From the NCBI RefSeq assembly GCF_904846235.1, contig NZ_CAJGZN010000003.1, positions 124,001-188,000 on the forward strand: a stretch of 64,000 bases of DNA. The letters are read 5' to 3'. This DNA comes from Psychrobacter immobilis (GTDB lineage: Bacteria > Pseudomonadota > Gammaproteobacteria > Pseudomonadales > Moraxellaceae). Of this stretch, positions 1 to 64,000 are shown one piece after another. The first letter of the stretch is position 1, and the number at the start of each line of letters is the position of its first letter. The notes under the pieces were generated by a model. The model did not search any database. It was not told where the DNA came from and saw nothing but the letters and a program-made list of their open reading frames with translations. Made by a program: the position numbers and the translations under genes.

Positions 1-167
1 TCCTGTGACCAAAGTGCCGTATCTAGATTTGCTAGTAATGTCTCATCTTCAATTAAAATCAGCAAAGACTGAGCGCTTTTGTTAAGCGCCGTCTGAGTCA
101 GCTGACAAATAAAGCCCAAGAAATCTTGGGCCTTACTTTCACTTAATACATAAAAACTAATTTTCAT
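1..167 (-). CDS. holC: DNA polymerase III subunit chi (HolC), partial
   Basis: The first 55 residues are visible; the gene runs off the left edge of the window. Chi links the clamp-loader complex to single-strand binding protein at the replication fork. The reading begins MKISFYVLSESKAQDF and ends with DTALWSQ, matching the chi pattern of an N-terminal Rossmann-like strand and a DEALW-type helix. The ATG lies 7 bases beyond the pepA stop codon, and pepA-holC is the usual order in gammaproteobacteria, so the two are probably co-transcribed. The fragment is short, so the call rests on context as well as sequence. Confidence 0.8.
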   Translation of the reverse strand, partial: MKISFYVLSESKAQDFLGFICQLTQTALNKSAQSLLILIEDETLLANLDTALWSQ

Positions 168-174
168 AAATGAA

Positions 175-1830
175 TTAAGCCATCTCTGCGCTGTTTTTTA
201 GATATTGCATAAACAATGGTACAGGACGTCCAGTGGCTGCTTTGTCTTTACCTGAATTCCATGCAGTACCAGCGATATCTAGATGCGCCCATGCTTGACC
301 TTCTTCAATGAAACGCGATAAGAAGCAGGCGGCAGTTACGGCACCAGCACCTTTACCACCGATGTTTTGCATATCAGCGATTGGTGAATCAAGCTGAGCT
401 TGATATTCATCATCTAAAGGCATATGCCAAATTAGGTCGCCTGATAGGTTGCTGGCATTTTCTAAATCAAACAGGACATCTTCATCATTACTAAATACGG
501 CTGAACGCACATGGCCTAGCGCAACCACACAAGCGCCAGTCAAGGTGGCAACATCGATGATGGCTTTTGGCTGATAACGCTGCACGTAACACAAGGTATC
601 TGCTAGTACTAAGCGACCTTCAGCATCAGTGTTCAAGATTTCAACTGATTTACCATTCATCGCTTTAACGATATCGCCTGGACGCGTTGCATCACCTGAT
701 GGCATGTTTTCAGCACAGGCTAGCGCACCAACGACGTTGATTGGTAGACGCGCTTCGCACAACGCTTTGATTGTACCAAGTACTGACGCCGAACCACCCA
801 TATCAAACTTCATCTCATCCATCGCTGCACCTGGCTTGATTGAGATACCGCCTGAATCAAAGGTCACGCCTTTACCGACTAATACGATAGGTGCGTCGTC
901 ATTGGTCGCTTGTGCATTGTCATTGCTATTTTTGCTTGCATTTTTAGCTGACTTTTTGGTTGGTAGTTTATCGGCTAATGCCTTTAGACTACTTACTTTT
1001 GCGTTGCTAGTGGTTTGCTCGGTAGTGCCTGCATTTGAACTAAATTCTGATTTGCCACGGTACTCCATGAGCACCAGCTTACCTTCTTTAGTAGAGCCTT
1101 GTGCAACGGCCAAGAAGCAATGCATACCTAGCGCTGACATCTCGTCTTCACCTAGTACTTTCACGGTTAATAGGTCAGGGTAAGTTTTCGCAAGTTCTTG
1201 AGCTTGCTCTGCCATATAAGCTGGGAAGCATATATTGCCAGGCTCATTGGCTACATCACGAGTGAGGCTCTGACCAGCAAATACTGACTGAGCAAAGGCA
1301 AGTGCAGGCTGTAGTGACTCATCAGCTAACAGATAAACATCAGTCAATACAGGACTCGCTTGCTCAGACTTATACTTGTCAAAGCGGTAGCTTGCTGCCA
1401 ACAGATTAAGGGCAAATTGACCAAAGTGATTTTCTTCCAGTGCATCACCCAAGGCGACAGTGATAGAAGACACACGCTTTTGTGTGCTGCTATAGATAGT
1501 GTTGGCGATTTTTTGCAGTACGGTGTTGTTGAACTTATCAGTGTTACCTACACCGACCAACAGCAGTTGTACAGGGTTTTGCTTAGTGGTTTTTTTATCA
1601 CCTGCTAATGCGTAGTCAGCAACAGTCTCACAGGTAGTGCCCTTGAAGTGAGATACTTCAATCAGCTGCTCAATACGAGTGGTATATTCGGTCAGCACAG
1701 ATTCAGCAAGAATGTTTTTCTTGTCATCGACCAATACAACCAGACAAGCATCGTCTTTACTTTTGGCTTCTTTTTTCAGGATTTTTTGCGTATGGGTCTT
1801 TGGTAAATGCTGAGATAATTTGATATTCAT
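175..1830 (-). CDS. pepA: Leucyl aminopeptidase (cytosol aminopeptidase, M17)
   Basis: A cytoplasmic di-metal exopeptidase that removes N-terminal residues from peptides; in E. coli PepA also binds DNA as a Xer accessory factor. The M17 signature NTDAEGRL is at residues 400-407, with the metal and catalytic residues K320 (VGKGVTFDSGG), D325, K332, D343, D402, E404 and R406 all present. At 551 residues it is about 50 longer than usual. The excess is a Ser/Lys/Asn-rich low-complexity insert at about residues 261-312, between the N-terminal and catalytic domains. It is followed directly by holC, and divergent lptFG lies beyond the hydrolase gene, a conserved neighbourhood. Confidence 0.97.
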   Translation of the reverse strand: MNIKLSQHLPKTHTQKILKKEAKSKDDACLVVLVDDKKNILAESVLTEYTTRIEQLIEVSHFKGTTCETVADYALAGDKKTTKQNPVQLLLVGVGNTDKFNNTVLQKIANTIYSSTQKRVSSITVALGDALEENHFGQFALNLLAASYRFDKYKSEQASPVLTDVYLLADESLQPALAFAQSVFAGQSLTRDVANEPGNICFPAYMAEQAQELAKTYPDLLTVKVLGEDEMSALGMHCFLAVAQGSTKEGKLVLMEYRGKSEFSSNAGTTEQTTSNAKVSSLKALADKLPTKKSAKNASKNSNDNAQATNDDAPIVLVGKGVTFDSGGISIKPGAAMDEMKFDMGGSASVLGTIKALCEARLPINVVGALACAENMPSGDATRPGDIVKAMNGKSVEILNTDAEGRLVLADTLCYVQRYQPKAIIDVATLTGACVVALGHVRSAVFSNDEDVLFDLENASNLSGDLIWHMPLDDEYQAQLDSPIADMQNIGGKGAGAVTAACFLSRFIEEGQAWAHLDIAGTAWNSGKDKAATGRPVPLFMQYLKNSAEMA

Positions 1831-2055
1831 ATAGTTATCCTTATTAGAGTTATGAAAATTGCAGGATTTAAATGACTGCTTATACCTGTCAGATTATTAA
1901 ATTATTTGGTCTGTTGAGCAATCACAGTAGTGTAGCATATTGCGATAATCGTGCGCAGTTAGCAAGTCTTGGGTAATACGTTTGAATTATTATGCTGTAC
2001 TAACTTACGCTATGGTTTAACGGTTACATTATCATTCTCCGATGATGCCAACATA

Positions 2056-2673
2056 CTAGCCATTGACCAATTCATCGGTCGTTACCATCGCGGCAAATCT
2101 GTCTTGTAGTGCGGCCATGGCAGTATCATGCATGATTTCAGCGCTTATCGGCTCTCTTGTAGCGCTAGGTAAGTCGCGAGTGGCACAGGCATCGTGACAG
2201 ACAAAGCTATCGAAACCTAAATCAAATGCGGCGCGGACGCTTGAGCTGACGCACATATGACTCATAAAACCCGCAAAAATAATCTGCTTCTTTTCTACTG
2301 CTAAAATCAGTGATTGTAATTGCGTATCATAAAAGGCATTCGGATGCTTTTTGGCAATCACTGTTTCGCCATCTTGCGGCTGTAACTGTTCGACGATCTC
2401 AACGTTAGCTGATAGAGGGTCAAAGACATTGCCATTCTCGGCACCATGATGGGTAATGTGGAAGATAGGTAAACCTTGCTGACGCGCTCTATCGAGTAGT
2501 AGGCGCGCATTGGCGATGGCTTTTGCCCCAGCGTCCCCTAATGGCATAGCGCCATCGACGTATTCGTTTTGATAGTCGATAAGAACGAGCGCGCAATTTG
2601 ACCAGTCAAGCGCATCGAATGTGCCGCCAGCGAGTTCAAGTAGGGTAGAGGGTATAGAGGTCGTTTTATTCAT
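2056..2673 (-). CDS. Cysteine hydrolase, isochorismatase-like family
   Basis: This 205-residue protein has the isochorismatase-like hydrolase fold, with the opening strand ALVLIDYQNEYVDG carrying the catalytic Asp, a conserved Lys in the VIAKKHPNAFYDT segment, and the nucleophilic Cys in GFMSHMCVSSSVRAA. The family includes nicotinamidases, isochorismatases and other amidases. The substrate cannot be read from sequence and the neighbours (pepA, lptF) give no hint. It appears monocistronic, with about 225 bp to pepA and 475 bp to lptF. Family is secure, specific function unknown. Confidence 0.88.
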   Translation of the reverse strand: MNKTTSIPSTLLELAGGTFDALDWSNCALVLIDYQNEYVDGAMPLGDAGAKAIANARLLLDRARQQGLPIFHITHHGAENGNVFDPLSANVEIVEQLQPQDGETVIAKKHPNAFYDTQLQSLILAVEKKQIIFAGFMSHMCVSSSVRAAFDLGFDSFVCHDACATRDLPSATREPISAEIMHDTAMAALQDRFAAMVTTDELVNG

Positions 2674-3148
2674 TAATATTATTCTCCGTTTGACGATATA
2701 AGTATATTTTTCTATCAGTCAGTCTAGCAATTAATAACAGAGATAAATGTTCGATGATACGAATGACAAACAAACCTTTCTAAAATAAATAAAGCAAAAA
2801 CTTAGCGCTAGAAATACTACCAATTCGATGTAATTTGAGGTTTTATTAATTATTCATCCAATATTTGCTATATTTGTTACTTACTGTCAATAATGCGCTT
2901 TCAGCAAGGTGTAGGTAATGTTTTCAAACACATTTCACAGCCATTTTTGAGCAAAACATGCTAGCATTAGCGGTTATATTTGTCGATTGTGTTTATTGAG
3001 TATGACTAACCAGTCGCTTAGTAACGTTTACCGTTATTTGAGTATGTAAATGACTCATATCATGCTGGTGATATGTCGTCGTACGACCTAAACAGTCAAT
3101 AAGCTCATCATCAATCGCGCGCATACCAACCGTTTAAGAGTACCCATT
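2674..3148. other. Intergenic region between divergent hydrolase gene and lptF
   Basis: AT-rich, 475 bp, with no ORF worth calling. It must hold the promoters for both divergent units. A near-direct repeat TTGAGTATG occurs about 40 bp apart at roughly 2996-3004 and 3037-3046, upstream of lptF. I could not assign clear -35/-10 pairs. Confidence 0.4.
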
Positions 3149-4477
3149 GTGATATTACGCCGCTACATGACACAACAAGTTGCCTCGACCACTGCCTTAG
3201 TGTTGGGGTTTTTGGTAGTGATGATGCTCGGCGGTCGTTTGATACGCTACTTTGGCATCGCTGCTGAAGGTCGTTTGGACGTCAGCCTACTGTTTACGAT
3301 CATTGGGTATAACCTACCGTATTTTTTAGAGCTCATTTTACCGTTAGCATTCTTTATCGCTTTGATGCTGGTATTTGGTCGCTTGTATGTCGATCAAGAA
3401 ATGGCAGTGATCAATGCTAGCGGCGTGTCTCGCGGTAGGCTTGCTCGATTGATGACACCATTAATATTGGCATTGTTCGTCGGCGAGGCGGCGCTATCTG
3501 TCGTTGGCAAGCCTTGGGGCGTCCGCTCATCTGAGGCTGTCTGGCAGCAGCAAGCATTGACCAGTGCGTTTGATTTGATTCGTCCGAACGAGTTTATCAG
3601 TAGCGGCAATTATCATTTATATGTGGGTAGTCTCAGCGATGATAAGAAAAAGTTGCAAGATGTGATCTTGATCCAATCTGAACCTGCGAAAAAAGGTAGT
3701 GCTGCTGAAGATGTCGATGCCACTGCTGTTGATATGAATAATACGATTGACAGCGAGACAGCCGAACAAATTGGCATCTCTGATATCCCAAAAGATGTTA
3801 TAAATAGCGGTGCGAAGGACATTAGCAAAGACACGATTACGTTGGCTAAGCGTGCTGAGCAAGTGGATACTGGCAATAGCGGCGTGACCCAGTTGGATTT
3901 GTTCCAAGGACGTCGTTACGAAGTTGGTGCAGGCAGTCTGAAATATAACCAAGTCGCTTTTGATCGCTATCGCATCACCTTGACTGAGTCTTCACAGGAA
4001 GTTATCACCGAAGACAATATTGAAACGCAACAGATTGGACCATTGTGGCAAGCCGCCACGAGTAGCTCACCATCAGGCACGAATAGTACAATGCGTGCTG
4101 CACAAGGTGAGCTTGGCTACCGTTTGGCGCTACCATGGCTGATGATTATCGCGCCTATGTTGGCCGTGCCACTGGCGCAAGTCCGTCCGCGTCAAGGACG
4201 TTGGCTGCGCTTGTTCCCTTCTATCTTATTATTTGTCAGCTGTGCATTAGGTATCATTTCGCTCAAAAACGCAGTGAGCAAAGACAGCATCAGCGTATGG
4301 GCGTATGCATGGCTTATCTTAGGATTTATGGCATTGGCGCTTTATATGAATTGGGGTAGCCGTGTGCAACATCGATTGCGCTTTCGCAAACAAGAAAACA
4401 GTCTAGCCGCTGCCGCAACTAATTCAGTTAGCAGCATAGATAACCAGAACAACAGCTCACAAGGAGGGCAGTCTTAA
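3149..4477 (+). CDS. lptF: LPS export ABC transporter permease LptF
   Basis: An inner-membrane subunit of LptB2FG, which extracts lipopolysaccharide from the inner membrane and passes it to LptC. Three N-terminal helices (about residues 11-30, 48-76, 101-120), a periplasmic domain, and three C-terminal helices (about 327-345, 355-373, 383-400) give the LptF/G layout. At 442 residues it is well above the usual 360-370. A polar, acidic insert at about residues 178-240 in the periplasmic domain accounts for most of the excess. The stop and the lptG start overlap by one base (TAATG), indicating translational coupling. Confidence 0.95.
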   Translation: MILRRYMTQQVASTTALVLGFLVVMMLGGRLIRYFGIAAEGRLDVSLLFTIIGYNLPYFLELILPLAFFIALMLVFGRLYVDQEMAVINASGVSRGRLARLMTPLILALFVGEAALSVVGKPWGVRSSEAVWQQQALTSAFDLIRPNEFISSGNYHLYVGSLSDDKKKLQDVILIQSEPAKKGSAAEDVDATAVDMNNTIDSETAEQIGISDIPKDVINSGAKDISKDTITLAKRAEQVDTGNSGVTQLDLFQGRRYEVGAGSLKYNQVAFDRYRITLTESSQEVITEDNIETQQIGPLWQAATSSSPSGTNSTMRAAQGELGYRLALPWLMIIAPMLAVPLAQVRPRQGRWLRLFPSILLFVSCALGIISLKNAVSKDSISVWAYAWLILGFMALALYMNWGSRVQHRLRFRKQENSLAAAATNSVSSIDNQNNSSQGGQS

Positions 4478-5685
4478 TGCGCTCTTTATTTGCTAAGTCA
4501 GCCAAGTCTGATCAATTGGCTAAGAAACCTGCCAATCTAAAAGTCCTCAGTCGCTATGTCAAACTCAACGCTCTATTGGCTATTATTGCTGCCGTCATTG
4601 GTTTGTGGGCATTACAGCTGATTTTTTCTTACTTATCAGAGCTTGATTCGTTAGATGATAACTACACCATGGGCGAGGCGCTCAAATATATCTTTCATCG
4701 TTCGCCTTACTTTTTAGAGCAATTTATTCCAACGGGTGCGTTACTTGGTGCCGTCATAGGATTGGGCTTGCTGGCCAATAAAAGCGAGCTGGTCGTCATG
4801 CGCGCGGCTGGGGTCAGTATTTATCGTATCGTCGGCTGGGTATTACAGCCCGCTTTGATATTTGTACTGTTGGCATTAGCTATCAACCAGTTCGTTTTAC
4901 CGTCTTCTAATCAGTTGGCAAAACAGATTAATGATGAGGACAGTACCTCACTGGTCACTTCGGTACGCGGCTACTGGACGACACAACCACGATTCGAAAC
5001 CGCAGAAGATGGCAGTGCTACACCTGATGGTAGCGACGTTTTATATATTGATTATGCTGATGTAGCAGGCAATATTGGCGAAGTGAAACGCTGGCATTTG
5101 GATAACAACGGAAATTTGCAAACCGCTGTCCATGCGGAAGGTGGAAAGTATACTGGCCGTGAACCAATTGATGTGAATAGTGAAAAGCCAAGCGAGCAGT
5201 ATCGTTACGAGTGGCAGCTAAATGATATGGTTGAGCTCTCTATCAATCAGGGCTTTGAGAGTAGCCAAGCTATTTCACCATCAGATACGTTAAGCTTACC
5301 TTTTGCCCCAGAGTCTGTGTATCTGCTAACGCGTAAGGCAGAAGATTTGTCATTGACGCAGCTGTATGAGCATCGCACGTTTATGCATCAGCAGGGCAAT
5401 CGTTCTTTAGATCATGAAGTCGCATTTTGGCAAAAGCTACTATCGCCATTATCGATATTGTCGCTGGTGATTGTCGCTTGCTCGTTTGTCTTTGGCTCGC
5501 TACGGACGCACAGCTTAGGCTTGCGTATCGTCGTGGCATTGCTGTTTGGACTACTATTTAGCTATATTCAAGACTTAGTCGGTTTTGTATCGCTAGCCAC
5601 AGGTTTTTCACCAATGCTCATGGTGCTATTGCCGATTATCGGCAGCGCGCTATTGGGTGGATACTTGATAAAACGTCAGATGTAA
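4477..5685 (+). CDS. lptG: LPS export ABC transporter permease LptG
   Basis: Partner permease of LptF in the LPS exporter. It has the same six-helix plus periplasmic-domain plan, starting with a basic tail and the helix LLAIIAAVIGLWALQLIFSY, a central periplasmic stretch (about residues 135-300), and three C-terminal helices. The segment LLSPLSILSLVIVACSFVFG is typical of the family. A strong ribosome site AAGGAGG at 4461-4467 sits inside the end of lptF. The 402-residue length is about 40 over the usual. A strong hairpin terminator follows at 5711-5743. Confidence 0.96.
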   Translation: MRSLFAKSAKSDQLAKKPANLKVLSRYVKLNALLAIIAAVIGLWALQLIFSYLSELDSLDDNYTMGEALKYIFHRSPYFLEQFIPTGALLGAVIGLGLLANKSELVVMRAAGVSIYRIVGWVLQPALIFVLLALAINQFVLPSSNQLAKQINDEDSTSLVTSVRGYWTTQPRFETAEDGSATPDGSDVLYIDYADVAGNIGEVKRWHLDNNGNLQTAVHAEGGKYTGREPIDVNSEKPSEQYRYEWQLNDMVELSINQGFESSQAISPSDTLSLPFAPESVYLLTRKAEDLSLTQLYEHRTFMHQQGNRSLDHEVAFWQKLLSPLSILSLVIVACSFVFGSLRTHSLGLRIVVALLFGLLFSYIQDLVGFVSLATGFSPMLMVLLPIIGSALLGGYLIKRQM

Positions 5686-5708
5686 AAAGACAATTGGTCA
5701 TACCAAAT

Positions 5709-5745
5709 AAAAAGCACGCTAAATTAGATTTAGCGTGCTTTTTTA
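5709..5745. terminator. Bidirectional terminator, lptG / methyltransferase gene
   Basis: A 13-bp perfect stem (5711-5723 with 5729-5741, sequence AAAGCACGCTAAA) and a 5-nt loop, with T-runs on both strands. It lies between convergent genes, so it can end both transcripts. Confidence 0.93.
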
Positions 5746-5799
5746 TGTCAATTTCAAACTTAATTTGAATAACTGGAACTTAATCAGGCAAAGCTAAAA

Positions 5800-6408
5800 C
5801 TAGTCTTTGGTCGCCATCGTAATCGTATAGGTTTTACCTTGCTTGATTTTGTCGCTATTACCAAATACTTCGGTAAATGAGCGCTTAACAAATTGGCGTA
5901 GGCCATTAATCGTCACCACGTAAAAACGTCCACCTTTACGCATGCGTGCATAGGCATCGAGGAAGTATAAATAATGCTGCTCTTTACCGACTTTGGCTGG
6001 CAAGTTTGACATCACAAGGCTAAAGTCTTTGTCTTTTGCCACATGATTAAAACCATTTGATAAATGCACATCGACATTGTTTAGACCATTTTTTTCACAG
6101 TTACGACGTGCATATTCTACCGCCATAAAGTCTTTATCAATCAGCGTATGCTGACCATTTGGACATTCACGTGCTGCCGTCATACCAAGTACACCATAAC
6201 CACAGCCCAAATCAATCGAATCATCATCTTGCTCAAAATCTACATAATCAAGCAGCATCAAGCTACCATCATCGAGCTTTTGCGGTGAAAAAATGCCCCA
6301 CGTGGTCGCAAAATCAAACGGCTTACCCAGCACTTCTTGGCGAAAATTGATATCTTCGCGCCAGTGTTCGGCGTTTTTTAATAGGTCAGCAGGTGGTCTA
6401 TGGCTCAT
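5800..6408 (-). CDS. Class I SAM-dependent methyltransferase, RsmC-like (MTS domain)
   Basis: This 202-residue protein has motif I DLGCGYGVLG, a post-I acidic residue in HTLIDKDFMAVEYAR, and the strand HLSNGF. The motif-IV position reads SNLPAKVG where MTS-type rRNA N2-guanine methyltransferases usually have NPPY/F. The whole looks like the C-terminal half of RsmC as a stand-alone protein. I chose the ATG at 6408 (MSHRPPADLL) over the in-frame ATG at 6453, because the earlier 15 residues (MGCALPFSYLL...) look unlike the family. The substrate is uncertain: rRNA guanine is a guess from the fold. Confidence 0.8.
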   Translation of the reverse strand: MSHRPPADLLKNAEHWREDINFRQEVLGKPFDFATTWGIFSPQKLDDGSLMLLDYVDFEQDDDSIDLGCGYGVLGMTAARECPNGQHTLIDKDFMAVEYARRNCEKNGLNNVDVHLSNGFNHVAKDKDFSLVMSNLPAKVGKEQHYLYFLDAYARMRKGGRFYVVTINGLRQFVKRSFTEVFGNSDKIKQGKTYTITMATKD

Positions 6409-6648
6409 GGGATTCTCGGATAATAGATAGGAAAAAGGTAGTGCGCAGCCCATTTAGGCAGCATGTATATCATGACGCACTTTAATAAGGGTATTGTAAC
6501 GAGAAAAGGATGGGTTTGCAGCTATCTATTTCTAGAACTGCATTTTGCGATATCGCAAAAAATTCTAAGAAAAATGTTAGAGACATTAGATAAGAGGCAT
6601 CGCTTAAGATAGAATCAAATTTAACCTGATAGTCTCTAAGTATTATTT

Positions 6649-7092
6649 ATGCCAGACATTACATTCGTATCTAAAGTAGACTTTTGGCTCGCAATGCTAC
6701 TCTGGGGTTTGAGTTTATTTACTGTGTCTGTTCCATTATGGCAGTGGAAGCGAGGTGCTCACAAATCCCTCGTACAAACTATATTAACGACGGTTATTCT
6801 CATACCTTTTGCAGCACTAATGCTCATCCCTTTTTTCGGTACTGAGTACATATTAACGAATGACCAACTACAAGTAGATAGTGGGTTCTCTGTTCAAAAA
6901 ATTGAGATTACAGATATCACCTATATGACGCCGACTCGAAGTATGAGTTCTGCGCCAGCTCTATCATTAGATAGGATTAAAATATCATATCAAGATGAAG
7001 AAATACTAATCTCACCAAAAGACAAATCACGTTTTTATCGCGAGATACGGGCACGTAATCCTAAAATAGTGATAGATACAGCAAACGAATAG
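6649..7092 (+). CDS. PH-domain-like membrane protein (bPH type)
   Basis: A 147-residue protein with two N-terminal membrane helices (about residues 11-30 and 43-64, the second ending near ALMLIPFFGTEYIL). A soluble domain follows, with the pattern ALSLDRIKISYQDEEILISPKDKSRF, typical of the small bacterial PH-like domain (YyaB/bPH_4-like) that ends in an ARNPKI motif. Function unknown; the domain is thought to be a membrane-anchored folding unit. It stands alone, convergent with the next gene. Confidence 0.72.
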   Translation: MPDITFVSKVDFWLAMLLWGLSLFTVSVPLWQWKRGAHKSLVQTILTTVILIPFAALMLIPFFGTEYILTNDQLQVDSGFSVQKIEITDITYMTPTRSMSSAPALSLDRIKISYQDEEILISPKDKSRFYREIRARNPKIVIDTANE

Positions 7093-7155
7093 AGTGTCAT
7101 TATAGTTAGCCGCATTCAGCTATACATCGTTCCTGATATGGAATTTTTCTTGAAA

Positions 7156-7485
7156 TTACTTCCTCAAATTCTTCTTTAATAAATGATCAAATATAAACGG
7201 CCCAAATGGCAAGAATGAGCCGAGCACACCTGCAGGTAGCGCCCACAGCGGCATTTTTATTCTGCTCGCGGTGATGATTAATACCATGACATAAGCAACG
7301 AATAATACCCCATGCACTGGACCGACATAGCTTACTGCTTCTGGAATATCGAACATATATTTGAGTGGCATCGCGATACCAAGTAACAATAGAAAAGACG
7401 TACCTTCTAAATAACCCATGATAGTAAGGTTTCTAAGTGCAGAGTTTTGACTCTTTGTTAAGGCAGACAGTTGAGCTTGCGACAC
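7156..7485 (-). CDS. DUF3817-family integral membrane protein
   Basis: A 109-residue protein with about three membrane helices and the family hallmark GYLEGTSFLLLLGIAMPLKYMFDIPEAVSYVGPVHGVLFVAYV, in which the LEGxSFLxLLxIAMPLKY block is strongly conserved in DUF3817 proteins. Function unknown. The C-terminal GPFIFDHLLKK is also typical. It lies 68 bp upstream of xerD on the same strand's downstream side and may be read from its own promoter. Confidence 0.8.
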   Translation of the reverse strand: MSQAQLSALTKSQNSALRNLTIMGYLEGTSFLLLLGIAMPLKYMFDIPEAVSYVGPVHGVLFVAYVMVLIITASRIKMPLWALPAGVLGSFLPFGPFIFDHLLKKNLRK

Positions 7486-7553
7486 GATATATTCCTTTTA
7501 CAATCGTCAATAATATTAGATTTCAATGCTGCCCATATGGCAATATGGCAAGG

Positions 7554-8492
7554 CTACCCACGTGGATGATGCTCCGCATGTAATTTCTGCAATCTCGCTG
7601 TTGCAACATAAGTATAGATTTGCGTGGTGGACAAATCGCTATGTCCTAGTAATAACTGCACACTACGCAAGTCTGCACCATGATTGAGCAAATGCGTGGC
7701 AAAGGCGTGACGTAGCGTATGCGGTGATAATTCTTTATCGATACTGGCAACTTTGGCGTACTTCTTAAGTAGATACCAAAAGTTCTGCCGCGTCATATAT
7801 CCACCTTGCGCCGTCAAAAACACCGCTTGGCAATTCCCCGACTTCAAATGGGCAATCAAATCACCACGTCCATGAGAAAGATAATCTTCCAATGCATCCG
7901 CTGCATATTCGCCGAGAGGCACCAGTCGCGTTTTATTACCTTTCCCCGTGATTTGTAGCCAGCCTGAGTTTAGATTCACTTGCTCTAATGAGAGGTTAAT
8001 CAACTCACTCACCCGCAGACCGCAGGCGTATAAAACTTCTAGCATTGCTTTGTCACGCAGTCCAAGTGCCGTACTGGTATCAGGTGCGGCAAGGAGATTA
8101 TCTACGTCAGCCTCGGCTAAGTCTTTTGGCAGCGGACGACCTAGCTTTGGACTTTTGATACGCTCACAAGGATTGTCTTCGCGTAGATTGCTGGCGATCA
8201 TCCATAGATAAAACTGACGCAAGCTTGAGAGCATACGCGCTTGGGTACGTGGGGTTTTGCCATCTTGAGCAAGGAGTGACAGACAGTGCAGCACATCATC
8301 AGGCTGCCAGCGTGTCAGGGCGATAGAATTGGTCAGCTCACAAGAGCGTAGGTCACGGACATAAGCATTACGAGTACGCGTCGCTAGACCGCGCGCTAGC
8401 ATGGCTTGACGAAACTCAGTCATATAAGCTGGCTCATCATCGACCGCCAATGCTTTAGGTTGACGCTGTTGCACGGCACGATCACGGCTCAT
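7554..8492 (-). CDS. xerD: Site-specific tyrosine recombinase XerD
   Basis: With XerC it resolves chromosome dimers at dif during FtsK-driven segregation. The catalytic set is complete: R160 (ACGLRVSEL), K184 (TGKGNKTRLVPL), H258 and R261 (SPHTLRHAFATHLL), H284 (LLGHSDLSTTQ) and the nucleophile Y293 (IYTYVA). The SAM-like N-terminal domain covers about residues 22-105. At 312 residues it is slightly longer than usual because of about 20 extra N-terminal residues. The C-terminal QKLHAEHHPRG matches XerD rather than XerC. Confidence 0.93.
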   Translation of the reverse strand: MSRDRAVQQRQPKALAVDDEPAYMTEFRQAMLARGLATRTRNAYVRDLRSCELTNSIALTRWQPDDVLHCLSLLAQDGKTPRTQARMLSSLRQFYLWMIASNLREDNPCERIKSPKLGRPLPKDLAEADVDNLLAAPDTSTALGLRDKAMLEVLYACGLRVSELINLSLEQVNLNSGWLQITGKGNKTRLVPLGEYAADALEDYLSHGRGDLIAHLKSGNCQAVFLTAQGGYMTRQNFWYLLKKYAKVASIDKELSPHTLRHAFATHLLNHGADLRSVQLLLGHSDLSTTQIYTYVATARLQKLHAEHHPRG

Positions 8493-8558
8493 AGGACAAT
8501 ACTCAGGTAGGGGTTAAGTTAGCAATAACAGACAGTTATTAAAATAATGCCAAACCTA

Positions 8559-8891
8559 TCATGCCATTTTTTTCTTAACCAGATAGCGATATAGCGTCAC
8601 GCTTGCAGGCGTATCCTCATCGCTATCGATGGTGATTTCGTCAGGATCAGCGTCTAAGCTTACATTTTCAGCTAGCGTTTCTTGACCGATTAGCTCATGA
8701 CCCAAATGACGACAGAAGTTCGGAATGTCGCGCGTGGTAGCCGGATCCGTCGCCAATATCTCAATCACTTCACCGCCATCTGCTTTGCGCATGACGCGGT
8801 GTAGCATCATGACTGGCTCAGGACAGATCAGCCCTTGAGTATCTAAATGATGGTGGATAGGCGTGTCTGGTATCGAAGTGGTCATAGTCAT
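8559..8891 (-). CDS. tusA: TusA-family sulfurtransferase, extended C-terminus
   Basis: The CPxP signature (GLICPEPVMMLHR) and the DPATTRDIPNFCRHLGHEL block identify TusA, which relays persulfide sulfur from IscS for 2-thiouridine formation in tRNA and for other sulfur pathways. The active Cys is in CPEP. The protein is 110 residues rather than about 80; the extra C-terminal part is acidic (DADPDEITIDSDED) and ends in a basic tail. The start may be residue 1 or 3. The gene lies 66 bp upstream of xerD on the same strand. Confidence 0.82.
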   Translation of the reverse strand: MTMTTSIPDTPIHHHLDTQGLICPEPVMMLHRVMRKADGGEVIEILATDPATTRDIPNFCRHLGHELIGQETLAENVSLDADPDEITIDSDEDTPASVTLYRYLVKKKMA

Positions 8892-8968
8892 TATCGTAAA
8901 GCTAAATAAGTGAATTTGAGGGTAAATAGTTTGCTTAAGTGCTTATCGCGGCGTACTTTGTAGATCGT

Positions 8969-9463
8969 CTACGCTTCAGTACTTTCAGCCTCTTCGTCGA
9001 CTTCAGGCGTATCAGCTACTTCTAAAAAGTTAAAAAATCGCTTAAAACTTACTTTAAATAAAAATGCCACGCCCAGCCAACAAGATAGTCCTAACCATGC
9101 AGTATCGGCAAAAATTAATCCACCAACCAATATAATGGTCGATACGCCAATACTCATGGCAATCATCGACGGTTGATTTAAGCGATAACGATAAACGACC
9201 AATGCATCGTAAATAGTAATGGGTATTGTGAGGGCTACTAAGGCATAGGGCAAATTGTAAAATAACTGATAAAGCAGTTGGTTATCATGGAAGGCTTTGA
9301 TACTAGCAATCGTGCCAAAGACCACAAATGCAAAAATAGCTGCATAAATGAGATAAATCGCTATTTGGTTGGCACGTTGGGCGCCTTTGATACGGGCAAT
9401 AGCAAGCGGAGCAAAACCATGCTGTGACTTATGTTGCGAGGGTTGGTCTGAGACAGTGGTCAT
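8969..9463 (-). CDS. Hypothetical four-helix membrane protein
   Basis: I do not recognise this 164-residue protein. It has about four predicted membrane helices (near residues 33-54, 64-84, 98-117 and 120-140), a hydrophilic N-terminus and an acidic Glu-rich C-terminal tail (EVADTPEVDEEAESTEA). It lies between ruvX and tusA on the same strand, with gaps of roughly 80 bp on either side, so it may be part of a loose operon. No catalytic motif is seen. Confidence 0.65.
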   Translation of the reverse strand: MTTVSDQPSQHKSQHGFAPLAIARIKGAQRANQIAIYLIYAAIFAFVVFGTIASIKAFHDNQLLYQLFYNLPYALVALTIPITIYDALVVYRYRLNQPSMIAMSIGVSTIILVGGLIFADTAWLGLSCWLGVAFLFKVSFKRFFNFLEVADTPEVDEEAESTEA

Positions 9464-9549
9464 AGTAATCAGTCATTTATCCGTTGAGAAGTACGATGTA
9501 TCGAAGTGACATTATAGCCGCACACGTGTCTTTTACCTATTTGGCTGCT

Positions 9550-10125
9550 TTATTCTGCTTTGATTGCATCGATAGCGATACTGCTATTAGGATCAGCAAA
9601 ATAGGTCGACATTAGGATACAAGCGGAGATATCATCGATTGGGTCGCGTTCGTTTTTGATCCAACCATTATCCCATGCGATTTCTCTTGCTTCGATGGAA
9701 GTCAGCCGCTCATCACACAGTGATACGGTCACTGGCAGATGTTGTTCCATCACTCTATGGGCCAGACGACGAGCAAATTTGTGTGCTCGTTTTGAAAGCA
9801 TAGAGCTAGTGCCATCCATATTAAGCGGTAGACCAACCACAACCTGTGCCACGCCCCAGACTTTGATGATACCAATTAAATTGTCCCAATCTGGCTGACC
9901 GTTATTCATTGCCAAAATATCAAAGGCACGCGCCGTCTGCGTAATGGTATTACCGAGCGCCATCCCCATCTTTTTGACGCCGTAATCTAGCGCCAAGATA
10001 AGATGCGGCTTTACTTCTGGCTCGATAGTTTCAGCAGTGCTATTGCTATCGAGAGTATCAAATCCACTTTCAATGTCATTATCTATAGCGTCTGTGCTAC
10101 TGGCTGTAAAAGTACTATCTACCAT
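9550..10125 (-). CDS. ruvX: RuvX/YqgF family Holliday junction resolvase-like nuclease
   Basis: The RNase H-fold motifs are present: LALDYGVKKMGMALGN with the first catalytic Asp, VVVGLPLNMDGT, and CDERLTSIEA, plus the DDISACILMSTY C-terminal Asp motif. Family members process pre-16S rRNA ends or act on branched DNA. It has an acidic N-terminal extension of about 40 residues, giving 191 residues versus about 140. It follows yqgE by 50 bp, a pairing conserved in gammaproteobacteria, so co-transcription is likely. Confidence 0.93.
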   Translation of the reverse strand: MVDSTFTASSTDAIDNDIESGFDTLDSNSTAETIEPEVKPHLILALDYGVKKMGMALGNTITQTARAFDILAMNNGQPDWDNLIGIIKVWGVAQVVVGLPLNMDGTSSMLSKRAHKFARRLAHRVMEQHLPVTVSLCDERLTSIEAREIAWDNGWIKNERDPIDDISACILMSTYFADPNSSIAIDAIKAE

Positions 10126-10175
10126 AGTAATGGGTGTCCTTTATTTCTTTATCTAAATTCGCAGAGCGTATGATA

Positions 10176-10739
10176 TTACGCATGACCTATGTCACTACTA
10201 AGATAGTCGAAATTGACTCCGATTTTGTCGGCTGCGATTTGCCAGCGTTCTTCAAACGGTGTATCAAATAATAAGTTCAGATCAGCAGGGCAGACTAACC
10301 AGTCACCATTACTGAGCTCTTGGTCTAGCTGTTTTTTGCCCCAACTGGCATGTCCAAGGCACAGTTGATAATGACCAACACCTTGGCCTGCGGCAATACG
10401 CTTTAGAATATCTTGGCTAGTCGTGATGCAAACGTTCTCTGAAATAGCAAAAGAAGAGGCCCATTCTGGCTGACCAGTATGCAGCACAAAGCCAACCTCC
10501 GGATACATAGGACCGCCCTCTAAAGCCACATCTTCCATCACCTGCGGATTGGTCACTTCAATATCCAAATCTTCTAGCAGCTTACCTACGCGAGATTGCT
10601 CAAGCGGACGATTGACCATCAGACCTAGCGCACCATGCTTGTCATGACGGCAAATATATATAAGTGCCTGCTCAAACCTTGGGTCTGACAGCTCTGGTGC
10701 TGCAATCAAAAAATGATGGGTCAAATTGGTTTTAGACAT
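10176..10739 (-). CDS. yqgE: YqgE/AlgH family protein (UPF0301)
   Basis: A 187-residue protein with the family pattern: an N-terminal [39 protein letters not shown], a middle [15 protein letters not shown], and a C-terminal [22 protein letters not shown]. The molecular function is unsettled; AlgH was linked to alginate regulation in Pseudomonas. Its position directly upstream of ruvX is conserved. Confidence 0.93.
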
Positions 10740-10906
10740 AGAAACAAACGCAACCTAATAATAAGGGTGAAAGACCACTATATGGTGATAATCAATAGAA
10801 AAGCAAGATTCACACCAATTGCTACTGACCATCATATAGACTCAGCTAACCATCCGTTTTGATGAAAACGAATGATTATTTAACGTTAGATAGGTCAAAT
10901 AGAGCA

Positions 10907-12589
10907 TTATTTAACATCGGATAATAAGCTGCGGGCATGATCGCGCGTGACATCAGTGATAATAACACCACCAGACATACGCGCCAGCTCGTCTACTTGC
11001 GCACTGTTGGTCAGTATGAGTAGCTCGCTTTCGGTCTGTTCTTGATGGTGCTTTTGTACCAAGATATGTTGATGCGCTTGCGCTGCGACTTGTGCTTGGT
11101 GTGTGATGGCAAGTAATTGCTGTGTTTGCCCAAGCGAGCGTAGCAGTTCGCCAACCACTTGCGCAGTACCGCCACTGATACCGACATCAACCTCATCAAA
11201 TACCAACATAGGCTTGGCGGCATTGTTATCAGCATTGGTCGCTTGTAGTACTTGCATCACGAGTGCCATACGTGACAGTTCACCACCTGAAGCAATTTTA
11301 TGTAGGGGCTGCATTGGCATACCGACATTGGCGCTGAATAATAAATCAATATCGTAGCAACCTTGTGCATTGTAATGACTAGGTTCAGATTTTTTGGTAA
11401 AGACAAATTCACAGCGAGCATTGGGTAGCGCCAGCGGTTGTAGTTGTTTGATGAGTTGCTTACTAATTATTGGAGCAGCTTTTGTGCGCTCTTTATTTAA
11501 CTGTGTCGCCAGAGCGAGATAGTCTTGCCAAGCTTGCTCAATTTGCGCTGCCATTGCATCACTGCTGGGCTCGTTCTCTAGCTGCTCTAATTGCGCTTCC
11601 CAACCTTTTGCTTCATCAATTAAATCATTCGCTGGCAAGCTATGCTTACGTGATAAACGATGTCCTAAGCTGATTAAATTGTCTAATGTTTGCAGGCGTT
11701 CAGGATCCGGTAGCTGCTGTTCGGCGTAATCTGATAGCAGGGCAGTCACCTCAGTGATTTGCTGCTGTGCTAGATGGAGCTGTTCAGAAGCTTGTTCAAA
11801 CGTTTGACTGACGCCTACTTGGTTGTCACAGAGTTTAATCGCTTGCCCGAGCAAGGTCATGACGTCTGGCTCATCGGTATCATTGTCGAGCAAATGCAGA
11901 CCATGACTGGCCTCTTGCATTAAGGCTTCAATGTTGGAGAGTTCTTCGTGTTCAGATTCAACTTCGGCGTAGTCCACAGCCAATAATGGCGCAATATCTG
12001 CTAATTGGCTCTGCAACAACTGAATACGATCTTGACGCTGGGCTTCGCGGCTCGCGATGTCATCTGCGCGACGTTTTAGCTGCTGATAGGCTTGATAGCT
12101 ACTGGCAGTTTGGATGGCTAGCGGTGTTATCTGGGCCATCTCATCAAGCCATTGCACCACAAATTGCGGCTTGAGCAATGCTTGCTGAGCATGTTGGCTA
12201 TGTATATTGACCAATAAAGTGCCTAAACTCTTTAGCTCCGCTAAGCTAACCGGTGAACCATTTAGCCATGCTTTCGAGCGGCCAGTATTGCTTAATTGTC
12301 GACGAATAAGTACTTCAGGCTCTTCTAGCGGTCGCTCATTTTTGGTAAACCACTCAGCGACGATACTGTTATTTTCTACATCGAATTGAGCGTAGATATC
12401 CGCATGCGCAGCGCCATGCCTGACCATCGCACTGTCTGCTCGCTCACCGACACATAGTGATAGTGCATCTAGCAATAACGACTTGCCAGCACCTGTTTCA
12501 CCAGTGATGACATTAAAACCTTCAGCCACGCTCAGCTCATGCTGAGCAATCAACGCAAACTGATGTAAAGTTAACGATACTAGCATCAA
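10907..12589 (-). CDS. recN: DNA repair protein RecN
   Basis: An SMC-like ATPase for double-strand break repair. The Walker A motif GETGAGKS is at residues 30-37, with long coiled-coil arms in the middle (about residues 150-370, rich in Gln/Glu/Leu). The C-terminal head has the signature ASGGELSRMALVMQVL, Walker B in MLVFDEVDVGISGG, and the switch His in LLAITHQAQVAAQ. At 560 residues it is full length. It stands alone, with a weak hairpin between its stop and yqgE. Confidence 0.97.
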   Translation of the reverse strand: MMLVSLTLHQFALIAQHELSVAEGFNVITGETGAGKSLLLDALSLCVGERADSAMVRHGAAHADIYAQFDVENNSIVAEWFTKNERPLEEPEVLIRRQLSNTGRSKAWLNGSPVSLAELKSLGTLLVNIHSQHAQQALLKPQFVVQWLDEMAQITPLAIQTASSYQAYQQLKRRADDIASREAQRQDRIQLLQSQLADIAPLLAVDYAEVESEHEELSNIEALMQEASHGLHLLDNDTDEPDVMTLLGQAIKLCDNQVGVSQTFEQASEQLHLAQQQITEVTALLSDYAEQQLPDPERLQTLDNLISLGHRLSRKHSLPANDLIDEAKGWEAQLEQLENEPSSDAMAAQIEQAWQDYLALATQLNKERTKAAPIISKQLIKQLQPLALPNARCEFVFTKKSEPSHYNAQGCYDIDLLFSANVGMPMQPLHKIASGGELSRMALVMQVLQATNADNNAAKPMLVFDEVDVGISGGTAQVVGELLRSLGQTQQLLAITHQAQVAAQAHQHILVQKHHQEQTESELLILTNSAQVDELARMSGGVIITDVTRDHARSLLSDVK

Positions 12590-13351
12590 CGCCTCTCAGG
12601 ACAGACAATGGACATCATATAAATCTTAGGAAGCCATCTATAAATAGGGTAAATAAGGAAGTGAAAATATCTATTTAAACTTGCTAATTAGATAAATATT
12701 GTAGGCAAATAGTATGGTGTTAAATGTGCGTAAATACAAACTTTAAGACGAGGTATAACAGAATTTATTATTGGGAGATTACCATAAAACTATTAAAAAC
12801 TGACAATAAATCATCGACATAATACCTATGATATTAATCATTAGGGTCATTGGATATCCAAAGATAAGCATAGTATGAGAAGAAGTATTTTGACTGATAA
12901 TGATAAAAAGATACCTAAAATGATGGTCTAGCATCCGCCTAGAAAAATACCAAATGAATATTAAACGAACGGGTAGATACTTGTCATCGAATAGAATTTT
13001 CCTCGTCGCTTTAACAAACTTTATAGATATAATGTGGTAGCATAATCTCACATAATGATAAACTCTTCTTATGAGTTTGATGCGCTATGCAACCTAATAA
13101 CGAGTCATAATTTTGTAAAATTGTAGGCGTATAGTGGTGAAAAATATGCCACTCGATCATTATTCAAAAGCGTTTTCATAGAACCTGTGGCTACCTTTAG
13201 CGCGCAGATATCTACTATAGAGGGATAAAGTATTTAAAGCAGGCATGTTTGCTTACTGGTCGCGTATTTGAAGCCCAGTGCAACTCTGTCAGTACTTTAA
13301 CCCGTTACTTATTTTTTAGTTTTGCCATAATTATTTGATAAGGAAGCCACT
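12590..13351. other. Long region without a confident gene, upstream of ppnP
   Basis: A 762-bp AT-rich gap. The only longer reading is a 90-residue minus-strand frame at 12779-13051, rich in Ile, Phe and Tyr and starting inside low-complexity DNA. It resembles no family I know and has no convincing ribosome site. A small hairpin AAACTC/GAGTTT lies near 13063-13082. The ppnP ribosome site (AAGGAAG) is at about 13340-13346. No clear tRNA, repeat or degenerate gene was seen. Confidence 0.4.
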
Positions 13352-13687
13352 ATGACAGCGGCGCAATTTACTAACGTAACAGTTAATGCCCAAGCGACAG
13401 TATCTTATGATGGTCGCTGCTCAAGCCATACCATTATGTTTGAGGATGGTCGTCATAAAACGCTAGGCGTTATCTTACCTTGTGACAACTTGGTTGAGCA
13501 TTATCATTTTAGCACCAACACTTCTGAGCGTATCGAAATCACCAGTGGTGAGTGTGAAGTGAAGATCAATGGTGACGATGAATTCAGCTACTACCGTGCA
13601 GGTCAATCATTTGTCGTTGAAGGCAATAGCGGTTTTAACCTACGTACTGAAGAGATTGTTCAATATGTCTGTCATCTAGAAGGCTGA
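13352..13687 (+). CDS. ppnP: Pyrimidine/purine nucleoside phosphorylase PpnP
   Basis: A small cupin-fold phosphorylase that splits purine and pyrimidine nucleosides with phosphate. The 111-residue length is close to normal. The family segments KTLGVILPCDNLVEHYHFSTNTSERIEITSGECEVKI and YYRAGQSFVVEGNSGFNLRTEEIVQYVCHL match the YaiE/PpnP (DUF1255) pattern closely. A good Shine-Dalgarno AAGGAAG precedes the ATG. Likely monocistronic, with hairpins downstream before rlmB. Confidence 0.93.
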   Translation: MTAAQFTNVTVNAQATVSYDGRCSSHTIMFEDGRHKTLGVILPCDNLVEHYHFSTNTSERIEITSGECEVKINGDDEFSYYRAGQSFVVEGNSGFNLRTEEIVQYVCHLEG

Positions 13688-13757
13688 TATTATTAATAGG
13701 GCGCTTGAGCTTTATTATTCTAGCGCCTGTTCTATCACACATTAGTATTTCGAGAAA

Positions 13758-13797
13758 ATAAACAATATCGGATTGGTATTGTTTATTTCTTTTTTGA
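13758..13797 (+). terminator. Putative terminator downstream of ppnP
   Basis: An 8-bp stem AAACAATA (13760-13767) with TATTGTTT (13777-13784), followed by ATTTCTTTTTT. A second, GC-rich hairpin without T-run (GGCGCT 13700-13705 with AGCGCC 13722-13727) lies just after the ppnP stop. Confidence 0.6.
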
Positions 13798-13910
13798 CGT
13801 TTGGTTTACTGTTTTCTCATCATCAATGAGCTATGACAGTTAAAGCCGACGTTATCTTCTTTTATCCTGTCGCCTAGTGCGATATCCACTTCATATTTAG
13901 CAGGCCTATT

Positions 13911-14681
13911 ATGGCAAAACCCATTTATTTTTACGGCATTCATGCCATTGATGCGTTACTTGAACATCGTCCTCTTGATGGTCTTAGTTTGTTTGTGCAG
14001 CAAGGGCGTGAGAGTGACAGTCATGTACAAGCTATCATGGCCGAAGCGGAAGCAAACGGTATTAGTATTCAACCGACCCAAAAAGACAAGCTAACGCAAT
14101 TATGTGGCAGTCCGCAGCATCAAGGCGTGGTACTCAATGCTCGTCCGTTAGGTTTTGCTGATGAAGGTTTGCTTGATACTATTATTGGCCGTGAACAGTG
14201 CCTATTATTGGTACTGGATCAAATTACTGATGCACATAACTTTGGCGCTTGCCTACGTACCGCAGTGGCCATGGGTGTGGATGCAGTGGTTTGTCCAAAA
14301 CACCATGCAGCGAGCCTAACGCCAACAGTGGCGAAAGTATCGGTTGGCGCAGCAGAGATGATGCCGATCGTCAGCGTTACGAACTTGGCACGCACGTTAT
14401 CGCAAATCAAAAATGCAGGCGTTTTTGTATTTGGTACGGCACTTAGTGAAGAGGCTAAACCAATACATGCTGCTGACCTAACTGGCAAGACCGCTATCAT
14501 TATGGGTTCAGAAGGAGAGGGTATGCGTCGTCTGACAATGGAGAGCTGTGATGAGTTGGTTTATATTCCAATGTCAGGAAACGAGCATGGCAACCTACAA
14601 AGCTTAAACGTAAGCGTCGCTACTGGTATGGCTCTATATGAGGTTAATCGCCAGCGAACTTTAGCTGCTGGGCAAGCGTAA
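13911..14681 (+). CDS. rlmB: 23S rRNA (guanosine-2251-2'-O)-methyltransferase RlmB
   Basis: A SpoU/TrmH-class knotted (SPOUT) methyltransferase. It has an N-terminal L30e-like substrate-binding domain (FYGIHAIDALLEHRP) and the three SPOUT motifs: LDQITDAHNFGACLRTAVAMGVDAVV, IIMGSEGEGMRRLTMESCDELVYIPM and GNLQSLNVSVATGMALYEV. At 256 residues it is normal length. The last 38 bp overlap the 3' end of the convergent coaE. Confidence 0.96.
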   Translation: MAKPIYFYGIHAIDALLEHRPLDGLSLFVQQGRESDSHVQAIMAEAEANGISIQPTQKDKLTQLCGSPQHQGVVLNARPLGFADEGLLDTIIGREQCLLLVLDQITDAHNFGACLRTAVAMGVDAVVCPKHHAASLTPTVAKVSVGAAEMMPIVSVTNLARTLSQIKNAGVFVFGTALSEEAKPIHAADLTGKTAIIMGSEGEGMRRLTMESCDELVYIPMSGNEHGNLQSLNVSVATGMALYEVNRQRTLAAGQA

Positions 14682-15330
14682 GATACTCTTGGTGTAGGGG
14701 TTCTAGCTGTAAGTATAGAGAGGCAAGGTCGCTCTCGTTGAGTATGATATCGTCTGCATGACGATTGCGCTCTTCACGACTAAGCTGGTTGGTCATAATG
14801 GCCTTAATTTTTTGTATGCTTTGATCATCACGCTGACTGGCACGTGCAAGCTGCGTGTCTTCGGTCGCATCCATGACTAAAATACGTTGACATAAATTGG
14901 CCAGTCCTGCCTCTGCCGCCTCTATAAGTAGAGGTGCGGACAATACCACATAAGCTGAGGTACTAGACTCTAACTGTGCTTTCGCTGTCTCACGTATCGC
15001 TGGATGCGTGATCGCCTCAAGCTCAATAAGCGCTTCAGGGTTTGCAAATACATGCGTACGTACAGCGGCCCTATCCATTGACCCATCACCATTTAACACC
15101 CAATCACCGAATCTTTTTTGGATTTTGCGCAGAGTATCGCTGCCTTTAGTAACGATCTCATGAGCGATCACATCGGCATCGATAATATCGATCCCTTGCT
15201 CAGAAAACCAAGCACTAGCGGCAGATTTACCACTACCGATACCACCCGTCAAACCGACTACGAGCTTCTTATTTTTTGGTTGCGTGGTTTGTGGCTGGTG
15301 TGAATAAAAGTGCGATGTATTTTTTGACAT
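14644..15330 (-). CDS. coaE: Dephospho-CoA kinase
   Basis: It catalyses the last step of coenzyme A synthesis, phosphorylating dephospho-CoA with ATP. The P-loop GLTGGIGSGKS is at about residues 26-36, followed by the DVIAHE nucleotide/CoA-binding motif, VLSAPLLIEAA and the lid segment LARASQRDDQS. An N-terminal extension of about 20 residues (His/Gln-rich) precedes the P-loop. It is the last gene of pilB-pilC-pilD-coaE, the conserved Pseudomonas-type order, and its 3' end overlaps rlmB. Confidence 0.96.
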   Translation of the reverse strand: MSKNTSHFYSHQPQTTQPKNKKLVVGLTGGIGSGKSAASAWFSEQGIDIIDADVIAHEIVTKGSDTLRKIQKRFGDWVLNGDGSMDRAAVRTHVFANPEALIELEAITHPAIRETAKAQLESSTSAYVVLSAPLLIEAAEAGLANLCQRILVMDATEDTQLARASQRDDQSIQKIKAIMTNQLSREERNRHADDIILNESDLASLYLQLEPLHQEYLTLAQQLKFAGD

Positions 15331-15456
15331 AATAATGGCTTATCTGACAGATAGAACAATGAATGCAGTTTTGAACTCACAATCGGCCTTTTAAGGTTTC
15401 GTTCATGGGTCACTGCCGAAAATTTACTACAATAATCTAGTGTACGCTATCAGTTA

Positions 15457-16359
15457 TTAGACATACATACCAAGATACCAACTGACAATATCTGAGCCGT
15501 ATAATAAAGCAACAATGCCTGCGACAGCAATGTAAGGACCAAAGGCAAAAGGTCGACTTTCACCCTGTTTTTTCATCAAGATTAATCCAACGATAGAGCC
15601 AAGTAAAGACGATAGTAGGATGATTAAGGGTAACATCATAGGTCCGAGCCAAGCACCTAATACTGCTAGTAGTTTAAAATCCCCTTGACCCATTCCATGT
15701 TTTTTAGTGATTAAATAGAATACCTTGACTACTATCCATAGCGATAAAAACCCAAGTAGTAATCCCCATATTGATTGTGTTGGTGAGACGAACCAGCTTT
15801 GTGAGTTTACCGCCAATCCTAAGCCTGCCAAAGGAAAAGTTAGACGATCAGGTAGTAGCTGTGTGTCAAAGTCGATACCTGTTAACGCCACTAGTGTCCA
15901 TACTAAAACCAATGCGGACAAGCCTGTAGTACTTACCCCAAACTTATATATTACTAATACGGACAGGAGGGCGGTTACTAGCTCAACGAGAGGATAACGT
16001 AGACCGATAGCCGCTTTGCAGCTTGAACAGCGTCCGCGTAGTAATGGCCAACTTATTAAAGGAATATTTTCATACCACTTAATTTTATGTGCGCAATGAG
16101 GGCAGCGTGAAGCAGGGCGACTTAGGGTAATCGGTTGGTCAGTAGCGACAATATTTGCTATGGGCAGCGTATGCTCGCGTGGCATATCTGCCTGTTCAGA
16201 CATAAACTGGCTACACTCTTGTCTCCAACCATACACCATCATCAGCGGTATGCGATGAATCACGACATTTAAAAAACTGCCAACGCAAAGACCTAATAGG
16301 CCAAATACGAATAAAGCTAGGGTACTGTTCTCTTGTAGTAACTGTATAAATTGCATCAA
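15457..16359 (-). CDS. pilD: Type IV prepilin peptidase/N-methyltransferase PilD
   Basis: An inner-membrane aspartyl protease that cleaves and N-methylates prepilins and pseudopilins. The cytoplasmic zinc loop with two CxxC pairs (CPHCAHKIKW...CSSC) is at about residues 85-115. The two catalytic Asp motifs are in TGIDFDTQLLPD and GMGQGDFKLLAVLGAWLG. About eight membrane helices. Length 300 is typical. The start lies 4 bp after the pilC stop, so the two are tightly coupled. Confidence 0.97.
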   Translation of the reverse strand: MMQFIQLLQENSTLALFVFGLLGLCVGSFLNVVIHRIPLMMVYGWRQECSQFMSEQADMPREHTLPIANIVATDQPITLSRPASRCPHCAHKIKWYENIPLISWPLLRGRCSSCKAAIGLRYPLVELVTALLSVLVIYKFGVSTTGLSALVLVWTLVALTGIDFDTQLLPDRLTFPLAGLGLAVNSQSWFVSPTQSIWGLLLGFLSLWIVVKVFYLITKKHGMGQGDFKLLAVLGAWLGPMMLPLIILLSSLLGSIVGLILMKKQGESRPFAFGPYIAVAGIVALLYGSDIVSWYLGMYV

Positions 16360-16363
16360 GTCA

Positions 16364-17587
16364 TTATCCTACTACTGCGCCCATCTGGAAGATTGGTAAG
16401 TACATTGCGATGACTAGGCCACCAACTAATACACCTAATACTGCCATAATTAACGGCTCCATCAAGCTAGTCAGACCATCAACCGCATTATCAACTTCGT
16501 TTTCGTAGTAGACAGCGACTTTATCTAGCATTTCTTCTAAGCTACCAGACTCTTCGCCAATGCCAACCATTTGAATGACTAGACTCGGAAACAAGTTGGT
16601 CGAGCGTATGGAAAACTGTAATTGCTGACCAGTGGATACATCATTCTTAATTTGCTGAGTGGCATTATAAAATACGACATTATTGGTCGCACCAGCAGTA
16701 GAGTCTAGGGCATCGATAAGTGGAACACCCGCCGCAAAAGTTGTAGATAGTGTACGAGAGAAACGTGCAATAATCGCTTGATAGGCGATGTTGCCAAATA
16801 TGGGAGCTTTTAAGACAGCACGGTCTAAAAAGTCACGAAATTTTTTAGATCGTTTTTTAGCTTCTGAAAAACCGATAATTGCACCACCGATAGCAATAAT
16901 TAAGATGAACCACCATGCTTGCATCCATTCAGACATGCTAACTACCATCTGTGTAAAGGCAGGCAGCTCTGCGCCAAATGATTCAAATAGATCAGAGAAT
17001 ACAGGTACTACTTTTATCAATAGAATCATAGTAACGATGATAGCAACTATGATGACAGCAATAGGATACTTCATCGCCTTTTTGATTTTCGCTTTTAGAA
17101 GCTCACTCTTTTCTTTGTAAGTAGCGACTCGTTCAAGCATCGTCTCAAGTGCACCTGATTGTTCACCAGATTCGACGAGGGAGCAGAATAAATCGTCAAA
17201 ATAGCGCGGATGTTTGCGCAGTGCAGAAGCAAAGGTACCACCTGCTTCAATATCTGCTTTAATTTGTAGCACTAAGTCTTTCATACTCGGATTATCGAGG
17301 GAGTCGGCGACAATTTCAAAAGACTGGGTTAAAGGTACGCCCGCTTTCATCATTGTTGCTAGTTGCCGAGCAAAAATAGCAATATCAATGGCTTTAATAG
17401 CTTTTTTGAAGGTATAAAGTGGTTTTGGTTTTTTCTTAATCCCTTTAACCGTGATACCTTGTTTACGTAGGGTTGCTTTCGCTAGCTCTAAGTTACGACT
17501 GGTGGTTTCGCCCTTAACTTTTTGTCCGCGACGGTTTACACCATCGTAAACAAAATCTAACAACATATCGGTCTTAGCTTTTGCCAT
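16364..17587 (-). CDS. pilC: Type IV pilus inner-membrane platform protein PilC
   Basis: The platform protein on which PilB drives pilus extension. Two T2SSF domains repeat (about residues 60-185 and 265-390), each with the FARQLATMMKAGVPLTQSFEI-type or FSRTLSTTFAAGVPLIDALDS block, and three membrane helices are seen (about 160-190, 215-240 and 375-400). I chose the ATG at 17587 (MAKAKTDML) over the in-frame ATG at 17623, because GAGGG sits 8 bases upstream of it and the shorter start matches the family. The gap to pilB is about 220 bp. Confidence 0.95.
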   Translation of the reverse strand: MAKAKTDMLLDFVYDGVNRRGQKVKGETTSRNLELAKATLRKQGITVKGIKKKPKPLYTFKKAIKAIDIAIFARQLATMMKAGVPLTQSFEIVADSLDNPSMKDLVLQIKADIEAGGTFASALRKHPRYFDDLFCSLVESGEQSGALETMLERVATYKEKSELLKAKIKKAMKYPIAVIIVAIIVTMILLIKVVPVFSDLFESFGAELPAFTQMVVSMSEWMQAWWFILIIAIGGAIIGFSEAKKRSKKFRDFLDRAVLKAPIFGNIAYQAIIARFSRTLSTTFAAGVPLIDALDSTAGATNNVVFYNATQQIKNDVSTGQQLQFSIRSTNLFPSLVIQMVGIGEESGSLEEMLDKVAVYYENEVDNAVDGLTSLMEPLIMAVLGVLVGGLVIAMYLPIFQMGAVVG

Positions 17588-17808
17588 GTTACTACCCTCA
17601 AAATTGTCCAATATATATTGCAAATTTACAATAGAATACCAGACTTAGGATACCAGTCAGGCATACTTTATTTTAGCGTAAAAAACCAGTGTTTATCTGT
17701 CTTATTTTTAAAAGTATCCGATAAAGAACATTGCTGATTTATGAATCATTTATCAAATAACAGTTAGAACATTAAGGCTTATAATATAAATTATATAAAT
17801 TTTACTTA

Positions 17809-19518
17809 TTATTCAGAAGTCACTCGCATCATTTCCTGAATACTCGTGACACCTTGCAACACTTTTAAAATCCCAGAACGACGTAGATCGCGGAAACCAT
17901 TTTTAATGGCAGCGTCTTTGATATCTATTGCGTTACCATCTTCCATAATAATGCGTGAAATATCAGGACTCACTTTCATCACCTCATAAATACCAACACG
18001 GCCTTTATAACCTTCACGGCATTCATTACAGCCGACTGGTTCATAAATGACATTATCAGTGTTATCTAAATCAGTATCGGTAAAACCAATCTCTAACAAG
18101 CTCTGACGCGGGATGTTAATAGGTTTTTTACAGTTCTTACAGAGACGTCGTGCCAAACGTTGAGCAATGACTAGGTTAACCGATGTGGCAATGTTAAAGG
18201 AGGCGACACCCATGTTGCGTAGACGCGTTAATGTCTCAGGCGCTGAGTTGGTATGCAAAGTAGAAAGAACCATATGTCCAGTCTGTGCTGCCTTAATAGC
18301 GATCTCAGCAGTCTCAAGGTCACGAATCTCACCGACCATGACAATATCAGGATCTTGACGCAAAAAAGACTTGAGTGCATTGGCAAACGTCAAACCAACT
18401 TTGGCATTAACATTGACTTGGTTGATTCCTTCCAGGTTAATTTCGACTGGATCTTCAGCCGTTGAGATATTGGTTGCGCCAGTATTTAAAATGTTGATAC
18501 CAGTGTAAAGGGAGACCGTCTTACCAGAGCCGGTAGGGCCAGTGATAAGCAGCATACCTTGTGGTTTGTGCAACGCCTCTAAAAACATTTCCTGTTGATC
18601 TGGTTCATACCCCAATGCATCAATACCTAACATGGCTGATGATGGGTCAAGGATACGCAAAACAATCTTTTCGCCGAATAACGTCGGTAATGAGTTTACC
18701 CGGAAATCAATCGCTTTATTTTTAGAAATTTTTAGTTTAATACGCCCATCTTGTGGTACCCGGCGTTCTGAGATATCCATTTGCGACATGACTTTTAGAC
18801 GTGCTGCAATTTTATTCGCAAGTTGAACTGGTGGATTAGCCATTTTTTGCATGACGCCATCGACACGAAATCGTACTCTGAAAGACTTTTCATATGGCTC
18901 GAAATGTAAATCAGAAGCACCCATACGAATGGCATCGACTAGCATCTTATTGACGAACTTTACAACAGGTGCTTCGTCGATACCATCATCAAGCTTGGTC
19001 TCGTTTTCTTCTTCCTGTCCATCATCGAAATCGACATTTAAATCACTATTAGAAAAGCTATCAAAGCTCTGCATCGTATCTGCATATGCACTTTCAATAC
19101 GCTTTTTAAGCTTATTTTCTTCGACAACAATGGTTTCTATCGACAGTCGAGAGTTAAAGGCAATCGCATCAATGGCATCAACGCGTGTGGGATCACTTAG
19201 TGCGACAAATAGACGTTGTCCTCGTTTAAAGAGTGGTAAAGCATTAAACTTACGAACGATTTTTTCATCCACCAAATCTTTTGGAATAATATCAACGTTT
19301 AATGCATCAAGATCAAATAGAGGGTCGCCGAAAGCTTGGGATAGCATTTGGGCAAGTAGATAAGCATCGGCCAATTTATTGTCTACCAGATAAGGTACCA
19401 GTCCTATTTGCTGCTGCTGCGACTCAATCTGTGCCGTCTTCATGTTCGCTTCGCTAACGACACCGTCGCTAATCAGTTGCTGCGCTAGACCGCCGTACTT
19501 ACTGGTTGCGATAGACAT
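17809..19518 (-). CDS. pilB: Type IV pilus assembly ATPase PilB
   Basis: The hexameric extension motor of the type IV pilus. The N-terminal MshEN-type domain (about residues 1-150) is followed by the core ATPase: Walker A GPTGSGKT near residue 331, Asp box, Walker B/His boxes (QDPDIVMVGEIRDLETAEIAIKAAQTGHMVLSTLHT), and a tetracysteine zinc site (CKNC...CNEC). Length 569 is normal. A strong site AAAGGAGAGG precedes the ATG. Divergent from tpiA. Confidence 0.97.
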   Translation of the reverse strand: MSIATSKYGGLAQQLISDGVVSEANMKTAQIESQQQQIGLVPYLVDNKLADAYLLAQMLSQAFGDPLFDLDALNVDIIPKDLVDEKIVRKFNALPLFKRGQRLFVALSDPTRVDAIDAIAFNSRLSIETIVVEENKLKKRIESAYADTMQSFDSFSNSDLNVDFDDGQEEENETKLDDGIDEAPVVKFVNKMLVDAIRMGASDLHFEPYEKSFRVRFRVDGVMQKMANPPVQLANKIAARLKVMSQMDISERRVPQDGRIKLKISKNKAIDFRVNSLPTLFGEKIVLRILDPSSAMLGIDALGYEPDQQEMFLEALHKPQGMLLITGPTGSGKTVSLYTGINILNTGATNISTAEDPVEINLEGINQVNVNAKVGLTFANALKSFLRQDPDIVMVGEIRDLETAEIAIKAAQTGHMVLSTLHTNSAPETLTRLRNMGVASFNIATSVNLVIAQRLARRLCKNCKKPINIPRQSLLEIGFTDTDLDNTDNVIYEPVGCNECREGYKGRVGIYEVMKVSPDISRIIMEDGNAIDIKDAAIKNGFRDLRRSGILKVLQGVTSIQEMMRVTSE

Positions 19519-19902
19519 TGTAACCTCTCCTTTGATACAAAATATTCTGTAGACTTGCTTGGTATTGCACGCTACATACTTGTTGTTTCTAGTTGATAAC
19601 TCGCTATAACTGTCTTGCTTTGTTTATCTTATATACCTGTATATCTATATATAGAACCAGCAAAAATATTTGATTTTATAAACTCTGTAGTATAGAACTT
19701 TACTTTAGTTTGAAAAATTTATATATACCATTAGACGACTAGCTCGTAAAAATAATGGTCTATTGATGCATTGTCTGTAGATAAGTTTGCAGAAGTGATT
19801 CTGCTCATGGTGGCACGCTACTATAGCACTTACGAATTATTTGTTATACTGACGCGCATATTAGCCGAATTGGCATGAATACATGAGACAAGGTAAATAA
19901 GT
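19519..19902. other. Divergent pilB/tpiA intergenic region
   Basis: A 384-bp AT-rich region with runs of TATATA near 19626-19650. An extended -10 element for tpiA is annotated separately. No coding frame or repeat is convincing. Confidence 0.45.
19842..19850 (+). promoter_or_regulatory. Putative extended -10 promoter of tpiA
   Basis: TGTTATACT carries the TGn extension and a TATACT -10 box, about 50 bp before the tpiA start. No good -35 lies at 17 bp, consistent with an extended -10 promoter. Inference only. Confidence 0.45.
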
Positions 19903-20715
19903 ATGCAAGCTTGGGTAATTGGCAATTGGAAACAGAATCCTGCGACTAACAGTGCTGTCAATGCACTATTGGACGACTTATTGCCTAAAGTTAATACTGA
20001 AGAACAAGCCAACTCGCAGGCATCAAAAAACCGCTGTAAATTAATGGTAGCACCAAGTTGTGTTCATTTAAGTACAGTGAGTGCGCGTCTAGCAGATAGC
20101 TTAATACTTTGTGCAGCACAGGATGTTAGTACTTATAGTGCAAGTACAGGAGCCTATACGGGTGACTGCTCAGCACAGCAGGTAGCAGATGCAGGTGCTA
20201 CTTGGACGCTACTTGGCCACTCTGAGCGTCGTCAATATCACAAAGAGTCTCATAAATGCCTGATAAGCAAATTGTCTCATGCGTTTTCTCAGAACTTAGG
20301 CGTGGTATTTTGCATCGGCGAAACGCAAGAGCAGTATGACAATGGTCAAACACTCGACGTTATCAATGAGCAACTCTCGGTTATTAAGGATTTACTGACT
20401 CAACAGCCAGATTTAGCATCATCGTTATCTGAAAAGCTGCTCGTCGCTTATGAACCTGTATGGGCCATTGGTACAGGTAAAGTGCCTACTGTGGCAGAAG
20501 TGAGTAAGACTCATCAGTATATTAAGCAAACGGTTGCAAGCTTTGCTGATATAACAGATACGATTACCGTGTTGTATGGCGGTAGTGTTAATGCTGATAA
20601 TGCCAATAGTTTTGCTTCTGACGCTATGATTGATGGCGCATTAGTAGGCGGTGCTTCATTAAAAGCGGAGAGCTTTCTAGCGATTGCCGATGCCTTCAAC
20701 CAAACCAATGCTTAA
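19903..20715 (+). CDS. tpiA: Triosephosphate isomerase
   Basis: Interconverts dihydroxyacetone phosphate and glyceraldehyde 3-phosphate. The active-site residues are present: K10 in GNWKQN, His in LLGHSERRQ, and the catalytic Glu in [13 protein letters not shown]. The phosphate-binding loops ([10 protein letters not shown] and [15 protein letters not shown]) are intact. At 270 residues it is about 15 longer than usual, from a polar insert near residues 32-46. It precedes secG, as in Pseudomonas. Confidence 0.97.
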
Positions 20716-20789
20716 ATGAATAAATAACGCTCAGATATCAAGATCATAGCTCATAGAGAGTATGGTTTTATCGGTTAGTAAAAGTAGGT

Positions 20790-20818
20790 TTAACACTGCC
20801 CTTGCAATCGTGTACAAT
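20790..20818 (+). promoter_or_regulatory. Predicted sigma70 promoter of secG
   Basis: TTAACA (20790-20795) and TACAAT (20813-20818) with a 17-bp spacer, each one mismatch from consensus. It lies between the tpiA stop and the secG start at 20929, so secG can be transcribed separately. Confidence 0.6.
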
Positions 20819-20928
20819 GCGCCTTATTTATATAGTCGATTTGGCATTTGATCATGCCGATTGTCTTTCTATTAACCTACGTTTTATTTTCCGTTATCAG
20901 TCGTCATTACGCGGCAAAAGAGGCCACC

Positions 20929-21237
20929 ATGTTTACGTTTATATTAGCCCTGCATATTATTGTGGCCATTGCCATGATCGGCTTGATTCTGATACAGCAT
21001 GGTAAAGGGGCAGATGCTGGAGCTTCTTTTGGTGCTGGTTCATCAGGTACAGTATTTGGTGCAGCAGGAACTGCTAACTTTTTGACGCGTGCTACGGCAG
21101 TACTAACGGTCATATTTTTTATTACGAGTATGACGCTTGCTGTTCATGCGCGTAAGCAAGCAGAAGATCAGTTTCGTCTAGATGCGCCGGTTTCAGCACC
21201 GCAAACGCCGCGTCCATTGACTCAAAATCCTGAGTAA
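20929..21237 (+). CDS. secG: Preprotein translocase subunit SecG
   Basis: Accessory subunit of SecYEG. Two membrane helices (about residues 2-20 and 52-72) flank the conserved loop LIQHGKGADAGASFGAGSSGTVFGA. The C-terminus is Pro/Gln-rich. I chose the ATG at 20929 (MFTFILALH), preceded by AGAGG, over the in-frame ATG at 20848, which would add 27 hydrophobic residues not found in SecG. Followed by a tRNA-Leu gene, as in many gammaproteobacteria. Confidence 0.94.
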   Translation: MFTFILALHIIVAIAMIGLILIQHGKGADAGASFGAGSSGTVFGAAGTANFLTRATAVLTVIFFITSMTLAVHARKQAEDQFRLDAPVSAPQTPRPLTQNPE

Positions 21238-21378
21238 GCCTCTTTTAAGTAGGCAGCGCTTGCTATTTTGGTAGGTTAGATTTACAATGCTTTCCTGTTT
21301 TCGCAACTCCTGTTCTATAGATGCCTACCTTAAGCATCATTGATTATAGACTGGATGATAGAGACAGAGCAGTACAAT

Positions 21379-21462
21379 GCGATTGTGGTGGAATGGTAGA
21401 CACGCCATCTTGAGGGGGTGGTGGCGAAAGCTGTGGGGGTTCAAGTCCCCCCAATCGCACCA
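21379..21462 (+). tRNA. tRNA-Leu (anticodon GAG)
   Basis: The 7-bp acceptor stem GCGATTG pairs with CAATCGC, the discriminator is A, and CCA is encoded. The anticodon stem CCATC/GGTGG encloses the loop TTGAGGG with anticodon GAG. The T-arm GGGGG-TTCAAGT-CCCCC is perfect. The variable arm is compact for a type II tRNA. Located after secG, like leuU in E. coli. Confidence 0.95.
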
Positions 21463-21540
21463 AGTTTTACAGACGTAGCATAGCGTCAGGTTGGGTTTTT
21501 AGCAGATAATACTTATTTTATAATTAATTTAAAAAAAGTA

Positions 21541-21569
21541 TTGACACTTCTACAGAACCTCCCTATAAT
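21541..21569 (+). promoter_or_regulatory. Consensus sigma70 promoter of the initiator tRNA gene
   Basis: A perfect TTGACA (21541-21546) and a perfect TATAAT (21564-21569) are separated by exactly 17 bp. The tRNA-Met 5' end is 17 bp downstream of the -10 box, so transcription starts only a few bases before it. Confidence 0.93.
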
Positions 21570-21585
21570 ATGCGTTCTAGATTGA

Positions 21586-21662
<77 letters not shown>

Positions 21663-21705
21663 CTTTTTATACTGATGTTTTGTACACTAAATTTGTCAGT
21701 ACCGA

Positions 21706-21738
21706 TTAGCCCACCATTATGTTTGTGGGTTTTTTTGT
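21706..21738 (+). terminator. Terminator after initiator tRNA
   Basis: Stem AGCCCAC (21708-21714) with GTGGGTT (21725-21731), followed by a run of T to 21736. It follows the tRNA 3' end by 45 bp. Confidence 0.8.
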
Positions 21739-22114
21739 ATCTGAAGGTCAGTGTTATCGCGGTATCTATCCTACTTATGCTAAGCTCTAAGTCTATAGAG
21801 TACGATATTACTCGTCACTGGTCATCATCGGCCGCTACCGGCACGATGCTTCTTAAGCAACACTATCTTTTATTCCTCATACTTTTATCGATAGTAGTGC
21901 TTTATAAATAATAAAAGCATTGTTTGGCCGAGCTTGATGTTTTTTACGCTCGTCCCTATATAAATGCACAATATGTATCATATATTTGTGATTTAAAATT
22001 ATATACTGACCGTGATTCTGATCATTATAAGATTGCTATATATAGATAAGAGTCAATCTTTAATACGGTTTATTAAGTACGATAGATAAGTGAATAGGAA
22101 AATACAAAGAGATT
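21739..22114. other. AT-rich leader region before rimP
   Basis: About 376 bp between the tRNA terminator and rimP, with no supported gene. Several TATA-rich stretches (near 21980-22045) could hold the rimP promoter, but none has a clear -35. A 91-residue frame that starts inside the tRNA is spurious. Confidence 0.4.
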
Positions 22115-22615
22115 ATGAAGCTTTCGACTAAAGTTGCAGAACTGACTAATATTATTGCCCCTGCTGTGGCCGCTTGTGATGTATCACTATGGGGTATCGA
22201 GTTTGCGCCACAAGGTCGTCGCTCTTTACTACGTATCTATATTGAGGCATTGCCAGAAGAGCAAGCCCAAGATAAACAAGTAACGATTGAAGACTGCGCG
22301 GCAGTAAATCACCAAGTAAGCGGTATCTTAGAAGTTCATGATCCTATCGCTGGTGAGTACATCTTAGAAGTATCTTCACCTGGTTTTGATCGTGCGTTTT
22401 TCTCAGATGAGCAAATGCATGCGTATGTTGGTCAAACTGTTAGCTTACGTCTGATTCAAGCCATCGGTACAGGCGATCAAAAGCGCCGTAAAGCCACAGG
22501 TACTTTAGATAGTATTGATGAAAACTCTTTAAAACTGACGTCAAGTGATGGCGAGCAGTTTGAGATTGCACTAAGTAATATTGATAAAGCCAATTTGATT
22601 TATGAAGATGCCTAG
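22115..22615 (+). CDS. rimP: Ribosome maturation factor RimP
   Basis: It assists 30S assembly. The two-domain pattern is visible: N-terminal CDVSLWGIEFAPQGRRSLLRIYIE, the TIEDCAAVNHQVSGILEVHDPI block and EYILEVSSPGFDRAFF, then an SH3-like C-terminal domain from about residue 100. 166 residues, slightly above the usual 150. First gene of rimP-nusA-infB-rbfA-truB. Confidence 0.95.
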   Translation: MKLSTKVAELTNIIAPAVAACDVSLWGIEFAPQGRRSLLRIYIEALPEEQAQDKQVTIEDCAAVNHQVSGILEVHDPIAGEYILEVSSPGFDRAFFSDEQMHAYVGQTVSLRLIQAIGTGDQKRRKATGTLDSIDENSLKLTSSDGEQFEIALSNIDKANLIYEDA

Positions 22616-22749
22616 AGTTTACTAGGGTAACTGTTTATAAATAGACAGTTTTATCTTCCAATAGCTTATGTGGCTTATAGCAACTATATAATAGCAGCAC
22701 CCAAATTATAAAATTTAAGTCAATTAAAAAATGATAGGACAGGTATAGC

Positions 22750-24234
22750 ATGAGTCGTGAAATCTTAACGGTAGTAGAAACTGTCAGTAATGAAAAGGGC
22801 TTAAATCCTGAAGATATCTTTGAAGCAATTGAAGACGCTTTGGTGGTATCGACTAAGAAAAAAGTATATACCGAGCAGCCAGAAGTGGCTGTACGGGTAG
22901 CAATCGACCGTGCAACTGGCGATTACGATACTTATCGTTACTGGACAGTGGTTGCAGATGAAGACCATGAAATGCCAGCTTGTCAGCTTGCTATCACCGA
23001 TCTTGATCAGGAAGAATGGTCAATTGGTGATATTAAAGAAGAGCAAATTGAGTCAATCGAATTTGGTCGTATTGCTGCTACTCAAGCCAAACAGGTCATC
23101 ATCCAAAAGATTCGTGAAGCTGAGCGTGCATTAGTTGCAGACGCTTTCGAGCCACGTGTTGGTGAGATGATGTATGGCGAAGTCAAAAAACAGACTCGTG
23201 ATGGCTATATCATAGATTTGGGTGACAATGCCGAAGGTTATTTGTCACGTGATCAGATGTTGCCACGCGAACAACTCCGTGCAAAATCACGTATTAACGC
23301 TATCTTGTACCATGTGAACCGTGAAAACCGCGGAGCGCAGTTACTGTTATCTCGCACACATCCTGAAATGCTATCAGCATTGATGCAAAAAGAAGTGCCT
23401 GAGATTGCAGAACAAATTATCGAAATTCGTAACGTCGCTCGTCTGCCAGGTACTCGTGCTAAAATAGCCGTGAAGACCAACGATCATCGTATCGATCCAG
23501 TTGGCGCTTGTATTGGTATGCGTGGTACACGTATCCAAGCAGTACAGCAAGAGCTAGACGGTGAGCGTATTGATGTGGTGGTATGGTCAGATGATCCTGC
23601 CCAGTTCATCATCAGCTCTCTAGAGCCTGCTGACGTAAGCAGTATCATTTTAGATGAAGATACGCAAACGGCAGATATTATCTTTAGCACCAATGATCAG
23701 TTGGCGCGTGCTATTGGCTCACAAGGTCAAAACGTACGTCTAGCGTCTGAATTGACGGGCTATAAGCTTAATATGATGCTCGAAGAAGAGTATCAGCAAC
23801 GTCAACAAAACGAGTCAAAAGCATTTATTGAATTATTCTATGAGCGCCTAGAAGTAGATAAAGATTTAGCACAGGCATTGGTTGATATTGGTTTTACCAG
23901 TATCGAAGAAGTGGCCTATGTACCAGTTGAGACTTTCTATGATATCGAAGGTCTAGACGATGAAGCGATTGATATGATTCAAGAGCGTGCTAAAGAAGTC
24001 GTCATAGCTGATGAACTGGTCAAACAACAGAACATGAAAGAGCCAAGTCAAGAGCTTCAAGAGCTTGAAGGTATGACAGTCAGTTGGGCTTATAAAATGG
24101 CGCAAAAAGACATCATTACTGTTGATGACTTGGCAGAACAAGCCGTCTTCGATCTAGAAGATATCGAAGGATTAGACTCTGAAACTGCAGGAAAACTCAT
24201 CATGAAAGCTCGGGAATCTTGGTTCGATGAATAA
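22750..24234 (+). CDS. nusA: Transcription termination/antitermination factor NusA
   Basis: It binds RNA polymerase and controls pausing, termination and antitermination. Domain order: N-terminal polymerase-binding domain (1-130), S1 domain (about 135-200, MMYGEVKKQTRDGYIIDLG), two KH domains (about 205-345, GACIGMRGTRIQAVQQEL and AIGSQGQNVRLASELTGY), and two C-terminal acidic repeats ending near AGKLIMKARESWFDE. Length 494 matches E. coli (495). 134 bp after rimP. Confidence 0.98.
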   Translation: MSREILTVVETVSNEKGLNPEDIFEAIEDALVVSTKKKVYTEQPEVAVRVAIDRATGDYDTYRYWTVVADEDHEMPACQLAITDLDQEEWSIGDIKEEQIESIEFGRIAATQAKQVIIQKIREAERALVADAFEPRVGEMMYGEVKKQTRDGYIIDLGDNAEGYLSRDQMLPREQLRAKSRINAILYHVNRENRGAQLLLSRTHPEMLSALMQKEVPEIAEQIIEIRNVARLPGTRAKIAVKTNDHRIDPVGACIGMRGTRIQAVQQELDGERIDVVVWSDDPAQFIISSLEPADVSSIILDEDTQTADIIFSTNDQLARAIGSQGQNVRLASELTGYKLNMMLEEEYQQRQQNESKAFIELFYERLEVDKDLAQALVDIGFTSIEEVAYVPVETFYDIEGLDDEAIDMIQERAKEVVIADELVKQQNMKEPSQELQELEGMTVSWAYKMAQKDIITVDDLAEQAVFDLEDIEGLDSETAGKLIMKARESWFDE

Positions 24235-24382
24235 GCGGTAACTGCATATCGCTGTCTTTTGGTGATATGCTATTGAGAATAAAGCGCTGATATCTATTTA
24301 TAAGTATCAGCCTTAACCCAATCATTTGTAGCCAACAACTGAATTGAACATATAGCAAATAATAGACAGTAGGTGATAATAA

Positions 24383-27109
24383 ATGGCAGATAAGACCGTC
24401 AAAGAACTGGCAGAAATGGTAGGCAAAACTACAGATGCTGTAAAGCAGCAATTAGTAGATGCTGGCCTGCCTGCTCGCGCAGAGGATGACCTAGTCACCG
24501 AGCTTGAGCAAGAAAAGCTGGTGACGTATTTAAAGCAAAGTCATGGTCAACAAGAAAAGCGTCGTATTAGTCTTAAATCTAAGACGACCAGTACTGCACG
24601 TGTGACCGGCTCTTCTGGTAAATCTAAGAGCGTCAACGTAGAAGTGCGTAAAAAGAAAGTATTCGAAAAGCCTGATCCAGAAAAAATGGCTGAAGAGTTA
24701 GCCGCTCGTGAGCAGGCTCTAATTGAGTCTCAAGAACGTGCAGCAAAAGAAGCTGAAGAACGTGCCGCTACTAAGAAAAAAGCGGAAGAGCGTCAAGCAG
24801 CAACGCTAGCAGCAATGCGCGCAAGCTTAGGCTCTAGCAAAAAATCAGACGACAAGAATGATGATATTTCTACATCAGTTGTCGTCAAAAAAGGCGGCAA
24901 AGCGACGGCTGAAGTTAAGCCTAAAGAGCAGCCGAAGAAAAAGGTTGCTGCTACTAAGCCTAAAGTTGAAACCGCTGCTGAACGTAAAGCTCGCGAGACT
25001 CGTGAGAAAGAAGAAGCGCGTCTGCGTGAAATCGAACTAGAAACCCGCCGCACACAAGCTGAAGAAGCGCAAAAGCGTACACTTGAGCAAATGCGCAAAA
25101 TGGCTGGTAAATATACAGATCGTGAGCCTGTTACTGAAGTACGTAAAGATGAGCCATTGGCTGAAGGTTTGGTCGGTGATGCACTAGAAGAGTCTTTCGA
25201 GAAAGAGCGTCGCGAAATCAAACGTGGTTCGAACAGTACTGGTACTCGTGGTCGTCGTCGCAAGAACCAAGATGAACGCGAAATCAAAAACCGCAAAAAC
25301 GGTTTGCGTTCAACTCAAGCGTCACAGCATAAGTTTGAAAAACCTGTCGAAAAAATCGTCTATGATGTCGAGATTAGTGAGCAAATTTCAGTTGCCGATC
25401 TTGCTCAGCGTATGGCAGTTAAAGCTCGCGAAGTAACCAAATTACTTATGAAAATGGGTGAAATGGCTCGTGAGTCAGATACGATTGATCAAGCAACCGC
25501 AAGCTTGCTTGTTGAAGAAATGGGTCACAACCCAGTACCAGTTAGTGATACTAAAGTCGAAGATGACTTACAGTACGCAGTTGATGAGCGTAGTAGTAAT
25601 ATCCAGACTCGCCCACCAGTAGTGACTATTATGGGTCACGTCGATCATGGTAAGACCTCACTACTAGATAAAATTCGTGAAACGAAAGTTGCGAATGGTG
25701 AAGCGGGCGGCATTACACAGCATATCGGTGCTTACCACGTAAAAACTGATCGCGGTGTTATCACCTTCCTTGATACTCCAGGTCACGCAGCGTTTAGCGC
25801 AATGCGTTCACGTGGCGCTCAAGCGACTGATATCGTTGTATTGGTTGTTGCAGCTGATGATGGCATGATGCCACAAACAGCAGAAGCGATTGATCATGCA
25901 CGTGCAGCTGGTACGCCGATTATTGTTGCTATCAACAAAATGGATAAGCCGGGCGCTGATCCTGACCGTGTTCTTAATGAATTAACGACGAAAGAAGTTG
26001 TTTCGGAAGAATGGGGTGGCGATACACCAATGGCTCGTATCTCAGCCAAAACAGGCGAAGGTATCGAAGACTTGCTAGAGTTCATTAGCTTACAAGCTGA
26101 GTTAATGGAACTAGAAGCACCATTAGACGGTGCTGCTCAGGGTGTGGTTATTGAATCGAGACTTGAAAAAGGTCGTGGTCCTGTCGTTAGTGTCCTAGTG
26201 AAAAAAGGTACATTGAAACAAGGTGACTTGGTTCTAGCTGGTGAGCATTATGGTAAAGTTCGTGCATTGACTGACGAGCATGGCCAACGTATCAAGTCAG
26301 CTGGTCCTTCTATCCCTGTAGAGATTTTAGGTCTGCCTGAAACACCTGCTGCTGGTAGTGAGTTCCTAGTTGTAACGGATGAGAAAAAAGCTCGTGAAGT
26401 TGCGGACTTTAGAACCAACCGTGAGCGTGAGCGTCAACTCGAACGTCAAAATGCCATGCGTTTAGAAAGCATGTTTGATCAGATGGGCCAAGGCGATGTG
26501 TCATTCTTGAATATCGTACTAAAAACAGACGTACGTGGTTCACTTGAAGCACTGCTAGCTGCTCTAAATGAATTGTCTACTGATGAAGTAAAAGTCAGAG
26601 TGATCAGTTCAGGCGTTGGTCCTATATCTGAGTCTGACGTAACCCTTGCAGAATCTAGTGAAGCGGTACTGTTAGGCTTTAACGTTCGTGCAGACGCTAC
26701 TGCACGCCGTAAAGCAGACACTGCTAACATGGATATTCGCTACTATAGCGTAATCTATGGTTTGATCGATGATGTAAAATCAGCAATGAGCGGTATGCTT
26801 GCTCCTGAACATCGTGAGAAAATCCTTGGTGTTGCAGACGTTCGTGAAGTATTCCGTTCTAGTAAGTTCGGTGCTGCTGCTGGTTGTATGGTGGTCGAAG
26901 GTACAATCTATCGCAACAAACCTATCCGCGTATTGCGTGATGACCAAGTTATCTTTACTGGTCAATTGCAATCATTGCGTCGTTACAAAGAAGACGTTAA
27001 TGAAGTACGTACTGGTATGGAATGTGGTCTGGCCGTTCGTGGTTATGATGTTGAAGCTGGCGATAAGATCGAAGTCTTTGAAATTCAAGAGTTCGCACGT
27101 ACTATCTAA
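24383..27109 (+). CDS. infB: Translation initiation factor IF-2
   Basis: A GTPase that places fMet-tRNA in the 30S P site and promotes subunit joining. N-terminal IF2_N motif at 1-50, a long charged Ala/Glu/Lys/Arg linker (about 60-330), then the G domain with G1 GHVDHGKT at residues 418-425, DTPGHAAF and NKMD. Domains II-IV follow, with the C-terminal C2 domain ending at EFART. Length 908 is close to E. coli (890). Good reading frame throughout. Confidence 0.98.
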
Positions 27110-27198
27110 AGCCGCTGTTCGATAGCAGAGTATGTACTAATGCAATATGCGTAATCCGCTGAGCTGTTTAGATACTTTGCTAATATTCAGCTGTACTT

Positions 27199-27233
27199 AG
27201 GCCTAACAGGTACATCCTGCTAGGCCTTTTTTA
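27199..27233 (+). terminator. Terminator between infB and rbfA
   Basis: Stem AGGCCTA (27199-27205) with TAGGCCT (27221-27227), extended by CAGG/CCTG inside, then six T. It implies that rbfA-truB expression depends on read-through or on a promoter between 27233 and 27311. Confidence 0.85.
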
Positions 27234-27310
27234 GCACATATCAGTGCAACATCTATTAATCAACAGACTTATACAGTAATAAAATAAGCCCATTAAAGTA
27301 AGGTAACAAC

Positions 27311-27700
27311 ATGAACCAACGTTTACAAAGATTGTCGGATCAGATTCAGCGTGAGCTTGCTGTTCTTATTCGCGATGAAGTCAATGACCCTCGTCTAACG
27401 GGTTTTGTCACGATCTCTAGTGTCAAAGTTAGCCCAGATTTAGGTTATGCGGACGTCTATGTCACTATCATGGAGCCTGAGCTCAATGATGCTATGAACA
27501 AGACCAACCATGAAGAAAGCATCAAAGTATTGAATAAAGCGGCAGGGTTCTTGCGTACAGAATTAAGCCATAGCTTAAAGACACGTACTACGCCGCGCCT
27601 ACGTTTTCATTATGATGAAGTGACTGCTCGTGGTAACTACATGATGGACTTGATTAGTAAGGCCGTGACTAAAACTGAGCAAAACGAGAATGACGAGTAA
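27311..27700 (+). CDS. rbfA: 30S ribosome-binding factor RbfA
   Basis: A KH-fold assembly factor acting on helix 1 of 16S rRNA, important for cold growth in E. coli. The 129-residue sequence has RLSDQIQRELAVLIRDEVNDPRL, VTISSVKVSPDLGYADVYVT and the Ala-Gly-Phe helix KAAGFLRTELSHSLKTRTTPRLRFHYDE, all typical. The stop is 9 bases before truB. A terminator-like hairpin lies upstream. Confidence 0.97.
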   Translation: MNQRLQRLSDQIQRELAVLIRDEVNDPRLTGFVTISSVKVSPDLGYADVYVTIMEPELNDAMNKTNHEESIKVLNKAAGFLRTELSHSLKTRTTPRLRFHYDEVTARGNYMMDLISKAVTKTEQNENDE

Positions 27701-27709
27701 ATTATTATT

Positions 27710-28801
27710 ATGTCTATAGCGTCTAAGCAAGTTGATAAACAAGCCAATAAAGTACCTGAAAAAATAAAAGTTTCAGGTGTCATACTGGTGGATAAACCCA
27801 AAGGTATGACGTCGCAGCAAGTCGTGTCAAAAGTGAAGTATTTATTTAAATCACCGATACACGATAGTAAAAAGGCGGGGCATACAGGAACGCTTGATCC
27901 AATGGCAACTGGCTTACTGCCTATTTGCTTGGGTGAAGCTACCAAGTTTAGCCATTATCAACTGGATGCTGATAAATCTTATCAAGCGACTATCTTGCTA
28001 GGTAGCCAAACCGATACTGGTGATGCTGATGGCCAAATTGTAACGCAGGCTTCTATCCCAGTGTTTGATGAATCATCATTGGCAACTATTGCACAGCAGT
28101 TTTTGGGTGCTCAGCAGCAAATACCACCGATGTATTCAGCGCTAAAAAAAGATGGTAAAAAACTGTATGAATATGCTCGTGCGGGTATTGAGGTTGATAG
28201 GCCGCCTAGAGATATTACGATTAAAGCAATCAATCTACAGATGATAGATAATACCCAGATTAATCTAACGGTTACTTGTACTAAAGGTACTTACGTACGT
28301 GTATTAGCGGAAGATATTGCAAAGCAGCTAGGTACGCTAGGACATTTGACGGCATTGCGTCGTACACAAGTAGGGAGCTTTAGCATTGATGATGCGATCG
28401 CTTTATCATCATTAGAAGAGCATGGTTTAGAGGCGCGTCAAGCTTGGCTGTTGCCTATCGATGCTTGTATTGATATCAATGCTGAACTGATGCTGACAGA
28501 GGAGCAGTGCGCCCGCGTACATATGGGGCAGCGCCTAAACGTATTTGATGAGCTAACAGGTAAGCTCAAAGATTATGTTGCTAATATAGTTTCTGACCAA
28601 CTATCTAATAATAGCTCTGTCGGTATCGATGATGACGCTAGTACCAATGGTAAAGCTGATACTGATCTTGATTCGCCTCAGCTCCTAGAGCACGAAATAC
28701 CGGTTGATATACGTTTACTTAATGAGCAGGGAGAATTCCTTGGTTTGGGGTCTGTGAGCTTAAACGGACGTTTACAACCTAAGAAATTGATTCAGCGCTA
28801 A
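27710..28801 (+). CDS. truB: tRNA pseudouridine-55 synthase TruB
   Basis: It makes pseudouridine 55 in the T-loop of tRNAs. The catalytic Asp is D63 in GHTGTLDPMATGLLP. Motifs KSYQATILLGSQTDTGDADG, IPPMYSALKKDGKKLYEYAR and TCTKGTYVRVLAEDIAKQLG follow in order. At 363 residues it is about 50 longer than usual; a Ser/Asn/Asp-rich insert at about residues 295-330 in the C-terminal part explains this. Confidence 0.97.
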   Translation: MSIASKQVDKQANKVPEKIKVSGVILVDKPKGMTSQQVVSKVKYLFKSPIHDSKKAGHTGTLDPMATGLLPICLGEATKFSHYQLDADKSYQATILLGSQTDTGDADGQIVTQASIPVFDESSLATIAQQFLGAQQQIPPMYSALKKDGKKLYEYARAGIEVDRPPRDITIKAINLQMIDNTQINLTVTCTKGTYVRVLAEDIAKQLGTLGHLTALRRTQVGSFSIDDAIALSSLEEHGLEARQAWLLPIDACIDINAELMLTEEQCARVHMGQRLNVFDELTGKLKDYVANIVSDQLSNNSSVGIDDDASTNGKADTDLDSPQLLEHEIPVDIRLLNEQGEFLGLGSVSLNGRLQPKKLIQR

Positions 28802-28902
28802 TAGTAACGTTTTCACCAATGTTACTTAAATAGAGAAACTACCACCTAATATTAGCCTGATTTACTAATAGTTTACACTAATCACATACCGTCACATTTT
28901 AT

Positions 28903-28938
28903 TGCAGGTTTCGCCTATGGTGAAACCTGTTTTTTTTG
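28903..28938 (+). terminator. Terminator after truB
   Basis: Stem CAGGTTTCGCC (28905-28915) with GGTGAAACCTG (28919-28929), one G-T pair, and a 3-nt loop, followed by eight T. It ends the nusA-truB block. Confidence 0.93.
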
Positions 28939-29200
28939 TACTCTAGATTCATCAGATAGGGAATGCTGAGCTAAAAAATAAAATGGATAAATATTATAAA
29001 AATAAAAAATTGCTATAAAGCAAATAATTAAAATAATAGCCAATTAAAAGTAACCAATCAAAAGAAAAAAGTAATGCAGAAAGGACGCATTTGGATAAAA
29101 ATAAAATAGTTCAAAGGAAAACGTATTACTGAATAATAATAAAATTAGCTTATAAAAATATACTGGCTCACAAAACTAATAGATAAGAAAAAGGAAAGTT
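28939..29200. other. A-rich region upstream of the DJ-1/PfpI gene
   Basis: Very A-rich (many AAAATA runs), with no coding frame. The ribosome site AAGGAAAG lies at about 29190-29197. No clear promoter boxes were identified. Confidence 0.4.
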
Positions 29201-29725
29201 ATGAAAACGATCGCTTTTTTACTACATAACCACTTCGAACAAGCAGAGTATGAAGACGTCAATAATCAGTTAAAAGACAAAGGCTACAAGACACTTCTTA
29301 TAACAACAAATGATAAAAAAGAAGTGCAAGCCATGCAGCAAGACGTAGATAAGAGTGATACTTTTACTGCCGATATCTTTGCAGAAGATGCTGACGTTTC
29401 TGAGTATGATGCATTGGTTTTACCAGGCGGTACTGTCAACGCAGATACTATTCGTGGCAACGAAAAGGCTCATCAAATTATCAATGCTATAAATGAAGCA
29501 GGAAAGCCATTAGCTGTTATTTGTCATGCTCCTTGGATTCTCATCAATACAGGTATTGCCAAAGGCAAAACCCTTACCGCTTACCCTACGTTGCAACTAG
29601 ATTTAGAAAATGCTGGAGCAAACTACGTAGATAAGACAGTACAAGTAGATGGCAATCTTATTACCTCGCGTAACCCAGACGATATTCCTAATTTTGTTGA
29701 TGCCATAGATGAAGCATTATCTTAG
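29201..29725 (+). CDS. DJ-1/PfpI family protein
   Basis: A 174-residue class I glutamine amidotransferase-like protein of the YhbO/PfpI type. The nucleophile elbow is AVICHAPWILIN, with C108 and H109, and the opening strand MKTIAFLLHNHFEQAEYED holds the conserved Glu region. PGGTVNADTIRGNEKA is the usual oxyanion-side motif. Members act as stress-induced deglycase/hydratase-like or chaperone proteins; the true activity is debated. It is followed by two small acidic proteins, possibly one stress cluster. Confidence 0.88.
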   Translation: MKTIAFLLHNHFEQAEYEDVNNQLKDKGYKTLLITTNDKKEVQAMQQDVDKSDTFTADIFAEDADVSEYDALVLPGGTVNADTIRGNEKAHQIINAINEAGKPLAVICHAPWILINTGIAKGKTLTAYPTLQLDLENAGANYVDKTVQVDGNLITSRNPDDIPNFVDAIDEALS

Positions 29726-29822
29726 ACTTTCGACTTCTAATTAAACAAGCCTAATTATCTAAGTACTATTAAATTTCAAATTTTTATAATTAACATTTAT
29801 AACCATAACTAAGGAAGATACT

Positions 29823-29984
29823 ATGTCAAACTCTAATCCAAACGATACTAAGCTTGAGCAACAACGTTCTGATTCAGCAGAAGCAGCACTTAAAGGTCAA
29901 ACGGAAGACAATCATAGTGAAAACAGCGAAGCAGCAGCAGAACGTATCGCAGCTAACTTAGAAAACGCGAAAGAAGATAAGTAG
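29823..29984 (+). CDS. Small hydrophilic acidic protein (53 aa)
   Basis: It starts MSNSNPNDTKLEQQRSDS and ends ENAKEDK. No hydrophobic core; rich in Glu, Ala, Asn, Ser and Lys, so probably disordered with helix-forming potential. The site AAGGAAG 6 bases before the ATG is strong, which favours a real gene. It sits 97 bp after the DJ-1/PfpI gene. Function unknown. A hairpin GCCACC/GGTGGC follows at 29994-30016. Confidence 0.65.
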   Translation: MSNSNPNDTKLEQQRSDSAEAALKGQTEDNHSENSEAAAERIAANLENAKEDK

Positions 29985-30097
29985 GTTTTTAATATGCCAC
30001 CTGTAATAGGTGGCATTGATATGTTTATAGTTTGCACGTCTTATGATCGATGAGTGCAACTACAGTTAGTCCACAAAATAATAATTCAGGAGCTAAT

Positions 30098-30274
30098 ATG
30101 AGTAATTCACCGAACAATATGGACGAGCAAGAAAAAGAGATTGAAAAGCTTGCAGAAGAAATCAATCCAAGTGAGCATACCGCCCCAGACAGTCTAGCGG
30201 AAGTGACTACTGCCGCGCCTCTTGAAGATGATGAACTAGGCGGCAATGCGACAGAGTCTGACGTTAACAAGTAG
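30098..30274 (+). CDS. Small hydrophilic acidic protein (58 aa)
   Basis: It starts MSNSPNNMDEQEKEIEKLAEEI and ends SDVNK. Like the preceding small protein it begins MSNS and is strongly acidic, with no hydrophobic core. I chose the ATG at 30098, preceded by CAGGAG at 7 bases, over the alternative frame start at 30050. Function unknown; a hydrophilin-like stress role is only a guess. Confidence 0.65.
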   Translation: MSNSPNNMDEQEKEIEKLAEEINPSEHTAPDSLAEVTTAAPLEDDELGGNATESDVNK

Positions 30275-30352
30275 CCTAGGTAGGCACTTAATAGATAGTT
30301 ATCTATAGAATACTAGCTACTAGAAATTAAATGTCGCTTTACAAGTATTATG

Positions 30353-30383
30353 AAAAACTGCTGCTAGTTCAGCAGTTTTTTGT
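30353..30383 (+). terminator. Terminator after the small acidic genes
   Basis: Stem AAAAACTGCTG (30353-30363) with CAGCAGTTTTT (30370-30380), a 6-nt loop, and T-run. It overlaps the start of an extended -10 element. Confidence 0.9.
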
Positions 30384-30389
30384 TATAAT
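30381..30389 (+). promoter_or_regulatory. Putative extended -10 promoter upstream of rpsO
   Basis: TGTTATAAT, with the TGn extension and a perfect TATAAT, begins on the last T of the terminator. It would give an rpsO leader of about 260 nt. Inference from the motif. Confidence 0.55.
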
Positions 30390-30652
30390 TACCCCCACAT
30401 TTAAATTAGGTTTTGAATGATGTACTGTAGTTAGTCCATTACTTTGATTAAGTAGTGCTATAGCTAAATGCAATGTACGATTCAAAACATATTAAATGGT
30501 TGTTAACTGAGCTTGTCGTACACTAGGTCAACTCTAGTAATGCAGGGTTGTCCTGAATGGCGTACAGGTTATTTTATTTATTATTCTATTGCTTTAATAC
30601 TGACTCAAATTGCAGCCTGTATTTAAAGTTTTTAGCATTGCCGGAGATATTT
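30390..30652 (+). other. rpsO leader region
   Basis: About 260 bp before rpsO. In E. coli S15 represses its own mRNA through a leader pseudoknot; I could not confirm an equivalent fold by eye. The ribosome site is CGGAG just before the ATG at 30653. Confidence 0.4.
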
Positions 30653-30919
30653 ATGCTAACTAATACCGATCGTGAACAAATCATCGCTCAATACCAACGT
30701 GGCGAAAATGACACTGGTTCTCCAGAAGTTCAAGTAGCTTTGTTGAGTGCTCGTATCAATGATTTGCAGAACCATTTTAAAGCACACAAAGCTGACCATC
30801 ATAGCCGTCGCGGTCTTATCCGTATGGTTAACACGCGTCGTAAACTGCTTGATTACTTAAAAGGTAAAGACCTTGGTCGTTACACTACTCTAATCAGCCA
30901 GTTAGGTCTACGTCGTTAA
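30653..30919 (+). CDS. rpsO: 30S ribosomal protein S15
   Basis: Length 88 is near the family's 89. It binds the central domain of 16S rRNA. The motifs [39 protein letters not shown] and [12 protein letters not shown] are typical. I chose the ATG at 30653 (MLTNTDRE), which fits S15, over an upstream in-frame ATG at 30557 that adds 32 unrelated residues. rpsO-pnp is the classical pair. Confidence 0.98.
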
Positions 30920-31007
30920 TCTAACGACAATAGTACGAGTGGATGCTGAATTTTTTGCTAAATCGCTTGGAAATTGTTTGTTATTATCGATAAAATAGAT
31001 TTCTCTA

Positions 31008-31042
31008 AAAACGGTGTGGAATAGTTTCACGCCGTTTTTTTA
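31008..31042 (+). terminator. Terminator after rpsO
   Basis: Stem AACGGTGTG (31010-31018) with CACGCCGTT (31028-31036) with one G-T pair, followed by seven T. About 90 bp after the rpsO stop. Confidence 0.9.
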
Positions 31043-31497
31043 TGCTTATTCGTTTTAGATACCGTGCTCAAATAGTAAGAGCTATAGCTCCTTCTATAGA
31101 ATCGTTAAGAGGGATATTGGTATAAACTGTACTAACTAACCAAGTCTCAAATACGGTATTTTCTGACGATAATTGCGCTACTGTGCAATTAATTGGTCAA
31201 TGGCTATAAATCACTGTAAAATAATGCCTTGTGAGTTTGATAGCGCATCTGCTACAGATATGGCGATTATTGATAAGATATTTATTATTTGGCTTGGTAA
31301 TCAGCGCAGATAGCTGATATTTGAAAGTTCAGAAAATAGCCTGTAGGGTTTTTAGCATCGAAGTCTTTTGACTTAATGTCTTTTTGATAGTATTTATAGT
31401 AAAGCCAAAATTGCACGACCGAATATACATAATAGTACGATGTCTAACTCAGACAAATATATGAGATAACCAAGTAACGTTATTGGCATTGGTTGAG
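31043..31497. other. Intergenic stretch between rpsO terminator and pnp leader
   Basis: AT-rich, with no supported gene. It is unusually long for an rpsO-pnp gap. It may hold a pnp promoter or a small RNA, but I see no clear boundary for either. Confidence 0.35.
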
Positions 31498-31593
31498 ATG
31501 CTTTCTGATAGAAAGCATGTCAACTGATAGCTACATACACAGAATTTTAATGACAGATATCAGCTTTTTTTAACGCTGATATCAGTTTTGTCA
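31498..31593 (+). promoter_or_regulatory. pnp leader with two hairpins
   Basis: Hairpin 1: ATGCTTTC (31498-31505) with GAAAGCAT (31511-31518), 5-nt loop. Hairpin 2: GATATCAGC (31556-31564) with GCTGATATC (31575-31583), perfect 9 bp, and an outer TGACA/TGTCA (31551-31555 with 31589-31593). In E. coli, RNase III cuts a leader stem and PNPase then represses its own synthesis. A similar control is plausible here. Confidence 0.6.
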
Positions 31594-31613
31594 GTCAACA
31601 TTAGGAAGATTAT

Positions 31614-33716
31614 ATGACAATGTTCAACACCATTAAGCGTGAATTTCAATATGGCAACCAGCAGGTTGTTATCGAGACAGGCCGTATTGCCCGTCAAGCA
31701 AACTCTATTTTAGTACACATGGGCGGCGTAACAGTATTAGTTGCAGCAGTCGTAAAATCAGAAGCTAAAGAAGGTCAAAACTTCTTTCCGCTAACGGTCA
31801 ATTATCAAGAAAAAATGTATGCAGCGGGTAAAATCCCAGGTGCTTACGGCAAACGTGAAGGTCGTGCGAGCGAATTTGAAACCTTAACTTCACGCTTGAT
31901 TGACCGTCCGATTCGTCCACTATTCCCAGAAGGCTACGTAAACGAAATCCAAATCACCGCTACAGTTGTATCATCAGATAAAACTCAGTCTGCAGATATC
32001 GCTGCACTAATCGGTGCTTCAGCAGCATTGGCTATTTCTGATGCACCATTTAATGGTCCTGTTGCTGCCGCTCGTGTTGGTTTCATTAACGGCGAATACG
32101 TTCTAAACCCAACGTCTGAGCAGCTTGAAACCAGTGATCTAGATTTGGTTGTAGCTGGTACTAAGTCTGCGGTATTGATGGTTGAATCTGAAGCGGCAGA
32201 GCTGTCAGAAGACCAAATGCTAGGTGCAGTATTGTACGGCCATCAGCAACAACAAATCGTTATTGATAATATCGCGTCAATGGCTGAAGAAATTGGTACT
32301 GCTAAGCAGCAATATTCTGCTCCTGAGCGTGACCAAGCACTTACCAGCAGCATGAAAGAGCAGTTCGGCGAGCAAGTTGCTGACGCTTATACCATTACTG
32401 ATAAGCAAGCACGTTACACGAAGCTTGATGAAATTAAGCAGTCAATTATTGATGCACTTGCTGGTGATGCTGAGTCAGAAACTTATGCTGATACCGTATC
32501 TGAGCTTAAAGAAATCTATAACGACCTTAAATATCGTACTGTTCGTGACAACATCTTGTCAGGTAAGCCGCGTATCGATGGTCGTGACCCTGAGACAGTT
32601 CGTGCGCTTGACGTACAAGTTGGTGTATTGCCATATACGCATGGTTCAGCATTGTTCACACGTGGCGAGACGCAGGCATTGGTTACTACCACACTTGGTA
32701 ACAGCCGTGACGTCAACATGATTGACTCACTAGGTGGCACGATTCGTGACCATTTCATGCTGCATTATAACTTCCCGCATTTCTCAGTTGGTGAAACGGG
32801 CCGTGAAGGTATTCCAAAACGTCGTGAAATCGGTCATGGTCGTCTAGCACGCCGCGGTGTACAAGCAATGTTGCCAGATAGTGAGCGTTTCCCATATGTG
32901 ATTCGTGTGGTATCAGAAATCACTGAATCTAACGGTTCATCTTCTATGGCTTCTGTTTGTGGCGCAAGCTTGGCATTGATGGACGCAGGCGTACCATTAA
33001 AAGCACCAGTTGCTGGTATCGCGATGGGTCTGGTTAAAGAAGGCGATCGTTTTGCTGTATTGTCAGACATCTTGGGTGATGAAGATCATCTAGGTGATAT
33101 GGACTTTAAAGTGGCTGGTTCTAAAAATGGTATCACTGCACTTCAGATGGATATCAAAATCGAAGGTATTACACCTGACATCATGGAGCAAGCGCTTAAA
33201 CAAGCTCATGCAGGTCGTATCCATATCCTAGAAGCAATGAACCAAGTATTGCCTGAGAGCCGTACTGAAATCAATGCTCATGCACCAAACTATGCGGTTA
33301 TCGAAATCAACCCAGACAAGATTCGTGACGTTATCGGTAAAGGCGGCGCAACTATCCGTCAGCTAACGGAAGAAACTGGCGCGGTTATCGATATCGATGA
33401 TGCTGGTACTATCCGTATCTTTGGTGAAAACAAAGCAGCGACCAAGGCAGCTATCGGTAAAATCGAAGCACTAACTGCTGAAGTTGAAGTTGGTAAAACT
33501 TATGAAGGTACCGTTGCGCGTATCGTCGACTTCGGTGCATTTGTAAATGTCTTGCCAAACACGGATGGCCTAGTACATATTTCACAAATCGCAGAAGAGC
33601 GCGTAGAGAATGTATCAGACTACCTAAAAGAAGGTCAGGTCGTTAAAGTACTCGTACAAGACGTTGACAACCGTGGTCGTATCAAACTAACTATGAAAGG
33701 TGTTGAGCAGAACTAA
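31614..33716 (+). CDS. pnp: Polynucleotide phosphorylase
   Basis: A 3'-5' phosphorolytic exoribonuclease of the RNA degradosome. Two RNase PH-like domains (about 1-140 and 310-540; second core [20 protein letters not shown]), a KH domain near residues 553-612 ([18 protein letters not shown]) and an S1 domain near 620-690 ([19 protein letters not shown]). Length 700 is normal. AGGAAG precedes the ATG at 31614. A leader with strong hairpins lies upstream. Confidence 0.98.
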
Positions 33717-33745
33717 TACTCAATATCTGATGTGGTTTAAGTAAT

Positions 33746-33795
33746 AAAAAACCGCTTTGAAATGCTCGTTATGAGTATTCAAGGCGGTTTTTTTA
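33746..33795. terminator. Bidirectional terminator, pnp / macro-domain gene
   Basis: Stem ACCGCTTTGAA (33751-33761) with TTCAAGGCGGT (33779-33788, one G-T), flanked by A-run and T-run, and an inner hairpin. Convergent genes on both sides. Confidence 0.9.
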
Positions 33796-33835
33796 TGTGT
33801 CCAAAAAGATGATGACTGGCTAGCTAAAAGGCCAT

Positions 33836-34399
33836 TTATAACTCAATGCTTTTAGGCAGGTGTATATCGATACGAAGTTTTGGTAGGTCTTGTAAGTACT
33901 CAGTTAGTAATGGCAAAGTATCAGCATGCCAGTCTAAAGGCAGGGTATCTACTGTAGTGCTTTCATTGGATACGATATCACGTGGTCTGCCTGAGATAAG
34001 TGGCCGCGCAAGCAATGCAACTCTGCGTATGCCTTGGTAACGTATAAGCGGCATTATTTGCTGTTGTAAATCAGTCAAGGCAGCAGTCAGCCAACGTGTG
34101 CGCGCTGGATGATAAGGATGGTTTGATATCACAAGGTTGGCAATATAGTTTGGCTGGTTACCGTTACTACTGATACCAAGGCCGACCTGCTCACGTGTAC
34201 GCTTATTAATTAAGCAGCTACCAACATTCAGACTACCATCGCGGCACGCACGATGATAGCGACTATAATTATCAGGAAATAGAGTTTTTGCTCGTGTGAG
34301 TACAGGATCTAAAACGACACCAGCATTGTTGACAGGTAAAACAAGCAACTGTGCATTGCTATTTAAAATAGAGGCATGTGTGAATTGCAAAATCGCCAT
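33836..34399 (-). CDS. Macro-domain-like protein
   Basis: A 187-residue protein whose first two thirds follow the macro-domain order: FTHASILNSNAQLLVLPVNNAGVVLDP (strand, Asn-Asn-Gly loop), LFPDNYSRYHRACRDGSLNVGSCLI, YIANLVISNHP, a helix with ARTRWLTAALTDLQQQI, and a final strand VALLARPL. The usual GxGxGGLxW phosphate loop is missing. Members bind or hydrolyse ADP-ribose; DarG-like antitoxins share the motif order. I chose the ATG at 34399, preceded by AGAGG. It sits 34 bp after the coiled-coil gene. Confidence 0.65.
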   Translation of the reverse strand: MAILQFTHASILNSNAQLLVLPVNNAGVVLDPVLTRAKTLFPDNYSRYHRACRDGSLNVGSCLINKRTREQVGLGISSNGNQPNYIANLVISNHPYHPARTRWLTAALTDLQQQIMPLIRYQGIRRVALLARPLISGRPRDIVSNESTTVDTLPLDWHADTLPLLTEYLQDLPKLRIDIHLPKSIEL

Positions 34400-34433
34400 C
34401 GTAAGCCTCTTTATAACCAAATCAAGTATACGG

Positions 34434-34982
34434 TTATTGAACCGTCGCTTTATTAGAGTCGTTTGCTTCTAACTGAGCAATTTGTTGTTCAAGTAGTGCA
34501 ATTTGTTCGGCCTTCATATCAGTCAATTGCTTATTCATAGCCACTTGTTCAGCGGCTAACTTTTCTTGTTCGGCCAGTCGCTGACGCTCATCTTCTAAAC
34601 GATCAATCTCTTCTTTCGCCAAGCTATCATTTTCTGGTAGAGGCGCATCTAATATAGCAGTAGGATTTGGTATCGCGTTATTGTCATTATTGGCTGCTTC
34701 AGAGTTTTCATCCATGAGTACACCATCGTTAATGACAGAGTTATCTGCTACTTCCGAAGTGCTGTCTGTGACTAATTCTGTCTGCGTTTGCTCAGTTGCT
34801 AGTGCTGAAGTAGCGTTATCTATAGGGAGTGTGGACTGAGTGCCAGACCTTTCTACGATAAGGTAGACAATGACGATAAGTAGCAATACTGAGATAAGTA
34901 TTGCAAAAATTTTCTGACGTGATGTAGTCTGTTTTTTCTTAGAAGTGTGGGTTGATGAAGGCCGGATGTTGTCTGGTTTCAT
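34434..34982 (-). CDS. Membrane-anchored coiled-coil protein
   Basis: 182 residues, not recognised. A basic N-terminus (Lys-rich, residues 1-25), one membrane helix (about 26-44, IFAILISVLLLIVIVYLIV), an acidic low-complexity linker, then a coiled coil rich in Glu, Gln, Leu and Ala (about 115-175). Probably a single-pass inner-membrane protein with its C-terminus in the periplasm. It is directly upstream of the macro-domain gene on the same strand. Confidence 0.65.
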   Translation of the reverse strand: MKPDNIRPSSTHTSKKKQTTSRQKIFAILISVLLLIVIVYLIVERSGTQSTLPIDNATSALATEQTQTELVTDSTSEVADNSVINDGVLMDENSEAANNDNNAIPNPTAILDAPLPENDSLAKEEIDRLEDERQRLAEQEKLAAEQVAMNKQLTDMKAEQIALLEQQIAQLEANDSNKATVQ

Positions 34983-35030
34983 ATTGTGATCGATTCAAGT
35001 CAAGAATATAAGTAGCCATACTATAGCAAA

Positions 35031-35068
35031 CTCAAAATAAAAAGCCTATCTATTGATAGATAGGCTTA
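35031..35068 (-). terminator. Terminator for the prlC-yheV transcript (minus strand)
   Basis: Perfect 11-bp stem AAGCCTATCTA (35042-35052) with TAGATAGGCTT (35057-35067), 4-nt loop. On the minus strand it is followed by TTTTTATTTT, so it ends transcription coming from yheV. The IS element now separates it from yheV. Confidence 0.85.
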
Positions 35069-35119
35069 ATAGTCCATTAAATAATAAAGTATTTAATCTG
35101 TTTTTAGTTGTGAAAACTA

Positions 35120-35960
35120 GGGCGTGTCTTCAATTGGATAAGCCCTAAATAATAGTTACAATACCGCATCTATTGAGTCGATGCGAGAAATACAAGTTAT
35201 GGCAAGAAAAGCATTAACAGATACGCTTTGGGATCAATTGCAATCGACGATGATAAAGTACGGCTGCTATCAAACTCAAAACAGCCGAGAGATCATGGAA
35301 GCCATACTGTGGAAACTACGCACAGGGGCGCCTTGGCGTGACATACCTGAAGAATTATGTTCGTGGAAAACAGCCTATAGTCGTTTCAACCGCTGGTCGA
35401 AAACTGGCTTATGGGCGGATTTTTTTTTGGCTTTTGAGCAGAAGTTGATACGGAATGGGTATTCACAGACGGAAGCTATGTTCGCTGTCATCAGCATGCA
35501 AGTGGAGCTCGGCGTGGTGAAGATCGAGCAATTGGACAAAGCCGTGGCGGAGCAACTACAAAGATACACCTATCCTGTGATGCCGATGGATATCCGCTCC
35601 ATTTTAAAATCACTGGGGGTGACGTCCACGACAGTCAAATTGCAGGTGAATTGATTGAGATGATTGGACAGGCAGATTACTTTATCGCTGATAAAGGCTA
35701 TGACTCAGAGTGTATCAGAGACAAAGCTCGCAGCCATAATATGATACCTGTCGTTCCTAAAAGGAAGAATGCCAAACAGCCTAATCCAGAGTTTGATAGC
35801 TATTTGTACAAGCTGCGTCATCTTGTTGAAAATATGTTTGCAAGGCTTAAACATTTTCGTAGTATCGCCACTCGCTATGAGAAGTTAGCGCGTAATTTTA
35901 AGTCAATGCTTTATCTGGCGTGTACTATCGTTCATTGTAAGATGAATTGAAGACACGCCC
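35120..35960 (+). mobile_element. IS5-family insertion sequence (IS427-like)
   Basis: An 841-bp element with perfect 16-bp inverted repeats: GGGCGTGTCTTCAATT at 35120-35135 and its complement at 35945-35960. It is flanked by a direct TA (35118-35119 and 35961-35962), a short target duplication typical of this group. It carries a DDE transposase in two frames. Inserted between yheV and its terminator, 7 bp from the yheV stop codon. Confidence 0.93.
35199..35950 (+). pseudogene. IS5-family transposase, split by a frameshift
   Basis: The first frame (from MARKALTDTLWDQ) gives the N-terminal helix-turn-helix part and continues to 35654 as non-family sequence. The family sequence resumes in the -1 frame at about 35438 (EVDTEWVFTDGSYVRCHQHASGA) and continues to 35950, with the DDE residues in TDGS, GDVHDS and RHLVENMFARLKHFR. 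The change falls near GAGCAGAAG at 35436-35444. It may be a one-base deletion or a programmed -1 shift, as some IS427 elements use. No classic slippery heptamer is at the site, so inactivation is more likely. Confidence 0.75.
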
Positions 35961-35967
35961 TAAATAA

Positions 35968-36225
35968 CTAAGGCTTAAATTTTACCGTGCCGCTAGTGCC
36001 AGTTGCCATCGCATCACGTGCCATCTGATCTTCTAAATGGTTCTTTGCGCTAATGGCATCAGGATCGGGGCGGTGCTCTGTGTGTCCGCACTGAGTACAT
36101 TCAATATACTCATCTGGGGCAGGAATCACGATATTGACTTGCACCACAGCGTCCATCTCCTGACATTTCGGACAACGTACCCCTGCTAAAAATCGGCGCT
36201 TAGGGCTAGATGATTGATAACGCAT
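35968..36225 (-). CDS. yheV: YheV-family zinc ribbon protein
   Basis: 85 residues. The pattern RRFLAGVRCPKCQEMDAVVQ...YIECTQCGHTEHR has two CxxC pairs, as in E. coli YheV (DUF2387), a small zinc ribbon of unknown role. The ATG abuts the prlC stop codon with no gap, so it is coupled to prlC. The IS element ends 7 bp after its stop. Confidence 0.88.
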   Translation of the reverse strand: MRYQSSSPKRRFLAGVRCPKCQEMDAVVQVNIVIPAPDEYIECTQCGHTEHRPDPDAISAKNHLEDQMARDAMATGTSGTVKFKP

Positions 36226-38439
36226 TTAAATGACCTCACGAGTCGTTTGAGTATTTGCGGCATCGATACTTTTAACATCAGTGAAACCATTATGGCGTAA
36301 CAAGGCGTCGATACTGGCGCTACGACCGCGGAAGTTTTCAAAATTGATTTTCGCTGGGAAACTGCCGCCAACAGATAAGATAGATTCACGGAACGCTTTG
36401 CCTGTCGCTGGGTTGAAAATACCGTCTTCTTCAAACTTACTAAACGCATCCGCTGATAGCAGTTCCGCCCATTTGTATGAGTAATAACCTGCAGCATAAC
36501 CACCCGCGAAGATATGACTGAAACCATTAGCAAAGCGGTTATAGTCAGGTGTTTGCATAACGGAAATATCATTACGGACAGTATTGAGCGTCTCTAAAAT
36601 ACCATCGTAATTAAGTGCTGGCGTATGAGCATGAATGAGTAAATCAAATAGAGCAAACTCAATCTGACGCAGCGTTTGCATGCCGCTTTGGAAATTTTTG
36701 ACTGCTAGTAGTGCATCGAGCTTGTCTTTAGGTAATGGCTCACCAGTCTCAACGTGGCTGCTGATAAGGGCGATACCTTCAGCGTCCCAAGCCCAGTTTT
36801 CCATAAACTGACTAGGAAGCTCGACCGCATCCCATTCAACGCCATTGACACCAGCGACATCACCGACCGTCACTTGAGTCAGTAAATGATGCAAGCCATG
36901 ACCAAACTCGTGGAATAAGGTTAATACTTCATCATGGGTCAATAAACTAGGTTTGCTATCAAGTGCTGGCGTGAAATTTCCAACCATAAAGCAAACGGGC
37001 AGCTGCTGATGGTTCAGTTCTTCGTAACTATAGCGAGATTGGAAACCACTCATCCATGCACCGCCACGCTTACCGCTACGTGCAAATAAGTCAAAGTAGA
37101 AGCCACCGAGCAAGCGATCATCAGCATCGAATAATTGATAAAAACTCACATCGTCATGCCAGCGAGAGACTGAATCACTTTCTGCATTTTTATGGCTTTG
37201 CTCTTGTACTTTAATACCGTATAGACGCTCAACGATAGTGAACAAGCCATTAATCACTTTGGGTAATGGGAAATATGGGCGAATCTCCTCTTGCGATAAG
37301 CTGAACTCACTTTGTTTTACCTTTTCAGCGATATAGGCGCTATCCCACGGTTGCAACTCGTCAATGCCATAATCGCTAGCATATTTTTGTAGCTGTGCCA
37401 AATCTGCTTTGGCAGCAGGGGTTGCTTGCGTTGCTAAGTCACGTAAGAATGTTTCAACTTCTAAGACGCTATCTGCCATCTTGGTCGATAGCGATACTTC
37501 AGCATAATTTGCAAAACCAAGTAGCTTGGCTTTTTGCTCACGTAATGAGAGTATTTGACTCATATTGTCAGCATTATTTAATGAATTACCTTTTGCATTG
37601 GTATGCGTATCAAATTCAGAGGCGCGCGTAACGTAAGCACGATAAAGCGTCTCACGTAGACTACGATCGTCCGCATGAGTCATGATCGCTAGATATACAG
37701 GGATATTTAAACTGGCCACATAGTAAGGAGTAGGAAGTGCATCTACATCAGCTTGGCTAAGTGCACCGCTAGCAAGCTCACGTGCTTTGTATTGCTCGCC
37801 TGCATCTGCCAATAGTGCCAAACCACTCTCTGTTAACCCCTTTAACTGAGAGTCTTCTAAAGGCAGGGCAAATGCTTGCGTCGCATCCAAGATATTGTCC
37901 GAAAAGGTTGCAGACAGGGTAGATAACTCGCTTTGGATAGCAGCAAATTTTTCTTGCTCAGCTTGAGGTAATGCAACGCCTGATAACTCAAAACTACGTA
38001 ATGCCAGTTCGATTGCACGTGCACGAGCAGGCTCTAACGTAGCAAAGAAATCTGTGTCATTGACGATAGTTTGATAGCGATTAAACAAAGGCTGATGTTG
38101 TCCAACTCGTGTACCGTAGGCAGACAGCTTTGGTAGCAGTTCATGGTGAACATGTCGAATCTCATCGTTGCTCATCACACTATTGAGATGCGACAAAATA
38201 CCCCAGCTACGATCTAATGCCAAATTTATATGATCAAAGCTCATCACATCTGCCAAAGCTTGTTCAGCGCTTATTTTTTCAGCACTGTCGCTTTCTATCA
38301 CAGTTAAGGTATCTAAAAAAGCATTGGCAGCATCAATAGCGTCAATCACTTGGTTCTGTAACGTATGTGGCGCAGTGTCGGTAAAATCGACAAGGCGTAA
38401 ATCTAAAGGAGAAGGTGTCATATAGTTATCCGGTATCAA
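36226..38439 (-). CDS. prlC: Oligopeptidase A (M3 zinc metallopeptidase)
   Basis: A cytoplasmic thimet-type peptidase that degrades short peptides, including cleaved signal peptides. The HExxH motif is in LTLFHEFGHGLHHLLTQ, with the third zinc ligand downstream in GVEWDAVELPSQFMENWAWD. The helical N-terminal half is typical. 737 residues, longer than the 680 of E. coli, with small polar inserts. Coupled to yheV. Confidence 0.97.
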   Translation of the reverse strand: MIPDNYMTPSPLDLRLVDFTDTAPHTLQNQVIDAIDAANAFLDTLTVIESDSAEKISAEQALADVMSFDHINLALDRSWGILSHLNSVMSNDEIRHVHHELLPKLSAYGTRVGQHQPLFNRYQTIVNDTDFFATLEPARARAIELALRSFELSGVALPQAEQEKFAAIQSELSTLSATFSDNILDATQAFALPLEDSQLKGLTESGLALLADAGEQYKARELASGALSQADVDALPTPYYVASLNIPVYLAIMTHADDRSLRETLYRAYVTRASEFDTHTNAKGNSLNNADNMSQILSLREQKAKLLGFANYAEVSLSTKMADSVLEVETFLRDLATQATPAAKADLAQLQKYASDYGIDELQPWDSAYIAEKVKQSEFSLSQEEIRPYFPLPKVINGLFTIVERLYGIKVQEQSHKNAESDSVSRWHDDVSFYQLFDADDRLLGGFYFDLFARSGKRGGAWMSGFQSRYSYEELNHQQLPVCFMVGNFTPALDSKPSLLTHDEVLTLFHEFGHGLHHLLTQVTVGDVAGVNGVEWDAVELPSQFMENWAWDAEGIALISSHVETGEPLPKDKLDALLAVKNFQSGMQTLRQIEFALFDLLIHAHTPALNYDGILETLNTVRNDISVMQTPDYNRFANGFSHIFAGGYAAGYYSYKWAELLSADAFSKFEEDGIFNPATGKAFRESILSVGGSFPAKINFENFRGRSASIDALLRHNGFTDVKSIDAANTQTTREVI

Positions 38440-38917
38440 TGAATTATTATTAATAAAAATGAGAATGAGATAAGTCTGGCTACTATCGAAATATACAGTG
38501 TGTTCTTATTTTATATATAGATTATATAAAAGATGGGTTCGTTTGGTAAAAATACAACCTAAGCACTTTTATACGATTCAACTAATTAGGACAGTGCTAG
38601 CAATCTGAAAGTAAATGTCGAGATTCTGATATTTAGATTCAACTTCTCAAGATAATTATCTGAATATGTAGCTATGCTCGTTAAATCAATTCTTTAACAA
38701 TATAGAGTGCTCTACTTACAAAGCGCTATCATTTGCTTGCAAATTAACCCTACAGGGAGTGGGGTATAGCTGTTAGCATCAAGATAATGGAATTTAAATA
38801 TTATGCATCGACAGGATGCAAGAAAAACACGGATAGAAATTTCTACACTTATAAAAGTACATGAGTGAAGAAATACATAAAGTTAAAAATGAACGATAAT
38901 AAAACAAGGAGCAATAT
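38440..38917 (+). promoter_or_regulatory. Upstream region of the Balon gene
   Basis: A 478-bp gap between prlC (divergent) and the Balon gene. It contains a perfect 12-bp palindrome TAGAAATTTCTA (38834-38845) whose end overlaps CTACACT (38843-38849), close to a sigmaS-type -10. A hairpin TGCATC/GATGCA with 5-nt loop lies at 38804-38820. The ribosome site AAGGAGC lies 6 bases before the ATG. The transcription start is not proven; the arrangement suggests an operator or structured leader. Confidence 0.45.
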
Positions 38918-40030
38918 ATGAAAGCGACTCTTAAAAGTTTACGTGAAACTAAAGCTAACCCTGCAGTAAGTATCTTTGTTAAAACGCATCGTGAACATCC
39001 AGCTAATGAGCAAGATCCTATCGCTCTAAAAAACCAATTAAAGGTTGCCGAAGATCGTCTGACAAAAGAGTACGATAAACGAACAGCGACTACCATTCTA
39101 GATAATATTCAAAATAAAATCAGTGAGCTCAATCACAATTATAACCTTGATACTTTAGCTATATTTGCTAGTACAGATGATGTGCAAGTCATTCGTATGC
39201 CAATTGATACAACAGAACGCGTTGTGATCTCAGATAGATTTGCTACGCGTGACTTGGTTCGTGATATGGCAAGTGCGGTTCATTATTATACGGTGGTCTT
39301 AACTCGTGATAATGCGCGTTTGATTGAAGCGTCTAACGACCGCGTTGTAAGAGAGTTCGATAAAGATGATGATGCACAAAACAATATGGAGAACATTCAG
39401 TTCCCTGTTGAAAACAACGGACTATACACAACAGGCGACGGTGGCTCAGATCGCTCATCAAACAATGAAAGCAGTCACTTAAAAGAATTCTTTAACCAAG
39501 TTGATAAAAGTGTCCAAGAATTGTGGGGCGAGCATAAAATGCCTCTTGTTATAGTTGGTGATGCAAAAAATATTGGCTACTATAAAGAAATCTGTGATCG
39601 TCCAGACAATATCATCGCTACAGTATCGAATGCGACCAATCTAGAAGACGGTAGTGCTCAGCATATCGTAGATAGCGTGCAAGAAGCCGTAGAAGAGTAT
39701 CGCACCTCATTACATAAAGCTGCATTGGGCGAAATCGACAAAGCTCGCGGTGCGAATATGTTGCAGACTGACTTGCAGGAAGTATATCGAAGTGCTTTCC
39801 AAGGAGCTGGCGAGACACTTTATGTACGACGTGGCTATATACAATCTGCTAAGATTGATGAAAAGGCACAAACGTTAAGCCCTGCCAATGATGCTACTAC
39901 GGAAGGCATCACAGATGATGCAATCGGTGAAATCATCGAGCACGTCATTCACAATGGCGGCGAAGCTGTATTTATGCCACAAGACATCATGGGTGAAGAT
40001 CAACCAATAGCGTTAGTAACTCGATACTAA
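38918..40030 (+). CDS. balon: Balon, aeRF1/Pelota-related ribosome hibernation factor
   Basis: A 370-residue (about 41 kDa) protein of the bacterial aeRF1-like (baeRF) group. It starts with MKATLKSLRETKANPAVSIF, the usual opening of this group. The N-terminal domain covers about 1-145, a Gly/Ser/Asn-rich linker with GDGGSDRSSNNESSH follows at about 172-187, then an eRF1-domain-3-like C-terminal part (PLVIVGDAKNIGYYKEI, residues 209-225, to the end). There is no GGQ and no NIKS motif, so it cannot act as a termination factor. In Psychrobacter urativorans Balon enters the ribosomal A site with EF-Tu-GDP during cold shock and stationary phase. Monocistronic, with its own terminator. Identity is from memory of the family; no alignment was run. 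Confidence 0.9.
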   Translation: MKATLKSLRETKANPAVSIFVKTHREHPANEQDPIALKNQLKVAEDRLTKEYDKRTATTILDNIQNKISELNHNYNLDTLAIFASTDDVQVIRMPIDTTERVVISDRFATRDLVRDMASAVHYYTVVLTRDNARLIEASNDRVVREFDKDDDAQNNMENIQFPVENNGLYTTGDGGSDRSSNNESSHLKEFFNQVDKSVQELWGEHKMPLVIVGDAKNIGYYKEICDRPDNIIATVSNATNLEDGSAQHIVDSVQEAVEEYRTSLHKAALGEIDKARGANMLQTDLQEVYRSAFQGAGETLYVRRGYIQSAKIDEKAQTLSPANDATTEGITDDAIGEIIEHVIHNGGEAVFMPQDIMGEDQPIALVTRY

Positions 40031-40113
40031 TCTGACGATGACACCTATACGCGATGTTCATTTATGAATCAGCCATTTATGAATTAGCCATTGATAATAC
40101 ATAGGTGTAATAT

Positions 40114-40150
40114 GAGAGCATTGGTTCAATACGAGCCAGTGCTCTTTTTA
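40114..40150 (+). terminator. Terminator after the Balon gene
   Basis: Stem GAGCATTGG (40116-40124) with CCAGTGCTC (40136-40144), one G-T pair, 11-nt loop, then five T. Confidence 0.9.
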
Positions 40151-40238
40151 TGTCTGTCATTACCATCACTATGGGTGCTGTCGTAGCTGAGCTATTGATC
40201 TTTACTCCATAAATAATGAGCGTACAACTAACCAAACT

Positions 40239-40994
40239 ATGACTACCACCTCTTTTGTTTTAACCAGCTACAATATCCATAAAGGCATGTCACCGCTGAA
40301 TCGCCAAGTGAAGATGCAAGGTATTGCTCAGGCGCTAGAGTCTGTGGGTTCAGACGTCTTGTGTTTACAAGAAGTGCAAGGCCAAAACCTCAAACGCAAT
40401 ATGCAATATAACGAGTACCCAGATCAATCACAGCATGAATGGTTCGGCGAATTTTTAGATTTGCAAAACAGTTACGGTAAAAACTCCGAATACGAAAACG
40501 GCCACCACGGCAATGCAGTATTGAGCCGCTTTCCGCTAGACCCCAAACACAATGTAAATATTACGGTTAATAAGCTTGAGCAGCGCGGTGTCTTGCACTG
40601 TGAGGTACAGCCTATCGGTTGGGAGATGCCAGTTGTCGTATTGTGTGCACATTTAAATTTATTTGAGCGCGATCGTATCAAGCAGTATCAAGCGATTAGT
40701 GATTATGTGCGAAATGAGATTGCGCCGAATCAACCGCTCATCTTGGCAGGCGATTTTAATGATTGGAAAAAGATGTCTTGTGACAAACTGGCATCAGATC
40801 TCGGTATGATAGAAGCGTTCAAACATTGTCATGGTAAGCTGTTGCCAACCTTTCCCGCAAAACTGCCAGTACTCAGCTTAGATCGTATCTACGTGCGCAA
40901 TTTGCTTGTGAAGGATGCTTGGGTACATACTGGAAAGCCTTGGTCATCGCTATCAGATCACCTGCCTATCAGTGCAGAGCTGATGCTACCCTAA
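40239..40994 (+). CDS. Endonuclease/exonuclease/phosphatase family protein
   Basis: 251 residues with the EEP fold: SYNIHKGMSP (conserved Asn), CLQEVQGQ (metal-binding Glu), GHHGNAVLSRFPL, LILAGDFNDWKK (GDFN catalytic Asp-Asn) and SDHLPISAEL (catalytic Asp-His). It resembles E. coli YbhP. The substrate (DNA, phospholipid or nucleotide) is unknown. Preceded by the Balon terminator, so independent. Confidence 0.88.
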   Translation: MTTTSFVLTSYNIHKGMSPLNRQVKMQGIAQALESVGSDVLCLQEVQGQNLKRNMQYNEYPDQSQHEWFGEFLDLQNSYGKNSEYENGHHGNAVLSRFPLDPKHNVNITVNKLEQRGVLHCEVQPIGWEMPVVVLCAHLNLFERDRIKQYQAISDYVRNEIAPNQPLILAGDFNDWKKMSCDKLASDLGMIEAFKHCHGKLLPTFPAKLPVLSLDRIYVRNLLVKDAWVHTGKPWSSLSDHLPISAELMLP

Positions 40995-41180
40995 TACCTA
41001 ACTATAATAATTCGTCTAAATGTATTATATTGGCAATCTATCGATATATGAACAATTGTCTTTATTGATCATATTATCGATTAATTATGTTCTCGATTGA
41101 AAGTGCTATTAACAGCATAACGTTTCAATAAAATGAAGACCAAGTACAGCCTAATAAACAAAATATAAGGATATTCTACG

Positions 41181-42212
41181 ATGGCAACAGCGTCTACTAC
41201 TGATAATAATCAACAAGCTAACCACAACATACCTAAGACTCAGCACGCCGTACTCATACGCGAGTTCGGTGAGCCTGAAGTAATGAAATACCAAGATGGT
41301 GTTGATGTCCCTGAGCTACAGGACGACCAAGTACTGGTAAAAATTGCCTATGCTGGAATTAACCCTGTCGATTATAAAACTCGCCAAGGTAAAGGCTGGG
41401 GTGCGGAAAACATTCGCAAAGACAAGTTTGAGAATGATCAGCCAGCTATTTTAGGGTTCGATGTATCAGGCGAAGTAGTCAGTAGTAATAGCGATGAGTT
41501 TGCTATCGGCGATAGAGTAGCGGCCTTGACTTTTACCGGTGGCGGCTATGCGCAATATGTGGCAGTAGATGCCAAGTTGCTTGCAAAAGTACCAGACAAT
41601 GTCAGCTTAGAGCAGGCAGGTGCTTTGCCTTGTATCGGACAAACGGCACTACAATTTGTGGATTTTGCTGATATAAAAACAGGCGAGCATGTGGTGATTA
41701 ATGCACCAGCAGGCGGTGTCGGTCATTTACTAATCCAATTGCTCATGAATAAAGTGGCGCAAGATAACATCAAGGTAACGGTAATTTGCTCACCAGAAAA
41801 GTACGCCAAGCTTGATGAGTTGATAGACGTGTCTAAGCTAGCGGGTTGGGTAGATTATACAAAAGATGAAGCGTTTCCTGACCTACAAGCCGATATGCTA
41901 CTTGATTTAGTCGGTAATGATGCAGGTGTCCGCGCGCTTAGCGTTCTCAAGACAGGTGCTCGAGTAAATGTGTTGCCAACTATCTGGGTTGATAAGCTCA
42001 AAGAAGCCGGTCAGCAAAAAGACTTAGCAGTAGCAGGCTACAAAGCGCAGCGTAGTGGTCAAGATATGGCGCGTGTTTTACAGGAAGTGGCCGATGGCAA
42101 GCTGACTTTAAAAATTCAAAAAACCTACCCACTCTCAGAAGTTGTTGCAGCGCACCATGAGCTACAAAAAGGCAATGCTTTTGGCAAGATTGTCTTAGCA
42201 GCGGCTGAATGA
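41181..42212 (+). CDS. NADP-dependent medium-chain oxidoreductase (quinone reductase-like)
   Basis: 343 residues. N-terminal GroES-like domain with YAGINPVDYKTRQGKGW, QPAILGFDVSGEVV and GGYAQYVAVDAKLLAKVP; Rossmann domain with EHVVINAPAGGVGHLLIQL (NADPH motif). No catalytic zinc Cys/His set, so it belongs to the zinc-independent quinone oxidoreductase branch. Substrate unknown. Single gene by spacing. Confidence 0.9.
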   Translation: MATASTTDNNQQANHNIPKTQHAVLIREFGEPEVMKYQDGVDVPELQDDQVLVKIAYAGINPVDYKTRQGKGWGAENIRKDKFENDQPAILGFDVSGEVVSSNSDEFAIGDRVAALTFTGGGYAQYVAVDAKLLAKVPDNVSLEQAGALPCIGQTALQFVDFADIKTGEHVVINAPAGGVGHLLIQLLMNKVAQDNIKVTVICSPEKYAKLDELIDVSKLAGWVDYTKDEAFPDLQADMLLDLVGNDAGVRALSVLKTGARVNVLPTIWVDKLKEAGQQKDLAVAGYKAQRSGQDMARVLQEVADGKLTLKIQKTYPLSEVVAAHHELQKGNAFGKIVLAAAE

Positions 42213-42407
42213 ATGTCAAGATTGCCCAAGTATTAGGTAGTGTTTGGTAGGATTTATTAGTAAGGGGATGTCTGTTGAAAACCAGTAAACTTAACTGATG
42301 ACCTAACAAATCATACAAAAGTTTTATGTTGGACAACAGAACGTCCCTGTAGTCTTTGCTTATTTATCATAGGATAGAAAGCGAACGATACTAATAAAGG
42401 GAATAAT

Positions 42408-43250
42408 ATGACTATCAATGAAAAAACAGATGACCACATTGCTTATGAATCCAAAGTCCGTGCAGAAATAGAAGCATGGAAGAACCCTGATAAAGGGATT
42501 TTGGATAAGACGCTCGCAGTGCTTAATACCCCTGTGGTAGCAGCCGGTGATGCGTTAATGGAGGCTCCACAATTTGGCGATTCTCTAAAAAAAGCAACTG
42601 AAGAAACGATTATTGCTTTGAGTGATGCAGCCAACTGGACATTGGACACTCAAGACGTTATCGATAGCTATCAAGAGATAGCGGATGTTGATAGCTCCTC
42701 TATTAAAACGCTAGCTGATATTAAAAGTCTACCCATTGCTGTTGTAGATAAACAAGTTAAGCTTTTCAAAAGCAAATATGTAGCGCTAACCAGTGCGCAA
42801 GGGGTGACCACAGGGGTCGTAGGCTGGGCAGGTATCCCTGCTGATGTCGTTGGGCTTATTACGGCCAATCTACGTGCGATTGGAGAATATGCAACGTACT
42901 ATGGCTTTGATATCAATGATGAAGGCGAACAGTTATTTGCTATGTCTTTATTGGCTGTAGCAACTTCTGCCTCTGTTGAGGAGCGTAAAGCGGCGTTAGA
43001 TGATACTCAGGCGATGATTAAAGATCCAGAAACTCAAGCATTTAATCAGATTAATGAAGAGGTTATGTCTCGTGTACTGCGTCAAACAGCGACTAAAGTA
43101 GCCACTAACATCGTTAAGACAAAAGCGGCGCAAATCATTCCAGCGGTGGGTGCAGTAGTCGCAGGTGGTGTTAATGCTAGCTATACTGCCAATGTTTGTG
43201 AAGCTGCTTATCAGTGTTACCGTGAGCGTTTTTTGGACCGTCTCGCATAA
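42408..43250 (+). CDS. EcsC-family protein
   Basis: 280 residues with the EcsC pattern: GVTTGVVGWAGIPADVVGLITANLRAIGEYATYYGFD and the late Gly/Ala-rich segment IIPAVGAVVAGGVNASYTANVCEAAYQCYRERFL. EcsC is often associated with membranes and ABC transport; its function is unsettled. AAGGGAA precedes the ATG. Convergent with the AlkB-like gene, 32 bp apart. Confidence 0.85.
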   Translation: MTINEKTDDHIAYESKVRAEIEAWKNPDKGILDKTLAVLNTPVVAAGDALMEAPQFGDSLKKATEETIIALSDAANWTLDTQDVIDSYQEIADVDSSSIKTLADIKSLPIAVVDKQVKLFKSKYVALTSAQGVTTGVVGWAGIPADVVGLITANLRAIGEYATYYGFDINDEGEQLFAMSLLAVATSASVEERKAALDDTQAMIKDPETQAFNQINEEVMSRVLRQTATKVATNIVKTKAAQIIPAVGAVVAGGVNASYTANVCEAAYQCYRERFLDRLA

Positions 43251-43282
43251 ACACTTGATGGCTCGTTAAGTCAGCGATAGTA

Positions 43283-43900
43283 TCAAGATGTAAGCATATG
43301 CCGAAACGTTAGACTGATTCGCCCAGTATCGACCGTCTTTGTCTTAGTGATCGTATGTTTCCAAAAGGTTTGTGTTTCACCGTGCATCACAACGAGCTGA
43401 CCAGACTCAAGATAAAGTTCAACTTTGTCTTGAGTTTTTTTATGCTTAAAAACAAATTTGCGTGTGGCACCAAGTGATAAGGAGGCGATGACTGGTTGAT
43501 GACCGAGCTCCTTTTCGTCATCAGCATGGTAGCCCATACCATCAGCGCCAGAAGGATAGTAATTAAGCAGGCAGGTGTTGAAATTAGTGGTGACGCCAAT
43601 CTCTGCTAAACCTTGCTCAATTTTCTGTTTCACGTGAAACACTACATCTAACCATGGAACGGTTTGCCGCACGTGTCCTGAATATTGATAGTCTGCACCT
43701 GTATCTCCCATCCAGACAATTTTCCGAGTGGTTATATGGGTCTTACCAAATAATGTCACGATGTCTGATTGCCACGGTAGCTCATTTAGTAGAGTGTGAT
43801 AAAGGGCAGTGGTATCGTCGATAATCACGCCTAAATCATTCACCTTACCATCATAGGGTAGTAAATTATCCGTGGGTGCAGGGGCAAAGAGGTCAGTCAT
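43283..43900 (-). CDS. alkB: AlkB-like 2OG-Fe(II) dioxygenase
   Basis: 205 residues. The iron site HxD is H125-D127 (GMGYHADDE), the third ligand is likely H183, and the 2-oxoglutarate motif RxxxxxR is R195-R201 (RISLTFR). The strand SLSLGATRKFVFKHK and FNTCLLNYYPSGADG match the AlkH2/3-like repair enzymes, which reverse alkylation on nucleic acids. It contains a perfect parS site in frame, without breaking it. Downstream of the alpha/beta hydrolase gene, 20 bp apart. Confidence 0.93.
   Translation of the reverse strand: MTDLFAPAPTDNLLPYDGKVNDLGVIIDDTTALYHTLLNELPWQSDIVTLFGKTHITTRKIVWMGDTGADYQYSGHVRQTVPWLDVVFHVKQKIEQGLAEIGVTTNFNTCLLNYYPSGADGMGYHADDEKELGHQPVIASLSLGATRKFVFKHKKTQDKVELYLESGQLVVMHGETQTFWKHTITKTKTVDTGRISLTFRHMLTS
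43626..43641. promoter_or_regulatory. parS centromere-like site (ParB binding)
   Basis: TGTTTCACGTGAAACA, a perfect 16-bp palindrome identical to the bacterial parS consensus. It is inside the alkB-like coding sequence and encodes VFHVKQ there. In other bacteria parS sites cluster near oriC and load ParB for chromosome segregation. Confidence 0.9.
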
Positions 43901-43920
43901 AATTCAGTCGTTATCAATCC

Positions 43921-44811
43921 TTATTTGCTGCTTTTGTAGTGCTCGTTAATAATTTGAGCGCATAGTTCAGGCGCTTCCATTGGCAATAGATGGCCATAAT
44001 CTGTCAGCGAAATAAGACTGCTATCTGGAACAAATTTTTTCCATTGCTTGCGTACTTTGTCATTGATGAACAGGGTAGGCTTGCCTGTAATCAACGTGTA
44101 GGGACAGCGTAGTTTTTTAAGGGCAGCATCGATATGAGGTGCGCCAAAATAATTGGCCAGCTCTTGTTCTGGTGCAAACATAAGCGTATAGCTACCATCT
44201 GCATTCTTGCTCAAGCTTTGCTCAGCAAACACTTGCAAATGCTCATCGCTGATACGCTTATAAGCACGCTGCGCACGTAGGCTCTCGTAATAACTATGGG
44301 TACTTGGCCAAGTAGATTGCTTGGTTAACGTGCTTTTGAAAGGCTCGCGGCTTAGTAGGACAGAGCGTGGCAAAAGGTTATATAAGGTAGTTTGGTTTTT
44401 GGTAAATGTGACAGGCTCGATCAAGTATAACTGTGAAAATAGCTCTGGACGTTTGGCAGCTGCCATTGCTGTGGCTGTTGCGCCTTGCGAATGACCAATA
44501 CCGACGACAGGCTTGTCTTGGGTCTTTTCTAAAAACTCAATCAGCATATCAGCATCTTGCTCTCGCGTCAGACGACGACTTTGCGGCTTATCATACCAGT
44601 AGCCACGCAGAGCAAGTGAGCTAATATCAAACTCAGTGGCTAGCTTACTTAACAGCGGTGTATAGGTACCGACGGTAAAACTATTGCCACTATAAAAATG
44701 TGCTGGGGCGCGGGGAGTAGAGCTTGAATCTAGTGGCTGATTAAACTGGCTAAGGTCATAGTAGCGTGCTTGTTTTCCGCCAAGATTAATACGGTTTGTG
44801 AATGCTTCCAT
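43921..44811 (-). CDS. Alpha/beta hydrolase
   Basis: 296 residues with the hydrolase fold. The nucleophile elbow is GIGHSQGATA (Ser), and the catalytic His is in TDYGHLLPMEAPELC. The oxyanion region is near FYSGNSFTVGTYTPLL. No clear substrate signature. The alkB-like gene follows, so the two may be co-transcribed. Confidence 0.9.
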   Translation of the reverse strand: MEAFTNRINLGGKQARYYDLSQFNQPLDSSSTPRAPAHFYSGNSFTVGTYTPLLSKLATEFDISSLALRGYWYDKPQSRRLTREQDADMLIEFLEKTQDKPVVGIGHSQGATATAMAAAKRPELFSQLYLIEPVTFTKNQTTLYNLLPRSVLLSREPFKSTLTKQSTWPSTHSYYESLRAQRAYKRISDEHLQVFAEQSLSKNADGSYTLMFAPEQELANYFGAPHIDAALKKLRCPYTLITGKPTLFINDKVRKQWKKFVPDSSLISLTDYGHLLPMEAPELCAQIINEHYKSSK

Positions 44812-44891
44812 AAAATAAACACTTCCTTGTGACTTATTTTGAGTGATTTTTTGTAGATTATCTTCTTATGATTGAGCTGACTTAATGAATC

Positions 44892-46808
44892 TTAGTTGTC
44901 TTCACCTAAGAAGCCACCACTTTGACGCTGCCACAGTCGAGCGTAGACACCGTTTAATGCTAATAGTTCATCATGACTACCTTGCTCAATGATGCTACCT
45001 TGATGCATAACGACCAGTCTATCCAGTGCAGCAATAGTAGACAGTCGATGGGCGATAGCAATAACGGTCTTGCCGGTCATGATGTCATTTAAGCTTTCGG
45101 TAATGGCATATTCAATCTCAGAATCTAGCGCACTGGTCGCTTCATCTAAAAGTAAAATCGGCGCATTTTTTAGCATAACACGTGAGATAGCAATACGCTG
45201 ACGTTGACCGCCAGATAGTTTGACTCCGCGTTCACCCACTTGGGTATCAAGTCCTGTATTGCCTTTATCATCGTACAAATCTTTGATGAAATCCCATGCC
45301 TGAGCTTGTTTGGCAGCGATCATAATTTCTTCGTCGGTAGCATCAGGACGACCATAGGCGATGTTTTCACGCACGGTACGATGTAGCAATGAGGTATCTT
45401 GAGTCACCATACCAATCTGTTGACGCAACGACTCCTGCGTAACCGCATCAATAGCCTGACCATCAATCAGAATCTTACCGCTATCGACATCAAAAAAGCG
45501 CAATAGCAAATTAACCAAGGTCGATTTACCAGCACCTGAACGCCCAACCAAACCAATCTTTTCACCCGGTTTAATATCTAAGTGGAAGTTGTCCAACAGT
45601 TTGATATATGAGTTAGGAGCGCGTTTATCAATGTTGGTACTATCAACAGTCTCGCCAGTTTGGCCATTGTCTTCTTCGTCATTCTCATAACTGAAGTCAA
45701 CATGGTCGAACACAATGCGCCCGTCCGTGACGGCCAGCGCTGGCGCGTCAGGTTTATCAATGATCGTCTGCGGTGCTGACAACGTACGCATACCGTCTTG
45801 AACTGTACCGATACTCTCAAACAAACTGGCTGTCTGCCACATAATCCAACGCGTCAAACCATTTAGACGTAACGCCATAGCAGTCGCAGCAGCAATGGCA
45901 CCAACACCAACTGCGCCTTGTTGCCACAAGTACAATCCAATACCTGCCGTACTACTGACCAAGATCACGCTGATAAGATGGGTCGATACTTCTAAATAGC
46001 TGACCCAGCGCATCTGCGCATGTACCGTACCTAAAAATTGTCCCATGGCATTTTTAGCATAGCCAAGCTCACGACGAGAGTGGCTAAATAGCTTTACGGT
46101 CATGATATTGGCATAAGCATCAGTGATTCGCCCTGTCATCAAGGCACGAGCATCCGCTTGCACAATCGCTGTCTCCTTGAGCTTAGGGATAAAGTACCAA
46201 ATGGTAATGGCAACCAAGACCAGCCAAATGACAAAAGGAATAAGTAGTAAGCTGTCTAAATTAAACAAAATCACCCCTGAGGTGATAAAGTAGACAGAGA
46301 CATACATAAACATATCGGTGACAGTCATCACGGTATCGCGTACTGCTAGGGCTGTCTGCATTACCTTAGCTGAGACGCGACCCGAAAACTCATCCTGATA
46401 GAACTGCATGGATTGCCCAAGCATTCGCTGATGAAAACGCCAGCGCATCTGCATAGGAAACACGCCTTGCAAGGTCTGAAAGTGGATAAACGATGACAAG
46501 GCAATCCACAATGGACTTACTATCATGACAGCGAGCATGATGAGCAACATGTCGCCTTTTTCTACCCATAAGTTTTGCGGCGTATAAACGCCCAACCAAT
46601 CGACGATATTACCTATCCAAGCAAACAGCATGGCCTCGTAGATACCGATACCAGCGGACAAAATCATAAAGATTAGTAGCCAGCCGCGTAGGCCATTGGT
46701 ACATGCCCACAAAAACTTCAGCATGCCATCGCGAGGTGATGGCAATGGCATAGGTGTGTCTGGAAAGGCGGGTAGGCGGTTTTCGAAAAAGCGAAATAAA
46801 GCATTCAT
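44892..46808 (-). CDS. ABC transporter, fused permease and ATPase (exporter type)
   Basis: 638 residues: six membrane helices (about 30-330) in an ABC_membrane domain, then an ATPase with Walker A GLVGRSGAGKSTLV, Q-loop GMVTQDTSLLHRTV, signature LSGGQRQRIAISR, Walker B PILLLDEATSALD and switch IAHRLSTIA. Half-transporter that should dimerise. Substrate unknown. A polar insert (about residues 376-400) lies before the ATPase. Confidence 0.93.
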   Translation of the reverse strand: MNALFRFFENRLPAFPDTPMPLPSPRDGMLKFLWACTNGLRGWLLIFMILSAGIGIYEAMLFAWIGNIVDWLGVYTPQNLWVEKGDMLLIMLAVMIVSPLWIALSSFIHFQTLQGVFPMQMRWRFHQRMLGQSMQFYQDEFSGRVSAKVMQTALAVRDTVMTVTDMFMYVSVYFITSGVILFNLDSLLLIPFVIWLVLVAITIWYFIPKLKETAIVQADARALMTGRITDAYANIMTVKLFSHSRRELGYAKNAMGQFLGTVHAQMRWVSYLEVSTHLISVILVSSTAGIGLYLWQQGAVGVGAIAAATAMALRLNGLTRWIMWQTASLFESIGTVQDGMRTLSAPQTIIDKPDAPALAVTDGRIVFDHVDFSYENDEEDNGQTGETVDSTNIDKRAPNSYIKLLDNFHLDIKPGEKIGLVGRSGAGKSTLVNLLLRFFDVDSGKILIDGQAIDAVTQESLRQQIGMVTQDTSLLHRTVRENIAYGRPDATDEEIMIAAKQAQAWDFIKDLYDDKGNTGLDTQVGERGVKLSGGQRQRIAISRVMLKNAPILLLDEATSALDSEIEYAITESLNDIMTGKTVIAIAHRLSTIAALDRLVVMHQGSIIEQGSHDELLALNGVYARLWQRQSGGFLGEDN

Positions 46809-47177
46809 AGGCAGTAATAAAACATCAATAGCAGTACGTCAAGATGAACGAGAGGACTCGTTATCTAGAATCTTTACTTTTGTGATTGGGATTAGGTGCT
46901 ATTTTAGCAAAATTACTAATCATAGCTGCATGCTAATTGTAATTTGCTTAAGAATAGCTGTGTTTTTATAACCTTGGTCACAACAATAATAAATAGATTG
47001 CTGTGGAAAACATATTTTGTTACATTCTACATCCAAACTTATTCATGGTTTAAATATTGCTTTTATAACTATGATTTTATTGCAAATATCAACTGATTAG
47101 CAGGCATTTTATTTAATGGTCTTTATAAATAGATGAACAATAATAACTCAACATTGAAGTTCAAAAGGTAGCAGTGA
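46809..47177. other. Divergent intergenic region, ABC exporter / EamA transporter
   Basis: AT-rich, 369 bp, with no supported gene and no clear palindrome. It must carry both promoters. Confidence 0.4.
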
Positions 47178-48026
47178 ATGATGTATTTAATAATAGCGGT
47201 GCTATGTAGTGTCGCCGTCTCCGTACTTTTGAAAATATTGCGCCAGAAAAATATAGATATTCGTCAGACCATCGTGGCAGGCTATCCTGTGGCTTTTTTA
47301 CTGACTTGGGTATTACTAAAACCTGATGTAGGTGCCATTCATGCGCTTGATAGCGCTTGGGCAATCATCATCGCACTTGGAGTACTATTACCTGCTGTAT
47401 TTATCATTCTCGGACGAGCCATTGAAGCGGTGGGAATGGTAGCAACCGACGCCTCTCAGCGCTTATCACTTATCATTCCCATCGTAGCGGCTTTTTTGCT
47501 ATTCGGTGAGGTGCTGACTGGTACACGTATACTTGGACTGGCGTTGGGCTTTTTGGCATTAGGTGCGCTTGTCTATCGGCCACAGCATAACGATATTGCT
47601 CGGCAAGCAAAGCATACGCCGCTGTGGTTATTCGGGGTATGGGCAGGCTACGGCATTATTGATATTTTGTTCAAACAAGTTGCCAAACAAGGGGCAGCTT
47701 TTCCATTGACTCTACTGGTTAGCTTCGGGGTAGCAGGTGTATTACTTCTAATCTATTTACTTATCACACGGGTACGTTGGCAAAAACAAGCCCTTATGAC
47801 AGGCTTGCTGCTCGGTACATTAAACATGGGCAATATTTATGCTTATGTGCGGGCACACCAAGTGCTGCATGATTCTCCTAGCATCGTCTTTACTGGTATG
47901 AATGTCGGTGTTATTGCCGTAGCGACATTGATTGGCGTAGGAGTGTTTAAAGAGCAGCTAAACCGTATCAACATAATAGGATTAGTATTGGCAGTCTGCT
48001 GTGTAGGGGTGCTATTTTGGGCGTAA
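47178..48026 (+). CDS. EamA/DMT-family transporter
   Basis: 282 residues with about ten membrane helices and two repeated EamA halves. The motif IVAAFLLFGEVLTGTRILGLALGFLALGALV closes the first half, and VGVFKEQLNRINIIGLVLAVCCVGVLFWA closes the second. Such proteins export amino acids or other metabolites. The substrate cannot be read here. The start may be Met1 or Met2. Confidence 0.82.
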   Translation: MMYLIIAVLCSVAVSVLLKILRQKNIDIRQTIVAGYPVAFLLTWVLLKPDVGAIHALDSAWAIIIALGVLLPAVFIILGRAIEAVGMVATDASQRLSLIIPIVAAFLLFGEVLTGTRILGLALGFLALGALVYRPQHNDIARQAKHTPLWLFGVWAGYGIIDILFKQVAKQGAAFPLTLLVSFGVAGVLLLIYLLITRVRWQKQALMTGLLLGTLNMGNIYAYVRAHQVLHDSPSIVFTGMNVGVIAVATLIGVGVFKEQLNRINIIGLVLAVCCVGVLFWA

Positions 48027-48202
48027 AGCGCACTGTCCAAAAGTATTGGTTTCATAATTTTTTAGCTATATTGTCACGTATCCTATATAGGCATATAAAT
48101 CATCCTATGATAAGGTTATCTACAAATAACACGGCTTGTATGGAATAAAAAAGCTTAATTTATGATAGTTAACTTAACCAATAAAAATAGGATGCAGGCT
48201 CA

Positions 48203-49093
48203 ATGGAATACGATAAGCAATTACAGCGTATAAAAAATAGTTCGGGTTTTATTGCTGCGCTTGATCAAAGTGGTGGCAGCACACCAAAAGCGTTAGAGAC
48301 TTATGGTGTCAGCAGCGACGACTATGATAACGATGAAGCCATGTTTGATTTGGTTCATGAAATGCGTGCTCGTATCATGACGTGCGACTGTTTTGATAGC
48401 GAGCGTGTACTTGGTGCAATCTTGTTTGAAGATACCATGGAGCGCGAAGTTAATGGTAAGTCGACAGCTAATTACCTATGGGAAGATAAAAATATCGTAC
48501 CATTCTTGAAGGTAGATAAAGGTTTGGCTGAGCAAATGAGCGGCGTACAAGTTATGAAGCCAATCCCGAATCTAGATCTATTATTGGATAAAGCAAAAAA
48601 CTATCCCGTATTCGGTACTAAAATGCGCTCAGTCATCTATGAGCCAAATGTCGATGGTATCGAGCTTGTGGTACAGCAGCAGTTTGATGTGGCTAAGCAA
48701 ATTATTTCAAAAGGCCTGATGCCTATCGTCGAGCCAGAGGTCAATATTGATAGCGCTCAAAAGCATGAATGCGAGTTACTGTTGAAGACAGATATACTGC
48801 GCAATCTGGAACGCTTGAATGACGAACATCAAGTGATGCTCAAGCTGACTTTACCTGAAGAGGCTGGGTTTTATCAGGAGCTGATTGACCATCCTAAAGT
48901 GCTCAAAGTAGTGGCGCTGTCTGGTGGCTATAGTCGTAGCGATGCTTGTGCCAAGCTCAAACAAAACCCAGGTATGATTGCGAGCTTCTCGCGTGCCTTT
49001 ACTGAAGGCTTGAGTAAGCAACAAAGCGATAGCGATTTTGCTGAAACCATCAATGCCTCAATTGAAGAGATTTATGAAGCGTCAAAAGTGTAA
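48203..49093 (+). CDS. Fructose-bisphosphate aldolase, class I
   Basis: 296 residues with the class I (Schiff base) pattern: GFIAALDQSGGSTPKALETYG at the start, a Lys in HQVMLKLTLPEEAG (likely Schiff-base Lys), and the phosphate-binding VVALSGGYSRSDACAKL. It converts fructose 1,6-bisphosphate to triose phosphates. It looks like the class I aldolase found in Acinetobacter relatives. Ended by a bidirectional terminator. Confidence 0.93.
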   Translation: MEYDKQLQRIKNSSGFIAALDQSGGSTPKALETYGVSSDDYDNDEAMFDLVHEMRARIMTCDCFDSERVLGAILFEDTMEREVNGKSTANYLWEDKNIVPFLKVDKGLAEQMSGVQVMKPIPNLDLLLDKAKNYPVFGTKMRSVIYEPNVDGIELVVQQQFDVAKQIISKGLMPIVEPEVNIDSAQKHECELLLKTDILRNLERLNDEHQVMLKLTLPEEAGFYQELIDHPKVLKVVALSGGYSRSDACAKLKQNPGMIASFSRAFTEGLSKQQSDSDFAETINASIEEIYEASKV

Positions 49094-49137
49094 ACGTAGT
49101 AAATAAAAATTTGTAATTAGATCATTAGTAAATAAGC

Positions 49138-49189
49138 GAAAAAGCCCTACTAGATAAGTGTGCAAATACTTAAATAGTAGGGCTTTTCT
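49138..49189. terminator. Bidirectional terminator, aldolase / thiC
   Basis: 13-bp stem AAAAGCCCTACTA (49140-49152) with TAGTAGGGCTTTT (49175-49187), 22-nt loop, T-runs on both strands. Genes converge here. Confidence 0.9.
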
Positions 49190-49216
49190 TATTTCAAAAG
49201 TATAGGATTATTAATC

Positions 49217-51591
<2,375 letters not shown>

Positions 51592-51719
51592 AGACTTCCC
51601 TGCGTCGGTACTAACCGCATCAGGTTCGGCGGGTGATCTCTCAGCGAATGTATCAAGGCGACTACTTTAATAAAGCAAGTTTAATAAAGTGAGCCAAAAA
51701 TACACCGCACCCCGAGTCT
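51592..51719 (-). promoter_or_regulatory. TPP (THI element) riboswitch
   Basis: On the minus strand the core reads CTGAGAGATCACCCG, then CCGAACCTGATGCGG and CGCAGGGAAG, a near-perfect THI box. P1 forms between AGACT (51715-51719) and AGTCT (51592-51596). It should repress thiC when thiamine pyrophosphate is high. About 260 nt separate it from the thiC start. Confidence 0.95.
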
Positions 51720-51924
51720 GTCAGTGTTGTAAATCAGCCTTCATACTAACAAAATTCTGTACCAACGGCTAATAGTATTTGGATACAAATATTCTGTGTC
51801 ACACATACAGTTCCATATTTTCGTGAATATTTTTTTGAGTGTTGATAGATGAGGGTGCTTAGTATTACTAGGCTGTAGACAAATTGTTCAAATATTATGT
51901 AAAGCGAATGAAGGATTCTAGAAG
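51720..51924. other. Divergent thiC/pstS promoter region
   Basis: AT-rich region that should hold the thiC promoter (minus) and lies upstream of the Pho box. No gene supported. Confidence 0.4.
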
Positions 51925-51946
51925 TTGTCATTAAACTGTCATAAAG
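51925..51946 (+). promoter_or_regulatory. Pho box upstream of pstS
   Basis: Two adjacent 11-nt repeats, TTGTCATTAAA (51925-51935) and CTGTCATAAAG (51936-51946), match the PhoB consensus CTGTCATAAAT. A -10-like AAGATA starts at 51954. It places the pst operon under PhoBR control. Confidence 0.9.
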
Positions 51947-52016
51947 ATTTGGCAAGATAACACGCATATCACAAGCAATGCTTTTTTATACCGTTGTTAA
52001 ACTTCAGGAGTCCTAC

Positions 52017-53183
52017 ATGCGTTATTCGTTATTAGCAGTGGCCGTCAGTTGTACATTAATGCTTACGGCGTGTAATAAGTCAACAGATACAGCGGAGCCA
52101 ACTGCTGATACTAGCAGTAGCGCTGTGACAACAGCTGAAACAACCTCTCAGACAGCATCTTCTGCTACGTCAGATTTTAAATCTGCTGAAAATATCGCTA
52201 TGAATATTACAGGTGCAGGTGCGTCGTTCCCGCAGCCTATCTATGCGAAATGGTCATATGATTACAATGCTGCGACTGGTGGCCAAGTCAACTATCAGTC
52301 GATTGGCTCATCTGGTGGTATCAAACAAATTCAGTCAAAAACAGTAGACTTTGGTGCTTCTGATGCCCCAATGACGCCTGAAGAGTTAGACGAAGCAGGT
52401 CTGATTCAGTTCCCAACAGTCATCGGTGGTGTTGTACCAATCGTCAACATTGATGGCGTTGAGCCTGGTGCACTGAAGCTAGACGGTACGACTTTAGCTG
52501 ATATCTATTTGGGTAAGATTAGCAACTGGAATGACCCTGCGATTAAGGCGATGAACCCAGATTTGACCTTGCCAGATGCCCCAATCACAACAGTATTCCG
52601 CTCAGATGGTTCAGGTACGACCTTCAACTTCACTGACTATCTTGCCAAGGTTTCACCAGACTGGAAAGACACTGTTGGCGTTGATAAAACCGTCAAATGG
52701 CCGACCTCTGCTACTGGTGCAGGCGGTAAAGGTAACGAAGGCGTTTCAAGCTACGTAAACCGCATGAAAAACTCTATCGGTTATGTTGAGTATGCTTACG
52801 CTAAGCAAAATAAAATGTCACATACTGCGCTGAAAAACGCAGCTGGTAACATCGTACAGCCATCTGCTGAGACGTTTGCTGCAGCAGGTGATATCGACTG
52901 GTCACAACAAGAAGGCTTTTATAAAGTCATCACCAACTCTGAAACTGACCAAGCATGGCCTATCGCTGCTGCGACCTTTATCTTGGTACATAAGCAACCA
53001 GAAAATCCTCAGCAAGTCGCTGGCGTATTGAACTTCTTTGACTGGGCTTATACTCAAGGTGATGACAGCGCCATGGAACTAGACTACGTACCATTCTCTG
53101 ACACGGCAGTAGCCTTGTTCAAAGAGAAGTGGAACGAAGTGAAAGGTAGTGATGGACAGCCTGTCTACAAGCCAGCTCAGTAA
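52017..53183 (+). CDS. pstS: Phosphate ABC transporter substrate-binding lipoprotein PstS
   Basis: 388 residues. A lipoprotein signal peptide ends at LMLTAC (lipidated C19), so it is membrane-anchored in the periplasm. A Ser/Thr-rich linker follows to about residue 62, then the phosphate-binding domain with ITGAGASFPQPIYAKW, DFGASDAPMTPEEL, VFRSDGSGTTFNF and GNEGVSSYVNRMKNSIGYVEYAYA. I chose the ATG at 52017, which follows AGGAG, over the frame start at 51978, because the signal peptide then begins correctly. Confidence 0.96.
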   Translation: MRYSLLAVAVSCTLMLTACNKSTDTAEPTADTSSSAVTTAETTSQTASSATSDFKSAENIAMNITGAGASFPQPIYAKWSYDYNAATGGQVNYQSIGSSGGIKQIQSKTVDFGASDAPMTPEELDEAGLIQFPTVIGGVVPIVNIDGVEPGALKLDGTTLADIYLGKISNWNDPAIKAMNPDLTLPDAPITTVFRSDGSGTTFNFTDYLAKVSPDWKDTVGVDKTVKWPTSATGAGGKGNEGVSSYVNRMKNSIGYVEYAYAKQNKMSHTALKNAAGNIVQPSAETFAAAGDIDWSQQEGFYKVITNSETDQAWPIAAATFILVHKQPENPQQVAGVLNFFDWAYTQGDDSAMELDYVPFSDTAVALFKEKWNEVKGSDGQPVYKPAQ

Positions 53184-53221
53184 TTTGTTTCTGCTAAATA
53201 CTATTTAGCAACCGACAAGTT

Positions 53222-53262
53222 ATCCTCTCGAATAACTATTCTCCGGTAGTTGTTTGAGAGGT
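53222..53262 (+). terminator. Hairpin with T-tail between pstS and pstC
   Basis: CCTCTC (53224-53229) pairs with GAGAGG (53256-53261), and AATAACTA (53231-53238) with TAGTTGTT (53247-53254). TTTT follows. It could attenuate transcription so that pstS is made in excess over the membrane genes. Confidence 0.6.
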
Positions 53263-53339
53263 TTTAACACAGCAAATTTGATGAATACATCTTGATAGAT
53301 ATGTTTACTCATACCGTTTAAGTTTGTTGTGTTAAAACC
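53260..53339. repeat. 17-bp inverted repeat between pstS and pstC
   Basis: GGTTTTAACACAGCAAA (53260-53276) and TTTGTTGTGTTAAAACC (53323-53339) are inverted with one mismatch, separated by 46 bp. The left arm shares its GG with the preceding hairpin, so the two structures exclude each other. Confidence 0.85.
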
Positions 53340-53392
53340 TGAGATACATCTTTTTAATATTTCGATTCATCCCATTCAATGCTGAGACACTT

Positions 53393-54346
53393 ATGACAGA
53401 CTTAAGGTCCCAACTGGCTAAACAAAAACGTTACGACGCTTTATTTGTTAACTCTACCAAAGCGTTTGCCATACTCGTCCTTCTATCTCTAGGGGGCATT
53501 TTGGTGTCTCTAATTGTTGGAGCATGGCCGAGTATTCAAGAGTTTGGTTTGGGATTTTATACCAGCAATAACTGGGATACAGTCGCCAATGAATACGGGG
53601 CATTAGCGCCTATTTACGGTACCTTAGTCACGTCATTTATCGCCATTGTTATCGCGGTTCCAGTCAGTTTCGGTATTGCGATATTTTTAACCGAGATGTG
53701 CCCTAAGTTCCTAAAAAAACCACTTGGTATCGCTATTGAGTTGTTGGCTGGTATCCCATCTATCATTTATGGTATGTGGGGATTGTTCGTATTTGCGCCA
53801 TTCTTTGGTGATCACATTCAGCCATGGTTCATTGAGCACGTCGGGCCTTTACCTATTATCGGTAAACTGTTTGCAGGTGCGCCTATGGGGCTAGGTATGT
53901 TTACCGCCTCCCTAGTACTTGCCATTATGATCATACCGTTCATCGCCGCCACCATGCGCGATGTTTTCTCTGTTGTACCCGATTTACTGAAAGAGTCAGC
54001 ATATGGCATGGGCGCGACGATTTGGGAAGTCATGTTCAAGATTATCCTGCCTTATACCAAAGCTGGTGTCGTTGGTGGTGTGATTTTGGGTCTTGGTCGA
54101 GCATTGGGTGAGACGATGGCAGTTACTTTCTTAATTGGTAATGCGTTTAATATCAGTCCAAGTCTATTTACTTCTGGTGTGACGATTACTTCGGCCTTGG
54201 CCAATGAGTTTGCTGAAGCGTCAAGTGAGCTGCATCTAGCGTCTTTACTACATCTAGGCTTAATCTTATTTGTCATCACCTTCATTGTGCTGTCTTTAGC
54301 AAAACTGATGCTCATGCGCATGGATCACAAAGCAGGTAATCGATAG
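53393..54346 (+). CDS. pstC: Phosphate ABC transporter permease PstC
   Basis: Inner-membrane permease of the high-affinity phosphate transporter. 317 residues with six membrane helices and the ATPase-coupling loop [44 protein letters not shown] is also typical. Paired with PstA. Confidence 0.96.
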
Positions 54347-54407
54347 GTCTGTTACCGATTTATTGAACCTTGATAGATATTGATAAAAGATATGGGAAAT
54401 AAATATT

Positions 54408-55313
54408 ATGCCTGCTAACAATGCGATTAATGCACCACTGCCTACTAAGCCAAACGGCGCTACCCGCTACAATCAAAGCCTGTATAACAAGCGTCGTTTG
54501 ACCAACAAGTTAGGTCTAGGCTTTGCCATGTCAGCGATGGTTTTTGGCTTATTTTGGTTATCATGGATTTTGGTGACTTTGTTTGTTGAAGGCTTCCAAG
54601 GCATGGTGCAGTTGCCAATCTTTACCGCTGATACGCCGCCACCAATGAGTGCGGGCGGCTTACGTAATGCTATCGTTGGTTCGGTCATGTTGGCGTTTTC
54701 AGGCTTGTTTATCGGTGCACCTATTGGCCTTATGACAGGTATTTACTTATCTGAGTTTTCTAAAGGCAGTATGCTGGGCAAGGTCACTCGCTTCTTAAAT
54801 GATATTCTATTGTCAGCGCCATCGATTGTCATCGGTCTATTTATCTATGCACTGATGGTAAAAGGTCAAAGTTTCTCTGGTTGGGCAGGCGCGTTGGCAT
54901 TGGCATTGATTGTTATTCCGGTGGTCGTGCGTACGACAGAAAACATGCTGAATCTAGTACCTAATAGTCTACGCGAAGCGGCCTATGCGCTAGGTACTCC
55001 TAAGTGGAAACTGGTCACTCAGGTAACGGTAAAAGCTGCACGCGCGGGACTGACCACAGGTGTGCTATTGGCTTTTGCTCGAATCACTGGTGAGACAGCG
55101 CCGTTACTATTTACCGCACTTAACAATCAATACTTCAGTACTGATATGGGTCAGCCTATTGCTAACTTACCCAATACCATTTACCAGTTTGCGATGAGTC
55201 CTTATGACAACTGGCATACATTGGCCTGGGCGGCAGCATTACTTATCACCGCATCTGTCCTAGTATTGAATATTTTGGCAAGATTTATCGGTGGTAGAGG
55301 TCAGCCCAAATAA
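54408..55313 (+). CDS. pstA: Phosphate ABC transporter permease PstA
   Basis: Partner permease of PstC. 301 residues with six helices, EAAYALGTPKWKLVTQVTVKAARAGLTTG as the coupling loop, and ARITGETAPLLFTALNNQY. N-terminus basic and cytoplasmic. 61 bp after pstC, in the same operon. Confidence 0.96.
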   Translation: MPANNAINAPLPTKPNGATRYNQSLYNKRRLTNKLGLGFAMSAMVFGLFWLSWILVTLFVEGFQGMVQLPIFTADTPPPMSAGGLRNAIVGSVMLAFSGLFIGAPIGLMTGIYLSEFSKGSMLGKVTRFLNDILLSAPSIVIGLFIYALMVKGQSFSGWAGALALALIVIPVVVRTTENMLNLVPNSLREAAYALGTPKWKLVTQVTVKAARAGLTTGVLLAFARITGETAPLLFTALNNQYFSTDMGQPIANLPNTIYQFAMSPYDNWHTLAWAAALLITASVLVLNILARFIGGRGQPK

Positions 55314-55401
55314 GGGCTGAGAGCAGACCAGACCGTAGCACGCTACACGCTAAGCATTTACTTAAACTTATATGAAATTAATTGAGCTAGGTTGAAATAT
55401 T

Positions 55402-56322
55402 ATGAATGATGTCCTAAGCAACGTCCGTACGAACACGACTGCTGACAACTTTAATACGGCAACAGGCAGCCTATTAAATAGACCCATGTCTACTAGCGCC
55501 CAAGCTCAGCAACCAAACACTGCTGACTTTAATAAACAAACGATTCAAGATATTCCTAAGAACATGCCTGCTGCAAAAATGGAAGTTCGAGATCTAAACT
55601 TCTATTACGATGATTTTCAGGCATTAAAAAATATCAATATCGATATCGCCGATAAAAAAGTGACCGCTTTTATCGGTCCTTCAGGTTGTGGCAAGTCTAC
55701 GCTACTGCGTACCTTTAACCGCATGTACGATCTATATCCAGGTATGCGTGCAGAGGGCAATATCAATTTAGATGGCAAAAACATCTTGGGTAAAGACATC
55801 GATGTGAACTTACTGCGTGCACAAGTTGGTATGGTCTTTCAGAAGCCAACGCCGTTCCCGATGTCAATCTATGACAATGTCGCCTTTGGCGTACGACTGT
55901 ATGAAAAATTAAGCAAAGACGAGCTGGATCATCGCGTCGAGTGGGCACTGAAAAAATCAGCACTATGGCCAGAAGTGAAAGACAAGCTAAAAGCATCAGG
56001 ACTGTCGTTATCAGGTGGTCAGCAGCAGCGTCTGTGTATCGCCCGTAGCGTCGCGACTAAGCCTGAAGTGCTGTTGCTTGATGAGCCGACATCAGCACTG
56101 GATCCTATCTCAACGGGTGCTATCGAAGATTTGATCGAAGATCTAAAAAACGACTATACCATCGCTATCGTCACTCACAATATGCAGCAAGCAGCACGCG
56201 TATCTGACTATACGGTCTATATGTATTTGGGCGACATGATTGAGATGGGTGAGACCGATCAGATATTTACCAAACCTACCCAAACCGCGACAGAAGACTA
56301 TATTACAGGTCGTTATGGCTAA
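55402..56322 (+). CDS. pstB: Phosphate ABC transporter ATPase PstB
   Basis: 306 residues. Walker A GPSGCGKS is at 92-99, then [11 protein letters not shown]-loop [17 protein letters not shown], signature [14 protein letters not shown] and Walker [14 protein letters not shown], all PstB-like. An N-terminal extension of about 55 residues, rich in Asn and Thr, precedes the domain. Confidence 0.97.
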
Positions 56323-56441
56323 CATTGATTGAGATTGAAATCGGTACAAGCAGACAAAGCTGATTAGCATGTCATAAGCCGACTTTCTAACTTCATAGGC
56401 ACACTGCGCTATTAAAATATAGATTCTAGGGAATACCTCTT

Positions 56442-57224
56442 ATGCAAAGTGATAAGCATATCTCCAAAAGTTTTGACCAAGACCTTGATGAAGCCATCCG
56501 TTTATTTTTATACATGGGTGATAGCGCGGCTAACCAAGTGGCCAAAGCCATTCACGCTCTGATCGATAAAGACGAAACACTGGCGCAAGAAGTCATCGAT
56601 ATGGACTTCGATATCAATCGAATGGAGGTCGAACTCGACGAGCACATTTTGTTATTGGTCGCCAAGCGCCAGCCAGCAGCCAGTGATTTGCGCTTAGTCA
56701 TGTCAATCAGTAAAGGTGTGGTTGATTTGGAACGTATCGGCGATGAAGCGGTAAAAATTGCGCGAATGGCCAGTAAAATAGCGGCAGAAGGCAAATCAGC
56801 ATACGGCTATGCTGAAGTTCAGCATCTGAGCAATCAAGTCCGTCTGATGCTAAACAACTCGCTAGAAGCTTTTAGTCAATCAAATGCGGAGCAAGCGTTT
56901 GAAGTGATGCGTAATGATAGCGTGGTCAATACCGAATATCAGTCAGCCATACGCGCCTTGATGACCTATATTATGGAAGACTCGCGCCATGTATCAAAAG
57001 TCATTAATATTATGTGGATATTACGATCGCTAGAGCGTATTGGTGACCATGCACAAAATGTCGCAGAGCTAGTGATTAACTATATCAGTGGGCAGGACGT
57101 GCGTCATTCAGACTATGCGATGGTCGAAAAAGCGGTGCAAGAAGCCAATGATCGCTTAGCTGCTCGTCAAGTTAGTACATTGTCAGCCAATGAGCTAGAA
57201 ACGTCAGATAGTGATGAAGGCTGA
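56442..57224 (+). CDS. phoU: Phosphate signalling regulator PhoU
   Basis: 260 residues, two three-helix bundles with repeated metal-binding E/DxxxD motifs (VDLERIGDEAVKIARMA and RSLERIGDHAQNVAELVINYISG). PhoU links the Pst transporter to PhoR so that PhoB is inactive when phosphate is ample. Last gene of the operon, 119 bp after pstB. Confidence 0.96.
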   Translation: MQSDKHISKSFDQDLDEAIRLFLYMGDSAANQVAKAIHALIDKDETLAQEVIDMDFDINRMEVELDEHILLLVAKRQPAASDLRLVMSISKGVVDLERIGDEAVKIARMASKIAAEGKSAYGYAEVQHLSNQVRLMLNNSLEAFSQSNAEQAFEVMRNDSVVNTEYQSAIRALMTYIMEDSRHVSKVINIMWILRSLERIGDHAQNVAELVINYISGQDVRHSDYAMVEKAVQEANDRLAARQVSTLSANELETSDSDEG

Positions 57225-57252
57225 TAGGAAATACATTGATTTTTACCTTATA

Positions 57253-57287
57253 ATAAAAAACGCGCTATAGTGAGCGCGTTTTTTTAT
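57253..57287. terminator. Bidirectional terminator, phoU / yggX
   Basis: Stem AAAACGCGCT (57257-57266) with AGCGCGTTTT (57273-57282), 6-nt loop, with A-run and T-run on either side. Confidence 0.92.
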
Positions 57288-57323
57288 AACTACTAAATGT
57301 AGCTAGTAGAAAGCCAGTAAATA

Positions 57324-57614
57324 CTAACTTTCTGGTGTCCAGCCTTGTGCGCGCTCATAGTCTTCATTGTCTAAGAACTTATCACGCTGCTCTGTTAAAA
57401 ACTTTTTAGCAGCAGGATCCATCATGCTTAGATGATTCTCATTAATGAGCATGGTTTGATGCTCAAGCCACTCTTTCCACGCCTTTTCAGATACGGTCTC
57501 TTGCAGCTCTTGACCTTTTTTATTAGGGAAGGGTGGATGCGGCATCTTCGGTAAATCTTGCTTATATTTACGGCAAAACACAGTATTTGCTTGAGGGTTA
57601 AAAGTCTCAGTCAT
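57324..57614 (-). CDS. yggX: Fe(II)-trafficking / oxidative damage protein YggX
   Basis: 96 residues. The family motifs [43 protein letters not shown] and [16 protein letters not shown] are present. YggX protects iron-sulfur proteins from oxidation. The ATG at 57614 (MTETFNPQ) is preceded by AAGGAA; the upstream in-frame ATG (57632) has no ribosome site. Confidence 0.93.
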
Positions 57615-57857
57615 AAGGCATTCCTTATTCATTATATTAAGTGGTTAAATCAAATATCATATGAGTCTATGATAACGGTCTTGGTAGATTTAGCAAAGGG
57701 TACTAATGTATACCGTCAAGCCTCTATCGATTTATTATAAATTCGTTGGTAGCTGGTGTATGACAAACACTAACTACGTTTGACCTTTTTATTGAAATTT
57801 TCAAAGCTAGTGATATTTTGATAATGACATTGGCTAAACCAGTAAAGGTCATAGGAC
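57615..57857. other. Intergenic region upstream of yggX
   Basis: About 240 bp without a gene. It contains the yggX promoter region. No clear boxes or repeats were seen. Confidence 0.4.
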
Positions 57858-57890
57858 AAATAAAAACACCCGCATAGATAGCGGGTGTCA
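57858..57890 (-). terminator. Terminator of argH
   Basis: Stem ACACCCGC (57866-57873) with GCGGGTGT (57881-57888), 7-nt loop. On the minus strand it is followed by TTTTTATTTG. It lies 42 bp after the argH stop. Confidence 0.92.
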
Positions 57891-57931
57891 AATTTAAATT
57901 AGCAAGTTGGCTGTTATTTGCAAATTAATGA

Positions 57932-59437
57932 TTAAGCAAAGGCTTTTAAGCGAGCACGGCCATTGATCACCGCTTGCTTGACTTGGTTTGGTGCAGTGCC
58001 ACCTAAATGGTCACGAGCTGCTAATGAGCCTTCTAGCGTTAGATAGTCGAAGACATCTTCACCGATAGCATCGCTAAATTGCTGTAGCTGTGCCAATGAC
58101 AAATCACTTAGATCAACACCCTCTTTGATGCCTAAAGCAACAGCGTTACCAACGACTTCGTGAGCGTCACGGAATGCCACACCTTGACGTACTAGGTAAT
58201 CTGCCAAGTCAGTCGCAGTCGCATAGCCTTTCATCGTAGCGGCACGCATACTTTCTTTGTTTGGCGTGATATTTGGTAGCATATCAGCAAACGCTAATAG
58301 TGAACCTGTCAACGTATCAACGCAATCAAACAAAGGCTCTTTGTCTTCTTGATTGTCTTTGTTGTAGGCGAGTGGCTGGCTTTTCATTAGGCTAAGCAAA
58401 GTCATCAACTGACCAAAGACGCGTGCCGCTTTACCGCGTACCAACTCAGGTACGTCAGGATTTTTCTTTTGCGGCATGATCGATGAGCCCGTACAGAAGC
58501 GATCTGGTATCTGCACAAAATTAAATTGTGCTGACATCCAAAGAATAATCTCTTCGCTCATACGCGACATATGCATCATCAGGATAGATGCTGCTGAAGT
58601 AAACTCAATCGCAAAATCACGGTCTGAAACAGCATCGAGCGAATTTTGGCAAATACCTTCAAAACCTAGCAATTCAGCAGTAATGGTACGATCGATTGGG
58701 AAAGTTGTACCAGCAAGCGCTGCACTACCAAGTGGCATCTGGTTGATACGGCGGCGTGCATCGACAAGACGCTCAGTATCGCGATACAACATCTCAAACC
58801 ATGCCATCACGTGATGCCCAAAGCTAACAGGCTGTGCTGTTTGCAAATGAGTAAAGCCTGGCATGATAGTATCAGTATGTTGCTCAGCCAAATCAAGTAA
58901 ACCACTTTGTAAACGTACTAATAACTCAATAATATTATCAGTCTCTTCGCGTAACCATAGGCGAATGTCTGTGGCTACCTGATCGTTACGGCTACGACCA
59001 GTGTGTAGCTTTTTACCAACGGCACCTACAATGTCAGTCAAACGTGACTCTACATTCATGTGCACGTCTTCCAGAGCGATCGACCAGTTAAACTCTCCCG
59101 CTTCAATCTCGCGCAATACTTGCTGCAGGCCATCAATAATGGTGGCAACTTCATCAGCAGTTAAAATGTTACATTCTTTTAGCATCGTTGCATGAGCAAT
59201 CGAGCCTTGAATATCGTGACGAGCAAAGCGTTGGTCAAAGCCTACAGAGGCAGTAAAGGCGGCAACGAAGCTATCTGTCGCTTCACTAAAGCGCCCGCCC
59301 CACATTTGTTGGCCTTGGCTACTAGCAGGCGCAGTCTGCGTTGTGGTACTTGTTATCGGAGCATCTGTGCTAAAATCAGAGTCAGATGAACTTTTACTTG
59401 ATTCAGGATTACTAGGTTTTGAAGAATTGGCGTTCAT
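57932..59437 (-). CDS. argH: Argininosuccinate lyase
   Basis: Last enzyme of arginine synthesis, splitting argininosuccinate to arginine and fumarate. The signature [12 protein letters not shown] and [17 protein letters not shown] and [18 protein letters not shown] are present. It starts with MNANSS; the 44-residue Ser/Thr/Pro-rich N-terminus before [14 protein letters not shown] is extra. I chose the ATG at 59437 over the longer frame at 59482, since the region ahead overlaps the divergent gene start. Confidence 0.96.
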
Positions 59438-59535
59438 ATCGGTACAAGACAAGTCAAGAGAATAAGAACTCGAGTATAGCAAATGATGAGGTTGCCTTAC
59501 TAGCTACACGCTTAGAGTTTTTTATTCCTAAACTC

Positions 59536-60570
59536 ATGGAGATCATGAGGCCTTGGCAGTGGCTGACATATATCTTTTTTTGGTCCTTGTTCCTAACGGT
59601 AATGGAGCACCATAGCTTAGCCACTTGGTCAGATTTCATGATTCAGTTTGTACGTAGCTTCACTCAAAACACTCTGACGGTTATTCCCTCACTGTATTTA
59701 GTTGACTATCTACGCCCTGCCTTCAAAACCGCCAGTATTCTTAGTGTAAGTATGCGGATTGTATTGTTACTAATGTTTGCTGCTGCAGCTTCGATGGCGT
59801 TAGTCACATTATCTATGATTAATTTCGGTTGGCTAACATATGATAGTCGCACGTTTGTATTAAATATTGTGCTCAATACAGTGTTGGCGGGCGGTTTTAC
59901 CACTGTGTTTCTATTATATTTTTTGCGTAGCTACCGTGAGCTTAATGCGCTCAAGCTGTCCTTTGAATATAAACTGACTGCGCAAAATGATCTAATAAAA
60001 GCCCGTACGGCCCCGCACTTTTTCTTTAATACTATCAATACACTTGTATCTCTGATTGAATCGAACCCGCCTAAAGCCGCTGACTTATTACAGCACGTCT
60101 CTGCATTGTTCCGTGCTAGTTTTAGTGGTACACGCGAGATTAGCTTTGAAGAAGAGGTTGATCTTTGTGAGCATTATTTGGCAATCGAATCTAGTCGTTT
60201 AGCAGACAAGCTCGAAGTCAATTGGACGTTACCTGAAGAAGATATCATGTATGACATGGTTATCACTGCACTAACGCTACAAAGCGTGCTAGAGAAAATA
60301 CTGCTCAATGTGGTAGAGATGACGACAGAAACTATCTGCATTAATATCGAAGTCACGTGGGAACAACACCGAGTTAAAATTATGATTGATGTTGCGCTTC
60401 CCAAAAAGACATTAATTATCAATCATGATTTGCGCCAGCATATGAATTTCTATATTCAAGCTGATCGTTTGCGTGCCCATTTTGGTCAAAGTGCTGACAT
60501 TCAAAGCTCGGTAGCCAGCACTCAAATTATCACCATCATCGACTATCCTCTACAAGACGTCGGTTTATAA
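59536..60570 (+). CDS. algZ: AlgZ/FimS-like sensor histidine kinase (LytS-type)
   Basis: 345 residues. Four membrane helices (about residues 8-130) and then the His-kinase dimer motif ARTAPHFFFNTINTLVSLIES, with the phospho-acceptor His at residue 161. The N-box (usually VENAIKHG) is degenerate, and no GxGxG loop is visible, as in Pseudomonas AlgZ/FimS. A TTG-started frame from 59419 is possible, but the ATG at 59536 suits the family. argH-algZ-algR-hemC-hemD is the Pseudomonas order. Confidence 0.85.
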   Translation: MEIMRPWQWLTYIFFWSLFLTVMEHHSLATWSDFMIQFVRSFTQNTLTVIPSLYLVDYLRPAFKTASILSVSMRIVLLLMFAAAASMALVTLSMINFGWLTYDSRTFVLNIVLNTVLAGGFTTVFLLYFLRSYRELNALKLSFEYKLTAQNDLIKARTAPHFFFNTINTLVSLIESNPPKAADLLQHVSALFRASFSGTREISFEEEVDLCEHYLAIESSRLADKLEVNWTLPEEDIMYDMVITALTLQSVLEKILLNVVEMTTETICINIEVTWEQHRVKIMIDVALPKKTLIINHDLRQHMNFYIQADRLRAHFGQSADIQSSVASTQIITIIDYPLQDVGL

Positions 60571-60899
60571 CCTACTGTTCTTTATTAGCTTTCTCCATTC
60601 TTTTACCTTTCAAAAGCCTATATGGCATACTTATTGCATCACTATGTATAGACGTCATAATTTATGCTTGATAAATAATGATTACGAATAAGTAATATCA
60701 TAACTACCGTGAAACACAATTACACCATATAAAATCTACCGATAGCAGGAGTATATTGTCCGCTATAAAAACTGGTGGTTTTTGTCAGAATTTTATTAAA
60801 TAATTTAGATTATATATTCTAAGTGATTGATAATGAGTGCTAATATAGCCGTAATATTATTGAAAAAAATATTAAGTATGTCCTTGGATGGGAGTTTGC
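60571..60899. other. algZ-algR intergenic region
   Basis: AT-rich, 329 bp, with no gene called. It probably holds the algR promoter; algR is unlikely to depend only on algZ transcription. No convincing boxes. Confidence 0.4.
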
Positions 60900-61637
60900 A
60901 TGCGTATCGTAGTTTGTGATGATGAGCCCCTAGCGCGTGAGCGCTTGGTGAGAATTGTACAGGAGTCAGGCCATGAAGTCGTTGCTCAGGCCACAACAGG
61001 TGCAGAAGCCATCGTCGCTGTAAAAACCCAGCAGCCAGATATTATATTATTAGATATCCGAATGCCTGAAATGGACGGCGTACGCTGTGCTCAAGAACTT
61101 GCCAAACTTGAGCATCCACCAGCGATTATATTTGTGACGGCATACGACCATTATGCGATCGCAGCATTAAAAGCCAATGCAATTGGCTATTTGCTGAAAC
61201 CTGCAAACAAAGATGAGCTACTAGAGGCATTAAACAAAGCAAAGAACCTAAATGCCGCTCAACTAAACGAAATTCGCAAGCTTGAAGACCCGACAGCACG
61301 TCCGATACGTGAACATATCGCTGCTCGTACGCATCGCGGTGTTGAGCTAATTAAGTTGAAGGATATCTACTATTTTGCAGCAGATCAAAAATACGTCAAA
61401 GTGCGTCACAAAGATGGCATGGTATTGATTGATGAAACGCTAAAAGAGTTAGAGCAAGAGTTCGATGATCGTCTGTTCCGAGTACATCGCAATGCCATCA
61501 TCAACCTTAGTTATTTGGACTTTCTAGAAACTTTGGATGCAGGCCAGTATCAGATACGTTTTAAAGGTATTGATGAGACGCTAGCGGTCAGTCGTCGTCA
61601 CTTACCTGCCTTACGTGATAAAATCCAAAGCATGTGA
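60900..61637 (+). CDS. algR: AlgR-like LytTR response regulator
   Basis: 245 residues. Receiver domain (1-115) with acidic pocket D7/D8, phosphorylation site D52 (LLDIRMPEMDG) and K100. A LytTR DNA-binding domain follows at about 140-240 (GVELIKLKDIYYFAADQKYVKVRHKDG and FRVHRNAIINLSYLDFLE). I chose the ATG at 60900, preceded by GGGAG. In Pseudomonas AlgR governs alginate and type IV pilus genes; pilBCD lies 43 kb away in this window. Confidence 0.9.
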   Translation: MRIVVCDDEPLARERLVRIVQESGHEVVAQATTGAEAIVAVKTQQPDIILLDIRMPEMDGVRCAQELAKLEHPPAIIFVTAYDHYAIAALKANAIGYLLKPANKDELLEALNKAKNLNAAQLNEIRKLEDPTARPIREHIAARTHRGVELIKLKDIYYFAADQKYVKVRHKDGMVLIDETLKELEQEFDDRLFRVHRNAIINLSYLDFLETLDAGQYQIRFKGIDETLAVSRRHLPALRDKIQSM

Positions 61638-61677
61638 TAGGCTGTCCTGATAGCGACCAATCATTCCATATCATCAA

Positions 61678-61713
61678 ACCCTTATTTATGCTTAAATAGG
61701 GGTATTTTTTTGC
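61678..61713 (+). terminator. Terminator after algR
   Basis: Stem ACCCTTATTTA (61679-61689) with TAAATAGGGGT (61694-61704), one G-T pair, 4-nt loop, then seven T. Confidence 0.9.
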
Positions 61714-61865
61714 GTCAGCATCTCCTATTAATCATTTGAGTCGCCTATGCTTTGGCAAACTTGCCCTATCGAGTAATATCGATATTATTCAGTATAAAGA
61801 TGAACAGTACTGACATAGGGACTATAGCCACTACAGTATTAGTATCGAACTTATTGAGGCCCTTT

Positions 61866-62900
61866 ATGAGCAATCCGCAGCAACCTGTTTTGACTACTCT
61901 AAATATCGCTACACGCCAAAGTCCTTTAGCCTTATGGCAGGCTGAGCATATTCGCGATCGTTTATTGGCGTTGTATCCCAATCTGACGATTAATTTACTA
62001 AAAATTATCACTAAGGGTGACAAGATTTTGGATACACCTTTGGCCAAAATCGGTGGTAAAGGGTTGTTTGTAAAAGAGCTTGAACAAGCGCTGTATGACA
62101 AGCAAGCAGATATTGCAGTGCACTCGCTAAAAGATGTACCGATGCAGCTTCCCGAAGGCCTCACATTAGGCGTCTACTGTAAACGCGCCTCACCAACAGA
62201 TGCCTTTGTCTCTAATACTTATAATAGTATTGATGAGCTACCACAAGGTGCAGTCGTTGGGACATCAAGTTTACGTCGTCAATGCCAGATCAAAGCCTAT
62301 CGTCCTGACCTGCAAATCAAAACGTTGCGCGGCAATGTTGGCACTCGTTTGGGCAAGCTAGATGCTGGTGAATACGATGCCATTATTCTGGCAACGAGCG
62401 GCTTACAACGTATTGAGCTGGACGAGAGAATACGCGGTGAGCTTGATATCGCAGCTTGCTTACCTGCCGTTGGACAAGGCGCTTTGGCGATTGAGTGCCG
62501 TGAAGGTGATGATGAAGTGCTCAAGCTGTTAGCACCACTCAATGATGATAAAGCCCGTATTCGACTTATCGCTGAGCGTGCTCTGAACCGTCATCTAGAG
62601 GGCGGTTGCCAAGTACCGATCGCCGCTTATGCAGTTTTGCAGACAGCTGAAGAAACCAGTGTTAATAATGATAACAATGGTGATAATGGCAATAACGATA
62701 GTGGGAATGTGCTGTGGCTACGCGGTCGAGTGGGTCAAGCCGATGGTAGCGAATTGTTGAAGGCAGACAAACGAGCTACGTTGGTTGGGACACAAGCTGA
62801 GCAAGAAGCCCAAGCCAATCAATTGGGTATCGATGTTGCAGAAATGCTACTTGCCGATGGCGCAGGAGCTATTTTGTCAGCGATCTATCAGCCTGAATAG
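61866..62900 (+). CDS. hemC: Hydroxymethylbilane synthase (porphobilinogen deaminase)
   Basis: It condenses four porphobilinogen units in heme synthesis. The dipyrromethane-cofactor Cys is in [39 protein letters not shown] and [11 protein letters not shown] are typical. The ATG at 61866 (MSNPQQPV) follows GAGG; the longer frame starts with TTG at 61752 and is unlikely. An Asn/Asp/Gly-rich insert lies near residues 260-282. Confidence 0.95.
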
Positions 62901-62938
62901 TAAAAGTACAGTCGCTATAGGCTTGATTAATCGCAAGA

Positions 62939-62967
62939 TAGGCTGATCTAAGCATCAGCCATTTTTG
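62939..62967 (+). terminator. Terminator between hemC and hemD
   Basis: Stem GGCTGAT (62941-62947) with ATCAGCC (62954-62960), 6-nt loop, followed by ATTTTT. hemD starts at 63011, so it may be partly attenuated. Confidence 0.7.
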
Positions 62968-63010
62968 TATACTTAAGCCTTTTTCATTCTTTTTTTGTCA
63001 TGGTATATCG

Positions 63011-64000
63011 ATGTCATCAATGCCGACTCAGTCTACATACACAACTTCTCATAAGAATTGTTCTAATGAGAAGTCAAAAGTCGTGCCGCAAATTGTCATC
63101 AATACTCGCCCAGTAGAGCGAGCAGCACCGTTGACGCAGCATTTACAAGCGGCAGGATTGACAGTGATTGATATACCGATGTTGACGCTACGACCACGTC
63201 CAACAACTGATATAGATATTGCATTAATGCATCAGTGGATGGCGGGGGCGTACAAAGCACTTGTTGTCGTTAGCCCAACTGCAGCGGCTTCAGGGCTAGT
63301 CGCTTGGCAATCACTTGAACATGAAAAGCGTAAATACAAAGCGAAAGACGGTAATGACAACTATGCGCAGAGATTGTCAAAAGGTTTGTCATTACCTAGC
63401 CCTCTGGTTGCAGTTGGTGAAGCAACGGCAGCAGAGTTCAGTCAGGTGCGTATAGATACAACAGACTATCAAATACTTCAGCCTGAGACGGCCAATAACG
63501 AAGGCATGCTAGCAATGACTGAAATTGATAGCTTACAAGCAGGCGATAAATTGCTGATATGGCGCGGGCTTGGCGGACGACGATTATTGGTTGATACATT
63601 GCAGGCGCGCGGTGTACATATCGATAGTATTGCGTGGTACGAGCGTACGATGCCTATCGAGGCAATGGCTCAGTATCAGCAATGGCAACAAGATTTTCTT
63701 ACTCATAGTACTACGTCATCACAGCAGCCAAAGCCAATTGTCGTCATCAGCAGTGCGGCAGCTTTTGAGCATTGGTCAAATATCGTCAATGATGGCCAAT
63801 CAAAGATGTTAAAAATAGAGCAAAATACGGATGCAGTGGCTGATATAGCAGAGCGGCCTTCGCTTACGCTAAAAGACTTTTCTTACGTTGTGTTGGGTGA
63901 GCGTCTTGCCAATATGGTTGCCGCACAGCAGTTGAGTTACTGGCGAGTAGAGGATTTGTCGCCAGATACGATTCTCTCAGCCATTCATTCTAAAATATAA
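63011..64000 (+). CDS. hemD: Uroporphyrinogen-III synthase
   Basis: 329 residues; the TAA is the last codon of the window. It closes and inverts the linear tetrapyrrole. Recognised from VINTRPVERAAPLTQHLQAAGLTVIDIPMLTLRP, VVSPTAAASGLVAW, LIWRGLGGRRLLVDTLQARG and WYERTMP. Longer than the usual 250, with inserts in the linker regions. It follows hemC, as in other gammaproteobacteria. Confidence 0.9.
   Translation: MSSMPTQSTYTTSHKNCSNEKSKVVPQIVINTRPVERAAPLTQHLQAAGLTVIDIPMLTLRPRPTTDIDIALMHQWMAGAYKALVVVSPTAAASGLVAWQSLEHEKRKYKAKDGNDNYAQRLSKGLSLPSPLVAVGEATAAEFSQVRIDTTDYQILQPETANNEGMLAMTEIDSLQAGDKLLIWRGLGGRRLLVDTLQARGVHIDSIAWYERTMPIEAMAQYQQWQQDFLTHSTTSSQQPKPIVVISSAAAFEHWSNIVNDGQSKMLKIEQNTDAVADIAERPSLTLKDFSYVVLGERLANMVAAQQLSYWRVEDLSPDTILSAIHSKI

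Follow-up and report, generated by a model that had tools for sequence, protein, structure and literature searches.

Balon is a ribosome hibernation factor of Psychrobacter urativorans. It occupies the ribosomal A site in ice-treated and in stationary-phase cells, when practically every ribosome of this species is reported to carry it (PMC10901736). In the structures described there, the HP motif of A-site Balon lies at the decoding centre, the protein sequesters bL27 near the peptidyl-transferase centre, and EF-Tu-GDP sits on its C-terminal domain. The same account describes binding to vacant ribosomes as well as to ribosomes loaded with mRNA and tRNA, names RaiA/HPF and RMF as factors that likewise idle ribosomes, and gives raiA as the most frequent neighbour of Balon genes (PMC10901736). 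Deletion of Balon in P. arcticus was reported to result in slightly faster growth, whereas cells kept in stationary phase for three months grew poorly during their first day afterwards, with rRNA degradation visibly no different (PMC10901736).

The window, a 64,000-nucleotide stretch of Psychrobacter immobilis DNA, is part of a 3.22-Mb draft genome in 68 contigs. It contains a stop-free frame of 370 codons, from ATG to stop, that encodes a protein of 41.5 kDa (Table 1). Among solved structures, the only strong sequence match was chain 8rd8_B (also in 8rdv and 8rdw), with E = 2e-200 over residues 1-370. A full-length alignment to this P. urativorans Balon showed 301 identical residues in 370 columns (81%). 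The NCBIfam equivalog NF052287, 'AOC03_06830 family ribosome hibernation factor', matched residues 5-370 on profile positions 1-361 and scored 521 bits against a cut-off of 330. In addition, residues 122-296 matched Pfam baeRF_family3 (PF18845) with 115.4 bits, the gathering score being 31.5. An earlier note, made from the letters of the window, had claimed an intact Balon-type gene with a 370-residue product, and both the length and the intactness of the stop-free frame, which scores above the curated family cut-off, were confirmed. By sequence, the window gene is the full-length Psychrobacter ortholog of Balon.

Table 1 Features of the Balon locus. Nucleotide positions refer to the window and residue numbers to the 370-residue protein.
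Feature	Position	Strand	Basis or remark
M3-family peptidase gene	36226..38439		5' neighbour of Balon, divergent
TTACAAA-N14-TTGCAA element, candidate activator site	38716..38742	+	found in 73/80 upstream regions; function inferred
CCCTAYAG block	38748-38755	+	after the upstream site and before the -10-like element, at the expected place of a -35 box
Candidate extended -10 TGTTAGCAT (TGnTAnnnT)	38771..38779	+	28 nt after TTACAAA-N14-TTGCAA
Shine-Dalgarno-like AAGGAG	38906..38911	+	6 nt 5' of the ATG; stretch conserved among relatives
Balon gene	38918..40030	+	ORF, homology, profile match, fold model
Terminator-like hairpin with T-rich tail	40114..40146	+	14 pairs; 3' of the Balon gene
N-terminal decoding-centre domain	about residues 1-119		structure model
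Middle domain	about residues 117-258		structure model
C-terminal eRF1-domain-3-like domain	about residues 256-370		structure model

A confident structure model of the window protein (pLDDT 90) superposed on Balon in its ribosome-bound form; the superposition on aeRF1 was less close. The best fold matches of the model were the ribosome-bound Balon chains. For the lasso loop, the bL27 trap and the EF-Tu beta-hairpin of Balon, the comparison covered the overall fold, which superposes. The predicted fold was aeRF1-like with three domains, and the C-terminal one corresponds to the eRF1-domain-3-like end that the earlier note had read from the letters. Full-length identity, family model and fold, three of the checks proposed with that note, all agree on Balon. 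The Gly/Ser/Asn stretch was taken there for a linker; in the model it is not inter-domain, since residues 170-180 form a low-confidence loop inside the middle domain, directly before its long helix 181-206. As had also been claimed, neither the GGQ motif of release nor the NIKS motif of stop-codon recognition is present in the 370 residues. The letters GGQ occur in nine of the 57 rows of the family alignment, always in the C-terminal domain at the column of residue 347 of the window protein, and therefore do not represent the catalytic motif.

The sole His-Pro of the window protein, at residues 27-28, aligns with a His-Pro of 8rd8_B, and we infer that it is the 'HP motif' published for the decoding centre (PMC10901736). 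Position 27 is occupied by His in 19 of the 57 rows and by Phe in 32, and the following Pro28 is kept in 55. His24, retained in all 57 rows, is among the invariant positions together with Asp33, Ile35 and Lys38. If the HP motif does correspond to H27-P28, its histidine occurs in a minority of the family and the proline is the family-wide part.

In comparison to P. urativorans Balon (AOC03_06830; 8rd8/8rdv/8rdw), the window protein has the same three domains and the same His-Pro position, whereas 69 of the 370 columns differ, the protein is one residue longer and the species is another. The mycobacterial Balons Msmeg1130 and Rv2629 (8v9j, 8v9l, 8v9k) are 11-15% identical and belong to a separate family, NF052288 (MSMEG_1130 family ribosome hibernation factor), for which the window protein scored 28.1 bits and did not reach the cut-off of 480. 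The identity to aeRF1 and Pelota/Dom34 is about 8-16%, with the difference in GGQ and NIKS described above. RaiA/HPF and RMF are of other families than Balon.

Given an identity of 81% and a predicted fold that matches, the window protein most likely works like the published Balon. In cold shock and in stationary phase it would occupy the ribosomal A site and idle ribosomes, likely accompanied by EF-Tu-GDP and RaiA, and we assign a probability of about 0.96 to the reading of the gene as a Balon ortholog with this predicted role. The A-site location, the EF-Tu-GDP partner, the cold-shock and stationary-phase setting and the entry into ribosomes with bound mRNA and tRNA, as given in the earlier note, agree with the Balon account in PMC10901736. 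A rescue or release factor of the baeRF clade, which in the manner of Pelota would enter stalled ribosomes or, as aeRF1 does, would release the peptide, has the superfamily and the fold in common with the window protein, and baeRF proteins were proposed to relieve stalled ribosomes in a study that also ties them to translational shutdown via HPF neighbours (PMC6514570). However, GGQ is lacking, its place in the middle domain is taken by the low-confidence Gly/Ser/Asn loop, and the close ortholog is reported to guard the nascent peptide against premature release (PMC10901736), which makes such a role very improbable. The weaker Pfam matches to baeRF families 6 and 7 (above cut-off) and 8 and 11 (below) could indicate a different baeRF family having only its C-terminal or middle domain in common with Balon, but this is scarcely credible: it is refuted by the full-length alignment, and the equivalog score above cut-off and the Balon chains as best fold matches also speak against it. 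A methyl-accepting chemotaxis protein, after the molecule name still given to 8rd8_B and to some source records, can be dismissed as virtually impossible, since no chemotaxis family appeared among the Pfam and NCBIfam matches up to E = 1 and the PDB entries containing that chain carry titles naming the hibernation factor Balon. The chain title is apparently an old automatic label and a database misnomer; many close relatives already bear the correct Balon name in databases.

Family models were searched in this and other genomes. The Balon family gave one match in this genome, on contig C3, and no second baeRF3 was found in it. S30AE (RaiA/HPF) also gave one match, a 126-residue frame on contig C7, and RMF gave none in this genome, with a positive E. 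coli control. At the family level, a match was present in 118 of the 249 genomes sampled, spread over five of 16 genera, and 115 of these exceeded the cut-off. Within the genus Psychrobacter, all 105 genomes matched (104 above cut-off), and Balon therefore looks like a core gene of this genus. The gene was broken or cut in three of the 105, namely G250 (three pieces), G254 (disrupted start) and G262 (partial), and the completeness of these genomes was 84, 85 and 89%. Frames broken or shifted near the N-terminus were seen in locus L099, G250 (contig C51) and G254 (contig C1), and in G250 near the C-terminus as well; sequencing errors are likely in the broken frames because the source record labels the protein of the L099 organism LOW QUALITY. 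An identical 370-residue product is encoded by Psychrobacter sp. 4Bb, and those named relatives whose protein is identical or almost identical were Psychrobacter. Locus L108, from a record titled Pelistega sp. MAG, encodes a Balon of 47% identity and lacks the tested Psychrobacter neighbours, which reflects either horizontal transfer or a mis-binned contig.

The divergent M3-family peptidase gene adjoins Balon in 77 of the 80 named loci, including the P. urativorans loci L078 and L089. The three remaining loci are L098, where 411 nt upstream the contig stops, and two that are not titled Psychrobacter, L108 and L111. On the other side, the next gene begins at 40239, and the same-strand genes 3' of the hairpin encode an EEP-family protein, a zinc alcohol dehydrogenase and an EcsC protein. 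The gap between Balon and the EEP gene exceeded 700 nt in 24 of the 69 loci where both were found; in L078 and L089 it holds a same-strand frame of 275 or 271 aa that is absent there in the window. On both strands of 38440-40240, three terminator-like sites were found against a shuffle mean of 0.8. The divergent upstream gene, the hairpin and the start of the next gene support, but do not prove, the claim of the earlier note that Balon is monocistronic. Neither raiA adjacency nor an evident stress operon was seen at the window locus, raiA and Balon being on different contigs; in the light of the neighbourhoods described in PMC10901736, such a setting is a common and not a defining feature of Balon.

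The lone raiA/hpf (G000 contig C7, 113001-115137) lies downstream of an RpoN-like frame, as judged by eye in locus L112, and about 1 kb from a 357-aa frame of the sigma-70 family, perhaps RpoH. A 157-aa frame of the window at 35181-35654 (+) resembles, by eye, the initial portion of an IS5-type transposase.

The DNA upstream of Balon contains two conserved islands amid poorly conserved intergenic DNA, as seen in 55 dereplicated regions. These were taken from an alignment of 76 sequences, comprising the window and L032-L107 without L098, for which 411 nt upstream were available. Motif counts were made in 80 related sequences, the window and 79 of the 80 named loci, with L099 omitted for its shifted frame. 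The island facing Balon comprises the TTACAAA-N14-TTGCAA element, the CCCTAYAG block and the candidate extended -10. Of the 73 sequences with the first element, 72 have an N14 spacer and one has N13. The first element and the candidate extended -10 occurred together in 72 of the 80 regions, 28 nt apart in 71 and 27 nt apart in one. The T, G, T, A and T of TGnTAnnnT were each kept in 52-55 of the 55 dereplicated rows, and the predicted leader past it varied from 88 to 469 nt despite the fixed 28-nt spacing. The full arrangement was missing from L094, L095, L098 (searched over its 411 nt), L100 (first part only), L102, L107 and the two loci not titled Psychrobacter, L108 and L111. Of these, L094, L095, L098 and L107, which gave no match to the upstream site, kept a core of C[CT]nTAnAG...TGnTAnnnT. 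In mononucleotide shuffles, which ignore the relatedness of the sequences, the first part arose at a rate of 0.005 per set of 80, and none of 200 sets contained the full arrangement.

This pattern suggests that 38716-38779 is probably Balon's own regulated promoter. The proposed reading is a promoter of the extended -10 type that lacks a -35 box, with an activator bound at about -70 to -44; transcription would then start near 38786 and the leader would comprise about 131 nt. As the element lies between two divergent genes, it may also have a role for the M3 peptidase gene. With up to three mismatches to the window's version of TTACAAA-N14-TTGCAA, no second copy was found in the genome, and a regulon in common with other genes was rejected on this ground. 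No copy was found near raiA either, the best site in its 3294-base locus having eight mismatches. Target genes therefore give no pointer to the regulator.

Other regulatory readings were considered. The RpoS model scored 282 and 144 bits in this genome, on frames of 663 and 357 aa, against a cut-off of 378.7. RpoS was thus not seen in this genome, and RpoS-driven induction of Balon was rejected for want of a match above cut-off. The leader of the window folded better than shuffles (z -3.5), but only four of the 55 dereplicated leaders had z below -2 and the mean was -0.4, which ruled out a structured 5' leader as a conserved RNA element; a search of Rfam over 38400-40300 returned nothing up to E = 1. 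A PhoB box was not supported: despite its likeness to a spaced repeat, the upstream element looks different from the pstS box of the window. BfmR was also considered; among the papers listed in the literature search, no comparable binding motif appeared.

Two additional sites can be mentioned. A classical-looking Pho box, TTGTCATTAAACTGTCATAA, is located at 51925-51944 (+) before a cluster resembling pstS-pstC-pstA-pstB-phoU at 51978-57224 (names assigned by eye). The second conserved island upstream of Balon, TTGYA-N15/16-CCCATC at 38532-38557 (-), was present in 67 of the 80 upstream regions, with about 0.06 expected from a rough mononucleotide shuffle. It resembles a sigma-32 heat-shock promoter and stands before the divergent M3 oligopeptidase gene.

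The Balon family, its structure, the link to EF-Tu and a Psychrobacter knock-out are all published, so the protein is already known, and the novelty of the window protein is low because family and mechanism are in print, partly from that knock-out. The conserved candidate promoter element is a modest novelty beside it. The word promoter is absent from the main text of the Balon paper (PMC10901736). Among the open-licence papers listed in searches on Balon and on Psychrobacter promoters and stationary phase, no description of the upstream element appeared, and the open-licence publications searched yielded no answer as to how cold or starvation switches Balon on. In the proposed mechanism, the Balon gene would be transcribed alone from this conserved, activator-dependent and RpoS-independent promoter. 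The wider proposal, of a genus-wide switch dedicated to Balon in which an activator acts independently of RpoS through a 27-bp site restricted to a single locus within three mismatches, is put forward tentatively, at slightly less than even odds. Balon is apparently core in the very genus where the system was discovered, and the conserved upstream element provides the question of its induction with a concrete target at one locus.
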